Assembly: GCF_014750655.1 (NCBI RefSeq)
Contig: NZ_JABBXD010000006.1
Location: forward strand, 62,001-126,000
Length of the DNA: 64,000 nucleotides
Direction of reading: 5' to 3'
Source of the DNA: Salinimonas profundi
GTDB taxonomy: Bacteria; Pseudomonadota; Gammaproteobacteria; Enterobacterales; Alteromonadaceae
A model generated the notes under the pieces. It ran no database searches and was not told the DNA's origin. It worked only from the letters and a program-made list of their open reading frames with translations. Positions within the stretch are counted from its first letter, which is position 1. Every line of letters starts with the position of its first letter. A program made the translations under genes and the position numbers. This document shows, piece after piece, positions 1-64,000 of the stretch.

Positions 1-1091
1 CGCTCTGCCACATCGGTATGTTGTCTTGCTAACGGGCGGATATAATCGTGTGTCACTGAAGCATCGATATTCGTACTGACCGCCGCGCCAGAGCCGACAT
101 CTTCACACAGTGCATCGTACACCGCTTTGCAAATGAAATCGTGCACCAGACGGCTTTGCTGAAATCGCACCTCGTGCTTGGCCGGATGAACATTCACATC
201 AACCTCTTTCGGATCAACGTTAAGGTAGAAGACAAACGCCGGTTGCTCTACCGCCCCATAGCTCATTTCATAAGCCTGACGAATAGCATGCAGAATCAGT
301 TTATCGCGCATTCCCCGGTAGTTTACAAAACTGAACTGACAGTCATTGCTGCTTCGAAGCATCGTATGATTGCCCAACCAGGCCTGAATCTTCATGCCCT
401 GATGTTCAAGCATCAGCGTCGTAGCATTATCAACGAATTTTTGCCCGACAACCTGAGCCAGACGCTGCGCCTGATTCTCCGGCTTTACTGCGGCGAAACG
501 TCGCATGACCTTATTATTATGTTTAAGTGTAAAACTGACCTGAGGGTGGCTTAGCGCAATACGCTTGACCACATCTTCGATGTGCTGGTATTCCGTTTTT
601 TCAGTGCGCAGAAATTTGCGTCTGGCTGGCGTGTTATAAAACAGATCCGCCACATCAATGGTTGTACCATCAGGGTGCGCTGCCGGCACAATCGACACAT
701 CCATTTCGCGGCCTTCACAGCTCGCTTGCCAGGCTTCAGATTGTTCCGGGGTTTTTGAGGTTAGAGATAATCGGCTGACAGAACTGATACTGGCCAGTGC
801 TTCACCCCGAAATCCGAGTGATAGGATTTGTTCGAGATCGTCCAGGGTAGCGATTTTACTGGTTGCATGACGACTCAGTGCAAGCTGCAACTCATTTTTT
901 GCAATGCCGCCGCCATTGTCTCGGAGTCTGATGCGTTTGTGGCCGCCGCGCTCTATATCCAGCTCGATGCGGGTCGCACCTGCATCCAGGCTGTTTTCTA
1001 TCAGCTCTTTAACAACAGAGGCGGGACGCTCAACCACTTCACCAGCGGCAATTTGGTTGGCCAGACGTGGCGGTAACAGTTGAATCGGCAA
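1..1091 (-). CDS. mutL: DNA mismatch repair protein MutL (3' end outside window)
   Basis: MutL couples MutS mismatch recognition to strand incision and excision. The visible 363 codons hold the N-terminal GHKL ATPase: [19 protein letters not shown] at the start, then [15 protein letters not shown] and [10 protein letters not shown]-lid motifs, followed by the transducer region. The C-terminal dimerisation domain lies beyond base 1. No ATG precedes the conserved start. A TTG at 1089-1091 gives [13 protein letters not shown], which matches the family N-terminus, and a TAG lies five codons upstream, so TTG is the likely start. It follows amiB by 26 bp in the usual order tsaE-amiB-mutL. Identity is very secure; the start is inferred. 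Confidence 0.95.
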
Positions 1092-1117
1092 AATCGATAA
1101 TCCGGGCTAGGTAAAAT

Positions 1118-2449
1118 TCAGGTGCTGGGAATGGTAAGTACCTGGCCAATTCTGACCACATCGTTGTTCATATCATTGGCTTCTTTGATACTGCTGACCT
1201 TGACATTATAACGCTGGGCCAGAAGCGATAACGACTCACCACTTCGTACTTTATGCGTACGGTTGCGCTCCTTGTAGGAGGCCCATAGGGTACCATCTGG
1301 TGGAACCTGTTTGAAATAACGTTTTGTTGCGTTGAACATTGAGCGGGCTAGTCTTTCCCGATACTCTTCCCACAACAGGTTTTTTTCTTCCTGCGGATTA
1401 GAAATGAAACCCACCTCTACCAGTATGGATGGAATATCCGGTGCGGTCAGAACCGCGAAGCTGGCTGCCTGAGGTGCTCGCTTGTGCAGACGTGTGACAT
1501 TTTTCATCTCTGCGATAACTTTTTCACTCAGGTCGTAGCTTGCCGACATAGAGTGGTCCATCGACAATCCAATGATGGTTTCTGCCAGATAACGCTCACT
1601 GGCGTTGTCTGAGATTACTTCGGCCGCACCGCCCAACAGCTCTGAGTGCTGTTCGGTTTTCTCCAGCCATCGACCCAGTTCAGAGTCAGCCCGGCGCATT
1701 GATAATACCCAGACCGAGCCGCCGCGAGGCTCTGGCTGGCTGAATGCGTCAGCGTGAATAGAAATAAGCAGGTCGGCCTTTTTCTGGCGCGCTATTTCAG
1801 GTCGCTTGGTGGGGTAAATGTAGTAATCCCCATTACGCACCAGAACAGAACGCATTCCAGGCTCAGCATCAACCAGCGCTGCCAGCTTTTTCGCAATGCT
1901 AAGCGTAATGTGCTTTTCATAAGTGCCCGACGGGCCGATAGAGCCTGGATCATTGCCACCGTGTCCGGCATCAATTGCGACAATAATATCCCGGTCCCGG
2001 GTGTTATTTGCGCTGTCGATTAATACGCCGGTAGCTTGAGAAGAAGAGGACACAGACTGGCCGGGCAAATCTACCACCAGCCGATGTCCGTATTCGCCGG
2101 ATGGAGCAATAGCAAAAATTTCAGGATCGGTTTTACGATTTAAATCGATAACGATTCGCGCAGACTGCGCATTTTTAGGTGTGGAGTAGCGTAAGCGCCG
2201 CACCAATGTTCCTGTCTCTCCGGCTGTCGCCAAATCTGCAGCGTCGCTGGTGTTCGCCAAATCGATGACCAGCCGGTTAGGATTAGATAACGAGAAATAG
2301 GTAAATTGCGGCGATTGTGATAAATCAAAAACCACACGGGTTTTATCCGGGCCCGGCGCAACACGCAGCGCATTGACCTTATTTTGCGCAGCCTGAAGTG
2401 GCGCGACCAACAGCCCCGTGAATATGAAAAGAATTAATAAGCGCAACAT
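1118..2449 (-). CDS. amiB: N-acetylmuramoyl-L-alanine amidase AmiB
   Basis: Periplasmic zinc amidase that cleaves septal peptidoglycan between MurNAc and L-Ala during daughter-cell separation. The 443-residue protein starts with a signal peptide (about 1-20, ending LQAA). An AMIN domain (about 22-120) follows, for septal targeting. The Amidase_3 domain (about 155-375) shows zinc-ligand motifs DAGHGGNDPG, a following Glu (YEKH), SIHADAF and LVEVGFISN. A C-terminal LysM motif (about 398-441, HKVRSGESLSLLAQRYNV) binds glycan. The domain order is that of gammaproteobacterial AmiB. It sits between tsaE and mutL and is probably co-transcribed with both. Confidence 0.95.
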   Translation of the reverse strand: MLRLLILFIFTGLLVAPLQAAQNKVNALRVAPGPDKTRVVFDLSQSPQFTYFSLSNPNRLVIDLANTSDAADLATAGETGTLVRRLRYSTPKNAQSARIVIDLNRKTDPEIFAIAPSGEYGHRLVVDLPGQSVSSSSQATGVLIDSANNTRDRDIIVAIDAGHGGNDPGSIGPSGTYEKHITLSIAKKLAALVDAEPGMRSVLVRNGDYYIYPTKRPEIARQKKADLLISIHADAFSQPEPRGGSVWVLSMRRADSELGRWLEKTEQHSELLGGAAEVISDNASERYLAETIIGLSMDHSMSASYDLSEKVIAEMKNVTRLHKRAPQAASFAVLTAPDIPSILVEVGFISNPQEEKNLLWEEYRERLARSMFNATKRYFKQVPPDGTLWASYKERNRTHKVRSGESLSLLAQRYNVKVSSIKEANDMNNDVVRIGQVLTIPST

Positions 2450-2506
2450 ACCTTGCCTTTATGATACTGATTTAATTATTGTAGGCGCAGTGTCAACATT
2501 CCCGGC

Positions 2507-2995
2507 TCATTCCGCATCGGCAAAAGCAGCCGCAAGTATTCCGGTACCGGTTTTACTATCAGCAGTGAGCGTAAAGCAGCGAACGTTTTCTTCAAGTTTT
2601 ATAGTAATCGTTATATCCGCAGATGCCAACAGCGCTCCGCCACGCTCAGGCCACTCCACCAGACACACCGTATTATCTCCAAAATAGTCTCTGATCCCCA
2701 TAAACTCCAGTTCTTCGGGATCGGCCAGGCGATAAAGGTCAAAGTGATACACATTGACCTCACCCAGCTCATAAGGTTCCACCAGCGTATAGGTTGGACT
2801 CTTAACCGTACCTGAATGCCCTAATGTTTGAATAAAATAGCGGCTGAACGTGGTTTTCCCCGCACCCAAATCACCTTCAAGATGCACAACGACGCCTTGA
2901 TTGGCTACTTTTTTCAGCGCGTTCGCAAGCTGCTGCGCGATGTGCTGGGTATGCTGCTCATCAGCAACTTCAAAATTATAGGTCACAGTTGTCAT
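2507..2995 (-). CDS. tsaE: tRNA t6A synthesis ATPase TsaE
   Basis: Small P-loop ATPase that works with TsaB, TsaC and TsaD to make N6-threonylcarbamoyladenosine at position 37 of ANN-decoding tRNAs. The 162-residue protein has Walker A GDLGAGKTT at 41-49, followed by the family motif VKSPTYTLVEPY and the FDLYRL segment. It lies 25 bp after nnr and 57 bp before amiB, the conserved order of gammaproteobacteria. Confidence 0.95.
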   Translation of the reverse strand: MTTVTYNFEVADEQHTQHIAQQLANALKKVANQGVVVHLEGDLGAGKTTFSRYFIQTLGHSGTVKSPTYTLVEPYELGEVNVYHFDLYRLADPEELEFMGIRDYFGDNTVCLVEWPERGGALLASADITITIKLEENVRCFTLTADSKTGTGILAAAFADAE

Positions 2996-3020
2996 GTTTC
3001 ATTTACTGCCTGTTACAAGA

Positions 3021-4520
3021 CTATTGGTTCATCAGCGTTCTGACTGCGCTGAACAGATCGCTGGCAAGCATGCCGCGCTGTCCGTCTCTCGCCGCCAGGT
3101 CATCGCCGGCTTTGGCATGAAGCGTTACCCCATAGCGACTGGCCAGTTCAGTATCCAGCCCCTGCGCCAGTAACGCCCCTAATATGCCACTTAACACATC
3201 GCCGCTACCGGCGGTTGCCATGGCTGGATTGCCGTGCCGACAGACCGCTACTGAATTCTCATTATCAATGATGGTACCGGCACCCTTGAGCACACAGGTC
3301 GCATGATAGCGTTCTGCACATTGCTTGGCATAATTAAACCGCTCCGTTTCTACATCATCTACCGACACGCCCAGTAAGCGAGCGGCTTCGCCGGCGTGCG
3401 GCGTGAGTATACACGATGCGATCGTAAATGCGGTGGCCTGCCTGCTCAGCAGATTAAGCGCATCGGCATCAATGACCATAGGCTTTTCTTCACTCTGACA
3501 GTGTTTCATGGCCACTTCAAAAGCCTGTTGCGCCCAGTCGTCTTGCCCCAGACCCGGTCCGATAACCACACATGTGGCCCATTGCAAAGCATCTTCAAGC
3601 GCTTCACTGGTCACCATCAGCTCGGGACGCCCAGCGCTTACCTGAATAATCGACTTTTCATGTACGAAGGCGCGGACCATACCTGCTCCGGCGCGCAGCG
3701 CTGCCTCACTGGCTAAGCGAATCGCGCCTGCTGTGCCTTTGTTGCCACCGATACACAATAGCCGGCCATATGTGCCCTTGTGACTATGAATATCACGAGG
3801 GCCCATGCCCTTAAACTGCTCGATATCCAGCCAGCTGGCAAACGGTTTGGCGATAGCAGAAAACGCTTTTGATATACCTAAATCTTCAAATACCAGCTGT
3901 CCGCAGGATTGTTTACCCGCCCCGGTTGTTAAGCCAGGTTTGATGCCCACCAACGTCACAGTCACATCGGCCTGAACACACCGCCCCATAGACTGACCGC
4001 TGTTTGCATCCAGACCGGACGGCACATCAATACTGACCACCGGCACATCCGCCTCATTGACTTTATCGATAATATGCGCAAATTCATTGCGGATATAGGT
4101 ATTGATGCCCGTTCCCAGAAGCGCGTCGATAACCAGACCGGCACTGCTGAGTTTCTCTTCATCAAATGCTTCGATGGTGCCGCCGGTATCCAGCCAGTTT
4201 TGTTGCGCTCTGCCGGCATCACCGTCCAGCTTCCGCTCTGGCTCTACGGCGCAAACAATCACCCGCTTACCGGCCTGGCGCGCATTGCATGCCGCTACAT
4301 AGCCATCGCCGGCATTGTTTCCCTGACCCACCAGCACCAGGTACACCTCAGTGTTAGGCAGCAGATGCTGACATTGCCTGAATACTGCTTCACCAGCGCG
4401 TTCCATCAAAGTGAACATCTCGCAGCCGCTTTTGCTGGCCGCCTCCTGTTCATTCCCGCGGACTTCATCGGCACGATAAAGTTTGTATGATAAACTTGAG
4501 GTCAGTTGAGTATCTAGCAT
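3021..4520 (-). CDS. nnr: Bifunctional NAD(P)H-hydrate epimerase / ADP-dependent hydrate dehydratase
   Basis: Repairs damaged nicotinamide cofactors. The N-terminal YjeF_N domain (about 1-215) epimerises S/R NAD(P)HX, with the GQGNNAGDGYVAA loop and VPSGLDANSG. The C-terminal ribokinase-like domain (about 225-495) dehydrates S-NAD(P)HX using ADP, with IGPGLGQDDW, KGAGTIID and the catalytic-loop motif ATAGSGDVLSG. About 499 aa from the ATG at 4520. An in-frame ATG at 4541 is possible but has no ribosome-binding site and would overlap queG. The chosen start codon directly abuts the queG ATG on the other strand. Confidence 0.93.
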   Translation of the reverse strand: MLDTQLTSSLSYKLYRADEVRGNEQEAASKSGCEMFTLMERAGEAVFRQCQHLLPNTEVYLVLVGQGNNAGDGYVAACNARQAGKRVIVCAVEPERKLDGDAGRAQQNWLDTGGTIEAFDEEKLSSAGLVIDALLGTGINTYIRNEFAHIIDKVNEADVPVVSIDVPSGLDANSGQSMGRCVQADVTVTLVGIKPGLTTGAGKQSCGQLVFEDLGISKAFSAIAKPFASWLDIEQFKGMGPRDIHSHKGTYGRLLCIGGNKGTAGAIRLASEAALRAGAGMVRAFVHEKSIIQVSAGRPELMVTSEALEDALQWATCVVIGPGLGQDDWAQQAFEVAMKHCQSEEKPMVIDADALNLLSRQATAFTIASCILTPHAGEAARLLGVSVDDVETERFNYAKQCAERYHATCVLKGAGTIIDNENSVAVCRHGNPAMATAGSGDVLSGILGALLAQGLDTELASRYGVTLHAKAGDDLAARDGQRGMLASDLFSAVRTLMNQ

Positions 4521-5669
4521 ATGGGCATGTCCGGAATTCATTCAGTAGATTTAGGTCGGTTAGCAGACGATATCAAGGCTTGGGGCCGTGCGCTAGGCTT
4601 TCAGCAAGTTGGTATCAGTGATATCGATCTGTCCAAACACGAAGCTTACCTGCAGCAATGGTTAGATAACGGCTATCATGGCGAGATGGATTACATGGCC
4701 GCGCATGGTATGAAGCGTGCCCGGCCGGATGAACTGCTTCCCGGCACACTGCGCGTTATCAGTGTCCGGATGGACTATCTGCCGCCTGATGCTTCCTTTG
4801 CCAGACACCTTAAGAATGACCAGATAGGCTACATCAGCCGCTATGCACTGGGTCGCGATTATCACAAGGTACTGCGTAAAAAACTCAAACAGCTGGGTCA
4901 GAAAATCACTGATGTATTTTCCGATACCCATTTTCGCCCCTTTGTGGATTCGGCACCGGTCCTTGAGCATGCTTTAGCAGAAAAGGCGGGGCTTGGCTGG
5001 ACCGGCAAGCATAGCCTGACATTAAATCGAGACGCCGGTTCCTGGTTCTTTTTAGGCGAGCTTTTTATTAATCTCCCACTGCCGACGGATTCACCCGTCG
5101 AAGAAGGCTGTGGCAGTTGTAACGCATGCATCACGATGTGCCCGACGGGCGCTATCGTTGCACCCTATCAGGTTGATGCCCGTAAATGTATTTCTTATCT
5201 GACCATTGAGCACGATGGCCCAATCCCCGAATCATTGAGACCACTGATGGGTAACCGTATTTATGGCTGTGACGATTGCCAGTTGGTATGCCCTTACAAC
5301 CGGTTTGCCGATGTGACTGAACAAGAAGATTTTCACCCTCGAAAAGTGTTACACGGCCAGTCCCTGGTGACCTTATTCAATTGGGATGAAGAGACCTTTT
5401 TACGCAATACCGAGGGCTCGCCTATCCGCCGCATTGGTCATGCAAAATGGCAGCGAAATATCGCCGTGGCGATGGGTAATGCCAATTTTGATGTGGAGAT
5501 TATCAATGCCCTGCAAGGCGCACTTGCGCAGGCAGATGAACTGGTAAAGCCGCATATTGAATGGGCGCTGCAGCGCCAGCAGGAAAACGGCTCTTATCAT
5601 CAGAATAAGAATCGTCAGCTGGCGCGGTTAACCCGTGTGGTTGAAAAAGGATTACCCCGGGACGCCTAG
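4521..5669 (+). CDS. queG: Epoxyqueuosine reductase QueG
   Basis: Cytosolic cobalamin-dependent iron-sulfur enzyme that reduces epoxyqueuosine to queuosine in tRNA anticodons, the last step of Q synthesis. 382 residues. The N-terminal DUF1730 region includes the RYALGRDYHKVLRKKL segment. Two [4Fe-4S] ligand sets are visible: CGSCNACITMCPTGA and CDDCQLVCPYN. C-terminal HEAT-like helices contain IRRIGHAKWQRN. An alternative ATG lies at 4527. Neither start has a strong Shine-Dalgarno, and any promoter must lie inside nnr; a TATGAT box at 4486-4491 is one candidate. Divergence from nnr is conserved in Enterobacteria. Confidence 0.95.
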   Translation: MGMSGIHSVDLGRLADDIKAWGRALGFQQVGISDIDLSKHEAYLQQWLDNGYHGEMDYMAAHGMKRARPDELLPGTLRVISVRMDYLPPDASFARHLKNDQIGYISRYALGRDYHKVLRKKLKQLGQKITDVFSDTHFRPFVDSAPVLEHALAEKAGLGWTGKHSLTLNRDAGSWFFLGELFINLPLPTDSPVEEGCGSCNACITMCPTGAIVAPYQVDARKCISYLTIEHDGPIPESLRPLMGNRIYGCDDCQLVCPYNRFADVTEQEDFHPRKVLHGQSLVTLFNWDEETFLRNTEGSPIRRIGHAKWQRNIAVAMGNANFDVEIINALQGALAQADELVKPHIEWALQRQQENGSYHQNKNRQLARLTRVVEKGLPRDA

Positions 5670-5871
5670 CAATTTTGGCGTTGCTTAGAAATTGGTTTAA
5701 AGCATTTTGCCAGCACACCACCGACAGCGCTATAGAGTATGACATCCCTATTTACCAACGACTCCGTTTTCAATAAGAGCCTATACATTGTGGCTAATTG
5801 TCATGCCCAAATGCGCGTTTGTCGCCGCTGTACAGCGGTCTGTGCAACGAAAAGGTGATTTAGTACAGCTA

Positions 5872-6336
5872 TTAGCCACGCTGGTATGGGTCAAACTGAG
5901 CCACGAAAAAGGTGGGATCGCTGTCGCTGTCACTTTCATCAGGCAACGACTGATGGGTCCACCAGGGTGCACGCTGCATTTGGCCCAGCATGACACGCAA
6001 CGTCTCGGGCTTGCCCTGATATTGTCCGGTCAGCCTGCAGCCCTCCTGCTCGCACGTTACTGCATGCAGCAATAAATATTCTTTGCTGGGATGCAGTGTT
6101 AACGTATCCTTCTGCTTTCGCTGCGTAGATGCCGAACTGTTGTCATCAAGCGCAGGGGAAATCTGATTGCCATGCGCAGATGGCGCGGCATCCAGTCTGG
6201 AACGCTGTTCCATCTCCCCCAGCAAAAGCTGTTTGCTTTTTTCACTGACCGAGAGCTTATTCTGGTAATAGCCGAACTGGTATGCCGCCACACCTATAAA
6301 CGCCAGCAATAGTAGATAACCCCATTTCTGCATCAC
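5872..6336 (-). CDS. Hypothetical membrane-anchored protein after hemE
   Basis: Not recognised. The 154-residue protein has one N-terminal hydrophobic segment (about 5-20, WGYLLLLAFIGVAAYQFGYY). A polar, low-complexity stretch (about 25-80) follows, then a small C-terminal domain (about 85-154) with two cysteines in CEQEGCRLTGQYQG that could form a periplasmic disulfide. The topology suggests a bitopic inner-membrane protein with its C-terminus outside. It starts only 4 bp after the hemE stop, so it is probably translated from the hemE transcript. A 14-bp perfect palindrome (CCGCTGTACAGCGG, 5825-5838) lies just after its stop. Confidence 0.7.
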   Translation of the reverse strand: MMQKWGYLLLLAFIGVAAYQFGYYQNKLSVSEKSKQLLLGEMEQRSRLDAAPSAHGNQISPALDDNSSASTQRKQKDTLTLHPSKEYLLLHAVTCEQEGCRLTGQYQGKPETLRVMLGQMQRAPWWTHQSLPDESDSDSDPTFFVAQFDPYQRG

Positions 6337-6340
6337 TGCT

Positions 6341-7435
6341 TTATTGTCCGTTATGATAAGGCTTGCTCAACCGGTGCACAGCATCGATAAACACACCTGC
6401 ATTTTCAGGTGGCACATCCAGATGAATACCATGGCCCAGATTAAATACATGGCCACTACCGGTGCCATATTTTTTAAGGATGGTCGTCACTTCTTCCTCA
6501 ATTCTATCTGGACTGGCATATAGCATTGACGGGTCCATATTGCCTTGTAAGGCGACCTTGTCACCAATACGGGCGCGTGCCTCATCAATATTGATGGTCC
6601 AGTCCAGCCCGACTGCATCACAGCCGGTATCAGCAATTGACTCAAGCCACATGCCACCATTTTTAGTGAACAATGTCACCGGCACCTTGCGGCCATCGTT
6701 ATGTCTGGTCAGCCCATCAACAATTTTAGCCATATACTGCAAAGAAAATAAGTTGTAATCTCGCGGTGACAGCACACCACCCCATGTATCAAACACCATC
6801 ACCGACTGCGCACCAGCTGCTATTTGAGCATTGAGGTAAGCGATGACAGCATCCGCAAGCTTATCCAGCAGAAGATGCAGCGCCTGTGGGTCGGCAAAGG
6901 CCATTTTTTTGATCTTTGTGAATGCTTTACTCGAACCACCTTCGATCATGTAAGTCGCCAAGGTCCAGGGGCTGCCTGAAAAACCAATCAGAGGGACCTC
7001 GCCCTTCAATTCTTTGCGGATGGTTCGCACAGCATTCATCACATACTGAAGCTCTCCCTCGGGATCGGGAATACCCAGCTTTTCAATCTCCCGCTGATTG
7101 GTCAGGGGATGTTTGAATTTGGGCCCCTCTCCGGCTTCAAAATACAGCCCCAAACCCATGGCATCGGGAATGGTTAGAATGTCTGAAAACAGAATGGCTG
7201 CGTCCAGCTCAAACCGGCGCAGAGGCTGAAGTGTGACTTCACAGGCCAGCTCCGCATTGCGGCAAAGCGACATGAAATCGCCAGCTTGCGCACGCGTTGC
7301 TTTATATTCCGGTAAATAGCGCCCGGCCTGACGCATCATCCACACGGGAGTCATATCCACCGGCTGCTTCGATAACGCTCTTAAATAGCGATCATTGACA
7401 AGATGGCTGGGTGATGTGTCAGTAGAATCGGACAT
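6341..7435 (-). CDS. hemE: Uroporphyrinogen decarboxylase
   Basis: Cytosolic heme-pathway enzyme that removes the four acetate carboxyls of uroporphyrinogen III to give coproporphyrinogen III. About 364 aa from the ATG at 7435, which has a strong GAGGAAGCT ribosome-binding site; a longer open frame to 7570 lacks such a site. The signature [15 protein letters not shown] near the N-terminus carries the substrate-binding Arg. [15 protein letters not shown] and the [17 protein letters not shown] segment are also typical. The order nudC-hemE is conserved in gammaproteobacteria. Confidence 0.97.
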
Positions 7436-7474
7436 AGCTTCCTCAAAAAAGCAAAAGAGTTTTAAAAACGCGCA

Positions 7475-7483
7475 AGTATACCA
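7475..7483 (-). promoter_or_regulatory. Probable extended -10 promoter of hemE
   Basis: On the minus strand the 106-bp nudC-hemE gap carries TGGTATACT, an extended -10 (TGn plus TATACT), about 40 bp before the hemE ATG. No good -35 is seen at 17 bp, as is usual for extended -10 promoters. Pattern match only. Confidence 0.45.
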
Positions 7484-7541
7484 AGTTTCTGGCGCAATAG
7501 TCGCGCTTTCGTATTGTAACGGTTTTGGGGCAACGACAGTT

Positions 7542-8369
7542 TTACGATCGGTGTCGTGCCACCACGGCATTGATCAGTCGCCCGGCGACAGACATTGTCG
7601 GCGGAATTTTGGGTAGATCGTGAATGCTGAACCAGTGCGCGTCAACAATTTCGCGCTCATCGATTGTAATCTGTCCGCCGGCGTACTCTGCAATATATCC
7701 GACCATCAGTGAGTGAGGAAATGGCCAGGCCTGACTTTCAAAATACACTTCGTTTTTAATCGTTATCCCCACTTCCTCGAAGACTTCCCGATGAAGCGCT
7801 TGCTCAAGCGTTTCCCCGCTTTCTACAAAGCCAGCCAGTGTAGAATACATCTGCGCATCTTTATGCCGCACGCCTCTGGCGAGCAGAATTTCATCACCGC
7901 GATAAATTGCCACAATAATACAGGGCGAGACCCGTGGATAGACGCGATGCTGACACTGCCTGCACTGCACAGCCATTTCCCAACTGATGGTTTCAGTATG
8001 CCCACCGCACTGTCCGCAAAAGCGGTGTGTGCGCAGAAAATGGATATACTGCCAGACCCGTGAATACTCTTTATAATGAAACGCTGAGGCATCAGTCAGA
8101 ATTTGCCTGAGCGATACCCATTGCCACCCCTGGATATCCACATGCTCAGCGCCAATGTCTAAAACCGGCAAAGCCGGTGGCGGTGAATCAGTTTGCTCAA
8201 GGGGCGGCAGAGACTGCACTTGCCCGGCATAATGGTGTAACGAGGTAAGGTCGGACCAGGCTCCCTGCGGTAACGCGCCGCTTTCATCAACCAATACTTT
8301 ATCGCGCCAGAACACCATCCACTCACCGCGGTAGCTAAGCAAATCCTGCTTGCTAAAGTAATTCATCAT
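7542..8369 (-). CDS. nudC: NADH pyrophosphatase / RNA deNADding Nudix hydrolase NudC
   Basis: Hydrolyses NAD(H) to NMN(H) and AMP, and in E. coli removes NAD caps from RNA 5' ends. The 275-residue protein has an N-terminal domain, a zinc ribbon with CGQC (about 140) and CRQC (about 156), and the Nudix box [20 protein letters not shown]. The NudC-specific [11 protein letters not shown] follows the Nudix box. It is divergent from rsd and upstream of hemE, as in E. coli. Confidence 0.95.
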
Positions 8370-8542
8370 ACTTATTGCCCCTTACGTCACACGTTTTTTC
8401 CGATGATAAAGCGATCTGTCATGTCGAACAAGGAAGCGCGAAAATGATTGAAATCACCGGCAAATTTGTACTGATTAGTGGCAGTGTTATACTCATGGAA
8501 CATTCAGGCGGTTTCCTAATCATACAACGGGTGCGAGGCACT

Positions 8543-9034
8543 ATGCTTAGTCAACAGGAAGAACTGCAACAAAAATGGGGCGGACGCTCATCGGCCATTG
8601 ACCAATGGCTTGAGGCGCGCAAAACGTTACTTATTCACTATTGTGCGCTGGCAAAGCCGGATAACAATGCCACCATCGCGCAACGCGAGTCTGATATTGT
8701 AGAATTCTGCAATCTGTTGATGGATTATCTGTCGGCAGGACACTTTGAAATTTACGACATGCTGATAAGTGATGACGCGTCCGGACAGCGATTAAGAGAA
8801 CAATCTTACCCGAAGCTGTCTCGCACCACAGATTTCGCATTGCGTTTTCAGGATAGATACGCTGTACAGGTGTCACCATCGCATACAATTGACTTTACTG
8901 CCGATCTGGCCGAGCTGGGCGAAACGCTTGAAACCCGATTTGCACTGGAAGATAAGTTGATTGATCACATGTTAGCGCATTATGGTGATAACCAAATTCA
9001 GCACATTCATCAGCAAAGAGCTGACGCTCGGTAG
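8543..9034 (+). CDS. rsd: Anti-sigma-70 factor Rsd
   Basis: Rsd binds sigma-70 region 4 and favours alternative sigma factors in stationary phase. 163 aa from the ATG at 8543, preceded by CGAGG; the open frame extends upstream to 8375, but the Rsd homology starts here (MLSQQEELQQKWGG). Family motifs seen include WLEARKTLL, DYLSAGHFEIYD and ETRFALEDKLI. It is divergent from nudC, as in E. coli. Confidence 0.92.
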   Translation: MLSQQEELQQKWGGRSSAIDQWLEARKTLLIHYCALAKPDNNATIAQRESDIVEFCNLLMDYLSAGHFEIYDMLISDDASGQRLREQSYPKLSRTTDFALRFQDRYAVQVSPSHTIDFTADLAELGETLETRFALEDKLIDHMLAHYGDNQIQHIHQQRADAR

Positions 9035-9066
9035 TGCACAACGTTTAAGAGCAGCAATTTTAATTT

Positions 9067-9531
9067 ATGAATAACTCAACATTGCTAAACAAAGCCCGGG
9101 CGTTTTGCGAACAGCGCGGCGCCCGGTTTACCCCTTTACGAGAAAAAGTATACGAAATACTGTTAGGGAAGCATGGGCCTATGGGAGCCTACGAACTTTT
9201 GGATGCGCTAAAGGAAACAGAATCCAGCGCTAAGCCGGCAACGGTTTATCGCGCACTGGACTTTCTGCTTGAGTTTGGATTTATTCATCGCCTTGAGTCA
9301 ACCAACGCCTTTGTGGCCTGCCACCATTTTGGCTGTAGCCATCCTGTTCAGTTTCTTATCTGCGACAGCTGCGGCGACGTAGCAGAAATTCAGTCGCAGG
9401 GACTGCAGTCAACATTAGATAAGCAAGCTCAGGAACATGGCTTTTCAGTCACGACGCAGACAATCGAAGCCCATGGATTGTGTGCTGATTGTCAGAAAGC
9501 CGAACAATCTGCTGTACAAGAGGCCAGATAA
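9067..9531 (+). CDS. zur: Zinc uptake regulator Zur (Fur family)
   Basis: Zinc-responsive repressor of zinc-uptake genes. The 154-residue protein has an N-terminal winged helix (about 1-85) with AKPATVYRALDFLLEFGFIHRLES, split here as AKPATVYRALDFLLE and GFIHRLES, close to E. coli Zur. The C-terminal metal-binding dimerisation domain has CHHFGCSHP, CDSC and IEAHGLCADC. The Cys and His pattern and the EAHGLC motif favour Zur over Fur or PerR. It is followed after 1 bp by cheX. Confidence 0.92.
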   Translation: MNNSTLLNKARAFCEQRGARFTPLREKVYEILLGKHGPMGAYELLDALKETESSAKPATVYRALDFLLEFGFIHRLESTNAFVACHHFGCSHPVQFLICDSCGDVAEIQSQGLQSTLDKQAQEHGFSVTTQTIEAHGLCADCQKAEQSAVQEAR

Positions 9532-9532
9532 C

Positions 9533-9997
9533 ATGAATGCAGAGTTCGTAAATCCGTTTATCACCGGCTTGCTGAATGTGCTTGAAACAATGGCTCAAAC
9601 CACATTAAAGCCAGGCAAACCCAAGCGAAAGCAGTCTGAGATAGCAAAAGGTGACGTTTCCGGTCTTATTGGAATGGTGGGTCCTCAGGTAAAAGGCTCG
9701 CTGTCCATTACATTTGATGAAGGGCTGGCTTTAACCATCATGGAGCGGATGGTTGGCGAGCGGCCTGAATCGATAGACGGAGAAGTAGGCGACATGGTAG
9801 GCGAAGTCACGAACATGATTTGTGGCAACGCAAAGCGCGACCTGTCTGAGCGTGGCTTTGAATTTGGTATGGCGACCCCCATCGTCGTCTCCGGAAAGCA
9901 ACATTCTATCAGCCACCAGGTGGACGGGCCTAAACTCATCATGCCTTTTCATAGCGATGAAGGTATGGCACATCTGGAAATCTGTTTTGACAAATAG
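9533..9997 (+). CDS. CheX-family chemotaxis phosphatase-like protein
   Basis: Member of the CheX/CheC/FliY phosphatase fold, which dephosphorylates CheY-P or related response regulators. The 154-residue protein carries the conserved helix GDMVGEVTNMICGNAKRDL, with the Glu and Asn expected for CheX activity. The start ATG at 9533 follows the zur stop by 1 bp. No cheA or cheY is nearby, so its partner regulator is unknown. Single-domain CheX proteins outside che operons are common in Alteromonadales and Vibrio; the function here is inferred. Confidence 0.85.
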   Translation: MNAEFVNPFITGLLNVLETMAQTTLKPGKPKRKQSEIAKGDVSGLIGMVGPQVKGSLSITFDEGLALTIMERMVGERPESIDGEVGDMVGEVTNMICGNAKRDLSERGFEFGMATPIVVSGKQHSISHQVDGPKLIMPFHSDEGMAHLEICFDK

Positions 9998-10424
9998 TTA
10001 CTGGCACAGTGAAATCATTACACTTCAACCTCTTACACGTGGGTTTCATCTCGTCACTGATGAGATAAAAGACGCTATTCCTCAAATCAAGGACTTAGAA
10101 GCAGGCTTGCTGCATCTTTGGCTTCAGCATACCAGCGCGGGTCTGACCATTAATGAAAACGCCGATCCATCGGTAAGAACTGATCTGGAAGCCTGGTTTA
10201 ATCATACTGTTAAAGAAGACACGCCTTATTTTACGCACACGTTTGAAGGCAGTGACGATATGCCTGCGCATATCAAATCGAGCTTGCTGGGATGTGAAGT
10301 AACTATCCCAATTGCTAATGGCAAGCTTCAGCTTGGTACCTGGCAGGGTATTATCCTTGCTGAGCATCGCAACAACGGGGGCAGTCGCCGTATTGTTGCA
10401 ACTCTGCAAGGCAAGGTGCGGTAA
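9987..10424 (+). CDS. YjbQ / UPF0047 family protein
   Basis: Small homotrimeric cytosolic family (UPF0047); some members show weak thiamine-phosphate synthase activity, but the true role is unsettled. The family landmarks are visible: TRGFHLVTDEI near the start, LHLWLQHTSAGLTINENADP, SVRTDLE, and LGTWQGIILAEHR with the conserved His. No ATG precedes the conserved N-terminus closely. TTG at 9987, with GGAAA upstream, gives about 145 aa and overlaps the cheX 3' end by 11 bp, suggesting translational coupling. An in-frame ATG about 30 bp upstream is an alternative. Confidence 0.88.
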   Translation: MTNSYWHSEIITLQPLTRGFHLVTDEIKDAIPQIKDLEAGLLHLWLQHTSAGLTINENADPSVRTDLEAWFNHTVKEDTPYFTHTFEGSDDMPAHIKSSLLGCEVTIPIANGKLQLGTWQGIILAEHRNNGGSRRIVATLQGKVR

Positions 10425-10524
10425 TATCCGGCTTTTCGGGCTACCCAGCCCACCCTGCTTCTACTGGCACATAACGTGCATAGCTGTTGGAATCAGTAAA
10501 ACTCAACTTGTACAGGACGTGACT

Positions 10525-11661
10525 ATGAAAAAAACATTTAGTTTAGCCGCTGTAGCGCTAGCAGTAATGTCAGCTCCCTCAATTGCCCAGGAATCAGCAA
10601 AGCCTTTTGACAGCTGGATTGGACTGCACGGGATGTATTACAACGCTGAATCAGAAAAACCAGCAGACGACTTTATGGATGATGGTTTTGGTTTTGGCGG
10701 TGAATACGGCTGGCGCTTCAACGATGATTGGGCTATCCGTGCTGAACTAACAGCACTGGATGTTGATTACATGCAAATCCTTGGAACTGATACCAGTGTT
10801 TCGGGCATTTCTTACGGTGTTGATGCAGTATACTTCGCACCTAACGATTGGTGGTATCTGTTTGGTGGTTATAAGCGCCAGGATTTTGATCAGGAACATG
10901 ATTTAGTAGATATCGGTATTGGTAAGCACTGGGACATCACTGACAGTGTTAAACTGACTACTGAAATTGCTGCCTATTATGACTGGGATGACGAATACAC
11001 TGACTACAGTGCAAAAGTGGGTGTTATGTTCCCTATCGGTGGTTCGCCAGCGAGCTCTGAACCGACTCCGGCACCAGCGACCCCGGTCAATAACGACACC
11101 GATAATGATGGCGTCATGAACAACATGGACGACTGCCCTAATACACCTGCTGGTGTTCAGGTTGATGAGCGCGGTTGTGAAATTGTTGGCGACAGCGACA
11201 ATGATGGTGTAAACGATACTGATGACATGTGTCCTGATACACCAATGAGTGACAAAGTCGACGCAGACGGTTGTACCGTGTTTGAGGAAGAAGAAGTTAC
11301 GCACACATTACGTGTACTGTTTGCTTCAGAAAGCGCGGAAATCACTGACCCGCGTTCAGAAGACATTCAGGACTTCGTTGATTTCTTCAAACGCTATGGC
11401 AAAACTGATGCACTGATCGAAGGTCATGCTTCTGCACCAGGTCCAGAAGATTACAACATGGATTTATCTGAACGTCGTGCCGAAGCATTTAAAGAAATGC
11501 TGGTAAATGAATACGGTATTGATGAATCTCGCTTAGAAACAGAAGCGTTTGGTGAAACGCAACTGCTTGATGATTCAAATACTGCCGAAGCACACCGCAT
11601 GAACCGCCGCATTCACATCCGTGTGACCGCGACGGTTGAAAAAGCGGAAGAACGCGAGTAA
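10525..11661 (+). CDS. OmpA-family outer membrane protein with thrombospondin type 3 repeats
   Basis: Outer-membrane protein that links the membrane to peptidoglycan. 378 aa from the ATG at 10525, which starts a clear signal peptide (MKKTFSLAAVALAVMSAPSIAQ). The N-terminal beta-barrel spans about 23-175. A short Pro/Thr linker is followed by two calcium-type thrombospondin 3 repeats, DTDNDGVMNNMDDCPNTPAG and DSDNDGVNDTDDMCPDTP, each with paired Cys. The C-terminal OmpA domain (about 265-370) has EGHASAPGPEDYNMDLSERR and the conserved ending around MNRRIHI. A strong terminator follows. Confidence 0.92.
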   Translation: MKKTFSLAAVALAVMSAPSIAQESAKPFDSWIGLHGMYYNAESEKPADDFMDDGFGFGGEYGWRFNDDWAIRAELTALDVDYMQILGTDTSVSGISYGVDAVYFAPNDWWYLFGGYKRQDFDQEHDLVDIGIGKHWDITDSVKLTTEIAAYYDWDDEYTDYSAKVGVMFPIGGSPASSEPTPAPATPVNNDTDNDGVMNNMDDCPNTPAGVQVDERGCEIVGDSDNDGVNDTDDMCPDTPMSDKVDADGCTVFEEEEVTHTLRVLFASESAEITDPRSEDIQDFVDFFKRYGKTDALIEGHASAPGPEDYNMDLSERRAEAFKEMLVNEYGIDESRLETEAFGETQLLDDSNTAEAHRMNRRIHIRVTATVEKAEERE

Positions 11662-11680
11662 ATCCTACTCAACGCTATGA

Positions 11681-11711
11681 AAATAGGCGCCTTTTCGGCG
11701 CCTATTTTTTT
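11681..11711. terminator. Rho-independent terminator after the OmpA-family gene
   Basis: An 11-bp perfect stem (AAATAGGCGCC / GGCGCCTATTT) with a 5-nt loop and a T run. It lies between the convergent OmpA-family gene and dnaB, and the minus strand also ends in a short T run, so it may act both ways. Confidence 0.85.
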
Positions 11712-11719
11712 ATCTGTTA

Positions 11720-13108
11720 CTAATAATCGTCGCCTATTGGCGGCCCGGCATAATTGTCAAATCGTGAGAACTGCCCCTGGAAGGTCAGCCGACATGTGCC
11801 AATCGGACCGTTACGCTGTTTACCAATTATAATTTCGGCGATGCCCTTTTCTTCACTGTTCTCGTGATAAACCTCATCCCGATAGATAAACATAATAAGG
11901 TCAGCGTCCTGCTCGATAGAGCCGGATTCCCTGAGATCCGAGTTAACCGGTCGTTTATCAGCACGTTGTTCCAGGCTCCGGTTAAGCTGGGAAAGTGCAA
12001 CAACCGGCACTTCCAATTCTTTAGCCAAAGCTTTCAGTGAGCGGGAGATTTCTGCAATTTCTAATGTACGATTATCACTAAGTGACGGGACTCGCATCAA
12101 CTGCAGGTAATCCACCATAATGAGCGATATCCCACCGCGCTCCCGAGCCAGCTTACGTGCTCTGCTTCGCACATCCATAGGGGTCAGCCCTGAAGAGTCG
12201 TCGACGAAAAGACTGTCTTTGTCTTTTAGCATGGCCATGGTGTTTGAGATGCGGGCCCAGTCTTCATCATCAAGTTGCGCGGTTCTAATCTTTGTCTGAT
12301 CAACCCGACTCAACGATGCCAGCATACGCATCATGATTTGTTCCGATGGCATCTCAAGACTGAACACAAGCACCGGCTTATCTTCGGCCATCATTGCGTT
12401 TTCACACAGATTCATCGCAAAGGTCGTTTTACCCATCGAAGGACGGGCAGCAACAATCACAAGGTCCGATGGCTGCAGACCACTGGTCTTTTTATCCAAA
12501 TCGGTAAAACCTGTGGTAACACCAGTTACTTCCTTATTGGTTTTTATCAGCGCTTCGAGACGATCTATGGTTTTACCAAGAACGGAATCAACCCCTTGCG
12601 GCCCTTCTGATTCGCCCGTGCGCTTTTCAGCAATTTCAAAAACCTTACTCTCAGCGTAATCCAGAATATCCGCACTGTCTCGCCCTTCCGGATTGTAGCC
12701 AATTTCAGCGATGTCGTGCGCGACACCGATGAGTTCACGTGTGACCGCCCGCTCGCTGATGATTTTTGCATAGCTGACGACGTTGGCTGAACTGGGAGTG
12801 TTCTTGGCCAGTTCGCCCAGATACGCAAACCCACCAGCGTCTTCGAGCTCGTCGTGCTGCTCAAGCTCCTCTGAGACGGTAATTAAATCAACCGGCTCAT
12901 TACGGCCCAATAACCGGACGATGGCGCGAAATATAATCTGATGAGAACGGTTATAAAAGTCAGTCTCAGTGACCACTTCTGCCACCTTGTCCCAGCTATC
13001 CGGATCGATCAGCATACTACCCAGCACAGACTGCTCAGCCTCTATGCTGTGTGGCGGTACTTTTAGCTTTTCTACATTTTGATCTTTACCAGAAGATACG
13101 ACTTTCAC
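11720..13108 (-). CDS. dnaB: Replicative DNA helicase DnaB
   Basis: Hexameric 5'-3' helicase of the replication fork. 462 residues. The N-terminal primase-interaction domain is seen from PPHSIEAEQSVLGSMLID. The RecA-like helicase domain has Walker A ARPSMGKTTFAMN (about 223-236), Walker B LIMVDYLQLM, and the Arg-finger region SDLRESGSIEQDADLI. No intein interrupts it. In many gammaproteobacteria it directly follows rplI; here rplI is about 9.5 kb away. Confidence 0.97.
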   Translation of the reverse strand: MKVVSSGKDQNVEKLKVPPHSIEAEQSVLGSMLIDPDSWDKVAEVVTETDFYNRSHQIIFRAIVRLLGRNEPVDLITVSEELEQHDELEDAGGFAYLGELAKNTPSSANVVSYAKIISERAVTRELIGVAHDIAEIGYNPEGRDSADILDYAESKVFEIAEKRTGESEGPQGVDSVLGKTIDRLEALIKTNKEVTGVTTGFTDLDKKTSGLQPSDLVIVAARPSMGKTTFAMNLCENAMMAEDKPVLVFSLEMPSEQIMMRMLASLSRVDQTKIRTAQLDDEDWARISNTMAMLKDKDSLFVDDSSGLTPMDVRSRARKLARERGGISLIMVDYLQLMRVPSLSDNRTLEIAEISRSLKALAKELEVPVVALSQLNRSLEQRADKRPVNSDLRESGSIEQDADLIMFIYRDEVYHENSEEKGIAEIIIGKQRNGPIGTCRLTFQGQFSRFDNYAGPPIGDDY

Positions 13109-13324
13109 TGACTCTAAACCAATTGATACTCAGGGCAGAATATTATGCGCTATTTCGACAAGAAGATAAATTTAAGTCACCCGATCTGATACAGCAGGGC
13201 TACAAGGAGTTGAAATTAACCCAAATTTTAATGTAGGAAACCTTTAACCTGCATTACTAACCGCGTATATTCGCCGCTGCTTTTTTATCCGCCCCACTTA
13301 ACGCACAAAATATCTCAAATTTTT

Positions 13325-15169
13325 ATGTATCTTCGCTTAACTACAATTTTTCTTCTTCTTTGCTTCTCGAAAGCTGTTATTGCAGACACGCCTGAAGATT
13401 ATCTAGCAGAAAGACGGCAGATTTTGGGGCAGGCACCTGAAAATCGTCAGGAACCACTAAAAGATCATCCATTCGATATGAAGACTGTTCTGGGAAAGTA
13501 TTTTTATCTCTCCTCATTCCTTTACGTTGAAAATGACCCGGCGTTTTACGCATTAGCGGATTCTGAGCTTGAGACTCTGCGTAAAAGGTATCCTGAATAC
13601 TATTACGAACGTGAAGTACTGATGATTTGGCTGTCGGACTTACCAGACGAAGAAAAATTTGAAGCGTTTAGAGATGTTCAGACCATTGCCCGACAGAATC
13701 GCTGGGTTCGTATTGAGGGCTGGGCAACATCAATGCTGGTTTTATCTTTGCAGTCTTCAGAACTGCACTTCAATGCAATAATTGAAATGAATAATTTCAT
13801 ACCTCGTGCACGTCATTCTGATAAGTCGGGTATGACATATGATTACACTTTGCACGGAATTTTTTATCAGATGTTCTCGTCGCTATATTCGCTGAATGAC
13901 TTCGAAGGTGCATTGAAGTTTTGTCGCAAGTATAAAGCTTACTCACCCGATGATATTAGTGTTCAAATTGATGGCATTTCCTGCGAAATATCGGTTTTGT
14001 TGAGACTAAATCGGCTTGAAGAAGTGCAAGCCAAATTAAAAACAATGAGTAAATTGGTTGAAAGCGCAGACCTTATTGATTCAAGAATACGTCTTTTAAT
14101 GCTTTCCGCTGCGTTTTATCGCGAAAAAGATCGTCCTGATTTGCTGTTTGTGTATGCTAAAGATGCGCTGGACCTCCATTTAAAGCACAACAGTTCACTG
14201 AGTCCAACTGTGTACGGTTTGTACTCGCTTCTTACTGCCAGCCAACTTGAGCTAAATAATGCTGAAAAAGCCGAGTTTTACTTAAACAAAATGCGCGCGG
14301 TTACTCCAACGTCTCAAACAACTGGCCCTGAAGCGGATATAAATGATTTAACAGCACAAGCCAGAATTCTCAATCTTAAGGGTGAGCACGAAAAAGCTAT
14401 TCTCTATTACGAAAAGCTTTTAAAAGCGCTGTATTTTAAAGAAGACGCAAAGTTTCGTTTTCGGGAAATGAAAGGGGTTGGCAACTCTATCAATGCCAGA
14501 GAAGTGAAGCTGACAAAGCAACAGCTAAAAAAAAGCAAAGATTACTTAAAAATAGTGACTGTTATTGCGACTGTTACTACGCTATCAACCATAACGGCAA
14601 CCATAGTGTTATGGCGACAATCACGCCGTAAACGCGATCTCGAACGCTTTTCCCGGCTCGACAGTCTGACCCGGGTTTACAATCGCTGGTTTGCGCTCGA
14701 CGCGATAAAAAAACGCCTTAATGATATGAAAAGGCAGGACGATAAAGTATGCGTTGCGCTAATTGATTTAGACCATTTCAAACGCATTAATAAGTTGTTC
14801 GGTCACCAGGTCGGTGATGCCATACTCTCCCACTTTGCCCGACTGTCCAAATACCAGTTTCGCGATGAAGACGTCTTCGGCCGCTATGGTGGTGAGGCAT
14901 TTGTACTGATGCTAAGTGGCGCAACGCAAAGCGATGCAGTGGCCAAATTACACAAACTTCGGGAAATACTGAGTCATCAGGACCTCACCAAACTGGGTGC
15001 CGATGGCACACTAAAATTCTCTGCAGGGGTTGTGGAAGTCAGTGAAAAAGCTGATATTACACAAGTTTTATCTCAATGCGATAAATTGCTTCACGCAGCT
15101 AAGCAACATGGCCGTAGTCAGGACATCTGTGCACCGTTCAGGACGTCAATGCAGGATGATATTTTGTAG
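13325..15169 (+). CDS. Periplasmic-sensor GGDEF protein, tandem copy 1
   Basis: Putative membrane diguanylate cyclase. The 614-aa protein has a signal peptide (1-20), a helical, probably TPR-like periplasmic region (about 21-410), one membrane segment (about 411-430) followed by RQSRRKRDLER, and a cytoplasmic GGDEF domain (446-605). The GTP/metal motifs LIDLDHFKRIN and GHQVGD are present. The A-site reads RYGGEAF (GGEAF at 522-526), with Ala where the fourth signature residue is normally Glu. An inhibitory-site RxxD (RDED, 513-516) lies at canonical spacing. First of three tandem paralogues; divergent from dnaB. Activity and ligand are not known. Confidence 0.88.
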   Translation: MYLRLTTIFLLLCFSKAVIADTPEDYLAERRQILGQAPENRQEPLKDHPFDMKTVLGKYFYLSSFLYVENDPAFYALADSELETLRKRYPEYYYEREVLMIWLSDLPDEEKFEAFRDVQTIARQNRWVRIEGWATSMLVLSLQSSELHFNAIIEMNNFIPRARHSDKSGMTYDYTLHGIFYQMFSSLYSLNDFEGALKFCRKYKAYSPDDISVQIDGISCEISVLLRLNRLEEVQAKLKTMSKLVESADLIDSRIRLLMLSAAFYREKDRPDLLFVYAKDALDLHLKHNSSLSPTVYGLYSLLTASQLELNNAEKAEFYLNKMRAVTPTSQTTGPEADINDLTAQARILNLKGEHEKAILYYEKLLKALYFKEDAKFRFREMKGVGNSINAREVKLTKQQLKKSKDYLKIVTVIATVTTLSTITATIVLWRQSRRKRDLERFSRLDSLTRVYNRWFALDAIKKRLNDMKRQDDKVCVALIDLDHFKRINKLFGHQVGDAILSHFARLSKYQFRDEDVFGRYGGEAFVLMLSGATQSDAVAKLHKLREILSHQDLTKLGADGTLKFSAGVVEVSEKADITQVLSQCDKLLHAAKQHGRSQDICAPFRTSMQDDIL

Positions 15170-15223
15170 TGGTTAAATACCACTGCGTAATTGCCCAGGC
15201 TTCTTTTCACTATAACGTAAAGG

Positions 15224-17086
15224 ATGAGTTTCGCTCGATTTATGTATTTGCGCTTAATCACTTTCACGCTGCTGGTGTTAACCTGTCTCACCGTATTCGC
15301 CGATACACTAAACGATTATGAAGCGAAACGACGTGAAATTTTACAGCAGGCTCCAGAAAACCGGCTTGAAGCGTTAGACGATCATCCTTTTGATACCAGC
15401 ACTCCGCTTGGCAAGTATTTCTATCTGTCATCGTTTCTTTATATTGAAAATGATCCGGCGTTTTACGCCCTAACCGAATCTGAACTTGAGACATTACGCG
15501 CCGATTACCCGCAGTATTTTTATGAACGCGAGGTGCTCATGGTCTGGTTGTCGGATTTGCCCGACGAGGAACGTTTTGAAAAATTCCGCTCGATTCAGAC
15601 TATTGCCAGAAAAAACAACTGGCCTCGCATAGAGGGCTGGGCAACATCATTACTGGTTACCTCACTTCAAGCCGCTGAACTGCATTTCAATGCCATCTTA
15701 GAAATGAACAACTACACGCCCAAGGCTCCGCATACTGACAAAGATGGCATGTTTTACGATTACCCATTGATGGGCGTCTTTCTCGACATATCGATTTCTT
15801 TGTATTATTTGGATGACTATAAGGGTTCGCTCGAGTTTTGTGGTAAATATAAACAGTACTTGCCGGAAAACACATCTACACAGTTTTATGGTTTATCGTG
15901 CGAGATAAGTTCACTTATTGCCCTTGAGCGTTATGATGAGGTTCAGTCAAAGTTAAAAAAGATGAATCAGATAGCTGAACAATCCGGATTAACCGAATAT
16001 AAAGTTCAACTTTCATTAAGTTCTGCTTTTTTTTATCGAGCCATAGAGCGCCCCGATCTCACGTATCATTATGCAAAAGATGCGCTCGACATTTTTCAGC
16101 GAGATGGGAAATCGTTAAATCCTACTGTGTACAACATCTATGTGTTGTTAACCGTCAGCCAGATTGACTTAGAAAATATTGAACGCGCTGAGTTCTATTT
16201 GAAAAAATTGCAAGAGCTCCCTCTCACGACACAAATTGAAGGCCCAGGCACGCAAGTCGATTCGCTTGTCGCCCAGGCCAATATCTATGAGCTCAAAGGT
16301 CAATATGAAAAAGCCCTCCCGTATTATAAGGAAGCGTTTGAAGCTTTATACCTGAATGAAGCTTCAACATTCAGTTTTACACAGCTTAAAAGTATAAATA
16401 GTTCTTTGAATAGCCGAGAGCTTGCCCTGACTAAAAAGCAGCTTCAGGAAGAAACGCGATATTCCACGATTGTCACTTTAGTTGCCGGTGTAAGTATTGT
16501 GATAGCTTTAGTCACCAGCGCATTAGTGTGGCGACTAACCAGACGCAAACGCGACCTCGAACGCTTTTCCCGACTCGACAGTCTGACCCGGGTTTACAAT
16601 CGCTGGTTTGCGCTCGACGCTATTAGAAAGCATCTTAATGGTATGAAAAGGCTGGACGATAAAGTGTGCGTCGCACTTATTGATATAGACCACTTCAAGC
16701 GTATCAATAACCTGTTCGGTCACCAGGTCGGAGATGCCGTGCTTTCCCACTTTGCCAGACTATGCAAGTACCAGTTTCGCAGTGAGGACGTGTTCGGACG
16801 ATACGGCGGTGAAGCATTTATACTGATGCTAAATGGCGCAGCACAAACTGATGCAGCAGAAAAACTACAGGGATTACGCGATGTATTAAGCCATCAGGAT
16901 CTCACCAAACTGGGCGCCGATGGCGCACTGGAATTCTCTTCCGGGGTTGTGGAAGTGAGCGAAAAAGCTGATATTACACAGGTTTTAACACAGTGCGACA
17001 AACTGCTTTATGCCGCTAAGCGCAATGGTCGCAATCAGGATATCTGTACGCCGTTCAGGCCAGCAGAGCAGGACGATATTTTGTAA
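15224..17086 (+). CDS. Periplasmic-sensor GGDEF protein, tandem copy 2
   Basis: 620-aa paralogue with the same layout: N-terminal signal segment ending FADTLN, periplasmic helical region, membrane segment (about 417-437), and GGDEF domain from DSLTRVYNRWF (452). The A-site is RYGGEAF (GGEAF at 528-532) and the I-site is RSED. The N-terminal half has drifted from copy 1, but the start of the GGDEF domain is almost identical in DNA. The start at 15224 gives MSFARF before the MYLRL that begins copy 1; an ATG at 15242 is the alternative. It starts 54 bp after copy 1, probably in the same operon. Confidence 0.87.
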   Translation: MSFARFMYLRLITFTLLVLTCLTVFADTLNDYEAKRREILQQAPENRLEALDDHPFDTSTPLGKYFYLSSFLYIENDPAFYALTESELETLRADYPQYFYEREVLMVWLSDLPDEERFEKFRSIQTIARKNNWPRIEGWATSLLVTSLQAAELHFNAILEMNNYTPKAPHTDKDGMFYDYPLMGVFLDISISLYYLDDYKGSLEFCGKYKQYLPENTSTQFYGLSCEISSLIALERYDEVQSKLKKMNQIAEQSGLTEYKVQLSLSSAFFYRAIERPDLTYHYAKDALDIFQRDGKSLNPTVYNIYVLLTVSQIDLENIERAEFYLKKLQELPLTTQIEGPGTQVDSLVAQANIYELKGQYEKALPYYKEAFEALYLNEASTFSFTQLKSINSSLNSRELALTKKQLQEETRYSTIVTLVAGVSIVIALVTSALVWRLTRRKRDLERFSRLDSLTRVYNRWFALDAIRKHLNGMKRLDDKVCVALIDIDHFKRINNLFGHQVGDAVLSHFARLCKYQFRSEDVFGRYGGEAFILMLNGAAQTDAAEKLQGLRDVLSHQDLTKLGADGALEFSSGVVEVSEKADITQVLTQCDKLLYAAKRNGRNQDICTPFRPAEQDDIL

Positions 17087-17136
17087 CTACTATTTGTTAC
17101 TACACTGCGAAAGGTATTTTCAACATTACTTATTGG

Positions 17137-18999
17137 ATGAGTATTTCTATCTTTATGTTTTCACGCTTAATCATCATCACGCTACTACTTTTGACCTGCC
17201 ACACCGTATTTGCCGGCACACTTGAAGAATATGCGGCGAAGCGGCGTGCAATTTTAAAACAGCCTCCGGAAAACCGGTTGAAAGCGTTAGTGGATCACCC
17301 TTTTGATACCACCACAGTACTTGGTAAATACTTCTATCTTTCCTCATTTCTCTATATTGAGAATGACCCGGCATTTTATGCATTAACAGATTCTGAGCTT
17401 AAGGTCTTGCGTGAGGATTACCCTGAGTATTTTTACGAACGTAAAGCGCTGATGATCTGGCTATCGGATTTGTCTTATGAAGAGCAGTTTAAAAAATACC
17501 GGGACATTCAGGCAATCGCCAGAGAAAATAACTGGCCTCGCGTTGAAGGCTGGACCACATCACTTTTGGTGTACTCATTACTAACAGCCGAATTACACTT
17601 CAACGCTATCCTGGAAATTAATAACTATATACCTCTGTCTTCAGGTAATTTGAGTCGGGGAATGGCTTATGATTATTCGTTATCCGATATATTTCACAAT
17701 ATGTATAGCGCACTTTTCAGTCTGGGAGACTTTGAGGGTGCCCTCGAGTTTTGTCGCAAATATAAGAACAACGCACCACAGGATCCCGATGTTCAGGTAG
17801 ATGGACTTTCATGCGAAATACTTACCCTGATTAACCTGGAAAAATTCGATGACGCCTGGGCAAGTCTGAAAAAAATGAGTGAACTAGCTGAAGATACCGG
17901 GCGCAGTGATTTAAACGTTCAGCTACTTACTTATTCAGCGGTTTACTTTCGAGAGCAAGAGCGCCCTGAACTGGCCTATTTATACGCGAAAGATGCGTTA
18001 GACCTTCATTTAAATTCAAAACATGTCCAGCGCTCTACAGAGTACTCCTTATACAAACTTCTCACTGCTAGCCAGATTGAACTTAAAAACGCTGATAAAG
18101 CCGAATTTTATCTCAACAAAATGCAAAGCCTTCCAAAAAATTTCCAGACCGAAGGTCCTCGCCAGGATGTGAATTCGTTATATGCACAAGCAAAAGTAGA
18201 GAGTCTCAAAGGTCAGCACGAGAAAGCCAACTCCTATTATGAAGAAGCCATCAAGATTTTATTTTTCAAAGAAAAAGCAAACTTCAGCTTTAAGCAGTTG
18301 AAGCGTATTGATACTGCTATCAACGACAGAGATGTCACGCTAATAAAACAAAAGCTTAATCAAAAAGAGTTAGACTTCACAATCGCAGCCTCTGTAGCAA
18401 CTTTTAGTTCATTTGCCGCACTTTTAACGGGGTTAATACTTTGGCGACAATCACGCCTTAAACGGGAAGTAGAGCATTTTTCCCGAATTGATAGTCTTAC
18501 CAGCGTATATAACCGCTGGTTTGCTATTGATACCATTAAATTGCGCATTAATACTATGAAAAGGCTGGACGATAAAGTATGCGTCGCGCTTATTGATTTA
18601 GACCATTTCAAACGTATCAACGACGCGAGTGGTCATAAAATGGGTGATACAGTTCTGTCTCATTTCGCGCGATTGTGCAAGTATCAGTGCAGTGAAGCAG
18701 ATGTGTTCGGCCGCTATGGTGGTGAAACGTTTGTACTGATGTTAAGTGGCGCAACCCAGAACGACGCAAAAGAAAAACTGCGCTCGCTACGGGAGATTAT
18801 AAGCCAACAGGACCTGACTAAACTGGGCGCAGAGGGTACCTTGGCGTTTTCAGCAGGCATTGTGGAAGTCAGCGATAAAGCGGATATTTCGCAGGTTTTG
18901 TCCCAGTGCGACAAACTGCTTTATGCCGCTAAACAGAATGGTCGCAATCAGGATATCTGTGCACCGTTCAGGCCAGCAGAGCAGGATGACATCGTTTAA
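17137..18999 (+). CDS. Periplasmic-sensor GGDEF protein, tandem copy 3
   Basis: 620-aa paralogue of the two upstream genes: signal segment (ending VFAGTLEE), periplasmic helical region, membrane segment (about 415-437) and GGDEF domain. It differs in the output domain. The signature is GGETF (528-532), and the RxxD product-inhibition Arg is Ser (CSEAD in place of FRDED). It has the canonical RINDASGHKMGD that the other two lack. All three end in a shared tail near PFRPAEQDDI. It begins 50 bp after copy 2, and its stop codon directly abuts the stop of the convergent lipoprotein gene. Confidence 0.87.
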   Translation: MSISIFMFSRLIIITLLLLTCHTVFAGTLEEYAAKRRAILKQPPENRLKALVDHPFDTTTVLGKYFYLSSFLYIENDPAFYALTDSELKVLREDYPEYFYERKALMIWLSDLSYEEQFKKYRDIQAIARENNWPRVEGWTTSLLVYSLLTAELHFNAILEINNYIPLSSGNLSRGMAYDYSLSDIFHNMYSALFSLGDFEGALEFCRKYKNNAPQDPDVQVDGLSCEILTLINLEKFDDAWASLKKMSELAEDTGRSDLNVQLLTYSAVYFREQERPELAYLYAKDALDLHLNSKHVQRSTEYSLYKLLTASQIELKNADKAEFYLNKMQSLPKNFQTEGPRQDVNSLYAQAKVESLKGQHEKANSYYEEAIKILFFKEKANFSFKQLKRIDTAINDRDVTLIKQKLNQKELDFTIAASVATFSSFAALLTGLILWRQSRLKREVEHFSRIDSLTSVYNRWFAIDTIKLRINTMKRLDDKVCVALIDLDHFKRINDASGHKMGDTVLSHFARLCKYQCSEADVFGRYGGETFVLMLSGATQNDAKEKLRSLREIISQQDLTKLGAEGTLAFSAGIVEVSDKADISQVLSQCDKLLYAAKQNGRNQDICAPFRPAEQDDIV

Positions 19000-19494
19000 T
19001 TATAAGCCATCAGCCTGCGTTTTAGCCGGTGTTTTTTCCATTTTATAGAACGCACCATTCCAGACAGTGTAGGCCTTGCCGGATGCGGCAAGTAATACGG
19101 TTTGACCCGGTAGACGTTCTGCTTCATCACATGTTACTGACACGGTACGAACAGCATTATCGTGAATATCCAATTCACGTAATCCTATATTGTAATCCTG
19201 TTTAAACTCAGCGGCAGACAATTTAGCTTCGTCATACTCTGCAGACTTACAGAACGTCCGACCCAGTGTGAGATTTTCAGGGCCATAGTGAAATGATTGC
19301 CCTAGCCACATTTGTGAATCTTTATCAGATGCTTCGTTATTAGTCGGCGCTATGGCTTCAGTAATAATCCATGTACCTTCTATTTCGCCAGGTTCACGAA
19401 CCGCACAACTTACTGCTCCAACAAGAAAAATTGTTATTAAAGCGACTATTTTAAATTGGGTGCTTAATAGAGACCGGTGTATCGCGTCCCACAT
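19000..19494 (-). CDS. Hypothetical lipoprotein
   Basis: Not recognised at family level. The 164-residue protein starts with a good AAGGAG ribosome-binding site and has a hydrophobic segment ending in a lipobox-like GAVSC (Cys 30), suggesting a lipid-anchored periplasmic protein. The segment after the Cys (EIEGTWIITEAIAP) resembles the start of lipocalin-like or META-type small beta proteins, but this is only a resemblance. It is convergent with GGDEF copy 3, with no gap between stop codons. Confidence 0.7.
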   Translation of the reverse strand: MWDAIHRSLLSTQFKIVALITIFLVGAVSCAVREPGEIEGTWIITEAIAPTNNEASDKDSQMWLGQSFHYGPENLTLGRTFCKSAEYDEAKLSAAEFKQDYNIGLRELDIHDNAVRTVSVTCDEAERLPGQTVLLAASGKAYTVWNGAFYKMEKTPAKTQADGL

Positions 19495-19694
19495 TTCACT
19501 TCTCCTTCTTCCACCCTGCTTTTACGTCAGGCTGGTTGTAGTGCAGAAATACCTGCATGTTTAAACATACAGTAGCAATGTTCGCGCCAGCCGAAGTGCT
19601 TACCAGAGGCAACGACACAAAAGGACGACAGAGCTAACAACGTCTGTATTTATTCAGGTATCAATGCTGAAGAACCCAGCAGTTGCCAAACAAT

Positions 19695-19718
19695 AAAAAA
19701 GCGGCGCAAGGGCCGCTT
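19695..19718 (-). terminator. Rho-independent terminator after the DUF4097 gene
   Basis: On the minus strand AAGCGGC and GCCGCTT form a 7-bp stem followed by six T, just after the end of the sigma / anti-sigma / DUF4097 operon. Confidence 0.8.
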
Positions 19719-19720
19719 CG

Positions 19721-20713
19721 TTATCGCTTATTCAGTTCAATTACCCCATGGACGGTGGATACTTCCACCCTAGCACTCCCCTTACCGGTAGAAAACTCAA
19801 GCCATTCATTAGGTCCGTACTTCGCTTTTTGAGACTTATCGCTGGTGAGGCTGTTTCTGATATCGCCCCCCGCATGCGCCTGAATATCGAACCGGGCAGA
19901 TACAACTGGCTGAAAAATCAGCGTAACTTTCCCGCCCACCGATGACACATCAACGTCACCGTTATCTGCCAGGGTTATGTCTCCTCTAACTTTTCCATTT
20001 ACGGTAACTATATCCAGCTCATTTATCATGGCAGTTGTGAAGTCCATCCGGCCGTTAACCGATTCAATTCGCAGCTGCGGACTATCAGAGCGAATATCTA
20101 TATTCCCGTTTACCGTGGTGATACGGGCCTCTTCGCCCTCACTGTGATCACCTTTAATATCGCCATTGACAGTTTCAGCCACAAGCTCTCCTTTGACAGC
20201 ATTCAGTTTCACGTTTCCGTTTACCGTCTCCAGCTTGATGCGGCCGGCAAGATTATTTGCCTCAATGTCACCATTAACTAAGTCAACTTTTGTATCATTC
20301 GTAATATCAAATAGCTGCACACTGGCTGAAACCGCTGAATAATCAATTTTACTGGCTGCAGGGACATAGATAGTCAGGTCGTCGCCGTCTTTAATACGAT
20401 AATTGCCCCAATCGCCCTGATGCCGGCCAATATCGACATCAAATGAAACGCCGGAGGCGGTTTTTTCAAACTCAAAATCTTCCGTTTTATCTGATAGATC
20501 ACCGGTTATTTTAACTGCATTTTTATCCCAGGTTTTGATGACCGCCTTACCATTAACGTGCTCGATTTCAACATTCGGCTGTGAAGAGGTTTCAATAGTC
20601 TGGTCAATACGCTGCTTTGCCATTACCGGGCTTGCTGACGCCAAAAGTACTGAGACTAAGACGGTTTTTGACAATGCGCTGCATCCTGAATTGATTACTT
20701 TATGATTTTGCAT
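19721..20713 (-). CDS. DUF4097-family secreted beta-repeat protein
   Basis: Exported beta-solenoid-like protein of the DUF4097 family (putative adhesin). About 330 aa from the ATG at 20713, which has an AGGAG site; an upstream ATG at 20746 lies inside the anti-sigma gene. A signal peptide ends near SPVMA. The body consists of short beta repeats with a recurring VNG core (HVNGKAVI, LVNGDIEA, TVNGNVKL, TVNGDIKG, TVNGNIDI, SVNGRMDF, TVNGKVRG). It is the third gene of an ECF sigma / anti-sigma operon, so it may be an envelope target of, or an input to, that sigma system. The function is unproven. Confidence 0.85.
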   Translation of the reverse strand: MQNHKVINSGCSALSKTVLVSVLLASASPVMAKQRIDQTIETSSQPNVEIEHVNGKAVIKTWDKNAVKITGDLSDKTEDFEFEKTASGVSFDVDIGRHQGDWGNYRIKDGDDLTIYVPAASKIDYSAVSASVQLFDITNDTKVDLVNGDIEANNLAGRIKLETVNGNVKLNAVKGELVAETVNGDIKGDHSEGEEARITTVNGNIDIRSDSPQLRIESVNGRMDFTTAMINELDIVTVNGKVRGDITLADNGDVDVSSVGGKVTLIFQPVVSARFDIQAHAGGDIRNSLTSDKSQKAKYGPNEWLEFSTGKGSARVEVSTVHGVIELNKR

Positions 20714-20730
20714 ACTTTGCTCCTGTATCG

Positions 20731-21225
20731 CTAAATCTGCTGCCATTTTGGAGCGTGCACACGCTCAATCAGCAAAAACTGTTGTTGATAAACACTTTGC
20801 AACATCCTCAGTAGCGCCGTGTTATTGGGATCTTCCTGCAACGCGGCTTTGATCGCTTCTGCTGCGTCTTCCAGTTCGGTAAGTTGTTCCTGCCAGTTAC
20901 CTGTTACCGCCGGTGTATCTTCGAGACTCACCAGCAGCGCTGATTTCTCTTTTTCATGCTGCTGACTTAGTGCTTTAACCAGCGATTGCCCCGTGAGTGG
21001 ATCAGTTTCTGGCGCGCTGGAAAATGGCTGCATCATAAACCCGATAATGACCGCGACCATCAACACCGCAGCACTCGCCAGCCAAACAGGTTGTCGCTTC
21101 GTCTGTGGCGCATCTGAGCGGGCCTGAATGGCCAAATCAATTCCTTGCCACAAGTCTTTATCAGGCTGCCTTTCACGTGGCAGTGCATTGAGCTGCTGCT
21201 CGAGATGCTTTTCAAATGTCTCCAT
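20731..21225 (-). CDS. Putative anti-sigma factor (single membrane span)
   Basis: 164-residue protein with a cytoplasmic N-terminus (METFEKHLEQQLNALP), one membrane segment (about 47-66, VWLASAAVLMVAVIIGFMM) and a helical periplasmic part rich in Glu and Gln. Its start overlaps the 3' end of the ECF sigma gene by 14 bp. That arrangement and topology are typical of anti-sigma factors. No CHCC zinc motif is present, so it is not a ZAS-type factor. Called from context and topology. Confidence 0.72.
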   Translation of the reverse strand: METFEKHLEQQLNALPRERQPDKDLWQGIDLAIQARSDAPQTKRQPVWLASAAVLMVAVIIGFMMQPFSSAPETDPLTGQSLVKALSQQHEKEKSALLVSLEDTPAVTGNWQEQLTELEDAAEAIKAALQEDPNNTALLRMLQSVYQQQFLLIERVHAPKWQQI

Positions 21226-21793
21226 CGTCGTACCCCATCCACGTTTTTAATAACTGCTTTGCGCGGTGAAACTGCGCCTTACTCGATCCTGTTGCCATAT
21301 TCAGCATTCTGCCAATCTCTTCGTGACGGTGCCCTTCTATTGCATGAAGGACGAACACCACCCGGGCGCGTTCAGGAAGCCGTAAAATCAGCGCTTCGAG
21401 ATCAACTTCAGACGTGCAGGATTCGGCTGTGCTTTGCTCTGCTATGCTATCTTCGATATTCATCATTCTGGCAAACCAGCCCTTTTGCTTGCGCATATAA
21501 CTCAGCGTAATGTTGGCGGTCACACTATGCAGCCAGGTGGTAAACCGGCTCTGGCCGGAAAAATTACTCAGCTTCTGCCATAGCTGAATAAATACCTCTT
21601 GTGTCGCATCTTCGGCGAGCCCCCGGTCAGCGGTTAGCCGATAACACAAGGCATACACTCTGCCTGCGTAGCTTTTATACAGCTGTTGATAGGCCTGCCT
21701 GTCACCATCACGGGCGGCCGCTATCAGCTTCATTTCTGTTTCAGGTGTTGGCGCTATCTGTGTCACATCGATGTCCGCCTTGCACGTTTCCAT
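21212..21793 (-). CDS. ECF-type RNA polymerase sigma factor
   Basis: 193-residue sigma-70 family protein. Region 2 (about 24-95) includes DATQEVFIQLWQKL and the TWLHSVTANITLSYMRKQK promoter-melting helix. Region 4 (about 130-185) has LPERARVVFVLHAIEGHRHE followed by EIGRMLNMATGSSKAQFHRA. The absence of regions 1 and 3 marks it as extracytoplasmic-function type. It overlaps the anti-sigma gene and heads a three-gene operon that ends with a DUF4097 protein. The inducing signal is unknown. Confidence 0.9.
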   Translation of the reverse strand: METCKADIDVTQIAPTPETEMKLIAAARDGDRQAYQQLYKSYAGRVYALCYRLTADRGLAEDATQEVFIQLWQKLSNFSGQSRFTTWLHSVTANITLSYMRKQKGWFARMMNIEDSIAEQSTAESCTSEVDLEALILRLPERARVVFVLHAIEGHRHEEIGRMLNMATGSSKAQFHRAKQLLKTWMGYDDGDI

Positions 21794-21938
21794 GTTTCGT
21801 CACTGTCGCCTGTTAACGGTTTTATGTCATTTGATAGGTTAGTTGCAGACGCACCATCAAAGGTTTAAATCGTCTTTGATTTTTTTTATGCGAGTACTGA
21901 CGCATAATATACCACCAGGCAACAAAAGGACGGTAACT

Positions 21939-22562
21939 ATGCATATTTACGCGCTTTATGCCGCAAAGCCTCAACCATTCGGCCCGCGGAGTGCGCCCAG
22001 TGCGATTGTGAAATCACAGGTATCGCAACTGACCGTACATGATACTGGTACCCTTGAGGATGAGCAGGGCAATAAAAAGCTTCACGGCGGGCCTGAGAAG
22101 GTATTGCATCAGTACAGTGTTGAGGGCTATAAAATGCTCGCTGATGCTTACCCAGATGGTGATTTTTCTTATGGGACTATCGGCGAAAACTTTCTGGTTG
22201 AAGGTATGCACGATGACAATGTGTATGTGGGCGATATCTATCGGATGGGAAGTATCACTGTGCAGGTCTCTGCCCCACGCGCGCCGTGCAATAAAATTTC
22301 ACACCGCTTTGGTATAAAAAATCTCGACCGCTTTGTGGGTCAACAGGGTATCACCGGTTGGTATTTTCGGGTACTGGAGTCAGGCCCTTTACTTCAGCAC
22401 GATGCCGTGAAACTTATTGAGCGTCCGGATAACAGCGTTTGTATCGGCGCACTGATGCGCTGTATGTACGATGATAGTCTGAAAGAGGAGGCTGCACGCT
22501 ACGCACAAATGGATGTGCTGGATGATGAATGGCGGCAAAAATGTCTACGGCGAGCGCGATAA
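21939..22562 (+). CDS. MOSC-domain protein (YiiM-like)
   Basis: 207-aa molybdenum-cofactor sulfurase C-terminal domain protein, similar to E. coli YiiM, which helps detoxify N-hydroxylated bases such as 6-hydroxylaminopurine. The start at 21939 has AAGGA 8 bp upstream. Visible motifs: KLHGGPEKVLHQYS, YGTIGENFLVEGM, VGDIYRMGSITVQVSAPRAP and the Mo-ligand Cys in PCNKIS, followed by a YiiM-type 3-alpha tail. It stands alone, convergent with rplI. Confidence 0.88.
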   Translation: MHIYALYAAKPQPFGPRSAPSAIVKSQVSQLTVHDTGTLEDEQGNKKLHGGPEKVLHQYSVEGYKMLADAYPDGDFSYGTIGENFLVEGMHDDNVYVGDIYRMGSITVQVSAPRAPCNKISHRFGIKNLDRFVGQQGITGWYFRVLESGPLLQHDAVKLIERPDNSVCIGALMRCMYDDSLKEEAARYAQMDVLDDEWRQKCLRRAR

Positions 22563-22571
22563 CACAAACAA

Positions 22572-22599
22572 AAAAGCCGCAGTCAATACTGCGGCTTTT
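22572..22599. terminator. Bidirectional terminator between the MOSC gene and rplI
   Basis: A 12-bp stem (AAAAGCCGCAGT / ACTGCGGCTTTT) with a 4-nt loop. Runs of A and T flank both sides, so it can end both the plus-strand MOSC gene and the minus-strand rpsF-rpsR-rplI operon. Confidence 0.88.
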
Positions 22600-22619
22600 C
22601 ATATCAATGCTGTCAGCGC

Positions 22620-23072
22620 TTATGCTTCAGCGATGATCACAACTTTAACTGTTGTTGCTACATCAGAATGCAGCTGAACATCGATGTCGTATTCGCCAGT
22701 TTCACGCAGTGTGCCGGTAGGCAGACGAACTTCTGATTTGGCAACTTCAACACCCGCAGCAGTGATTGCTTCAGCGATGTCTTTTGTACCAACAGAACCG
22801 AAAAGTTTACCTTCGTCACCAGCAGGTGCGGCAACAGTAACTTCTTCCAGTGCGTCCAGTTTTTCAGCGCGTGCTTGTGCAGCAGCCAGATCTTCAGCGA
22901 TTTTCGCTTCCAGCTCAGCACGACGTGCTTCAAACTTCTCTACGTTGTCTTTAGTTGCAGGAACTGCTTTACCCTGAGGGAAAAGGAAGTTACGAGCAAA
23001 ACCAGACTTAACATTAACTTTGTCGCCCAGACCACCAAGGTTGGCGATTTTATCCAGTAGGATGATATCCAT
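22620..23072 (-). CDS. rplI: 50S ribosomal protein bL9
   Basis: Large-subunit protein bL9, 150 aa. The family N-terminus is clear: [19 protein letters not shown], then [17 protein letters not shown] central helix rich in Ala, Glu and Lys links to the C-terminal domain ending VKVVIIAEA. Third gene of rpsF-rpsR-rplI and last before a strong terminator. Confidence 0.98.
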
Positions 23073-23097
23073 CTTAGCTACCCCTTATTTCGCCAGT

Positions 23098-23325
23098 TTA
23101 CTTGTGTGAATCAGTGTACGGAAGCAGTGCAAGAAAACGTGCACGCTTGATTGCAGAAGACAGCTGACGCTGATACTTCGCACTGGTACCTGTGATACGG
23201 CTAGGGACGATCTTACCGCTTTCTGTGATGTAGTTCTTCAGCGTAGCGATATCTTTATAATCGATTTCAGTTACACCTTCTGCAGAAAAACGGCAGAACT
23301 TACGACGTCTGAAAAAACGAGCCAT
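23098..23325 (-). CDS. rpsR: 30S ribosomal protein bS18
   Basis: Small-subunit protein bS18, 75 aa, containing [30 protein letters not shown] and [15 protein letters not shown]. It lies 11 bp after rpsF and 25 bp before rplI. PriB, often encoded between rpsF and rpsR in enterics, is absent here. Confidence 0.98.
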
Positions 23326-23336
23326 GATTATACTCC

Positions 23337-23738
23337 TTACGCGTTATCTTCGGTGGTTTCGGTTTTCTTTTCTGTACGCTCTGTACGAGGCGCAGAATCT
23401 TCGCGACGCTCACGACGAGGCTCTTCTTTCATCATTGGAGAAGGCTCAGTCACAGCGTTTTTAGTGCGCATAACCAGATTACGCAGGATAACATCGTTGA
23501 AGCGGAACGCATTTTCCAGCTCATCAACAGCTTCAGCAGTCGCTTCTGCGTTGATCAGAACATAGTGTGCTTTGTGCAACTTCTCGATTGGGTAAGCCAG
23601 TTGACGGCGACCCCAGTCTTCCATACGGTGAATCTGACCACCGTCTTGCTTAAGGATTGTGGTATAACGCTCGATCATACCAGGTACTTGTTCACTCTGA
23701 TCAGGGTGAACCATAAAAACGATTTCGTAATGACGCAT
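23337..23738 (-). CDS. rpsF: 30S ribosomal protein bS6
   Basis: Small-subunit protein bS6, 133 aa, partner of bS18 in the 30S platform. Motifs include [39 protein letters not shown] and [14 protein letters not shown]. The charged C-terminal tail (about 105-133, rich in Glu, Arg and Thr) is a common extension that can be glutamylated by RimK; whether that happens here is unknown. Confidence 0.98.
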
Positions 23739-23822
23739 TATTGCTCCTTACGGTTGTAGCCTCGTCAGTACAGCCGTCTGTTAGAGGCAAGGAACTAGGT
23801 TAGTTTGGCTGTAAGGGCGCGC
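23739..23822 (-). promoter_or_regulatory. rpsF 5' leader, possible S6:S18 autoregulatory element
   Basis: The region between the promoter and rpsF would give a leader of about 80 nt. CCUUAC (23811-23816) is complementary to GUAAGG (23746-23751), which contains the ribosome-binding site. ACAGCC (23807-23812) pairs with GGCUGU (23770-23775), and GCCUC with GAGGC within the leader. S6:S18 leaders that repress their own operon are known in many bacteria. The match to that class is not established here. Confidence 0.4.
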
Positions 23823-23851
23823 AGTATACAGAGATCGAACACACTGCACAA
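23823..23851 (-). promoter_or_regulatory. Sigma-70 promoter of rpsF-rpsR-rplI
   Basis: Minus strand: -35 TTGTGC (23846-23851), 17-bp spacer, -10 TATACT (23823-23828), followed by a GC-rich GCGCGCCC stretch that resembles a stringent discriminator. It sits just after the stop of the EamA-family gene and 84 bp before the rpsF ATG. Confidence 0.75.
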
Positions 23852-23858
23852 GCAGTAA

Positions 23859-24752
23859 TCAGCCGTGAGCACCGATATGCCCGGCGGCCACCAATACAGT
23901 AACCCCTGCTAATGCAGCAAACGACCAGAAAATTGTGGCTTTATTGGCGCGTTCGCCCAGCACCCAGGCCACAGCCAGCGACATAACAGCAGATGTGGCA
24001 ATCAGGGTTTGTACTACTCCGGCTTTGGCATTTGCAAAGGCAACCATTTGTAAATAAAGCGCCGCAGCGGTGCCAAGAATAGTTGCAACGGCAAACGTGC
24101 GCCACATCTGTAACGGCTTGTCGCTTTTCGGTAGCCACCGCTTGCGCAAAATAAGCATTAACACCACGATAATCGCCAGTCCGCCAACAAGGCGTACCAG
24201 GCTGGCATTAAAAGCATCAATGGTATACCGCGTCAGAATGTCACGACTGATTACAGCACCAATGGCCTGACACACTGCCGCCGCTGCGGCGAACAGGTAG
24301 CCCGACGGAGCAAACAAATGTAGCTCGGTACGCTTTTTTACCTTCACAACCATATCTACGCTGACCAGTACCAGCGCAATGCCAATCCACTGTTGCCAGG
24401 TCAGCCATTCGGCAATCCAGACCATGGCCAGAAGTGCGGTAAAGATTGGTGCCAGCGTCTCGGTGATCAGCACCGACTGGGTATCGCCGATACGGTTGAG
24501 CGCCTGAAAAAAGCAGGTGTCGCCAATACCTATGCCAACTACACCACTTAATAATAACCAGCCATAAGCACTTAGCGGCAATGTCACAGGCGGCAGGAAG
24601 AATTGTGTCACCAGAACCAGCAGGACAATAGCCACAAGGCCTTTCCACAGGTTCAAAGATAAAGGCGAGAACGATGTTCCAAGCACCCGGAACATTCTTG
24701 CAGCAATAGCCCAGCACAAGGCAACGCTGAGCGCGGCAATTTCACCCACCAT
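23859..24752 (-). CDS. EamA/DMT-family transporter
   Basis: Ten-span inner-membrane carrier of the drug/metabolite transporter superfamily, made of two five-helix EamA repeats. The 297-aa protein begins MVGEIAALSVALCWAIAARM and has the typical repeat segment GVVGIGIGDTCFFQALNRIG. Loop FVKVKKRTELH-type charged residues separate the two halves (about 140-155). The substrate cannot be predicted. It lies upstream of, and on the same strand as, rpsF, but rpsF has its own promoter. Confidence 0.85.
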   Translation of the reverse strand: MVGEIAALSVALCWAIAARMFRVLGTSFSPLSLNLWKGLVAIVLLVLVTQFFLPPVTLPLSAYGWLLLSGVVGIGIGDTCFFQALNRIGDTQSVLITETLAPIFTALLAMVWIAEWLTWQQWIGIALVLVSVDMVVKVKKRTELHLFAPSGYLFAAAAAVCQAIGAVISRDILTRYTIDAFNASLVRLVGGLAIIVVLMLILRKRWLPKSDKPLQMWRTFAVATILGTAAALYLQMVAFANAKAGVVQTLIATSAVMSLAVAWVLGERANKATIFWSFAALAGVTVLVAAGHIGAHG

Positions 24753-24830
24753 AATTTATCCACTCCTGACAAAAAGCCGGTAGCCTACCAGATTGGCGTA
24801 AACGCCAGAAGCAAACTTTTAACCCCTGAT

Positions 24831-24868
24831 AAAAAGCCGGCGCGGGAAGCATGCCCAGCGCCGGCTTT
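24831..24868 (-). terminator. Terminator of the carbohydrate operon
   Basis: An 11-bp stem (AAAGCCGGCGC / GCGCCGGCTTT) with a 14-nt loop and T run on the minus strand, 20 bp after the stop of the last operon gene (DUF1080). Confidence 0.78.
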
Positions 24869-24888
24869 CATCGTCTCGAGCTATTCTG

Positions 24889-25668
24889 TTATTGCTTCAA
24901 AGGCGTAAGCTTTCTGATCCAGATATTTCGAAAGCTCACTTCATTTGAATGATCCTGAAGCTGAATGGGCGCACACCCATGTGCTTCGTAAGACGGCGCG
25001 CCAATCCACTCTGTTTTGCCCTGAATTTCCACATGGTTTTGTACTACCACACCATTATGAAGCACTGTGATATAACCGGGTGATTTTAGCGTCTCATCGT
25101 CAAAGCGAGGCGCTGTGAAAATAATGTCGTACTCTTGCCATTGTTCAGGTGGACGGGTCGCATTCACTAACGGAATCGTTTGTTTATAGATGCTGGCCGC
25201 CTGCCCGTTAGCATAAGTTTTACTTTCATAAGAATCCAGAACCTGAATTTCGTAACGCTGCTGTAAGAATACGCCGCTGTTGTTACGCTGCTGCCCTTCC
25301 ATGTCAGCTTCAGGCTCAGGCGCTTTCCATTCAACATGCAGCTGCACATCACAGAACGATTCTTTCGTTTTTATATCACCAGTACCCGGTTTTACGGTCA
25401 TCGCACCATCTTTGACGGTCCACTGCGCAGCGCCCCCTTTCACCGACTCCCAGGCCGATAAGTCTTTACCGTCAAATAAGACAATTGCATCAGAGGGTGG
25501 CTGGCCTGGCTGGGCCGTCACTTTGGGTGGAACGGGTTCCCAGACTTCGGTTTTTTCTGCCTTTTGCCAGTCTTCAAGCACTTCATCTGAAGCCATAAGT
25601 TCACCTGCAATCAATACACTGGCCGCGGCAACCGTGAGTGTAGTCAGCGTTTTTAATGCGTTTTTCAT
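24889..25668 (-). CDS. Secreted DUF1080 protein (3-keto-glycoside hydrolase family)
   Basis: Exported jelly-roll protein of family PF06439, now named for members that cleave 3-keto-disaccharides. About 259 aa from the ATG at 25668, which has AAGGA at 9 bp; an ATG two codons upstream is too close to it. Signal peptide ends near ELMAS. Family segments: AIVLFDGKDLSAWESV, VQLHVEWKAPE, NNSGVFLQQRYEIQVLDSYE, WQEYDIIFTAPRFD and IQLQDHSNEVSFRNIWIR. Last gene of an operon with a GMC oxidoreductase, suggesting it acts on an oxidised sugar in the periplasm. The exact substrate is unknown. Confidence 0.86.
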   Translation of the reverse strand: MKNALKTLTTLTVAAASVLIAGELMASDEVLEDWQKAEKTEVWEPVPPKVTAQPGQPPSDAIVLFDGKDLSAWESVKGGAAQWTVKDGAMTVKPGTGDIKTKESFCDVQLHVEWKAPEPEADMEGQQRNNSGVFLQQRYEIQVLDSYESKTYANGQAASIYKQTIPLVNATRPPEQWQEYDIIFTAPRFDDETLKSPGYITVLHNGVVVQNHVEIQGKTEWIGAPSYEAHGCAPIQLQDHSNEVSFRNIWIRKLTPLKQ

Positions 25669-25691
25669 AGTCATATTCCTTACTGTGTTTC

Positions 25692-26306
25692 TCAGGTAGC
25701 CCAGGCCTTCTGGCCCTTCTTGTATTCAATATTGCCATCATATTTCCCTGGCACAGGCACATACCGTAAAACCTTTGTACCCCCTTCTTTTGAGGTGAAA
25801 AATCCAAATAAGGTGAGCTGCTTAAATAAAGAAAAATAGTGTGGCACGGGCGCTTTTGAGGCTTCACTGCGCTGGTTGGGCAACTGACTGGCAACATGCC
25901 ACAAGCCGATTTTTTGATTATACTCGCGCGCCTCGTCGTCCAGTCGCGTGATCAGGCTATGACGCTGTGGTTTATCCAGTAACAGAAACACTTTGCCAAA
26001 TTCACTGGTTGCCTCTGCATCCAGCTTTTTCATCCCGTCACGGAATGTTTTTTTGAGTGCCGATGGGTAACAATCAGCCACCAGCACCGCCATTATTTGT
26101 CCGACGTTGGCATCTTTGGCTCCCGGCGTCTCAGTGCGTGGAATAATCACCTCACCCACTTCGTTCAAAAATGCTACATCATCTTTGTTGAACCCGGTGT
26201 CAGACAGCGGCACATCCGGGCGTAACTCGTACGCCAGCGGATTTGTGCCAACAAAGGCCGCACCGGTAGCGGCCGTAATCAGCTTTAAAAGATCTCGACG
26301 ATTCAT
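25692..26306 (-). CDS. Gluconate 2-dehydrogenase subunit 3-like protein with Tat signal
   Basis: Small subunit of periplasmic GMC-type sugar dehydrogenases (gluconate 2-dehydrogenase subunit 3 family). The 204-aa protein begins MNRRDLLKLITAATGAAFVG, a twin-arginine signal. It continues with LNEVGEVIIPRTETPGAKDA, the family hallmark. In known complexes this subunit carries the export signal for the flavoprotein, which has none. That fits here, because the flavoprotein gene ends 2 bp upstream and its product lacks a leader. Confidence 0.9.
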   Translation of the reverse strand: MNRRDLLKLITAATGAAFVGTNPLAYELRPDVPLSDTGFNKDDVAFLNEVGEVIIPRTETPGAKDANVGQIMAVLVADCYPSALKKTFRDGMKKLDAEATSEFGKVFLLLDKPQRHSLITRLDDEAREYNQKIGLWHVASQLPNQRSEASKAPVPHYFSLFKQLTLFGFFTSKEGGTKVLRYVPVPGKYDGNIEYKKGQKAWAT

Positions 26307-26308
26307 AG

Positions 26309-27994
26309 CTACAGATTTCCTTTTTTTAGTTCCTCTACAGCAAAGTCAGCTGCGCGGGCAGTCAGCGCCATATAGGTTAAAGAAGGGTTCACACAGGACG
26401 CAGAAGTCATGCAAGCGCCGTCGGTGACAAATACATTGGGGGCATCCCACACCTGATTATGTTTATTCAGTACCGAGGTCTTGGGATCGCGTCCCATACG
26501 CGCAGTACCCATCTCATGAATACCCATTCCAGGTTGATAATCGGCCTCAAAACCGCGCACATTTTTCATGCCCGCCGCTTCAAACATGTCAATGGCATCC
26601 TGCTGCATATCTTTACGCATGCGTAACTCGTTTTCTTTAAGCTCCACATCCATCTCCAGCACCGGCAGGCCCCAGGCATCTTTTTTCTGTCTGTTCATAT
26701 AAATACGGTTACTGTGATCAGGCAGCATTTCACCAAAAGCATTCATACCGATGGTCCAGGCGCCCGGCTCGCTTACCGCATCTTTGAGCTGCGCGCCAAC
26801 CCCCATTTCGGCGATGTTCTCGCGCCAGCTTTGACGACTGGCACTGCCCTGGTAACCAAAACCTCGCACATAATCGCGCTTGTCGCCGCCCCAGTTCCTG
26901 AATCGTGGTACATAAAAACCAGATGGCCGGCGTCCGAAATAGTATTTATCCTCGTAGCCTTCAGCAGTTGCTGATGCGCCGACTCTGAAATGGTGATCCA
27001 TGACATTGTGGCCCAGTTCACCACTACTACTACCTAAGCCGCCTTCCCAGACATCGGTGGCAGAATTCATCAGCAGCCACGCACTGTTAAGTGCCGAAGC
27101 GTTAACAAAGACTACGTTAGCGGTATATTCATAGGTCTGCTTGTTTTCAGCATCAATCACCTCGACACCCCGTGCGCGTTTTTTGTCTTTGTCATACAAG
27201 ATCTGGCTGACGATAGAAAACGGACGTAGCGTCAGATTGCCGGTTTTCATCGCCGCTGGCAGCGTAGATGACTGTGTACTGAAATATCCGCCGAATGGAC
27301 AGCCCAGCCAGCACTTACTGCGCGCTTGGCATCCTGCCCGACCCTGCTCGGGCTGCGCTTGTGTCGCATTAGCTGCCCGACCGCAAATCAGGTGTCGACT
27401 GCCTTTAAACGCTTTTTTAATTCTGGCAGCAACATCTTTTTCCACCACATTCAGCTCAAATGCGGGCATGTACTGCCCATCAGGCAATACATCCAGGCCA
27501 TCGCGATTACCACTGATGCCGGCATACTTTTCAACATAGTCATACCATGGCGCGACATCTTCATAGCGGATAGGCCAGTCAACCGCGATCCCTTCTTTTT
27601 TGTTGGCCAGGAAGTCTTCTTTATTCAGGCGGTAGCTCTGACGTCCCCACAATAGTGAGCGCCCGCCAACGTGGTATCCCCTGAACCAGGTAAAGGGCTT
27701 ATTCTCAACATAAGGCGCTTCTTTTTGCGTGGCCCACATGCCGTAGGTAGACTCGTTAAGCGGATAGTCGCGGGATAATACAGGATGCTCATCCTTCATT
27801 TTTTGCGTGGCAAGGTCGCGGTGAGGATAATCCCAGGCTTCCTTGTGAGCATTCTTGTAATCCTTGATATGCTCTATATTGCGCCCCCGCTCAAGCATTA
27901 GCACCTTCAGGCCTTTTTCAGTGAGCTCTTTCGCCGCCCAACCCCCGCTTATTCCTGATCCGACAACGATCGCATCATAATGATTATCAGCCAT
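26309..27994 (-). CDS. GMC-family FAD sugar dehydrogenase (large subunit)
   Basis: 561-aa flavoprotein of the glucose-methanol-choline family. FAD-binding GSGISGGWAAKELTEKG occurs at 12-28, followed by VLMLERG, GGRSLLWGRQSYR and a C-terminal GMC_oxred_C with MGTARMGRDPKTSVLN and VTDGACMTSASCVNPSLTYM. It resembles bacterial glucoside 3-dehydrogenase and gluconate or sorbitol dehydrogenase large subunits. A Cys-rich segment CQARSKCWLGCPFGG (about 222-236) may bind an Fe-S cluster, as proposed for glucoside 3-dehydrogenases. It has no signal peptide and is probably exported with the Tat-tagged subunit 3. No cytochrome partner is in the cluster. Confidence 0.9.
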   Translation of the reverse strand: MADNHYDAIVVGSGISGGWAAKELTEKGLKVLMLERGRNIEHIKDYKNAHKEAWDYPHRDLATQKMKDEHPVLSRDYPLNESTYGMWATQKEAPYVENKPFTWFRGYHVGGRSLLWGRQSYRLNKEDFLANKKEGIAVDWPIRYEDVAPWYDYVEKYAGISGNRDGLDVLPDGQYMPAFELNVVEKDVAARIKKAFKGSRHLICGRAANATQAQPEQGRAGCQARSKCWLGCPFGGYFSTQSSTLPAAMKTGNLTLRPFSIVSQILYDKDKKRARGVEVIDAENKQTYEYTANVVFVNASALNSAWLLMNSATDVWEGGLGSSSGELGHNVMDHHFRVGASATAEGYEDKYYFGRRPSGFYVPRFRNWGGDKRDYVRGFGYQGSASRQSWRENIAEMGVGAQLKDAVSEPGAWTIGMNAFGEMLPDHSNRIYMNRQKKDAWGLPVLEMDVELKENELRMRKDMQQDAIDMFEAAGMKNVRGFEADYQPGMGIHEMGTARMGRDPKTSVLNKHNQVWDAPNVFVTDGACMTSASCVNPSLTYMALTARAADFAVEELKKGNL

Positions 27995-28033
27995 AACACC
28001 CCTTCTTAAACGCGCCGCGTTGTTTAAAAACTA

Positions 28034-28903
28034 TTACACATCACAAATTTTCACCGCCTGTTTCAAAGCGGCCAGTCGGCCTGCTTGAGTACTGGCGGTT
28101 GGAATGAACTCCTGCGCGACGTAGCCTTCAAAATTTAAGGAATGAATAGCGTTTACGATGGCGCGATAGTTCAGCTCTTGTGAATCATCGATTTCGTGTC
28201 TTCCTGGTACCCCGGCCGTGTGGAAATGGCCGAAATACTGAATATTGTCCCGGATGGTCTGAATGATATTTCCTTCATTCACCTGCATGTGGTAGATGTC
28301 GTACAGCAGCTTAAAGTTCTGTGACTGAAGCTTGCGACACAACGCCACTCCCCATGTACTGTTGTCAGCCATGTAATCCGGGTGATCGATGGCGTTAAAT
28401 AGCTCCATGTGAAGAACGACCCCACGCTTTTGCGCATGGCCCAGAATTTTACGTAAGCCTGTTGCTGCGTTATCCAGACCATCTTGCGGGTCCATCCCCC
28501 GCTTATTGCCACTAAAGCACACCAGATTGCGATAACCGGCTTCAGCCACTAAATCAATGTGACGGGTATATCGCTCAATTAATGCCGAATGAAAGTCCGG
28601 TTCACACCAACCATCAGTCAGGTTCAGCTCAGCGCCGTTGCACATCGCGCTGTCAATGCCGTGTTTTTTAAGCACCGGCCAGTCGTCTGGCCCGACTAAA
28701 TCAATGGCCGAAAAGCCAATTTCTTTTACCGCACGGCACAGACTTTCTATATCCATGTCGCCAAAGGTCCAGCGAGCGACGGAGTGGCGCACCCGGTTTT
28801 TCAACGGCTGTTGTAATGCCATTGCAGGGCCGGCCCATACGCCGGCGGTAATGCCTGCGCTGGTCAGCGCCAGACCTTTGAGTAATTGACGTCGGTCAGT
28901 CAT
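28034..28903 (-). CDS. Tat-exported TIM-barrel sugar isomerase/epimerase (hydroxypyruvate isomerase-like)
   Basis: 289-aa xylose-isomerase-like TIM barrel (AP_endonuc_2 fold). The N-terminus TDRRQLLKGLALTSAGITAG looks like a Tat signal ending GPAMA, so the enzyme is probably periplasmic. Likely metal-site motifs are HMELFNAI, LLYDIYHMQ, HFHTAGVPGRHE and YVAQEF, as in Hyi-type isomerases. Its start overlaps the upstream MFS gene by 8 bp, and the GMC gene follows after 39 bp. The substrate may be a keto-sugar made by the dehydrogenase; this is inference from context. Confidence 0.86.
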   Translation of the reverse strand: MTDRRQLLKGLALTSAGITAGVWAGPAMALQQPLKNRVRHSVARWTFGDMDIESLCRAVKEIGFSAIDLVGPDDWPVLKKHGIDSAMCNGAELNLTDGWCEPDFHSALIERYTRHIDLVAEAGYRNLVCFSGNKRGMDPQDGLDNAATGLRKILGHAQKRGVVLHMELFNAIDHPDYMADNSTWGVALCRKLQSQNFKLLYDIYHMQVNEGNIIQTIRDNIQYFGHFHTAGVPGRHEIDDSQELNYRAIVNAIHSLNFEGYVAQEFIPTASTQAGRLAALKQAVKICDV

Positions 28904-30116
28904 CTACCGATACCTTTTCTGATTTAAACAATACGGTAAACAGTACCAGTACCACCAGGGCAAATGCCGCCGGGAACAACCAAACGTTCTCCCAGATATG
29001 GCCATCGGCTACTGCATAGGCATCGGTAATCTGTCCTGCCACCCAGAAACCGATAAGCATACCCACACCATAGGTTGCCAGCGTTATCAGTCCCTGCGCA
29101 GCGCTTTTGTTCTGCGGGGCGGCTTTGGCATCGGTATAAATCTGACCAGAAACGAAAAAGAAGTCATAGCACAGACCATGTAACGCTATACCTACTAACA
29201 GCAACCAAATACCTTCGTCCGCGTTGCCGTAGGCAAACAATACATAGCGAATCACCCAGGCCAGCATGCCCAGAATCAGGGTTTTCTTGATACCGAATTT
29301 ATTCAGAAAGACGGGCAGAGCCAGCATAAATAGCACTTCAGATACCTGGCCCAGCGTCATTTTGCCGGTTGCATTCTCAACGCCGATCTCGGTTAAAAAG
29401 GGGTTGGCATTTTGATAGTAGAACGCCAGTGGTATGCATATCAGTACCGAGGCAATGAAGAAAACAGCAAAGTTACGGCTTTTAAGCAAACTCAGCGCAT
29501 CGGTGCCCAGCGCTTGCCCGATACCGGTGGCCTGCCCCTTTCCTTTAGGCGGTGTGGCCGGCAGGGTAAAGCTAAATAAACCAAGCAGTAGTGACGCGAT
29601 AGCACAAAGGGCGAAGGTGTTTCTGAGCATGCCACCTTCAATGGCTTGGCGTGCATCCCAGGAGAACACATAACTGATAACCAGGCCGGCCACAATCCAG
29701 CCGATGGTGCCCCACACCCTTATTTTGCCAAACTCTTTAGACGGGTCACGCATCTGCCCGAAGGAGACTGAATTCACCAATGCCAGTGTGGGCATATACG
29801 CAATCATGTAACCCAATACAAAGGGATAAAAGCTACTGAAATCCTGGGCGGTAAACATCATGTACATCAGGGCAGCGCCTAACAGATGCAAAACACCCAG
29901 TATCCGTTCAGCATTAAAGTATTTATCTGCAATCAAGCCGATGATGAGCGGTGCGATGATGGCGCCCCAGCTTTGTGTGGAAAATGCCATGGCGATTTGT
30001 CCGCCACTGGCTTCCAGTGTGCTCGCCAGATAAGTTCCCAGCGTAACAAACCAGCCTCCCCAGATAAAAAACTGCAGAAACATCATGATGCTTAAGCGTA
30101 CTTTTATGTTGTTCAT
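28896..30116 (-). CDS. MFS carrier, nucleoside:H+ symporter-like (NupG/XapB family)
   Basis: 406-aa twelve-span MFS protein. It starts MNNIKVRLSIMMFLQFFIWG followed by GWFVTLGTYL, a hallmark of the NupG-like family, and contains IIAPLIIGLIADKYFNAERI and GKIRVWGTIGWIVAGL. In nucleoside gene clusters these move nucleosides. In sugar operons with Gfo/Idh and TIM-barrel enzymes they are more likely sugar or sugar-derivative importers. It is translationally coupled to the downstream isomerase gene. Confidence 0.88.
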   Translation of the reverse strand: MNNIKVRLSIMMFLQFFIWGGWFVTLGTYLASTLEASGGQIAMAFSTQSWGAIIAPLIIGLIADKYFNAERILGVLHLLGAALMYMMFTAQDFSSFYPFVLGYMIAYMPTLALVNSVSFGQMRDPSKEFGKIRVWGTIGWIVAGLVISYVFSWDARQAIEGGMLRNTFALCAIASLLLGLFSFTLPATPPKGKGQATGIGQALGTDALSLLKSRNFAVFFIASVLICIPLAFYYQNANPFLTEIGVENATGKMTLGQVSEVLFMLALPVFLNKFGIKKTLILGMLAWVIRYVLFAYGNADEGIWLLLVGIALHGLCYDFFFVSGQIYTDAKAAPQNKSAAQGLITLATYGVGMLIGFWVAGQITDAYAVADGHIWENVWLFPAAFALVVLVLFTVLFKSEKVSVDD

Positions 30117-30160
30117 TATTATCCTCGCCGAAGCGTATTACACCGAAATAATCGAAACGC

Positions 30161-31219
30161 TTATTCTGATTCCAACCCTAGAATTCTGCGATTTCTGGAC
30201 TCACTGACCTCACCACCGGCAAAGTCATCAAATGCACCTGTTGCAGGCTGAATGATGTGCTGTGCAATAAATGGCGCGCCTTCAGCCGCCCCCTGGGCAG
30301 AATCTTTAAGACAACATTCCCATTCAAGTACCGCCCAGCCATCAAAACCATATTGGGTGAGTTTGCTGAAAATTTGTTTGAAGTCGACCTGACCATCGCC
30401 CAGTGAACGAAAGCGCCCCGGACGATCGACCCAGTCCTGATAGCCGCCGTAAATTCCGCTTCTGCCATTAGGTAAGAACTCAGCATCCTTCACATGAAAC
30501 ATTTTGATGCGATCATGGTAGCGGTCGATGAAGTCCAGATAATCAAGCTGTTGCAGTACAAAATGGCTGGGATCGTACAGAATGTTTGCGCGAGGATGGT
30601 TATCCACGGCCTGCAAGAAGCGCTCGAAGGTGGCACCATCATGCAGATCTTCGCCAGGATGTATTTCATAACAAACATCCACGCCGGCTTCTTCAAACAC
30701 ATCCAGAATGGGTTTCCAGCGTCTGGCCAGCTCCGCAAAGCCCTGCTCAACCAGCCCTGCCGGCCGTTGTGGCCAGGGATAAACCAGATGCCACATCAGC
30801 GCACCTGAAAATGTGGCGTGAGCCTTTAATCCTAGACGCTGACTGGCTTTCGCAGCCAGTTTCAACTGGTTTATCGCCCATTCGGTGCGCGCTTCGGGAT
30901 TGCCATGAAGGTGTGATGGTGCAAAATTGTCAAACTGCTCATCGTATGCCGGATGCACCGCCACCAACTGCCCTTGCAGATGAGTAGATAATTCAGTGAT
31001 TTCAACACCGTATCTGGCGCAGGTAGCCTTGGCATTGTCGCAATATTCCTGGCTTTCGGCCGCTTTTTCCAAATCAAACAGCGCCGGATCAGTCGGCACC
31101 TGTATTCCTTTATATCCCAGAGAGCCAGCCCACTGCGCCATGTTCTCTAAGGTGTCGAAAGGCGCAGTATCTGAAGCAAACTGTGCCAGAAAAATTGCCG
31201 GACCTTTTATCGCTGCCAT
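30161..31219 (-). CDS. Cytoplasmic TIM-barrel sugar phosphate isomerase/epimerase
   Basis: 352-aa protein of the xylose-isomerase-like TIM-barrel superfamily without a signal peptide. Metal-site candidates are CYEIHPGEDLHDG, NILYDPSHF, MFHVKDAEF and VLEWECCLKD. A long C-terminal extension (about 315-352) continues past the barrel. It lies between the Gfo/Idh gene (15 bp upstream) and the MFS carrier (44 bp downstream). The likely job is isomerising or cleaving an imported keto-sugar. Confidence 0.87.
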   Translation of the reverse strand: MAAIKGPAIFLAQFASDTAPFDTLENMAQWAGSLGYKGIQVPTDPALFDLEKAAESQEYCDNAKATCARYGVEITELSTHLQGQLVAVHPAYDEQFDNFAPSHLHGNPEARTEWAINQLKLAAKASQRLGLKAHATFSGALMWHLVYPWPQRPAGLVEQGFAELARRWKPILDVFEEAGVDVCYEIHPGEDLHDGATFERFLQAVDNHPRANILYDPSHFVLQQLDYLDFIDRYHDRIKMFHVKDAEFLPNGRSGIYGGYQDWVDRPGRFRSLGDGQVDFKQIFSKLTQYGFDGWAVLEWECCLKDSAQGAAEGAPFIAQHIIQPATGAFDDFAGGEVSESRNRRILGLESE

Positions 31220-31234
31220 GATTGCGTCTCCTGA

Positions 31235-32392
31235 TTAATCGTTATTGTCGGCAATTGAGTGCCATTTCTGTTCGCTGCCACTGCTGTCGAGCATTGCTTT
31301 GATGAAAGCCATACCCCGAATGCCAGAGTGAAGACCGGGTACCTTATCCGCGGTACCGGTTTGCCCGCTTCGTACTGCTGAGGCAAATGCGCTGTAGAGA
31401 TTGGCCATCGCCTCAAGGTAGCCTTCCGGATGGCCCGCAGGCACTCGCAGCTGTGAAAGCGCGTCGTCACAGACACCGGGCTGCCCGGCGCGAAATACCT
31501 GATAAGGAGCATCTACGGGTCGGTAAATAACCGAATTAGGTTCCATTTGTCGCCACTCAAGGCCACCTTTGTCACCATAAACTTTGATTTTAAGTGGGTT
31601 TTCCTCACCGGCGCACACCTGACTGGCGATAAGAACGCCGGACACACCATGCTCAGTTTTAATCAGTGCAGCGCCATCATCGTCCAAACGCCGGCCTTCA
31701 ACATGTGTATTAAGCTCACCACATAACTGTGTGATTTTGTCACCCAAGATAAATTCAGCGAGGCTGAACGCGTGAGTCCCGATATCACCCATGCAGCCGC
31801 TGGCACCGGATAGTGCCGGATCAGTGCGCCACGACGCTTGTTTGTTATGACTTTCTTCTTCCTGGGAAAGCCAGCCTTGAGGATATTCCACATACACTTT
31901 GCGCAATGTGCCAAGCATCCCGCTTTTCACCATGTGGCGAGCCTGCCAAACCATCGGATAGCCCTGATAGGTATGTGCCAGCCCATACAACACAGGCGCG
32001 TTTGTTATCGCATCAGCGAGTACTTTGGTTTCTTCAAAGGACGTCGCTGCAGGTTTTTCACAAAACACGTGGAAGCCTGCCTTTGCCGCGGCGACAGAAA
32101 CTGGAACGTGCAGATGATTCGGCGTGACAATACTCACCACCTGCATTCTTTCCTCTTCGGGCAACGCCGCTTCTTGTTCGAGCATGGTTTCCCATGAGTC
32201 GTAAACGCGGTCAGCCGGAAGATCAAGGCTGTCACCAGTACGAGCGTTATTGTCCGAATCGCGGGAAAACGCACCACATACCAGCTCATAATGTCCATCA
32301 AGACCAGCCGCATGGCGATGCACCGCACCAATAAATGCTCCCTCTCCGCCACCGATCATGCCCAGTCGAATCTTTTTCTGTCGAGTCATCAT
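31235..32392 (-). CDS. Gfo/Idh/MocA-family oxidoreductase
   Basis: 385-aa NAD(P)-dependent dehydrogenase. The Rossmann motif GMIGGGEGAFIGAVH is near residue 12. The catalytic-region motif VFCEKPAATS is present, and GDIGTHAFSLAEFI supplies the usual Asp and His. It has no signal peptide. First gene of the carbohydrate operon, with AGGAG upstream; the ATG at 32389 is an alternative start. The family oxidises or reduces ring hydroxyls of sugars and inositols, so it could interconvert 3-keto and 3-hydroxy sugars here. Confidence 0.88.
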   Translation of the reverse strand: MMTRQKKIRLGMIGGGEGAFIGAVHRHAAGLDGHYELVCGAFSRDSDNNARTGDSLDLPADRVYDSWETMLEQEAALPEEERMQVVSIVTPNHLHVPVSVAAAKAGFHVFCEKPAATSFEETKVLADAITNAPVLYGLAHTYQGYPMVWQARHMVKSGMLGTLRKVYVEYPQGWLSQEEESHNKQASWRTDPALSGASGCMGDIGTHAFSLAEFILGDKITQLCGELNTHVEGRRLDDDGAALIKTEHGVSGVLIASQVCAGEENPLKIKVYGDKGGLEWRQMEPNSVIYRPVDAPYQVFRAGQPGVCDDALSQLRVPAGHPEGYLEAMANLYSAFASAVRSGQTGTADKVPGLHSGIRGMAFIKAMLDSSGSEQKWHSIADNND

Positions 32393-32436
32393 TTTTCTCC
32401 TGTGACGTATTATGTTAGCAGCTTGTTACTATACTG

Positions 32437-32458
32437 AAAATGTAACGGATTACATTTT
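32437..32458. promoter_or_regulatory. LacI-type operator upstream of the carbohydrate operon
   Basis: A perfect palindrome with 9-bp arms AAAATGTAA and TTACATTTT around CGGA, 45 bp before the Gfo/Idh gene. The TGTAA-N4-TTACA core with a central CG is typical of LacI-family operators. A near-copy lies at 32605-32618. Sequence pattern plus the adjacent lacI-type gene. Confidence 0.72.
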
Positions 32459-32604
32459 ACAATGTCAAATAGAATTCATCGCATTTGGTTAAATTTTAAC
32501 TAGCAGTTAAACATTAGTCTGAGTTTATATAGCAAGCAACTTGCAAAATCAGAGGTTAATCGATTAAGTTTTAATACAAAATTTAAACATCTTGCAAGGT
32601 GTTA

Positions 32605-32618
32605 TGTTAACGGTTACA
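32605..32618. promoter_or_regulatory. Second LacI-type operator, upstream of the regulator gene
   Basis: TGTTA-ACGG-TTACA, one mismatch from the palindrome at 32437-32458, ending 34 bp before the regulator ATG. The centres of the two sites are about 164 bp apart. It suggests autoregulation and possibly looping across the divergent gap. Confidence 0.62.
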
Positions 32619-32652
32619 TTTTGCTACATATGGGCAAAGGAAAGTCAGTTTC

Positions 32653-33666
32653 ATGGCGACAATCAGACAAGTGGCAGATATCGCCGGCGTATCAGTAGCG
32701 ACCGTCTCAAGGACGTTACAGCAACCTGAGCGGGTCTCCCCTAAGACCCGTGCTCGCGTGACCAGCGCTATTGAGCAAACCGGCTATAAGCCAAACTTAA
32801 TGGCGGTAAAATTCCGGTCGGGTAAAACACACAGTCTGGTGGTATTAGTACCTACCATCGCTAATTTATTTTTCGCGCGAGTTATCAATGGTATGCAGGA
32901 AGCCGCTGCTGAACGTGGTTATTCGCTGCTGTTGGGAAATACCCAGGGCAACCCGGAACTTGAGGCTGAGTATGTGAAACTGGTACAAACGTCACAGGCC
33001 GATGGCGTGATTCAACTTAGGGCCCACAACCCTTTTGCCTCGATGAACGCTGATGCCGGCGCTCTTTTGCCGATGGTAAACGCCTGTGAGGTACTTGAGT
33101 CGACAGCATTTCCTACAGTAACGCTGGATAATCAGCGCGCAGCAAAAAGCATGACGGAGTATTTGCTTAGCTTAGGTCATACCCGAATCGGTTTAATCAA
33201 AGGCCCCAACTCCAGCCCGCTTACCCAAGAGCGACTGCGCGGTTATCAGCAGGCTCTCGCCAGCGCCAATATTCCGTTTGATGACGCATTACTGTTTGAT
33301 GGTGACTTTACGCTTCAGTCAGGCTTTGATGCAGCAAAAAAAATGTTAACGCAGCCGGATCGCCCCACTGCCTTGTTTTGTGAAAATGATGAAACGGCTA
33401 TTGGTGCCATGCAGGCCCTTAAACAGGCAGGGCTTCGAATTCCCGATGATGTTTCAGTCGCAGGATTTGATGATATCGCTTTTTCCGGCTACGCCGATCC
33501 ACCATTAACCACGATTGCTCAACCTGCCGAAGAATTCGGTCATACTGCGGTATCGCTGCTGGTTGACGTATTAAATGGCAAAATCAAAAAAGCCCCTCGG
33601 GTCATCATGCCTCACGAGCTTGTTGTCAGAGACAGTACCGGCCCGGCACCCACCACTTGCATCTAA
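32653..33666 (+). CDS. LacI-family transcriptional regulator
   Basis: 337-aa repressor-type regulator. The N-terminal HTH is TIRQVADIAGVSVATVSRTL, with the hinge helix around NLMAVKFRSGKTHS. A periplasmic-binding-like effector domain follows, with DGVIQL, NQRAAKSMTEYLLSLGHTRI and CENDETAIGAMQALKQAGLRI. It is divergent from the seven-gene operon, with two matching palindromes in the gap. The effector is unknown but is presumably a sugar product of the pathway. Confidence 0.92.
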   Translation: MATIRQVADIAGVSVATVSRTLQQPERVSPKTRARVTSAIEQTGYKPNLMAVKFRSGKTHSLVVLVPTIANLFFARVINGMQEAAAERGYSLLLGNTQGNPELEAEYVKLVQTSQADGVIQLRAHNPFASMNADAGALLPMVNACEVLESTAFPTVTLDNQRAAKSMTEYLLSLGHTRIGLIKGPNSSPLTQERLRGYQQALASANIPFDDALLFDGDFTLQSGFDAAKKMLTQPDRPTALFCENDETAIGAMQALKQAGLRIPDDVSVAGFDDIAFSGYADPPLTTIAQPAEEFGHTAVSLLVDVLNGKIKKAPRVIMPHELVVRDSTGPAPTTCI

Positions 33667-33684
33667 TAGATCAGGAGACTTGTT

Positions 33685-34545
33685 ATGCATGACTTACCTC
33701 AACCCTTTACCCGTCGACAGTTTCTCAAGGCAGGATCGGCTGCCGCTGCACTTTGCGCGCTGCCGTTATCTTTTTCACTGGCTGCTGAAACTGCAAGTCG
33801 TCGCGCCGGGTTGCAGCTTTATACTCTTCGTGACTGGATGCAGGTAAGTGTCCCCGGGACCCTGAAATTGGTGGCGGGTGTAGGCTACAAAGAGCTTGAA
33901 TTTGCAGGTTACTTTGATCAGTCGCCAAAGCAAATTCGTAAATTGCTGGACGACGAGGGGCTTAGCGCGCCCTCTGCTCACGTTCCCCTGACGACCTTTC
34001 AGGAAAGTGTCAATAAGGTTATCGATACCGCACAGGCTATTGGTCATAAGTATGTTGTTGTCCCGTATCTTACGCCCGAGCAACGCGGCAGTTCTATTGA
34101 TGTCTACAAAAAGCTGGCTGATGATATGCAGCGCTGGGGCGAAGCCTGCAAACGCGCGGACATCACGCTGGCTTATCATAATCATGATTTTGAATTCCAG
34201 CGCGTTGATGGCGAGCTGCCATACGATATTTTACTCAATAATACTGACCCGAAAGCCGTCTCGTTTGAGTTGGATCTCTACTGGACGGTGAAAGCAGGTG
34301 TCGATCCTGTTCAACTATTCAATCAGCATCCGGGCAGGTTTAAGCTTTTCCACGTTAAAGACATGGATAAAAAAGGCGAATTTGCCGATGTCGGCACCGG
34401 TACCATCGACTTTGGCGCAATTTTCAAACATGCCGATAAAGCCGGACTGGCGCATCAGTTTGTAGAAAGAGATCAAACACAGGATAAGCTGGCAACAATT
34501 CAACAAGGCTACAAAGCCCTCACTCAGATTTTGCGACAAAGATAA
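33685..34545 (+). CDS. Tat-exported TIM-barrel sugar isomerase/epimerase
   Basis: 286-aa TIM-barrel protein with a twin-arginine leader (TRRQFLKAGSAAAALCALP, cleavage near LAAE), so it is probably periplasmic. Metal-site candidates are LAYHNHDFEFQ, SFELDLYWT, LFHVKDMDK and FVERDQ. The start of the mature region (GLQLYTLRDWM) is typical of secreted sugar phosphate isomerase/epimerase proteins. It follows the LacI gene by 18 bp on the same strand, so the regulator and this enzyme are probably co-transcribed. It is the third TIM-barrel enzyme of the locus. Confidence 0.87.
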   Translation: MHDLPQPFTRRQFLKAGSAAAALCALPLSFSLAAETASRRAGLQLYTLRDWMQVSVPGTLKLVAGVGYKELEFAGYFDQSPKQIRKLLDDEGLSAPSAHVPLTTFQESVNKVIDTAQAIGHKYVVVPYLTPEQRGSSIDVYKKLADDMQRWGEACKRADITLAYHNHDFEFQRVDGELPYDILLNNTDPKAVSFELDLYWTVKAGVDPVQLFNQHPGRFKLFHVKDMDKKGEFADVGTGTIDFGAIFKHADKAGLAHQFVERDQTQDKLATIQQGYKALTQILRQR

Positions 34546-34564
34546 CCGCCAGGCCGGTTTTTTT
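34544..34564 (+). terminator. Short terminator overlapping the stop codon of the secreted isomerase gene
   Basis: A 5-bp stem AACCG / CGGTT with a 6-nt loop and a seven-T run; the left arm begins inside the TAA stop. The stem is weak, the T run good. Confidence 0.55.
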
Positions 34565-34636
34565 GCTGACTATATGAGCGTATGCCATTACACTGAGCCA
34601 GATTGATCACACCTGCACGAATTCGGAGTACGCGCT

Positions 34637-34960
34637 ATGGTGGAATTACTGGCTTCGCTAACCCGGGCGTTGGCGCCGTATTTCTCAGAAATGAGTCTGA
34701 TGCTCGTAGCCACATTACTGGTGGTTTTCGGGGATTTAATAAACGGCTATGTTAAACACATTCTTAGTCCCTGCCACTTTATTCTCAGAGTCAGTTTGTT
34801 TGTATTGCTTTGTGCGTTTGGCTACGGCGCGCTGACACTTTATGGCGCCCCACTGGTATTGCATATCGTCAGATTTTTTCCCGGCTATTTGCAGGGCCTG
34901 ATTTTTGTCAGTGCTTTTCTTGCAATTGGGGTATTTGCCGAACGCCGCCGGTATATTTGA
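34637..34960 (+). CDS. DUF3392-family small membrane protein
   Basis: 107-aa integral membrane protein with about three hydrophobic helices (about 18-33, 48-70 and 80-100). It resembles the DUF3392 family: the segment LVATLLVVFGDLINGYVKHI is followed by a second helix FVLLCAFGYGALTL and ends in ERRRYI. GGAG lies 9 bp before the ATG. The function is unknown. It stands alone before a strong terminator. Confidence 0.78.
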   Translation: MVELLASLTRALAPYFSEMSLMLVATLLVVFGDLINGYVKHILSPCHFILRVSLFVLLCAFGYGALTLYGAPLVLHIVRFFPGYLQGLIFVSAFLAIGVFAERRRYI

Positions 34961-34976
34961 ATAATTCTTCACGTAT

Positions 34977-35004
34977 AAAAAAAGCTCCCGTAGGAGCTTT
35001 TTTT
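34977..35004. terminator. Bidirectional terminator between the DUF3392 gene and acnA
   Basis: A 12-bp stem (AAAAAAAGCTCC / GGAGCTTTTTTT) with a CGTA loop, between convergent genes. Both strands end in T runs. Confidence 0.88.
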
Positions 35005-35019
35005 GACAGATGCTAAGCG

Positions 35020-37740
35020 TTATTTACCTTTTTTCAGGTAGTCACGAATCACATAATGCAAAATACCGCCGTTCTCGAAGTAAGTAAATTCATTAGCAGT
35101 GTCGATACGCACATCAGCCATGAATTCAGTCGCTTCACCAGAGTCGCTCATCATTGTCACCTGAACCTCTTTGCTATCTCGGGATACTTCTGAGATTGAG
35201 AAGGTTTCATCACCGCGAATTCCGATGGAGCTGGCACTATCCCCTTCTTTAAACTGCAATGGCAGGATCCCCATACCAATCAGATTTGAACGGTGAATAC
35301 GTTCGTAGCTTTCGGCAATAACAGCTTTTACGCCCAGCAGAGCCGGTCCTTTGGCTGCCCAGTCACGACTGGAACCTGTACCATATTCCTTACCACCAAT
35401 AACAATCGCGGGAACGTTTTGCTCACGGTATTTCATTGCAGCGTCGAAAATAGACGTTTCTTCACCACTGGGATAATGGGTAGTTGCACTACCGGTTGTA
35501 CCTGGTGCCAGCTGGTTTTTCAGCCTGACATTGGCAAAGGTACCACGCATCATCACCTCGTGATTCCCCCGACGCGAACCATAAGAGTTAAAGTCTTTAG
35601 GCTCAACACCGTTTTCCTGCAGATACTTACCTGCCGGGCTGTCAGGCGCAATGGAACCGGCTGGTGAGATGTGGTCGGTGGTAATTGAATCACCGACCTT
35701 CACCAGACATCTGGCGTCACGAATAGCGCTGAGTGCCTCTGGTTCATGTCCCATTTTCTCAAAGAACGGAGGCTGCTTAATGTAGGTTGAATCTGGCCAG
35801 TCATATACAGAGGTGGACGAGACGTCCAGATTGTTCCAGATGTCATTGCCTTTAAATACATCTGCATACTTCTGCTTGAACAACTCACCAGAAACGAATT
35901 CTTTAACCATCGACTGGATTTCTTTGTTATCCGGCCAGATGTCTTTAAGATAAACAGGCTTACCGTCTTTACTTTTTCCAATCGGCTCTTTGGTAATATC
36001 AATTTTCATATTACCAGCCAATGCATACGCTACTACCAGCGGCGGAGATGCCAGGTAGTTAGCCGCGACATCCGGGTGGATACGGCCTTCAAAGTTACGG
36101 TTGCCTGATAGTACTGAGGTAACGGTCAGCTTCGCTTCACGTACCGCTTTGCCGATTTCTTCAGGCAACGGGCCTGAGTTACCAATACATGTAGTACAAC
36201 CATAACCCACAAGGTTAAAGCCCAGTTTTTTCAATGGCTCCATCAGACCGGCATCTTCCAGATACTGTGTCACTACCTGTGAACCAGGTGCCAGTGATGT
36301 TTTAACCCAGGGTTTGCTGACTAGGCCAAGCTCGACCGCTTTTTTAGCCACCAGACCGGCACCAATTAGCACCGACGGGTTCGAAGTATTGGTACAGCTG
36401 GTAATTGCAGCAATTACAATTGCGCCATCTTTCAAATTAAACTTGCTGCCCTTGAAGTCAACGTAAGAATCATGCTCTTCGTCAACCTCAGACATATCAC
36501 CGCCTTCGGATACGAACTTCGCATCTTCCTCATCAACCACTTCCACATCAATTTGCTGGTTATGCCATTCGGTGAAGGCTTTGGCAGCATTATCCAGCGG
36601 GATGCGATCCTGAGGACGCTTAGGTCCTGCCAGCGATGGCACAACTTCACTTAAATCCAGCTCTAGCGTCTCATGGTACTGCGCGTCCTTGGTGTGATCA
36701 TCGTGCCACAATGACGCGCTTTTCGCGTACTGCTCGACGAGTTCGATTTGCTGCTTATCACGGCCAGTCAGTTCCAGATATTCAAGTGCTACCTTATCAA
36801 TCGGGAAAATACCGCATGTTGCACCATACTCAGGAGCCATATTGGAGATAGTGGCGCGGTCTGCTGTAGTCAGATGCTTAAGGCCTGGTCCGAAAAACTC
36901 TACAAACTTACCAACCACACCGTGGTTACGCAGCTGCTCGGTAATGGTCAATACCATATCGGTCGCAGTCACGCCGGCAGGTAGCTCGCCTGTTAAGCGG
37001 AATCCTACTACCCGGGGCGCCAGCATAGTTACCGGCTGACCCAGCATCGCTGCCTCTGCCTCGATGCCGCCTACACCCCAGCCCAGAATACCCAGACCAT
37101 TGATCATGGTGGTGTGAGAGTCAGTGCCTACCAGGGTATCCGGATAGACCATCGTCTCACCATCCTGTTCTTTGGTAAACGCGCAGCGTGCCAGATACTC
37201 AAGGTTGACCTGATGCACAATACCGCGACCCGGCGGTACGACTTTAAAGTTATCAAAGGAGCTTTGACCCCACTTTAAGAACTGATAGCGCTCTTTGTTG
37301 CGCTCAATTTCTACATCGGTATTCTTCTCGTAGGAATCTTCTTCACCGAAATAATCCACCATGACCGAGTGGTCAATAACCAGCTCTACGGGATTTAACG
37401 GATTAATGGCCTGCGCATCGCCACCAAGCGTATTCACGGCATCACGCATGGCAGCCAAATCTACGATGGCCGGCACACCGGTGAAGTCCTGTAGAATGAC
37501 CCGGGCAGGCACAAATGAAATTTCGTGCTGACTCTCATCCTGGGTGTCCCACTTAGCGATTCTTTCGATATCCTCACTGTCAACAAAGTCTTCGCCCTCG
37601 TGGCGAATTAAGTTTTCCAGCAAAATTTTGATACAAAAAGGCAGGCGGGATAAATCATACTGCTCGCTGATTTTGTCAAAGCTAATCGACTTGTACGACT
37701 TATCGTTGACGTTAACCTGTGCAAATGATTGATATTTCAC
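35020..37740 (-). CDS. acnA: Aconitate hydratase A
   Basis: TCA-cycle [4Fe-4S] enzyme that interconverts citrate and isocitrate. The 906-aa protein is of the AcnA/IRP1 type, not AcnB. Cluster ligands are in [12 protein letters not shown] and [48 protein letters not shown] and the C-terminal swivel domain motif [16 protein letters not shown] are present. It has its own 225-bp upstream gap, which shows no strong regulatory motif. AcnA is often induced by stress and can bind RNA when the cluster is lost; this is not visible from sequence. Confidence 0.97.
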
Positions 37741-37965
37741 GCGTTCACCATCCTATAGTTGCTGTCCGTCATGCGGGGTGCGATATACCCGGAACAGACA
37801 ATTTGCGGTTGATTGTAGTGCCTTGATACGCGAAAAAGCCGACAAAAAGTTCATCACTCAAGAGAATCTTGAAGCAGAAAAAGGCAGGTAACGATGTGAA
37901 AGCGCAGAAAGACTCACCGCGGTATTAACGTGATGAGCCTGTCTCTTGGTATAAAGGTAACGTCT

Positions 37966-40380
37966 TTAGCGAAGCCACGCGTAGCTGAATTTCATAAATA
38001 CAGACCGCTCCTGTTCGCGTAAGGATGGAAGCTGGCCCTGCTCCACCGCACCGGAGGCGATTCCTACAAAGAACTTGGTCAGTGGATTGAGCTTATACGA
38101 ATACAATAATTGTCCGCTAAGACTGCGGCTTCGGCTATCCACATCAAATGTGTAATTACCCTGATTTCTATGTACATTTGAATAGGCCATTATGAGCCTG
38201 ACGTATTGTCGTGCATTGAACTGATAGGTCATCCGAACATCTGTCAGACGCGCAGTAAAAAGCGGCTCGCCCTCTACATCCAGATCACTATAGGTGTGAC
38301 GAAGTCGAACCTGCGTGTGACGACCAATATTCGTGTCCAGTTGCGACTCGGTATACACCTGCTCACCCAGACGATTGTTGGCAAAGTCGACCTGATCGCC
38401 TGCCCGGGCAAATGTACTGATAAACAAATACGGGCTCGGACGACTCTCGACATACATGCTGTACGACTTTTCGGCAAACATGTCAGTATTGCCTTCCACA
38501 TTCAAAACGGCAGGATCAAAACGAAGCCCGACCCGGTCACGTTGCAAGTGACCAATTTCAAAAAAGGACTGCATAGTGCCACGAATACTGGCGTAGACTT
38601 CAACTTCCCGCTCCAGCAATTCTCCTGCATCATTGTGCGTTATATCCCAGTCACCGTTGACGCGGATGCGGTTCCACCAGCCGGTATCGTTCCACCACAT
38701 GTAGCCACCGCCCAGCAGTGAGCGGTGAAAGTCGACTTTGGTTTCAAAACCCAGATCTGCGCGAAAATCGTCATCATTTGCATAATGGTCGGCTCGAAAA
38801 TACCAGTCTTCCTGCTCATGCAGATAATTAACGCGCCAGGATTGTCCGCCAAAGTTATCCGGATGCCGGGTACGCAGAACCGTTTCGTTGCTGTCTTCAC
38901 TGTTTATACACGCATTGCCGCAAAAGTCCTGATACAACGTAAACGGATACTGGGTATCGGAGTACACCCACTGCGCCTGTAAAGTGTCCTGACCGGTCAG
39001 CCGGTATTTCATATCCACGCCGCTGACATAGTTATGATAGTCGTCAGCATCCCGCAGCGTTGAGACAAAGCCGACTGAAAAATCCGGACTGTAATCATAG
39101 CGATAACGTAGCGCCGCATTGATCGAGTCGCTATCCAGAGTCGCCACGCTGGAGCTTAAATTCCCCGGCACAATAAAACGGGTAGAGGTATCATCAGCCA
39201 GAAACAGCCCGAAGGTATGAGCATCCACCTGCCCGGTGACTTTTGCGCCATAATCCGGCGCATTGATATTGCGGGTGTAGACCAGCGTCTGGTTGGTAGA
39301 AAAGTAGCCGGCGTTTTCTACAAAGAAAGGTCGCCGCTCATCGTAATACAAAGAAAATGTATTGTTGATGCTGACCTGTGCCACATCCGATTCAACCTGG
39401 GAAAAGTCCGGATTCAGCGTCGCCTGCAATGATACCTGCGGGGTAATCCCCCACTTTACATCCAGTCCGGCTTCGGTGGTGGTGTCATCCTGCCAGGGCG
39501 TATTCGCATTCACATCCCGCTGTTCGCTTTGGCCCAGTACCAGAGTAGGTACCAACGCCAGATTATTGCCCTGTGAAGCCTTATCAAATCCTGCTACATC
39601 GCCCATCTGGCAAAGCGTACAAGCGTTGTCACGATCAAAGGGTAAGTTAGACAGACGCAGGCGGTCTTCGCGCGGATAAAATCGCACAAACTCAGCGCCC
39701 CAGACCTTCTTGTCTTTCGCTTCATTAAAGTTCATCACCCGCAGAGGAATAGCGACTTCAACCACATAGCCTGACTCGGTAATCCGACCGGAGGACTGCC
39801 AGATTGCATTCCAGCTGTCAGTTTCAGAGCCGGTCATCTCGTTTTCGATGGCATCGGCCTGCACACCAAAAGGATTGATGAAAAACTGATAGGCCAGACG
39901 CTCATTGTTAAAGGTGTCGAGCTTGATACCCACCAGGTCGTTGCTCCAGATCTGGTCGCGGTCGCGATAAAACGCGCTGATTGCCGAAGGGTCAGGGTCC
40001 TCAGCAATGAAAGCGGCATATAAGGTTTCGCCGTCCTCAAAGATATACACGGTGGTTTTAACCGGTGAAGCGGTGTTATTAAACGGCTGGGTAACAAAAT
40101 CTAATGTCACTTTGGTGGCATCTTGCCATTGCGGCTCGTCCAGCGTCGCATCAACATTTACAGACCCTGTTAAATTGGGGATAAACAGCTCGCTGTCAGT
40201 GGAAGTAGCAAAAGGCACAGTTTGTGGCTTTTGCGGCTGGTCGGTATTCATATTGTCCTGCGCGGCCTGAGTATCAGGCTCTGCATCGTCGGCAGGTGTG
40301 GTCGAGGCACTTACCCAAAACGACCAGGAAAGCAGCAACGTAAAAAGCCCGGACCGGGCTGTATTAGCAAAAGTGTGCAT
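37966..40380 (-). CDS. DUF5916 protein: CBM9-like domain plus predicted outer-membrane barrel
   Basis: 804-aa exported protein (signal peptide about 1-25, ending WVSAS). After a low-complexity Asp/Gln linker comes a carbohydrate-binding family 9-like beta-sandwich (about 70-220: SVNVDATLDEPQWQDATKV, LYAAFIAEDPDPS, WNAIWQSSGRI). The remaining 550 residues are rich in alternating beta strands with many YxF and WxY pairs, consistent with a barrel (DUF5916). The function is unknown; such proteins are often found near peptidases or sugar enzymes. Single gene, upstream of acnA on the same strand. Confidence 0.8.
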   Translation of the reverse strand: MHTFANTARSGLFTLLLSWSFWVSASTTPADDAEPDTQAAQDNMNTDQPQKPQTVPFATSTDSELFIPNLTGSVNVDATLDEPQWQDATKVTLDFVTQPFNNTASPVKTTVYIFEDGETLYAAFIAEDPDPSAISAFYRDRDQIWSNDLVGIKLDTFNNERLAYQFFINPFGVQADAIENEMTGSETDSWNAIWQSSGRITESGYVVEVAIPLRVMNFNEAKDKKVWGAEFVRFYPREDRLRLSNLPFDRDNACTLCQMGDVAGFDKASQGNNLALVPTLVLGQSEQRDVNANTPWQDDTTTEAGLDVKWGITPQVSLQATLNPDFSQVESDVAQVSINNTFSLYYDERRPFFVENAGYFSTNQTLVYTRNINAPDYGAKVTGQVDAHTFGLFLADDTSTRFIVPGNLSSSVATLDSDSINAALRYRYDYSPDFSVGFVSTLRDADDYHNYVSGVDMKYRLTGQDTLQAQWVYSDTQYPFTLYQDFCGNACINSEDSNETVLRTRHPDNFGGQSWRVNYLHEQEDWYFRADHYANDDDFRADLGFETKVDFHRSLLGGGYMWWNDTGWWNRIRVNGDWDITHNDAGELLEREVEVYASIRGTMQSFFEIGHLQRDRVGLRFDPAVLNVEGNTDMFAEKSYSMYVESRPSPYLFISTFARAGDQVDFANNRLGEQVYTESQLDTNIGRHTQVRLRHTYSDLDVEGEPLFTARLTDVRMTYQFNARQYVRLIMAYSNVHRNQGNYTFDVDSRSRSLSGQLLYSYKLNPLTKFFVGIASGAVEQGQLPSLREQERSVFMKFSYAWLR

Positions 40381-40497
40381 CGTTATTTTCTTGTTATTTT
40401 TTTATTAATTATGCCAGAAACTGCGGTTAACTCTGAGTCTACACGATGAGTGCCCCTGATAGTGCGATAAGGCCTGTTTTGCGCCATTTGACAGCAC

Positions 40498-40527
40498 AAA
40501 AAAAGGGAGCCATTGCTCCCTTTTTTT
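40498..40527. terminator. Terminator after the TonB receptor gene
   Basis: Stem AAAGGGAGC / GCTCCCTTT with a CATT loop and flanking A and T runs, just after the receptor stop codon on the minus strand. It is nearly symmetrical. Confidence 0.85.
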
Positions 40528-40542
40528 ATCAGCCAGCTTTAC

Positions 40543-42816
40543 TTAGTAAAGGTCAAAGCTTTTGGTGTAACGAAGGCCAAACTCACTGCGATCGTTACTT
40601 CTGACGATACCCACATAACCATTTTGTGCCAGACGGCCCTGGTCATACACTTCGTTGAAGACGTTTTTGCCGTACAGGCTCAGTGACCAGTCACCGGCAG
40701 CAGGCTCGTAGCTTACGTTGAAGCCAACCAGTTCGCGTGCATCGATGGTTTCATACGGGTTATAAACCGATTGTCCCTGCATTTCATCACGGAACGAGAA
40801 GTCAACGCTGGCGGTAACCAAAGCACCATCGTTCATCTCGTGATAGTAGGTCGGTGCAATCATTACTGTCCACTTTGGAGACAGAGCCGGTGCATCGCCT
40901 TCACCAATACCAATAACGCCTTCATCAAGGCTGGTAATTTCGGCATCCAGGAAGCCCACGGTAGAGCGGACAACGAAATTGTCTGTAACATCAGCCGTTA
41001 GTTCAAGCTCGACACCCTTAGAACGAGACTCACCCGCATTCTCTACGATAGTTACAAAACCACCACCCGCCTGAGGGTCAGAGAATGGCAGAGCCAGATC
41101 CGTATAATCGGTCAGGAAGAACGCTGACATAAAGGTGACACGGTCACCGATTGCACCTTTAAAACCGACTTCATAGTTAATGGCCGTGGTTTCGTCAAAC
41201 GATACGAATTGCGCTGCACCACCGAATGGCCGGGGCGGGAAGCCACCAGTTTGATAGCCTTTTTGTACAGCAAGATACATGTTCAGGTCATCAGTTAGTG
41301 TGTAGCCAGCGTTAAGATCCCAGGTCACTTCACTAAAATCCGCTTCACGATAGGCACGCTCTCCAAAAGACGGGAACAGTGCATCGGCTTCTTTTTCATC
41401 GCTGGAGTAGCGCAGACCACCACCAACATTGAGCTTATCCGTCAGGCTGTAAGACACGTTGGTATAAGCAGCATATGCGGTAGTTTTCTGGTTAATATCG
41501 AAGTAACCGTATCCACCACAAAAGCCACACACCTCAGTCACCGGTGTACCGTCGTTCAGACGACCGTTAGGCACGTTAAACGGGCTGAATGTCCACGGAC
41601 CTGACGCAGTGGTGCCTTCTTCAGTGAAGTAATACAGGCCAGATACAAAATCGAATTGCTCAAACGCACCGTTAAGCTGCAGTTCCAGTGAGGTCTGGTC
41701 AGCATCACCCGTCTCAGGGAACTCAGAAAGATTCAGCGGTGATGCGTCATCATCCAGACCACCTTCATAATCTGAAGCGCGCTTACTGGCGATAAATTTC
41801 ACATCCAGGTTATCCGTTGCACGCCATTCTGCAGTCAGTGCTGCGCCCCAACCTGAGTACGCTGTAGACTCAATACCGGCAACCGTTGTGCCTAAATCAT
41901 CAGGGTCATTAGGGATGAGCGACGGGTCAAGCAGATAGAACTCGCCATCATCGATAGAAAATTCAGTTGGGCCGCCAGGAATGAATTCGATGGTATACGG
42001 TGACTGGCCCGCTTCGTTTTCAACAAAGTCGGCAGAGACTGTCACGGAAAAATCGTTGCTGAAAATATACTTTGCTGCCAGACGACCGCTGTATTCGTTC
42101 TCTTCACCAATTTCACGCTCTGGATCTTCCAGGTTTACTGCTGTACCTACACCGTCACGTTGTTTGAAAGACGCAGTGCCAGACATGCTGAACGCATCAG
42201 TGATATCTTTGTTTACATACAGGTCGGTAGCCAGACGTCCACGCGTCCCCACTTTCGCAGCAACCGTAGCAAGATCCTGAGAACCAGGCGCTTTGGTGAT
42301 GATATTTACCGCACCACCCAGCGTGTTACGGCCATACAGTGTGCCCTGAGGCCCACGCAACACTTCAACACGCTGAATGTTAGGCAGCGACATGTTGGCT
42401 CCCATCTGACGGCCAAGATATACGCCGTCCAGATAAACGCCAACGCCCGGATCAGTGGTGATAATGTGATCCTGCAGTCCGATACCGCGAATAAATACCG
42501 CAGCATGACCGCTGTTACCTGCGCCGTAACGGCTGATATTCAGGTTAGGAACGTATTTACCAACATCATCCAGATTAGTGACATTGGTATCGTCAATTAA
42601 TCCTTCGCCAATAGATGATACGGCTGTAGGCGTTTCATAAATGCTTTCAGTACGCTTACGCGCAGTGACCATGATTTTCTCAACGTCATCATCGTTGGCC
42701 TGCTCGGCATCCTGAGCATAAGAGACAGAAGGTATCATGGCAGCCGTGACAGCAAGGGTCACAGCAGATAAACGCGCAGGGTGAAAAGTTCGCATCATAA
42801 GCGAATAAATTGACAT
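40543..42816 (-). CDS. TonB-dependent outer membrane receptor
   Basis: 757-aa outer-membrane active transporter. A signal peptide ends near VSYAQDA. A TonB-box-like EKIMVTARKR follows, then the plug domain (about 55-165) with VFIRGIGLQDHIITTDPGVG, VEVLRGPQGTLYGRNTLGGA and VNIITKAPG. The rest is a 22-strand barrel ending LRYTKSFDLY, with a terminal Tyr where Phe is usual. CGFCGGYG occurs in an extracellular loop (about 430). The substrate is unknown. The gene is solitary; a HAD hydrolase is divergent upstream. Confidence 0.93.
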   Translation of the reverse strand: MSIYSLMMRTFHPARLSAVTLAVTAAMIPSVSYAQDAEQANDDDVEKIMVTARKRTESIYETPTAVSSIGEGLIDDTNVTNLDDVGKYVPNLNISRYGAGNSGHAAVFIRGIGLQDHIITTDPGVGVYLDGVYLGRQMGANMSLPNIQRVEVLRGPQGTLYGRNTLGGAVNIITKAPGSQDLATVAAKVGTRGRLATDLYVNKDITDAFSMSGTASFKQRDGVGTAVNLEDPEREIGEENEYSGRLAAKYIFSNDFSVTVSADFVENEAGQSPYTIEFIPGGPTEFSIDDGEFYLLDPSLIPNDPDDLGTTVAGIESTAYSGWGAALTAEWRATDNLDVKFIASKRASDYEGGLDDDASPLNLSEFPETGDADQTSLELQLNGAFEQFDFVSGLYYFTEEGTTASGPWTFSPFNVPNGRLNDGTPVTEVCGFCGGYGYFDINQKTTAYAAYTNVSYSLTDKLNVGGGLRYSSDEKEADALFPSFGERAYREADFSEVTWDLNAGYTLTDDLNMYLAVQKGYQTGGFPPRPFGGAAQFVSFDETTAINYEVGFKGAIGDRVTFMSAFFLTDYTDLALPFSDPQAGGGFVTIVENAGESRSKGVELELTADVTDNFVVRSTVGFLDAEITSLDEGVIGIGEGDAPALSPKWTVMIAPTYYHEMNDGALVTASVDFSFRDEMQGQSVYNPYETIDARELVGFNVSYEPAAGDWSLSLYGKNVFNEVYDQGRLAQNGYVGIVRSNDRSEFGLRYTKSFDLY

Positions 42817-43007
42817 GCTATTCTCCGTCTGGGTGAGTGCTTTTTATTTACTTTGTATAGGGCATATACAGATGTGCGCTCGGCACGCAGATCGGGCGGC
42901 GAGTATACATGAATATTTATATTTATGAAGAATTATTGGCAGCTTTATGAAATTTATCTTATTAATCGGCCAGCTCGTCGTTCTACTATCAATAAACAGG
43001 AGTACGT

Positions 43008-43691
43008 ATGGCATCGCTTTCACACCGCCCCACCACATTATTTTTTGATGTAAATGAAACGCTTCTGGACCTGGAGCCACTGAAATCCGCTATCGCTGAC
43101 GCACTGGATGGGAACCGCGATCTTGTACCGGTATGGTTTTCACAACTCCTGCATCATTCTCTGGTAGACAGCGCCACCGGGCAATACCACGACTTTGGCG
43201 AGATTGGCGCTGCGGCACTGGTGATGGTCGCGCATAGTAACGGAAAAACACTGACCATGGCGCAGGCGCGCGATGTGCTCAGCGGGCCCATGTCCCGGAT
43301 GCCCGCCCATGATGATGTCACAGAGGGGCTTGAACGATTAAAAAAGGCGGGATACACATTGGTCGCATTTTCCAACTCAGCCGAAGCCGGGCTACACAAG
43401 CAATTACGTCAGGCTGGGATAATCAGTCTGTTCGACACCGTGTTAAGTGTCTCTACCCTCAAGCGGTACAAGCCTCATCCTGAAATCTATCAATGGGCTG
43501 TAGAGACCATGGGCACAGATACGCATGTAAGTATGATGGTGGCTGCCCATGGCTGGGATGTCAGTGGTGCCAAGGCGGCCGGCATGCAAACCGCCTTTAT
43601 CGACAGACCGGGCAAGATGCCCTATCCGTTAGGCCTGCCCCACGATTTACAGGTGGCCGACATAAACGCTCTTGCCGATGTGCTGGAATAA
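43008..43691 (+). CDS. HAD-superfamily hydrolase, haloacid dehalogenase type II-like
   Basis: 227-aa HAD protein. Motif I FFDVNETLLDLEPL carries the nucleophile Asp. Motif II is VAFSNSAEAGL, motif III KRYKPHPEIY, and motif IV VAAHGWDVSGAKAAGMQTAF. The DVNETL variant and KPHPEIY are those of L-2-haloacid dehalogenases, but many relatives act on phosphates. AGGAG precedes the ATG. Monocistronic. Confidence 0.87.
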   Translation: MASLSHRPTTLFFDVNETLLDLEPLKSAIADALDGNRDLVPVWFSQLLHHSLVDSATGQYHDFGEIGAAALVMVAHSNGKTLTMAQARDVLSGPMSRMPAHDDVTEGLERLKKAGYTLVAFSNSAEAGLHKQLRQAGIISLFDTVLSVSTLKRYKPHPEIYQWAVETMGTDTHVSMMVAAHGWDVSGAKAAGMQTAFIDRPGKMPYPLGLPHDLQVADINALADVLE

Positions 43692-43711
43692 ACCGGTTAT
43701 TGCAGGTCAAG

Positions 43712-44800
43712 TTAGCCAATACTGACTGACTTGCCTGTATCTGCCGCTTTAAAAATAGCGTTAACCACTTTAATGTCGGCTAAACCTTCTGCTCCTGTGA
43801 CCAGCGCAGGCCCGGTACCTAAAATTGCCTGTGCGTCGTTATCCATCTGCAGCGTTTGCTGCATTTTGTCGATTGAAGCCAAACGCTTGCCATCGCTGGT
43901 TTTACCGGTTACCCCGGAATAGCGCTGCATAGGCTTAAGCTCATACCAGCCGTTCTCACACTGGGTTTTAAGATGATTGAATCCTTTCACCACACTGGTG
44001 CCGCAGTCTGCGGTGACACCCTCACCAAAGTCCATGGTGAAAAAGGTGGTTTCATCCACTTCCTTAAAGATATCGGGATGTGACTTTTCATGCCGACCGG
44101 TCACTGACAGCGGCTCTTTGCCCGTCATGTAGCGCGCACCATTTATGGCATACACACCCATATCATAAAGCGCGCCGCCGCCCATCTCTTTTTGCATGCG
44201 CCAGTCATCGGCTGGTCGTCCATTGCCTGCATAACCGGCAAAGCTGCTCAATCCGGTGATAGCACCATACGGTCGGCTATCGCGATAATCACCAAATGTA
44301 CGTGTGTTCGGTTCATGCTGCATCCGGTAACCAATAGCCAGCTTAACGCCGTTTTTATTACAGGCATCGATGATTTCCTGACATTCTTTTTCATCCATGG
44401 CCATAGGTTTTTCACACCAGACATGTTTGCCGGTGTTAGCCGCCTGCACGGAAAAGCGCTTGTGAGTACCGGTGGGCGTTACGACGTAAATGATATCAAT
44501 GTCATCGTTATCGGCAATCTTATCCATTGAGTCATAGGAATAAATATTCGCGTCTTTGATGCCATATTTTTTCTGCCAGCGAGGAATTTTCTGCGGACTG
44601 CCCGTGATTATCCCGCGCAACTCACAGTATCGGGTATCCTGAAGAGCGGGCGCTAACAAGTTAGTGCTGTAATTACCAAGTCCAAGCAGCGCCACCCCCA
44701 GCTTTTTTTTCGGGGCAGGCAGTGACCAGGCCGGGGCGGCGGCGACAAGAAGACCGCTGGCGGTTAGCTTAATAAACTGACGTCGATCAAGTGTAGTCAT
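43712..44800 (-). CDS. Tat-exported Gfo/Idh/MocA oxidoreductase (glucose-fructose oxidoreductase-like)
   Basis: 362 aa from the ATG at 44800, which has GAAGAG 6 bp upstream; ATGs at 44806 and 44893 are possible. The N-terminus TLDRRQFIKLTASGLLVAAA is a twin-arginine leader. The mature protein has KLGVALLGLGNYSTNLLAPA (NADP Rossmann fold), HVWCEKPMAMDEKEC with the catalytic Lys, and GGGALYDMGVYAINGARYM. It resembles periplasmic glucose-fructose oxidoreductase and related keto-sugar enzymes that keep tightly bound cofactor. Its gene is isolated, about 11 kb from the main sugar operon. Confidence 0.88.
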   Translation of the reverse strand: MTTLDRRQFIKLTASGLLVAAAPAWSLPAPKKKLGVALLGLGNYSTNLLAPALQDTRYCELRGIITGSPQKIPRWQKKYGIKDANIYSYDSMDKIADNDDIDIIYVVTPTGTHKRFSVQAANTGKHVWCEKPMAMDEKECQEIIDACNKNGVKLAIGYRMQHEPNTRTFGDYRDSRPYGAITGLSSFAGYAGNGRPADDWRMQKEMGGGALYDMGVYAINGARYMTGKEPLSVTGRHEKSHPDIFKEVDETTFFTMDFGEGVTADCGTSVVKGFNHLKTQCENGWYELKPMQRYSGVTGKTSDGKRLASIDKMQQTLQMDNDAQAILGTGPALVTGAEGLADIKVVNAIFKAADTGKSVSIG

Positions 44801-44900
44801 GGGCATCTCTTCGTTTTTCAAACGCGCAGATCGTTGTTTACGCCTACTGTTGTTTGATTGATCATGCCTCTGATCACAAACATTTATTATCAAATTAACC

Positions 44901-44928
44901 TAAAGTTCCATTCCGTTTCATACGATAA
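44901..44928 (+). promoter_or_regulatory. Candidate sigma-28 (FliA) promoter of the chemoreceptor gene
   Basis: TAAAGTTC (44901-44908), 12-bp spacer, TACGATAA (44921-44928), upstream of the chemoreceptor at 45043. This is close to the flagellar consensus TAAAGTTT-N11-GCCGATAA, with 7 of 8 and 6 of 8 matches and a spacer longer by one. Confidence 0.5.
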
Positions 44929-45042
44929 AGTGAATAAGATAATAAAAAGCAGTTTCGCTTTGCACTTTGCTCATGCCTTGACTAAGACTATTAGTCCCTA
45001 TGTACGCAGGTTTGCAGTATCCCGGATGTAAAGGATGTAAGA

Positions 45043-46662
45043 ATGAAGTTCCTTCTGAATTTATCAGTAGCCAAAAAGATATTCCTGATCCCGATTATTG
45101 GCGCTGCCAGTTTTCTGATCTTTGTCGTGATCAACAGTTACATCTCTAATCAGAACGCACAGCAATTGGCTGTTGCAAAGAATGTCGACTTTCCGGCGCT
45201 GCAGCTTAGCTCATCGGCGTTGGTGTCGATGGAAAAAGTCAGAGACACGCTGGCCGGAGCAGTGACCACCGGCGATACCGAAGCGCTTTCTCAGGCACAG
45301 GATTCGGCGCAAAATACCAAGCAAAGCCTGGCTCAAATTGAGAATATCGACCCGGATTTATCGGCTGAGGTAAACGACATCCTCGCCGAGTTTGATGCGT
45401 ATTATGCACAGGCCAGCAGCATCACCCGTTCCATGCTTGAGGGGACAGCTGACTTTTCTACGCTGAGCGATCAGCTGGAGCAAATGAACCAGCGCTATGA
45501 CGCCGTCACCACACACCTAAACAGTTTTAAACAGCGTCGGGATGAAGCTTTTGATACGGCATTTAAAGATTACGCCGAGGCACAACAATTCCTGCTGATA
45601 CTGGGTATTATTATGGGACTGGTCACCACCATTATCCTGTTTGCTACAGCATGGCCGATTGTGTCTGAGATCCGTGGCAATCTTAACCGCGTTGTCCACT
45701 CACTGCGTAATATCGCCGAAGAAAATGGCGATTTGACCGTACGCATTGAGTCTAACTCCAAAGATGAAGTGGGAGAGCTGGTAACGTATTTCAATCGCTT
45801 TATGGAGCGGTTGCAGAACCTGGTCAAGGATATTGTGGACACCACACTCCCCCTGTCTTCACTGGCGCAAAATCTGAACGCGTTGACCAGTGATACCAAC
45901 CGCACGATTGAAAATCAGCAAGAGTCAGCCACAGAAGCGAAATCTGCGGTTGAACAAATGAATCAGTCTGTGTATTTGGTTGCGACCAATGCCGCGGAGG
46001 CTTCAACAGCCGCCAACGAAGCCGCCGATGCCGCCAAAGAAGGCAAGCGTGTCGTTGGCAATACGGTGAACAGTATTCAGAGCCTGGCCGATAACGTGGC
46101 CGAAACCGCTGAAGTGATTCAAAAGCTGGAAAGTGATTCAAATCAGGTGGGGGTCGTGCTTGATGTGATCAAAGGTATCGCTGAGCAGACCAACCTGCTG
46201 GCATTGAACGCGGCTATCGAGGCGGCGCGAGCGGGTGAGCAGGGCCGCGGCTTTGCCGTAGTGGCGGATGAGGTCCGCACACTGGCCTCACGCACGCAGC
46301 AATCTACTGAGGAAATTCAAAACACCATTGAACGTCTTCAGGGTGCCGCCCAATCCGCCGTTAATGTCATGAATAAAGGCAATGAGAAAGCCCGTGAAAG
46401 TGTCGATACGGCCAACCTTGCCGGTCAGAGTCTGGATTCAATTACCCAGACAATCGATCAGATAAGCCAGATGAATGCGCAAATTGCTGACTCCACCGAG
46501 TCTCAACAGGCAACCTCGCGTAATATTGTGGGCAGTGTGGATGCTATCTTCCAGCGTACTGAAGAAACCAGCCAGAACTCACATCAGCTTGCCTCAGCCA
46601 GCACACAGCTTGCTGACCTGGCCACCAAGCTGGAGTCTATCGCTAGGCAATTCAGAGTGTGA
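45043..46662 (+). CDS. Methyl-accepting chemotaxis protein (membrane)
   Basis: 539-aa transmembrane chemoreceptor. TM1 spans about 10-32. The periplasmic four-helix-type sensor (about 33-178) is rich in Ala, Ser and Gln. TM2 spans about 179-200. A HAMP domain (about 202-255) includes [20 protein letters not shown]. The signalling domain has the conserved tip [20 protein letters not shown] followed by [15 protein letters not shown] near residue 384. There is no C-terminal NWETF-type CheR/B pentapeptide. The ligand is unknown. Confidence 0.93.
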
Positions 46663-46680
46663 TGATGTAATTTTGCTATG

Positions 46681-46709
46681 AAAAAGCCCTGCTAAGTCAG
46701 GGCTTTTTT
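46681..46709 (+). terminator. Rho-independent terminator after the chemoreceptor
   Basis: An 11-bp stem AAAAAGCCCTG / CAGGGCTTTTT with a 6-nt loop and T run, 18 bp after the stop codon. Confidence 0.85.
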
Positions 46710-46879
46710 GTAACTGAAATATAAGCAAACCTTTTTTTGTATCCTGTAAACCCTCATTTTGAGGTATTTTTTTTCATACCTTATTATGCTTCCGGCTATC
46801 AATATTGAACCTTTGGTGAATATATTATCTGCGTGATTCACCTACCCTATAACCTGACTCTAATCACTGTGGATGTATA

Positions 46880-48001
46880 ATGAAATTTAAGTCTCTTTCA
46901 TGCCTTCCTTTAGGCCTTGCGCTTTCTTTCAGCGCGAGCGCAGATATTCAATTCAGCGGCTTTGGAACGCTTACTGCCGGAATGTTAACGGACAGCGACA
47001 CGCAGGTGCGTGATTTTACTGATACCGATCCTGATTTCAGCACCGGCTCATTTTTCGCTCTGCAGGCCTATTCAGATTTAGGTGATGGTCTCAGTGCCAC
47101 AGCGCAAATCCGCGCGCAGGGTGAAGATGACTGGGACCCTGAATTTACCTGGGCATATCTGTCATATCAGGTGCAGGATAACTGGCGGGTTCAGGTTGGT
47201 CGTCAGCGTATCCCACTTTATCTGTATTCAGATTATCTTGATGTTTCTTACGCGTATCACTGGATAGCGCCACCGACTGAAGTGTATCAGTCAGTATTTG
47301 ACAGCCTTGATGGTGTCGGTTCGATCCACGACTTCGCTGTTGGTGATGCGCAGGTAAACGTGCGTTTTTATTACGGTCAGGAAAATACCACCCGTGCCGA
47401 TGGCGTTGAATTTGACGTTGATAACATTTTCAGTGCCGTGGCCAGCGTCAATTACGGCTGGTGGACATTCCGTTCAACCTACGTTGAATTTGAATTCTCA
47501 GCAGATCTCGGTCTGGGCCAGTTAGCTGGTGCCTGGAGACAAACGCCCTTTGCCTACATCGGCGACGATTTGCAAATCAATGAAGACGACGTAACCGGCC
47601 TGGAGTTTGGTGTTATCTATGATGATCAGGACTGGTTATTTGTTGCTGAGTACATTGCCAGCGATCTTGAGGGCACTATTGTTGGTGATCTGGACCCGTG
47701 GATGGTGTCACTGGGTAAACGCTTTGGCTCAGTTATGCCGCACATTACCTATGGACGTAACAAATCTACATCCGTTGATTTATCCGGCGTTCCCCGTGGA
47801 CTGGATCCGCAGCTGGACGGCCTGATTGCAATTACTGAAGATGTGACCGAGTTTCGTCGCCGTAACTCACCCTTCGTAACTGTAGGCGCGCGCTGGGATT
47901 TTCATGATTCTGCTGCATTTAAAGCAGAATACACCCAGTCAGAACAAGCTGATGGCAGCGATGCCGGCTTATTTCAGGTAGCTCTGGTAACTGTTTTTTA
48001 A
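46880..48001 (+). CDS. Outer-membrane porin-like protein
   Basis: 373-aa exported beta-barrel protein. Signal peptide MKFKSLSCLPLGLALSFSAS ends near SADIQ, and the mature start IQFSGFGTLTAGML is typical of Gram-negative porins. Alternating aromatic strands run throughout (DWDPEFTWAYLSYQ, WRVQVGRQRIPLYLYSDYLD), and the protein ends LFQVALVTVF with the terminal Phe of barrels. The VGRQRIP segment resembles a porin eyelet strand. It lies 8 bp before a small periplasmic-binding-like gene, so the two are probably one operon. Confidence 0.85.
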   Translation: MKFKSLSCLPLGLALSFSASADIQFSGFGTLTAGMLTDSDTQVRDFTDTDPDFSTGSFFALQAYSDLGDGLSATAQIRAQGEDDWDPEFTWAYLSYQVQDNWRVQVGRQRIPLYLYSDYLDVSYAYHWIAPPTEVYQSVFDSLDGVGSIHDFAVGDAQVNVRFYYGQENTTRADGVEFDVDNIFSAVASVNYGWWTFRSTYVEFEFSADLGLGQLAGAWRQTPFAYIGDDLQINEDDVTGLEFGVIYDDQDWLFVAEYIASDLEGTIVGDLDPWMVSLGKRFGSVMPHITYGRNKSTSVDLSGVPRGLDPQLDGLIAITEDVTEFRRRNSPFVTVGARWDFHDSAAFKAEYTQSEQADGSDAGLFQVALVTVF

Positions 48002-48009
48002 GGTAAAAA

Positions 48010-48408
48010 ATGATGAGAATGAATACAATTAAAAAACACGCTTTGGCTATTGCAGCGCTAGTACTGGCGCTCCCGGCACAGGCAGAGATTGCGGTTATCG
48101 TCAACAATAGCGGCGCGTCTCTGAGTCAGGACGAAGTCAGCCAGGTCTTTTTAGGTAAAAATAAATCTGTGACACCGATGATGGCTGAAGGCAGTGCATC
48201 AGATGAGTTTATCGAAAAAGTGCTTTCTCGCTCCCCTAGCCAGTTTAAGGCATATTGGGCAAAACTGGCGTTTACCGGTGGTGGTCGCCCGCCCCAAACC
48301 AGCAGCGCATCTGACGTTGTCAGCAAAGTGGCTTCAGATGCAAACACCATTGGCGTGGTTGATGCCGGCGCGGTTACTGGTGACGTAAAAGTTTTATTTA
48401 AGCTGTAA
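48010..48408 (+). CDS. Very small PstS-like periplasmic binding protein
   Basis: 132-aa exported protein with signal peptide (about 1-26, LVLALPAQA). It resembles one lobe of phosphate-type ABC substrate-binding proteins (PBP-like): IAVIVNNSGASLSQDEVSQV, VFLGKNKSVTPMM, FKAYWAKLAFTGGGRPP and ANTIGVVDAG. Full-length PstS is about 300 aa, so the second lobe is missing; such mini-PBPs form a known but uncharacterised set in marine gammaproteobacteria. No ABC permease or ATPase is nearby. Its partner is probably the porin directly upstream. Confidence 0.82.
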   Translation: MMRMNTIKKHALAIAALVLALPAQAEIAVIVNNSGASLSQDEVSQVFLGKNKSVTPMMAEGSASDEFIEKVLSRSPSQFKAYWAKLAFTGGGRPPQTSSASDVVSKVASDANTIGVVDAGAVTGDVKVLFKL

Positions 48409-48424
48409 CACTGTCATTAAGTGG

Positions 48425-48450
48425 AAAGGAGCCTTCAGGCTCCTTTTTTT
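48425..48450. terminator. Bidirectional terminator between the mini-PBP gene and the aldo/keto reductase gene
   Basis: A 9-bp stem AAAGGAGCC / GGCTCCTTT with a TTCA loop and T run on the plus strand. Confidence 0.82.
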
Positions 48451-48452
48451 GT

Positions 48453-49448
48453 TCAGATTTCACCGCGAACGTGTGGCTTAACCTCGTCACGATAAAATGT
48501 TTCCAGCTGCTCATGCAGCGAATCAGATAGCGGATCTAATGCAGCAGCATGCACATTTTGCGACACCTGATCGGGTTTACTTGCACCGGCGATGACGCTT
48601 GTGACAGCCGGATGGTCAAGACACCAGCGCAGCGCTAACTGCACCATCGACAACGCATCAGGCTTGTAGTTGGCATTAATTTTTGAAACCAGCTCAACGC
48701 CTTTTTCCAGCGTCAGGCCACTGAAGGTTTCTCCGACATTAAACGCATCACCATCCTTGTTGAAATTCCGGTGATCGCTGTCTTCAAACGTCGAATCAGC
48801 AGAAAATTTACCAGTGAGCAAACCACTGGCCAGTGGAAGCCGGGCGATAATGCCCACCTCATTTTTCTGTGCGCTATCAAACAGCGACCTGGTGGCATCC
48901 TGTCGCAGCAGGTTAAAAATAATTTGTAACGAGGCAACATTACCGTGCTTGATGCAGAATTCTGCTTCTTCAATAGTTTCGACACTCGCTCCAAAAGACT
49001 TAATCTGCCCTTCGGCCTGGAGCTCATCTAACCGGTCAAAAATGTCACGCTTTTTGAGTACCTCAAACGGAATACAGTGCAGCTGGAGCAGATCGATGGT
49101 ATCGCGCTCTAACCGGTCCTGCGATCGCAAAACAGAATCACGTAAATTGTTAAAACTGTAATTGTCAGGGTAGGTGCCCTGCCCACGCCCATACTTGGTA
49201 GCAATGACGACATCGTCGCGCTGACTAATATAGCGCCCCAGCAATCGTTCACTTTGTCCGGCGCCATATACATCCGCCGTATCGAAGAAGCGGATGCCCT
49301 CTTCCAACGCGCGCATCAATATTTTGTGCGCCGTCTCATCACTTATCTCACCAAAGTCGCCTCCCAGTTGCCAACAGCCCAGTCCTATTCTGCTAAGTTG
49401 CAAACCCGCCTTTTTCAGCTGCTGAAACTCAAGCGCATCATCCGACAT
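48453..49448 (-). CDS. Aldo/keto reductase
   Basis: 331-aa NADPH-dependent TIM-barrel reductase. Catalytic tetrad motifs are FFDTADVYGAGQSE (Asp and Tyr), VIATKYGRGQG (Lys) and LLQLHCIPFEVL (His). The C-terminal cofactor segment is SVIAGASKPDQVSQNV. It resembles AKR family 11-14 members (general stress or D-threo-aldose type). The substrate is not predictable. Single gene. Confidence 0.9.
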   Translation of the reverse strand: MSDDALEFQQLKKAGLQLSRIGLGCWQLGGDFGEISDETAHKILMRALEEGIRFFDTADVYGAGQSERLLGRYISQRDDVVIATKYGRGQGTYPDNYSFNNLRDSVLRSQDRLERDTIDLLQLHCIPFEVLKKRDIFDRLDELQAEGQIKSFGASVETIEEAEFCIKHGNVASLQIIFNLLRQDATRSLFDSAQKNEVGIIARLPLASGLLTGKFSADSTFEDSDHRNFNKDGDAFNVGETFSGLTLEKGVELVSKINANYKPDALSMVQLALRWCLDHPAVTSVIAGASKPDQVSQNVHAAALDPLSDSLHEQLETFYRDEVKPHVRGEI

Positions 49449-49591
49449 TTTTTTACCTTTTGAACGATTTATCTGAAGAACTTATACGCCCGACGTAACG
49501 AATAAGATTTTGAAAGACAAGACGTCCGCCTCAGGCGTAAAGTCACCACTATAAAGAAATAGTGACTGGAATCATAAAACAGGAGACAACC

Positions 49592-49906
49592 ATGAGTTGG
49601 GTATATCTTATTGTGGCAGGCTTGCTGGAGATAGGCTGGCCAGTCGGGCTGAAAATGGCCCAAACCCCGGGTACACGCATTACCGGCGTTATCATGGCGG
49701 TTACGTTTATCGTTGCAAGTGGTGTGTTTTTATATCTGGCGCAGCGACACATACCCATTGGAACCGCCTACGCGGTTTGGACGGGTATAGGCGCGGCAGG
49801 CACCTTTTTGGTGGGCGTACTTTTCTATCAGGATCCGGCGACACTGTTACGGGTGTCCGGCGTTTTGCTCATCGTAGGCGGCGTGATCCTGCTCAAAATG
49901 GCCTGA
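49592..49906 (+). CDS. SMR-family guanidinium exporter-like protein (SugE/Gdx)
   Basis: 104-aa four-helix small multidrug resistance protein that works as a dual-topology dimer. The start at 49592 has AGGAGA upstream. MSWVYLIVAGLLEIGWPVGL contains the essential Glu (residue 13). The loop motif IPIGTAYAVWTGIGAAGTFL matches the Gdx (SugE) subgroup, which exports guanidinium, more closely than EmrE. No guanidine riboswitch was recognised upstream; an imperfect hairpin (AGTCAC / GTGACT) occupies 49541-49566. Its last 60 bp overlap the convergent cheD-like gene. Confidence 0.9.
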   Translation: MSWVYLIVAGLLEIGWPVGLKMAQTPGTRITGVIMAVTFIVASGVFLYLAQRHIPIGTAYAVWTGIGAAGTFLVGVLFYQDPATLLRVSGVLLIVGGVILLKMA

Positions 49907-50491
49907 GTGACTATGCGTCAGAAGCAATTGCCGGCTCAAGTGATAGCGGTGCTCACTTTCTCGCGCCAAAATCGTATCATTGTTAAATCGCGTAATTTTT
50001 TTAATCAGCACCTCCCCGGTCTGGGGGAAAAAGTAGACTTTTCGCGCTATATTTCCACCGGTATCTGCGCTCACGATAGGCACTCGCTGGTGCCTGAAAT
50101 ACTGTGTAACGAAATCTACGGTTAGATTACCTGACGCGGGCGCGGAGCTCAGATTGAGAATGTCAGCACCACCAAAAATTTTTACGCAGAGTTGCTTCTG
50201 TACAGCACCGAGCTGTAATACCCGAGACACCAGTGTCTCCAGCGCTTGTTCTCCGTATTCCTGCCGGCTGGTTGCACATAGGGGCGTGTACATTGAAGAG
50301 GGTAACAACAAGCGATTGAGCCCCCCTACCCTGTTTACAGGATCAAATACGCAGGCGGTGACGCATCCGCCCAGGGTAGCGACAAGCACTTTGTGTTGGG
50401 AAGTAGCGGCATACTGGCCGGGTAAAAGCTTGACGGCTTCGCAGCCAAAGCGACGGTCAAAGTACGATTCCTGAAGGGGTTGATACGGCAT
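49847..50491 (-). CDS. CheD-like chemoreceptor deamidase with altered active site
   Basis: 214-aa CheD-family protein. CheD deamidates Gln in chemoreceptors and, in some bacteria, binds CheC. The nucleophile Cys 43 is kept in ATLGGCVTACVFDP. At the position of the catalytic His (17 residues on, normally in a GGMxHFMLP motif) the sequence reads GGLNRLLLP, with Arg 60. The rest of the fold is recognisable (KIFGGADIL, VSADTGGNIARKVYFFPQTG). The tail beyond about 175 is unusual and His-rich (THSHSGHFEQDHAAY); it is encoded in the part that overlaps sugE. No che operon is near. It may be inactive or a binding-only form. Confidence 0.82.
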   Translation of the reverse strand: MPYQPLQESYFDRRFGCEAVKLLPGQYAATSQHKVLVATLGGCVTACVFDPVNRVGGLNRLLLPSSMYTPLCATSRQEYGEQALETLVSRVLQLGAVQKQLCVKIFGGADILNLSSAPASGNLTVDFVTQYFRHQRVPIVSADTGGNIARKVYFFPQTGEVLIKKITRFNNDTILARESEHRYHLSRQLLLTHSHSGHFEQDHAAYDEQNAGHP

Positions 50492-50596
50492 AGGCTTCTA
50501 CCCTTAACTCATGATTTATAAGTAGCCATACAGTCCCGAGTGACTGCATGGCTTTTCACTATCAGTAAATTAAGTATAGCTGCGAATGTCCGATTG

Positions 50597-51871
50597 CTAA
50601 TTAGACTTTTGGTCAGCCTGTACAGACCAGATAGTATTACCGTCGTCATCAGCGACCAGTAACTTACCATTGCCGGTCACTCTGACCGCTGTGGGACGAC
50701 CATATGCCTCATCGGTTTCCATATCTTTGATGAAGCCGCCAAGAAATTCTTCAATTTCACCGGTAGGTTTGCCGTTTTCAAATGGCATAAAAACAATGCG
50801 ATATCCATTGTATTTCGCGCGATTCCAGGAGCCATGTTGCGCGGCAAACAGTCCATTATGGTAGCGTGACGGGAAACTCTCGCCATCATAAAATTCCAGA
50901 TCGAGCGTGGCAGTATGATTGCCCAGTGCGATATCCGGCACGATGGTCTTCTCAGGTAAATCTTCAGGCATTTTATCTTTCCAGCGCGGATCGATATGCT
51001 CTCCGAAATATTTATAAGGCCAGCCATAGAAGCCGCCTTCCTGAACACTGGTTACATAGTCAGGTACCAGGTTGTCACCTAACTTGTCCCGCTCATTCAC
51101 AGCCGCCCACAACATGCCGGTCTGTGGGTTGTAATCCAGACCATTTGCGTTTCTAAGCCCCCACGCATAAACCTGTTCGTTACCGCCATCCAGATCAACA
51201 GTAAAGATTTTTGCGCGGCGTTGCTCTTTCTCCATGCCGTGCTCACCAACATTACTGGACGAACCAATGGTCAGCAGCAATTTATCCTGCGTATCATTGA
51301 CCTCGATATTCCTTGTCCAGTGGTGATTGTAGCCGCCAGAGGGCAGCGAATGAATGACTTCGCCTTTGCCTTTAATCGCATCGGCACCTTCTTTGTACTC
51401 ATACCGCGTGATGTTATCGGTATTGGCAACATAAAAATGATTCTCGTGTAGCGCCATTCCAAACGGCTGATTCAGCCCTTTTTCTAAAAATACATGGCGC
51501 TCTTCTGCCACACCGTCATCATTTGTGTCTCTTAACAGCGTTATGCGATCTGCGCTGCCTTTTTTGGCATCATTAGACTCTGCCACGAGCACGTCGCCAT
51601 TTGGCAAAATATGCAGCCACCGTGGATGGTCAAGGTCTTTGGCAAAGGCTTTTACTGTAAAACCCTGAGGGGCTGTTGGTGTGACATCATCGGGCCAGCC
51701 AATAACTTTGGTACGCCGATCAGCAGACTTCGTAGCATAAGGCTCCGGCAGAGGGACCTTCTCGCCCATGGCGTATCCGTTTTGGGGCTCAACAGCGACC
51801 TGCGCGTTGACAACAAATGCCGGTAAACTTAGTAAACTTGCTACACCTAGTGCCAGTGGTGTTTTTCTCAT
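50597..51871 (-). CDS. PQQ-type soluble sugar dehydrogenase (sorbosone dehydrogenase-like)
   Basis: 424 aa from the ATG at 51871 (AAGGAGT site). A signal peptide ends near VVNAQ, so it is periplasmic. It is a beta-propeller of the glucose/sorbosone dehydrogenase family, with LDHPRWLHILPNGDVLVAES, NQPFGMALHENHFYVANTDN, RNIEVNDTQDKLLLTIGSSS, WGLRNANGLDYNPQTG, YGWPYKYFGEHIDPRWKDKM and AQHGSWNR with the active-site His. PQQ dependence is inferred from the family. No PQQ synthesis genes are in the window. Confidence 0.85.
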   Translation of the reverse strand: MRKTPLALGVASLLSLPAFVVNAQVAVEPQNGYAMGEKVPLPEPYATKSADRRTKVIGWPDDVTPTAPQGFTVKAFAKDLDHPRWLHILPNGDVLVAESNDAKKGSADRITLLRDTNDDGVAEERHVFLEKGLNQPFGMALHENHFYVANTDNITRYEYKEGADAIKGKGEVIHSLPSGGYNHHWTRNIEVNDTQDKLLLTIGSSSNVGEHGMEKEQRRAKIFTVDLDGGNEQVYAWGLRNANGLDYNPQTGMLWAAVNERDKLGDNLVPDYVTSVQEGGFYGWPYKYFGEHIDPRWKDKMPEDLPEKTIVPDIALGNHTATLDLEFYDGESFPSRYHNGLFAAQHGSWNRAKYNGYRIVFMPFENGKPTGEIEEFLGGFIKDMETDEAYGRPTAVRVTGNGKLLVADDDGNTIWSVQADQKSN

Positions 51872-51957
51872 CAGGGACTCCTTTATTGTGAAATACGAAG
51901 TCGCATCCACGGCTTATGAGCCACCTGCCGGCTCAAGAATACGAGATAGTGTAGTGG

Positions 51958-52164
51958 CTACGAAAGAATCTCACGCACGGTTTTATAATCACAGATTGTC
52001 GTAAATAATTGAGGCTCATCTCTGCATCCCCAGGCGGGCTTGTTGGCATGAAAGCGCATTGGCATGCTGGACAGTTTTCCTTCGTTTCGCCCGCCGGATG
52101 CATTACATACGTATTCATTGCACTTATGCTGGAAGCTCAAAAAACCATCATTTAGGATACACAT
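51958..52164 (-). CDS. Possible small Cys-rich protein (weak candidate)
   Basis: 68 codons in the 385-bp gap between the divergent PQQ dehydrogenase and pullulanase genes. Five Cys and codon choices similar to the neighbours suggest it might be real (HKCNEYVCNASGG, NKPAWGCRDEPQLF). No ribosome-binding site precedes the ATG at 52164, and no family was recognised. The rest of the gap holds the promoters of both neighbours, with no clear motif. Confidence 0.3.
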   Translation of the reverse strand: MCILNDGFLSFQHKCNEYVCNASGGRNEGKLSSMPMRFHANKPAWGCRDEPQLFTTICDYKTVREILS

Positions 52165-52256
52165 TAGTTACATCTGATTAACAATGCGCCATCGGCAGGG
52201 CACGTTCTGCTGTCCCTTCCCAAGCGACCTTTGTACCCATAAAAAAAGGATGCCTA

Positions 52257-55200
52257 ATGAAACATTTACTGACGGTTTTGACCGCCACGTCGTTTATGTT
52301 GTATCACTCAGGTTCTCACGCAAATACAGTAAACATCAATAACGATGCCTGGTCTGATTCTCAGACTCAGGCGCCCGCTTCTAACGCTGATCAAGGCATC
52401 GAAGCCGTACTGGATTTAGCCCCCAATGAGATCGCACTGTTTTATTCGCGTACTGACGGAAATTATGATGGCTGGGGGCTGCATTTATGGAACGGTGAGG
52501 GCTGCGGCGACTATGCCTCGTCGACCTCTGACAGTACTTATTTTAATAATTGGGGAAATCCTTACCCCGCTGATGGCATTCATCCTGAGTACGGCGCGTA
52601 CTATATACTGACTACTGAGCCGGGCGCTTCCTGTTATAACTTTATTGTCCATAAAGGGGATAATAAGGCCCTGGGCAATGCTAACAGCAAGTTTGAGCCA
52701 TCCCAGGGACAAGAAGGCTTTACCTTTCATGGCTACCCTGAAATATGGTACACACCGCTGACCAGCCGCCCTGCCTCTATTGACGGCGCACGCGCTCACT
52801 GGATTGATACCAATACATTCCTGTGGCAGGTTGATACGCGGAGCGCACAGACCTACTCGCTGTACTATGCAGATGATTCGTCAATGGCACTGGAAGATGA
52901 GGTCTTCACCGGCACTCAGAGTTTACCGCTGCAACCCTCCGCTGTAAGTCCAGATATCAGAGCTTCTCTGCCCCATCTTGATAGCTTTACCGGGTTTACG
53001 CTGGATATTGATCCGGCGCAGGCTAAAACACTGGCTAAGCAACAACTGATGGCGGTTGCCCGCGACAGCGAGGGAGACATTGTTGATATCACCCGGGTGC
53101 AGATTCCTCAACTGCTGGATCATCTATATACCCGCGGCAGCAATGATGCTGATGAGGCACAGCTGGGCGTTATCTACAGCAAAAATCATATTACAGCGGC
53201 CTTGTGGGCGCCTACTGCCAGATCAGTCACGCTGAATGTTTTCAGTGAAGATAAAAAACCACGTGGAAAGCGTGAGATGCATTTTGACGAGCAGACCGGG
53301 ATCTGGCGCTACAAGGGTGGCAAACCTTCACTGGATCGCTTGTTTTACCAATACGAAATTGAAGTTTATCACCCTCGTACAGATGCTGTTGAAGTCCTGA
53401 CCACCAGCGACCCATATTCGGTCAGCCTGTCAACCAATGGGCAATACAGTCAGTTTGTTGATTTAGCCGATACCGCATCACCGGATCTTGCTCCGAAAGG
53501 CTGGACCGAACGTATGCGCCCTGCGTTGCCCGCCCCGGAAGATGCGGTAATTTACGAAACGCACATTCGTGACTTCAGTATTCGCGATGAATCTGTCAGT
53601 CCGCAATACCGGGGCAAGTACATGGCGTTCACCGAGCAGGACTCTATGCCGGTAACCCACCTTAAATCTTTGACCGAAGCGGGGCTGACCCATATTCACC
53701 TGCTGCCCGCCAATGATATAGCCTCTATCAACGAAGACGAAAATACCCGAGTCGATTTATCCGATACGGTTGGCAAACTGTGCGGACAAGTTCCCGGTGC
53801 GCCGGTTTGTGGCGTGGAATCTGACAATGCGGTGCTATGGGATGTGCTGGAAAGCTATGATCCTGCATCCGGTGATGCCCAGGCATTGGTGAACAGTTTA
53901 CGAGGGCTGGACGGCTTTAACTGGGGTTATGACCCGCATCATTTTGCCGCCCCGGAAGGCAGCTATGCCACCGATCCTGACGGTGAAGCCCGTATCCGTG
54001 AAATGCGCGAGATGGTGATGGCACTTAACAATATGGGACTGCAGGTGATTCTTGATGTGGTGTACAACCACACCGCGTCCTCTGGCCTGTTTGATACCTC
54101 GGTGCTGGATAAAACCGTACCCGGTTATTATCATCGTCTGAATGAAATAAGCGGCGGTATAGAGAACTCCACATGCTGTGAGAACACGGCTACAGAGCAT
54201 CGCATGATGGCAAAGCTGATGAACGATTCGCTGGTGAGCTTTGCACAACACTTCGGTTTTGACGGTTTCCGCTTTGATTTGATGGGACACCTGCCAAAAC
54301 AGGCGGTACTGGATGCGCGCGATGCGGTTCGCCAGGTTGATGCAGACACGCTGTTTTACGGTGAAGGCTGGAATTTTGGTGAAGTTGCTAATGATCGCCG
54401 CTTCGAGCAGGCCTCGCAGTTTGGCATGGCAGGCACTGAAATCGGTACCTTTAATGACCGGCTCAGAGAAGCAGTGCGCAGTGCTGAGCTGTTCAGGGAA
54501 AATGGCAGCCTGAACCAGCAGGATCTGATCCGGCTGTCTATGGCAGGCAGTCTGACAGATTACGAGTTTGTCACTGCAGGTGGAGAACTTACCCGCGGTG
54601 AAGCGTACGACTGGAACGGCCAAAGTGCTGCCTACGCCACCGACCCGGCTGACAGCATTCATTATATTTCCAAACATGATAATGAAACACTGTGGGACCA
54701 GCTTCAGTACAATCTGCCGGCAGATATGCCGCTGACAGAACGGGTACGCGTACAAAACGTGGCGTTATCCATTCCGCTGCTGAGTCAGGGTATTCCGTTT
54801 TTGCACATGGGCAGTGAGCTGCTTCGCTCCAAATCCATGGACAGAAACACCTACGATGCTGGCGACTGGTTTAATCTGGTTGATTTCACCGGCACGGATA
54901 ACGCCTGGAATACGGGCCTGCCAATGGCACAGGATAACCAGAGTCGGTGGGATGAAATCCGTCAGGTCAGTGCCAACCCACACTCAGATATCGATGCGCA
55001 AGGCATGCAGGCGGCCAATGCCAGCTTTAAAGAATTTTTGCAAATCCGCAAAAGTTCACCGCTGTTCAAACTGCAAACCATGGAAGATATCCGCCAGCGT
55101 GTTGCGTTTCATAACACCGGGAATGAACAAACCCAGGGCCTGATTGTAATGAGCATTGATGATGGCACAGGTCTGCCCGATACTGACCCGCTGCATGATG

Positions 55201-56408
55201 CTATTTTAGTCGTCGTAAACGCGTCGGGTAACACGCAGACTATCGACGGCTTTGACGGTTTGTCGCTGCATCCGGCCCAAATGGCATCGGCTGATCCGGC
55301 GCTGACAAACGTAGTGGTGAATGACGAGAGTATCAGTGTGCCACCGCTGACCACTGCCGTATTCGTCAAAACTCAGCAAGGTGCTCAGGGCAGCGGTATT
55401 TCTGCACTGCCACCTTATGGTGACCAGCCTGTTTATTTACGTGGCGAAATGAATGGCTGGGGAACCTCAGATCCTTTTACCTACAAAGGAAACAATACCT
55501 ACTCACTGGATATTTTTCTGGAAACAGGCACCTACGAGTTTAAAATTGCCGACGAAGGATTTGATAAAGCCAATATAGGCGGTGGATTTACGGTAACGCC
55601 CGGTGTGGATGCTACCTTACAAAACGGTGGCAATAATCTGCAGCTGACTGTTACACAATCAGCAGACTATCAGTTTGTGTTAACGGCTGATGATGCCAGC
55701 GCACCAATGCTGACAATTACTTCAGATGCTATTAATCCGCCAGACGATACTGGTCCTTATGCAGACCCGATATATATTCGCGGCATCATGACTGACTGGC
55801 AAGCCACTGCGCCCTACTCGTTATCTTACACAGCCAATGGTATTTACACCGCGTCGGTTACGCTAAGCGCAGGACAGCATACGTTCAAAATTGCTGATGC
55901 GAACTGGCAAAGCGTAAACATCGGTGCAACAACGTCCGGTCAGATTATCGAAGCGGACGTACCGTGGGATGTAATTAACAGCGGCAGCAGTCAGGATCTG
56001 GCGTTTGTCGCGGCAACCTCCGGCGCGTATGCGTTCCGGTTAGATGCGTCGAATCCGGCAAATCCCGTGCTGACGATTTATGCCGATGTACCACCAATGG
56101 CCGAAACCCTCTACCTTCGTGGCTCCATGAACGACTGGGGAACAACCAACCCGATGACGTATGAGGGACTGGGCGTCTATGCTGCCGATGTCGACACTCC
56201 TGCAGGCACAGCATATTTTAAAGCCGCTGTAGAGAACTGGTCGCTGAATTACGGCTCAGGCAATCAGTTTGACCTGCAGACCTGGTTCCCGGTGTACGAA
56301 AATGGTGGCGACTCTGTTATCAATGTTGATGCTGCCGGCACCTATCAGTATCGCATCGATACGTCTGCCACACCGGCACAGATGAAAGTGGAAGCGTTGA
56401 ATAACTAA
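52257..56408 (+). CDS. Secreted type I pullulanase with three C-terminal starch-binding-like repeats
   Basis: 1383-aa secreted debranching enzyme that hydrolyses alpha-1,6 bonds in pullulan and branched alpha-glucans. Signal peptide about 1-22. An N-terminal pullulanase/CBM41-like region (about 25-175) is followed by a CBM48-type domain (about 300-400, [20 protein letters not shown]). The GH13 domain begins [10 protein letters not shown] and has the type I signature [20 protein letters not shown]. Nucleophile Asp 674 lies in [10 protein letters not shown], Glu 703 in YGEGWNFG and Asp 808 in [10 protein letters not shown]. Three related modules start near 1058, 1170 and 1284 ([30 protein letters not shown]). 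The family member usually has fewer such repeats. Confidence 0.94.
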   Translation: [1383 protein letters not shown]

Positions 56409-56433
56409 GCGTTTGGATCTTAATTTAACGTTG

Positions 56434-56464
56434 AAAAAACGCCCGCATCCGCGGGCGTTTTTTT
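56434..56464. terminator. Bidirectional terminator between the pullulanase gene and pckA
   Basis: A 13-bp stem AAAAAACGCCCGC / GCGGGCGTTTTTT with a 4-nt loop, flanked by A and T runs on both sides, between convergent genes. Confidence 0.9.
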
Positions 56465-56468
56465 ATAC

Positions 56469-58034
56469 TTATTGCAGGCGGGGACCGGCTGCTACAATGT
56501 CTTCGTCAACATCATATTTTTTGAAGTTATGATTAAACTCTGCAATCAGATTAGCAGCAAACTCCTCGTATTTTTGCTTATCGTCCCAGGTGTTTTTCGG
56601 GATCAACAGCGTATCGTCGACGCCCGGGACACTTACCGGCACATCCAGGTTTAGCCCGTCAATGTGTACGGTTTCCACACCAGCCAGATTACCATTCACA
56701 ATCGCATCAATGATGGCGCGGGTGGTAGGAATATCAAATCGTTTGCCTGTACCAAACGGACCGCCAGTCCAGCCAGTGTTTACCAGATATACCTTTGCGC
56801 CAAACTCACGAACACGCTTTTTCAGAAGCTCTGCATATACACCTGCTGGTCGGGGGAAAAACGGCGCACCGAAACAGGTAGAGAATGTTGACTCAATATC
56901 CGAGGTGGAACCGATTTCCGTCGACCCTACTTTGGCTGTGTAACCGCTGAGAAAGTGATAGGCCGCGGCCTCTTCGCTCAGTACCGAAACCGGCGGCAGA
57001 ACCCCACTGACATCACAGGTCAGAAATACTACCGCGCGTGGCTCACCGCCGCAGTTCTCAATGACCCGTTTGCCGATATGCTCCAGAGGATAGGCGGCGC
57101 GCGAGTTCTGAGTCAGACTGGTATCTGTATAATCCGGCGTGCGCCTGTCATCCAACACCACATTTTCTAAAATAGTGCCAAAGCGAATCGCATCCCAGAT
57201 GACCGGCTCGTTCTTTTGCGATAAGTCGATACATTTTGCATAGCAGCCGCCTTCAATATTAAACACACTCCCGGGGGCCCAACCATGCTCGTCATCACCT
57301 ATCAGATAACGATTTGGATCGGCGGACAACGTGGTTTTACCGGTGCCGGACAGCCCGAAAAATAACGTAACATCACCCTGCTCACCAATATTGGCAGAAC
57401 AGTGCATCGGTAATACCTCTTTGGCCGGCAGTAAAAAGTTTTGTACCGAGAACATCGCTTTTTTCATTTCACCAGCGTAACGCATGCCTGCCAGCAGTAC
57501 CTTTTTATGCGCAAAGTTAATAATAACGGCACCATCGCTGTTAGTGCCATCCCGCTCAGGTTCACAGCTAAAGCCCGGCGCATTCATCACTTGCCATGCC
57601 TGTTCATCATTTGGATTCCAGATATCCGGGCAGATAAATAAGTTACGGGCAAAAATATGCTGCCAGGCGGTTTCTGTACGCACCTGAAGAGGTAAGGCAT
57701 GTTTGGCATCTGCACCGACTTGCAGGTGCGATAAGAAATGCTCGCGGGATGACAGATACGCCTCGACGCGGCTCCATAACGCATCAAACTTCTCTTCATC
57801 AAAAGGACGATTGACTGCTCCCCAGTCAATATCGTTCTGCGTGCTGGGCTCTTTTACGATAAAGCGATCGGCAGGAGAACGGCCGGTCCGGTGGCCGGTT
57901 TCTACAACCAGGGCTCCGTTGTCAGCGAGCTTTCCTTCTTTGCGCGCGAGTGCAATTTCCACCAGCTCAGCTGATGTTAAGTCCTTTTTGGGTTCATGTG
58001 CGGCGGTGGGGTCAAGCGCCTTGGCAGCAGTCAT
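56469..58034 (-). CDS. pckA: Phosphoenolpyruvate carboxykinase (ATP)
   Basis: Gluconeogenic enzyme that converts oxaloacetate and ATP to PEP, CO2 and ADP. The 521-aa protein has [13 protein letters not shown], the kinase-1a loop [20 protein letters not shown], the kinase-2 [21 protein letters not shown] segment (read as DDEHGW and [10 protein letters not shown]) and [11 protein letters not shown]. It is of the ATP type. Gluconeogenesis fits growth on glucuronate-type and peptide substrates. The start at 58034 has a GGATTA-like weak site; the family N-terminus is variable. Confidence 0.97.
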
Positions 58035-58446
58035 TCTGTAATCCTTAATTAACTATTTCAGTTTAACTTTCAAAAAGCAGCAATGTGTAGAAGTCTATAT
58101 AAATTAAGCCATAGAGCAAGGCTGACCAGATTGGCGAAGCGCGTTGTTTATCAGGGAAATGTAAAATTATCAGTACTCAAGTAACCTAGAAAGGCTGTTA
58201 ACAAACCCAAACACAAACAAGTAATTGATTTTAGTAGAATATAGAATCAGAAAAAACTGAAAGCAAAACCGATTGGTTACAAACAAACTTTCTATTAACT
58301 CGAAAACTGCTTAGTTATTTGGACATGGTTATCAAGCCGGATGTGGGCGCCACTTAGACTATACCAATGTTTCTTTACATATAAGCAATAAGCAATATTT
58401 ATGATTGCGCTGATATTAGGCATTGGTATAACTTGTTCGAGAGTAA
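58035..58446. other. AT-rich 412-bp divergent intergenic region
   Basis: Between pckA (minus) and the PAS chemoreceptor (plus). It must hold both promoters, but no convincing -35/-10 pair stood out. A 10-bp inverted repeat (TATACCAATG at 58360-58369, CATTGGTATA at 58421-58430) encloses 51 bp that contain a short AGCAATA direct repeat. No gene was recognised. Confidence 0.5.
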
Positions 58447-59751
58447 ATGGAGATGCCGATGCTATTTTTAAGAAAAAAGGAACAACCACCCGCCCCCCGC
58501 GATACCCTGGTGCAAGAGCGAACGGAAAACTTTTTGGCCATTGTCGATCATATGGGAATGATTGCCTTTGAGCTGGATGGTACCGTACTGGATGTGAACG
58601 ATGCGTTTTTAGGCGTGGTTGGATATGCACGGCACGAAGTGATCGGTAAGCACCACCGAACATTCTGCAAACCCGGTCTGGTTAACTCTGAGAAGTACAA
58701 AAATTTCTGGCAGGACTTAAAAGCCGGTAGATCGTTTAAAGGTCAGTTTGAACGTGTCAGCAAATCAGGCACGACACTGTGGCTTGAGGCAACCTATTTT
58801 CCGGTTAAGGACGAATTCGGTAATGTCACCCGGATTATTAAACTTGCTACCGACATCACCAAAGAACACCTTAAAGCTGTGGAAAACGAGGCACTGTTAT
58901 CTGCCCTTGGACAGTCGATGGCCGTAATTACATTTACCACTGATGGACATATTCTTAATGCTAACGAGAATTTTCTTAAGACGATGAAAGTCTCGCTTAG
59001 CGATATCATTGGTAAACATCACAGAATATTCTGCGATGACGCGTTTTATATGGAACAACCGGACTTTTGGCGAAAGCTGGCCGCCGGTGAATACCAGGCC
59101 GGCAGATTTCGCCGGTTTAATGGTAATAAACAGGAAGTGTGGCTGGAGGCTACCTACAATCCAATTCGCGATAACGAGGGCAACATAGAACGTATTGTTA
59201 AATTTGCCGCCGATATCACACCGCGAATACAAGCTGCCACCAATGCTATTAACCTGGCGTCAGACACGTCTGCAACCACTTCACAATATACAGATGAAGC
59301 TATTTCTTCGCTCGCCGCAGCGCAGGATATTTCAGTTGCTATTCGTCAGCAGGTTACAGTCGCAAATGAAAGCAGCGAAAAACTTGCAACCCAGGCCACT
59401 GACATTCGCAACATCGTAGGCACCATCCGAAGTATTGCCGAGCAAACAAACCTGCTGGCATTAAATGCTGCAATTGAAGCCGCCCGGGCTGCTGAGGCCG
59501 GTCGCGGCTTTGCCGTGGTTGCTGATGAGGTGCGTACCCTTGCCGCAAGAGCCAGTGATGCCACGCAGGATATTGAAGACGTGGTTACCACGAATTCCGG
59601 GCTTATCGACGACATCAACGCACAAATGAATGACATCGACAAAAGCGCCGCTCAGGGGCATGACGCCGTATCCTCCGTTTCAGGCAGCGTTGAACAGGTT
59701 AAATCAGGGATGCAAATGCTGGTACAGGCGGTTAAAAAACTGGTCCAGTAA
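58447..59751 (+). CDS. Soluble PAS-PAS chemoreceptor
   Basis: 434-aa cytoplasmic methyl-accepting-type protein without membrane helices. Two PAS domains (about 28-140 and 150-265) each have the GKHHRxFC motif ([26 protein letters not shown]) and an [22 protein letters not shown] strand, followed by PAC-like ends. Together these resemble energy- or redox-sensing receptors such as BdlA and Aer-2 types. The signalling tip [20 protein letters not shown] lies near 331. The cytoplasmic domain is short and has no HAMP. GGAG at 58449-58452 suits the ATG at 58459, so that may be the true start. Signal and cofactor are unknown. Confidence 0.88.
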
Positions 59752-59759
59752 CTTGCAAC

Positions 59760-59781
59760 GCCTGTCATAGTCAGGCTTATT
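59760..59781 (+). terminator. Weak terminator-like hairpin after the PAS chemoreceptor
   Basis: GCCTG / CAGGC 5-bp stem with a 7-nt loop, followed only by TTATT. Weak. Confidence 0.35.
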
Positions 59782-59851
59782 CCTGATGCTTATACTCATT
59801 CACACCTGTAGCTTAGAGGATTCAGATAAAGCGACACGTATTTATCAACAT

Positions 59852-61060
59852 TTACCAATTCCAGAGCGTACCGTCTTCCAGCCGGTTAACCGGTAAGGCC
59901 GCGCGCTTGTAGGGATATTTACTTGCCAGCTTCTCGTCAATATCCACGCCATGCCCTGGTGCTTCTCCGGGAGTGAAAAAGCCTTTGTCAAACGTATAAT
60001 CAAATGTGAAAACTGATTCCATTTCCTTTGAGTGCGGCATGTGTTCCTGAATCCCGAAATTTGGTACCCAGTAATCAAAGTGCAATGCTGCTCCCATGCA
60101 AACCGGCGATAAATCGGTGGCACCATGAAAGCCAGTGCGTACATTGAACAGCGCGGCAAAATCAGCGATTCGGCGGACCTGGGTTATGCCACCGGCGTGT
60201 GCGATGGTTGAGCGGATGTAATCAATGTATTGGTTTTGTATTAGCTCACGACAATCATGAACAGAGTTAAATACCTCGCCTACCGCCAGCGGCGTGGTCG
60301 TGTGCTCCCGAATAAGTCTGAAGCTTTCCTGATTTTCAGCAGGCACACAATCTTCCAGCCAGAATAACTTAAAAGGTTCCAGCTCTTTTCCTAGCCGCGC
60401 CGCTTCGATGGGAGTGAGCCTGTGATGAACATCATGCAGTAAGTGCACATCAAAACCATATTTGCTGCGAACGGCATCAAATAATTCAGGCATGAAATTA
60501 AGATACTTTTCGGTTGACCAGACGCTTTCTGAAGGCAAATCTGCATCAGCTGGTTCATATTTATGACCGTCTTTGGCAACCCCATATGTGCTGGCCATTC
60601 CTGGTATGCCGGATTGAACGCGCACAGCTTTGTAGCCGGCCTCTACCGCCTGACCGACAGCCTCCAGGGTCGATGCCATGCACTGTCCATTCGCATGGGT
60701 ATAGGTCATAATCCGGTCACGACTGCGCCCACCCAGCAACTGGTAAAGCGGCAAACCCGCTACCTTGCCTTTGATATCCCACAACGCAACATCGACGGCT
60801 GCCAGTGCGGTCATACCGACCGGGCCACGACGCCAGTATGCACCGCGATAAAAAAACTGCCAGATATCTTCGATTCGATGTGGGTCTTTGCCAATAAGTG
60901 CCGGTACCACATAATCGCGCAGATAGCTGACTACCGACTTTTCACGTCCATTAAGTGTGGCATCACCAATTCCGTATACCCCCTCGTCGGTCACAATTTT
61001 TAGTGTCACAAAGTTACGCCCCGGAGAGCACACAATCACTTTGGCATCAATAATTTTCAT
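59852..61060 (-). CDS. manD: D-mannonate dehydratase (ManD, enolase superfamily)
   Basis: 402-aa enzyme converting D-mannonate to 2-keto-3-deoxy-D-gluconate. The N-terminal cap begins [20 protein letters not shown] and has [19 protein letters not shown], very like the Novosphingobium ManD. The barrel has DVHHRLTP (metal Asp and catalytic His), [11 protein letters not shown] and [10 protein letters not shown] for the other metal ligands, RVQSGIPG, and [20 protein letters not shown]. The exact ManD-type motifs argue against galactonate dehydratase. It follows the TRAP transporter and GH67 genes, so it probably handles mannonate from glucuronate. Confidence 0.9.
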
Positions 61061-61081
61061 GATGGATTTCCCCGTTTGGAG

Positions 61082-62359
61082 TTAGTAAATCAGTTCAGGC
61101 AAAAACAGGACGATAGAGGGGAAAAGAGCCATTAGCGTGATCAATCCCATTACCGCCAGATAAAACGGCCAGGCCGCGCTGACATATTCGTCTGTAGGGC
61201 ACTGCATGATGTTGCACACCGAATACATCGCAATACCTACCGGCGGTGTTGTCCCTCCGAAGGTAACAATGATCATCATCAGTACACCAAAATGAATCGG
61301 GTCTATGCCCACCGCCTGGACGACCGGCACAAGAATCGGCGTCAGTAGCAGCACAATAACCGTTCCTTCCATTAACATGCCTACAAAGAGCAAAAAAATC
61401 AGACATAACAACAGCACAAGAATTGGCTGACTGGTCAGGTCACTGACAGCCTGCGCCAACGATACAGGGAGCTGCTGATAGGCGACAACATACCCCACCA
61501 CCCCGGCGCTTAAAATAATCAGCATAATCATACCGATATCATCAATACTGTCTTTCAAAGATGTAATAAGGCTGTCAAACGTAAGCTCCCGATAGCACCA
61601 GAAGCCGATGATACCGGCGTAGACTACCGCAAAGGTGCCCGCTTCTGAGGGCGTAAAAATACCAAAGCGAATAGTGACAATCAGAATGACGGGGAACAAC
61701 AGTGCCCATTTACAAGCGTTCATTGAACGCAATATTTGTCGCAGATCAGGTCGCTTCTCGCCCTCGGCTTGCTCCGGATAATGCTTTTTAACCTGGAAAA
61801 AAACAGTGAGCATCAGCGTCACTGTCAGCAAGATGCCCGGGACAATTCCTGCAATAAATAATTTGCCGATAGATACATTGCCCACAAAGCCGTACAAAAT
61901 AAGGCCGATACTGGGTGGAATACAGGCTGTGATTAATGCACTGATGGTGACAATGGCGGCACTGAATCCTTTGCCCAGCCCGGACCTCTGCATTGGTGTT
62001 CCCAGTATACGAGCCTGCATCGCCGCATCAGCAATGGCTGAGCCCGACACTCCGCCCATCAGTGCGCTGAGAATAATGGTGACATGGGCCAGGCCGCCGG
62101 CAATCCAGGCCACCAGCAAATTTGAAAAACTTATCAGCCGCTGCGTGATGCCGGAATGATTCATAATATGTCCGGCCAGAATGAAAAAAGGCACTGCCAG
62201 CAACGGAAAGCTTTGACTACTGGCGACCAGCCGCTGCACAGCCACTGCCATGGGCAGGCTATCTGCGTTTACAAAATAGCTCAGCCCGGCAATGAGAAGA
62301 CAAAATGCCAGGGGAAGCCCAATAGCCAGCAAAAGAAGAAACAGCAACAGCATCATCAT
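61082..62359 (-). CDS. TRAP transporter large permease DctM
   Basis: 425-aa multi-span inner-membrane subunit of a tripartite ATP-independent periplasmic transporter. Family segments are VPFFILAGHIMNHSGITQRL, GGVSGSAIADAAMQARILG, ITACIPPSIGLILYGFVGN, FVGMLMEGTVIVLLLTPIL and GGTTPPVGIAMYSVCNIM. Its start overlaps the dctQ stop by 4 bp. With DctP and DctQ it imports a carboxylate, probably a glucuronate-containing sugar acid given the neighbours. Confidence 0.93.
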   Translation of the reverse strand: MMMLLLFLLLLAIGLPLAFCLLIAGLSYFVNADSLPMAVAVQRLVASSQSFPLLAVPFFILAGHIMNHSGITQRLISFSNLLVAWIAGGLAHVTIILSALMGGVSGSAIADAAMQARILGTPMQRSGLGKGFSAAIVTISALITACIPPSIGLILYGFVGNVSIGKLFIAGIVPGILLTVTLMLTVFFQVKKHYPEQAEGEKRPDLRQILRSMNACKWALLFPVILIVTIRFGIFTPSEAGTFAVVYAGIIGFWCYRELTFDSLITSLKDSIDDIGMIMLIILSAGVVGYVVAYQQLPVSLAQAVSDLTSQPILVLLLCLIFLLFVGMLMEGTVIVLLLTPILVPVVQAVGIDPIHFGVLMMIIVTFGGTTPPVGIAMYSVCNIMQCPTDEYVSAAWPFYLAVMGLITLMALFPSIVLFLPELIY

Positions 62360-62823
62360 AATCCTGCCTCCGGATTCTCACGATGATGACGCCCTGTCAG
62401 GCGGCTAACCAGAGTCAGAATCATTAGTACAGCGCCTACCGGTACACAAAGTGTTACCCAGCGATAGGCAATGCTGGTGCTCCCCAGTGTTCGCTGCGGA
62501 TTTGCCATAAACAGCTCAACTCCAAACCAAACAAGAACACCAAGAACGACGATCATCAGCACATCCAAGCCAGAGAAAAGCAGTTCTCTGTAGGCCGGAT
62601 GTAGACGCCGGGTAAAAATATCCACACTCGCGTGTTGTCCGTGATGAAATGTCTGATTGGCCGCAAGCATTGCCAGCCAGGCGAACAGTAACTGTGCAAC
62701 ATCTACCGACCAGATAATCGGATAGCCAAGTGTTCGCATAATGGCAGCGATAAACACCAGAAACACGATGGCAACCAGCAACAGCACACACAGCCAACGC
62801 TCAATGCGATGAATCATTTGCAT
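62356..62823 (-). CDS. TRAP transporter small permease DctQ
   Basis: 155-aa four-helix membrane subunit. The second helix region, RTLGYPIIWSVDVAQLLFAW, is typical for DctQ, as is HHGQHASVDIFTRRLHP. It overlaps dctM by 4 bp and the 3' end of dctP by 23 bp, so the three are translationally coupled. Confidence 0.9.
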   Translation of the reverse strand: MQMIHRIERWLCVLLLVAIVFLVFIAAIMRTLGYPIIWSVDVAQLLFAWLAMLAANQTFHHGQHASVDIFTRRLHPAYRELLFSGLDVLMIVVLGVLVWFGVELFMANPQRTLGSTSIAYRWVTLCVPVGAVLMILTLVSRLTGRHHRENPEAGL

Positions 62824-63844
62824 CGTCAGCCTCCTGTAACAGTGTTTGGATATCCTGGAACAATGCTGCGTAGCCTAGATTTTTATAAACCACCTTGGCA
62901 GATTGCCGGAACGGCGCAGTATCAGGCTCTGCAATCACCACCCCGTGCGCTTTAAGCGCCTCTTCAATTTTTACCTCTTCAGCGCGTACCTGCTGCGACG
63001 CAAAACTGCCTGCCTCTATGGCCGCTCGCGTAACAATTTTTTGCTGGCGTGGAGTAAGTGACTGATACCAGCGCTCACTTCCCACCAGACCGGAGATGAG
63101 CTGGATGTGCCCGGTTTTGGTGACATGCGTTATAACTTCATATAAGCGCGCGCCCCACATACCGGTATATTGCGCCTCTGCTGCATCTATAACCTGCTGC
63201 TGAAGACCGCTGTACACCTCCGCCCAGGCCAGTGGTGTGGGTGTGGCGCCCATCGCTTCGATAGTTTGTATCCAGACCGGTGCGCCGATAGTGCGCATTC
63301 TTATTCCTTGCAAATCCGCTGGTGCAGACACCGGTTTTTGGGTCAGCAGATGTCTTGCACCCTGCCACCAGTTAAATGAAAAAATATGCAGTCCGTGGCG
63401 CGTAGCCAGGCTGTCTGCCCATTCAGAAAAAAGAGGCGAATCAACCAATACATTGAGCTGCCCGTAATCTTCAACAAGGTAAGGGGCCCCAAGTATGCCA
63501 AGCTCATTCTGGTAAACCGCCAGCCTTCCTCCATCGGCAAGTACGGCCACGTTGGCGCCCAGCATCGCCTGTTCGAGCATATCGCTGTCATTGCCCAGCT
63601 GCGATCCCACAAAAATGCGCACAGAAAGACGCCCCTGTGACGCCGTCTCTACCTGATTTTTAAATTTCACCAACCCTTCGTACATAGGATCGTTGGTACT
63701 TAGTGATGTGATGACATTCAGGGTAGAGTCAGCAGCCACAGGCATCGCTAACAATAAGAAGGCAGCAACACTCAGAACACGTTTGCGCAGACACGCGGTT
63801 ACCCATGTTCTGAATGTTTTGGCGATTGATGCAAGTACGGACAT
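62801..63844 (-). CDS. TRAP transporter solute-binding protein DctP
   Basis: 347-aa periplasmic binding protein. Signal sequence (about 1-38) ends AMPVAADS. It has the DctP-family features FKNQVETASQGRLSVRIFVG, VWIQTIEAMGATPTPLAWAE and EVYSGLQQQVIDAAEAQYTG. The conserved Arg in GIRMRTIGAP binds the substrate carboxylate. It begins 11 bp after the stop of the GH67 gene. The substrate is inferred to be a uronate or aldonate. Confidence 0.92.
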   Translation of the reverse strand: MSVLASIAKTFRTWVTACLRKRVLSVAAFLLLAMPVAADSTLNVITSLSTNDPMYEGLVKFKNQVETASQGRLSVRIFVGSQLGNDSDMLEQAMLGANVAVLADGGRLAVYQNELGILGAPYLVEDYGQLNVLVDSPLFSEWADSLATRHGLHIFSFNWWQGARHLLTQKPVSAPADLQGIRMRTIGAPVWIQTIEAMGATPTPLAWAEVYSGLQQQVIDAAEAQYTGMWGARLYEVITHVTKTGHIQLISGLVGSERWYQSLTPRQQKIVTRAAIEAGSFASQQVRAEEVKIEEALKAHGVVIAEPDTAPFRQSAKVVYKNLGYAALFQDIQTLLQEADDANDSSH

Positions 63845-63855
63845 ACCTTGCTACG

Positions 63856-64000
63856 TTATCCCTGCCCGGGGGCATGAGGAAACGACATTTTTTGGTATTG
63901 CTTTAACGATTTTTCAGGTTTTGGCAGACCATCGGGAATCGGCATGTCAGAGAACTGCTGAAAATAGAGCACACACGCATTGCGCCACCACAGAGCTTCT
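63856..64000 (-). CDS. Probable GH67 alpha-glucuronidase, C-terminal fragment
   Basis: Only the last 47 codons are visible, from EALWWRNACVLYFQQFSDMP to the TAA at 63856-63858. The WWRNACVLYFQxFSxMPIP pattern matches the C-terminus of GH67 alpha-glucuronidases, which release 4-O-methyl-glucuronate from xylan fragments. The rest lies beyond base 64000. Its stop is 11 bp before dctP. The call rests on the tail motif alone plus the TRAP/ManD context. Confidence 0.68.
   Translation of the reverse strand, partial: EALWWRNACVLYFQQFSDMPIPDGLPKPEKSLKQYQKMSFPHAPGQG

Follow-up and report, generated by a model that had tools for sequence, protein, structure and literature searches.

Tandem arrays of cyclase genes and TPR-GGDEF proteins are both already known. 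A close described counterpart is a locus of Leptospira interrogans, where LIC_11125-LIC_11131 comprise seven head-to-tail PAS-GGDEF paralogues at one locus, with a copy number that depends on the serovar (PMC12943098). In Vibrio vulnificus, RcbA and RcbB are adjacent TPR proteins, one ending in a GGDEF domain and the other in a different C-terminus, and an interaction between their TPRs controls cyclase activity (PMC12282931).

Here, we describe three GGDEF genes in a 64,000-nucleotide stretch of a Salinimonas profundi contig (the window). The locus shares with the Leptospira cluster the head-to-tail GGDEF paralogues at a single site and the variable copy number, but its sensors are exported TPR superhelices instead of PAS domains, and reassortment of sensors and outputs is not described in the cited sections of the Leptospira report (PMC12943098). 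RcbA-RcbB differs in being, according to the sections cited, a predicted cytoplasmic two-gene operon found across diverse taxa, not a run of copies of a single receptor. PopA and similar receptors with a degenerate GGDEF domain, as far as the cited excerpt describes them, resemble copies 1 and 2 in having an altered signature and a retained RxxD motif (PMC10333796); in the window copies, by contrast, the domain follows a periplasmic sensor and a TM helix, c-di-GMP binding is putative, and copy 3 has lost the arginine. Among the matches listed from the open-licence literature, we found no report of sensor/output reassortment inside a tandem cyclase array.

Organization of the array

Three open reading frames of 614, 620 and 620 aa follow one another on the forward strand with intergenic gaps of 54 and 50 bp. 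Each encodes a signal peptide (called by eye, without a predictor), a helical periplasmic sensor, one TM helix and a GGDEF domain. The features are listed by position in the window.

11720..13108, minus strand: dnaB, divergent neighbour, the slot marker in 12/12 carrier genomes
13325..15169, plus strand: copy 1, periplasmic TPR sensor, one TM helix, GGDEF domain, 614 aa
14861..14872, plus strand: copy 1 RxxD position, RDED, I-site motif kept
14888..14902, plus strand: copy 1 active-site signature, GGEAF
15224..17086, plus strand: copy 2, layout as copy 1, 620 aa
15359..15709, plus strand: copy 2 N-cap, the N-terminal sensor segment that is conserved, residues 46-162, 70-78% identity among copies
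15710..16423, plus strand: copy 2 variable TPR cassette, residues 163-400
16466..16528, plus strand: copy 2 TM helix, residues 415-435, the 21-residue stretch of highest hydrophobicity
16556..17038, plus strand: copy 2 GGDEF domain, residues 445-605, TIGR00254 match
16778..16789, plus strand: copy 2 RxxD position, RSED, I-site motif kept
16805..16819, plus strand: copy 2 active-site signature, GGEAF
17137..18999, plus strand: copy 3, layout as copies 1 and 2, 620 aa
18691..18702, plus strand: copy 3 RxxD position, SEAD, I-site arginine lost
18718..18732, plus strand: copy 3 active-site signature, GGETF
19000..19494, minus strand: 164-aa protein, convergent neighbour, no Pfam match at E 0.01

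The genes align end to end, with a 6-residue offset at the start, and identity to copy 1 is 64% for copy 2 and 61% for copy 3. A search of the genome with copy 2 gives 890 bits for copy 1, 840 bits for copy 3 and at most 95 for every other gene, so that the likeness within the array is not the chance resemblance of unrelated GGDEF genes. All three contain a Pfam GGDEF domain (E 2.8e-33 to 1e-34) and belong to the GGDEF domain superfamily, scoring 115-120 bits against a curated cut-off of 23.8 for PF00990 and 134-137 bits against 37.4 for TIGR00254. The reading frames, Pfam and the full-length alignment confirm the three head-to-tail paralogues of common layout proposed in the initial annotation. 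Its further statement, that the sensors differ while the outputs are similar, is accurate for residues 163-440 (pairwise identity 47-52% over residues 163-400 and 32-35% in the TM region, 401-440) and for the GGDEF domains (73-84%), but not for the N-cap, which at 70-78% is about as conserved as the output. It is residues 163-440 that diverge.

The convergent 164-aa gene was considered as a partner of the array and rejected, because it also adjoins dnaB in 13 of the 18 inspected genomes that lack the array.

GGDEF signatures and predicted activity

None of the copies contains the GG[DE]EF signature of active diguanylate cyclases, as all three are without the second acidic residue. The I-site motif, RxxD nine residues before the signature, is present in copies 1 and 2 and absent from copy 3. 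The metal-site aspartate, the third-position glutamate, the Asn/Asp substrate residues and the C-terminal Lys/Arg are intact throughout; the roles of the metal aspartate and the substrate residues are those known from PleD, and several are also named in the literature.

These intact residues, together with the strong GGDEF scores, would suit a reading in which all three copies are active diguanylate cyclases, each turning one of three related periplasmic cues into a c-di-GMP signal, in a scaffold that can do without the fourth GGDEF residue. Against this, and against the original proposal that the family reads cues into c-di-GMP, stand the signatures themselves (GGEAF, GGEAF and GGETF): in the cited section of the E. 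coli DgcX report, an engineered GGEAF abolished activity-dependent phenotypes (PMC10459773), which makes catalysis by the window copies doubtful, the analogy being with a single engineered variant on another scaffold. Elsewhere in the window genome, a regular expression found E at the fourth place in at least 27 of 30 GGDEF-type signatures (from 36 fetched stretches, six of which had no clear signature); the three exceptions were AGDLF, SGDRF and GGDVF, at least SGDRF being an artefact of the expression. In copy 2 of the sister genome the metal aspartate is gone as well (LIN in place of LID), and the copies in genomes G028 and G006 have lost the whole signature. On the role of the fourth signature residue, a search of the open-licence literature yielded nothing more. 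We thus regard active cyclases as rather unlikely, and the window outputs are, from their signatures, probably weak or inactive as such.

GGEEF occurs in 5 of 7 single copies at the dnaB slot and in 5 of 17 copies from multi-copy loci; the single copy of S. chungwhensis and copy 1 of the sister genome both have it. We do not claim an association between copy number and loss of the canonical signature, because only about three independent expansions lie behind the arrays.

Distribution in the genus and conservation of the sensor

The family is present in 12 of 59 genomes of the genus (matches at E <=1e-25), and its members at the dnaB slot number 1, 2, 3, 4 or 5. With such patchy presence, varying copy number and divergent sensors, the array is not a common locus of fixed size. 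The inspection of synteny around dnaB covered the window, nine further carriers and another 20 regions (two carriers and 18 non-carriers, two of the latter truncated where a contig ends); for the remaining 29 non-carriers, absence was called from the profile search only. Profile A2 was built from 19 sensors. Wider searches, with 4-5 candidates scored per genome, gave no full-length sensor match in the sampled relatives outside the genus. A link to a viral element was rejected, as no relative was present among the viral contigs scanned, and so was a link to plasmids: of the 14 plasmid records with a match, none aligned over 80% of the query, and coverage among the ten listed was at most 41%, at the GGDEF end.

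The sensor is predicted to fold into a TPR superhelix (pLDDT 84, pTM 0.80). The model has repeated helix pairs and Z scores of 18-24 among the 50 matches listed, many of them TPR structures, while Pfam TPR signals all fall below their curated cut-offs. Rap and NprR, both peptide receptors, head the listed matches (Z 23-24). However, TPR proteins outside the peptide receptors score nearly as high (APC/C, Z 23; LGN, Z 22), which weakens the idea of a peptide ligand. The RRNPP-type peptide receptors Rap, NprR, PlcR and AimR, which are cytoplasmic in Firmicutes and their phages, share the superhelical fold with the array sensor over about 225-317 aligned residues, but at 8-13% identity and with unrelated TPR proteins almost equal in score. 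The model thus hints, weakly, at a peptide or protein segment in the TPR groove as the ligand.

The array could also be decaying baggage, in which redundant copies drift to pseudogenes and persist solely because conversion delays their loss. The patchy presence in the genus, the degenerate outputs in G028 and G006 and a copy in G043 split by a frame change fit such decay; the intact reading frames of the window, a dN/dS of about 0.1 between the orthologous sensors of the window and the sister species, and two TPR-part cysteines kept in 25/25 aligned members, degenerate ones included, argue against it and leave it quite improbable. Trees, motif table and cysteine count used 25 of 28 extracted frames, leaving out the split G043 copy, whose signature was read separately, and a spurious G006 ORF. 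The low dN/dS, along with the recognisable sensor lineages in the sensor tree, is as expected for three distinct maintained specificities.

Mosaic structure of the copies

We compared the window copies with their orthologues in the sister species at synonymous sites (pS). In copy 1, pS is 0.30-0.32 in the sensor and 0.76 in the GGDEF domain; in copy 2 it is 0.44 in the N-cap, 0.20 in the centre and 0.77 in the GGDEF domain. The median over 48 other window genes is 0.60 (range 0.03-0.80; excluding the array itself and three ORFs that lack an orthologue). The TPR cassette of copy 2 is orthologous to that of sister copy 2 (94% at the amino-acid level; pS 0.20 over residues 165-400), and the GGDEF domain of sister copy 2 is nearest to window copy 3 (pS 0.39). 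Similarly, the GGDEF domains of window copies 1 and 2 differ by 0.48 from each other versus 0.76-0.77 from their own orthologues. Paralogous segments are thus closer than orthologous ones, the pattern left by concerted evolution through recombination among copies. An explanation of the conserved output by selective constraint alone was rejected, since synonymous sites are uneven along the gene.

MaxChi on third positions located the joints. In six of nine trios, which share sequences and are not independent, 0 of 20000 permutations reached the statistic, with breaks at codons 427-442 in five and at 470 in one (codons 427, 433, 435, 439, 442 and 470; the TM helix of copy 2 spans residues 415-435). 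The three trios on copy 3 gave weak breakpoints only (45, 50 and 196 of 20000). Nine flanking control genes, with a third species substituted for the paralogue, contained no strong break (lowest 213/5000). In the tree of the sensors, sequences group by copy, and the three lineages are recognisable in the sister species. In the GGDEF tree, the copy 2 pair is rejected (p-AU 2.3e-6) and the copy 1 pair only marginally (0.047). When the converse grouping was put to the AU test for the sensor, p was 0.468 although the log-likelihood of that grouping was 271 lower; rejection would be expected, and we take this p as a computational failure. Judged from these sequence comparisons, the window copies are mosaics, and most of the inferred breakpoints fall within the TM segment or a little beyond it. 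Of the family initially proposed to have expanded to read related cues, the lineage-specific expansion and the divergent sensors stand; what had been overlooked is that the copies are mosaics and that the first third of the sensor is conserved.

Ordinary tandem duplication, with three cyclases diverging vertically, fast-evolving sensors and a constrained catalytic domain, would explain the variable sensor centre and conserved output at the protein level, and the Leptospira arrays offer a precedent in the sections cited (PMC12943098). It predicts, however, even synonymous sites within each gene, whereas pS runs from 0.20 to 0.77 inside one gene, some paralogue GGDEF domains are closer than orthologue ones, and the strong breaks are absent from the nine control genes; we consider it very improbable. 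Short reads that collapsed or chimerised repeats in the 30-contig draft of the window genome can practically be dismissed, as collapse is unlikely for paralogues at 61-64% identity, the identical three-gene order recurs in a 2-contig genome (G016), and a four-copy array sits in a single-contig genome (G020).

Comparable mosaics occur in other dnaB-slot arrays. In G020, matching N-terminal and GGDEF parts flank a centre of 41% identity: copies 3 and 4 mismatch at 152 of 230 third positions inside codons 196-426 and at 15 of 397 outside. A five-copy array carries sensors 85-89% identical on unrelated C-termini, and copies 1 and 3 of G028 mismatch at 52 of 375 third positions inside codons 39-414 and at 136 of 198 outside. 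Some joints lie away from the membrane, 74 codons before the TM segment in G020 copies 2 and 3 and 61 codons before it in G028 copies 4 and 5. Mixed complexes among copies are possible; the 96-99% identity of N-cap and GGDEF domain among G020 copies 2-4 is compatible with them.

Discussion

We consider it probable that the array belongs to a genus-restricted, dnaB-linked family of mosaic receptors, in which sensors and outputs are reassorted and the outputs act as regulatory partners. Each receptor would comprise a signal peptide, the conserved N-cap, a variable periplasmic TPR superhelix, a TM helix running into a cytoplasmic stalk, and an output that is GGDEF or GGDEF-derived. Tandem expansion at the dnaB slot would have taken place at least three times, and homologous recombination among copies, by gene conversion or exchange between related lineages, would reassort sensor and output. 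This reassortment is the step visible in the sequences, with predicted joints mostly in or near the TM segment. The three window sensor types would be maintained by purifying selection. Output function and ligand are what we infer beyond this: the window outputs would most likely be regulatory partners rather than normal cyclases, and copies 1 and 2, whose RxxD is intact, may use it to bind c-di-GMP; alternatively, the copies may pair mutually or with other GGDEF proteins.

A tentative further reading, possible but doubtful, is that of a receptor-cassette exchange system, in which the slot beside dnaB would maintain several copies of one receptor scaffold and move the TPR cassette between copies and species, separately from the cytoplasmic output. 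The conserved ends of the scaffold would serve as homology arms, and the central TPR cassette, which would set ligand specificity, would therefore move independently of the output. Such movement would resemble the swapping of specificity domains in hsdS restriction-enzyme genes and of receptor halves in peptide pherotype systems. If true, lineages could keep their periplasmic specificities stable while joining them anew to a GGDEF output, whether active, receptor-type or dead.

Sensor/output shuffling in signalling proteins is assumed over evolution and, to our knowledge, is rarely caught repeatedly at one locus. At this locus, sister species combine the same sensors with different outputs, and other slot arrays the same output with different sensors, or the reverse. 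Such natural chimeras, many of them joined near the TM segment, would offer tests of how a periplasmic TPR domain controls a GGDEF domain, and may also bear on whether tandem copies tend towards loss of catalysis.

A tandem array of closely related receptors

Three GGDEF receptor genes follow one another in the window. Their positions and layout had been given correctly in the initial annotation. The three open reading frames (ORFs) are separated by intergenic gaps of 54 bp (copies 1 and 2) and 50 bp (copies 2 and 3).

13325-15169, same strand as copies 2 and 3: copy 1, ORF of 614 aa
15224-17086, same strand as copies 1 and 3: copy 2, ORF of 620 aa
17137-18999, same strand as copies 1 and 2: copy 3, ORF of 620 aa

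Identity to copy 1 is 64% for copy 2 and 61% for copy 3. The genome contains 40 GGDEF matches in all, the best match to copy 2 outside the array scoring 95 bits; the array copies are far closer to one another. Pairwise comparison of the three copies by region gave identities of 70-78% for residues 46-162, 47-52% for residues 163-400, 32-35% for the transmembrane (TM) region (401-440) and 73-84% for the GGDEF region; in the sensor, therefore, a conserved N-cap precedes a variable centre.

The predicted model of the copy 2 sensor (residues 27-400, six-sequence alignment) is a TPR superhelix, with a pLDDT of 84 and a pTM of 0.80. In structural comparison it scores highest against Rap and NprR, which are peptide receptors (Z 23-24). 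Since the TPR domains of APC/C and LGN are nearly as close (Z 22-23), the match backs the fold rather than a ligand class. Cys 206 and Cys 226 (copy 2 numbering), kept in all 25 aligned members, may form a periplasmic disulfide. In the full-length model, a single helix (385-455) runs through the TM segment, with pLDDT below 50 at 377-404 and 443-457.

Repeated expansion beside dnaB

A profile built from 19 sensors matched 12 of 59 genus genomes at E <= 1e-25. With just 4-5 candidates scored per genome in the wider searches, it matched nine of 345 sampled family-level genomes at 1e-20 (eight within the genus, one partial match elsewhere) and six of 394 order-level genomes at 1e-12 (three within the genus, three partial). 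Salinimonas chungwhensis, Alteromonas indica and Alteromonas aestuariivivens are the named relatives.

All 12 carriers have the family upstream of dnaB in divergent orientation, directly adjoining it in 10; in G028 and G006, two genes lie in between, one for a PAS histidine kinase and one for an alpha/beta hydrolase. This slot holds three copies in the window's genome (G000) and in its sister G016, four in G020, five in G028, two in G006 and one in each of the remaining seven carriers. The dnaB-linked copy of G043 (L035 7663-9548) is probably a broken gene, as it is split into two overlapping frames. G015 and G043 each have one extra copy outside the slot. Two related single copies lie outside the slot (L041 7181-9082 and L042 7669-9591); a peptidase M3 gene is close to one of them and a DUF1456 gene to the other. 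In these copies NR is replaced by AR and GD by AD, and the signatures are altered.

Around dnaB in 18 inspected non-carriers, no family gene was found in the available stretch, which contig ends cut in two cases; a 164-aa gene adjoins dnaB in 13 of them. In the array-free loci L088 and L090, other unidentified ORFs occupy the region upstream of dnaB, and the slot may thus be a hotspot for insertions in general. G052 has a histidine kinase and hydrolase pair beside dnaB (L075 2061-4970), 64% and 79% identical to that of G028; no family member turned up in the profile search of this genome, whose contig stops just past the pair.

In a tree of the sensor centres, the copies of G000, G016 and G008 form one group (support 100/100), those of G020 a separate one (100/99), and those of G028 and G006 two further groups (100/100 each). 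The family has therefore expanded at least three times at one slot.

Sensors and outputs are re-joined by recombination

Synonymous difference (pS) between G000 and G016 has a median of 0.60 (range 0.03-0.80) over 48 non-array genes of the window. The copy 1 sensor has a pS of 0.30-0.32 and its GGDEF region one of 0.76; for copy 2, the N-cap stands at 0.44, the centre at 0.20 and the GGDEF region at 0.77. The copy 3 values vary less along the gene (0.65, 0.56 and 0.50). The GGDEF region of G016 copy 2 is nearest to that of window copy 3 (pS 0.39), while window copies 1 and 2 have a common GGDEF type (pS 0.48). The low sensor values suggest exchange between the lineages after the species split. 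Elsewhere in the window, 61082-63844 and 22620-23738 (which includes rplI) differ from G016 by only 0.03-0.27 against the median of 0.60, which suggests recent between-species exchange or strong codon bias.

In a MaxChi-type test on third positions, the statistic was reached in none of 20000 permutations for six of nine trios, whose breaks fall at codons 427, 433, 435, 439, 442 and 470 (TM segment, 415-435), and in 45, 50 and 196 of 20000 for the three remaining trios, those of copy 3. The joints of the window's array lie in or just after the TM segment. Trios from nine flanking genes (window, G016 and G008), a control for chance breaks rather than a matched paralogue set, gave 213 of 5000 permutations at their strongest. 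The GGDEF tree rejected pairing of the copy 2 orthologues (p-AU 2.3e-6) and, marginally, of the copy 1 orthologues (0.047). The converse grouping in the sensor tree returned p 0.468 though its log-likelihood was 271 lower, and we regard this p-value as failed.

Third-position mismatches revealed similar mosaics in other arrays. In G020, they are concentrated in codons 196-426 for copies 3 and 4 (152/230, with 15/397 outside), 176-406 for copies 2 and 4 (156/230, 27/380 outside) and 186-346 for copies 2 and 3 (85/160, 19/451 outside). Copies 1 and 3 of G028 show the reverse: mismatches are few within codons 39-414 (52/375) and many outside them (136/198), and at the protein level the two sensors are 85-89% identical and the two GGDEF regions 18%; copies 4 and 5 have a common output (17/200 in codons 356-556, 163/388 outside). 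For each of these five pairs, none of 1000 permutations reached the statistic. The C-terminal joint precedes the TM segment by 11 (G020 3/4), 14 (G020 2/4) and 24 codons (G028 1/3), and lies farther before it in G020 2/3 (74 codons) and G028 4/5 (61 codons). Such a synonymous-site pattern is what would be expected from homologous recombination and not from constraint alone.

Degenerate output signatures

Copies 1, 2 and 3 of the window carry GGEAF, GGEAF and GGETF, and those of G016 GGEEF, GGETF (with the metal aspartate also changed to asparagine) and GGETF. At least 27 of the 30 other GGDEF-type signatures detected in the window's genome have E at the fourth place. GGEEF is found in G008, G015, G002, G005 and G043 and in all four G020 copies, which are without the RxxD motif of the I-site; G027 has GGEKF and G013 GGGEF. 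None of the seven G028 and G006 copies has a GG[DE]EF signature. In the G028 array (L074 210-12289), five tandem members with degenerate GGDEF domains adjoin the genes for its PAS hybrid histidine kinase and alpha/beta hydrolase.

In E. coli DgcX, a GGEEF to GGEAF change is reported to have abolished activity-dependent phenotypes (PMC10459773). From the window signatures and this one mutant in another scaffold, we predict weak or absent cyclase activity for the window's array. RxxD is retained in copies 1 and 2, which could bind c-di-GMP through this motif.

Implications for signaling

Tandem GGDEF paralogues of variable copy number are already known from Leptospira (PMC12943098), and a review treats how GGDEF proteins lose catalysis and swap domains (PMC10333796). 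Among the matches listed, duplication and conversion literature included, no title or abstract describes sensor/output reassortment among tandem GGDEF copies. In Vibrio vulnificus, RcbA-RcbB offers a precedent in which a partner that has no GGDEF controls a cyclase through TPR-TPR interaction, although this pair is predicted to be cytoplasmic (PMC12282931).

In this family, one scaffold at one slot has been expanded repeatedly, with recombination re-joining sensors and outputs. Each TPR cassette would bind a periplasmic peptide or protein segment and transmit the signal via the TM segment and the stalk helix, and the output in the window species would be c-di-GMP binding or pairing rather than full cyclase activity.
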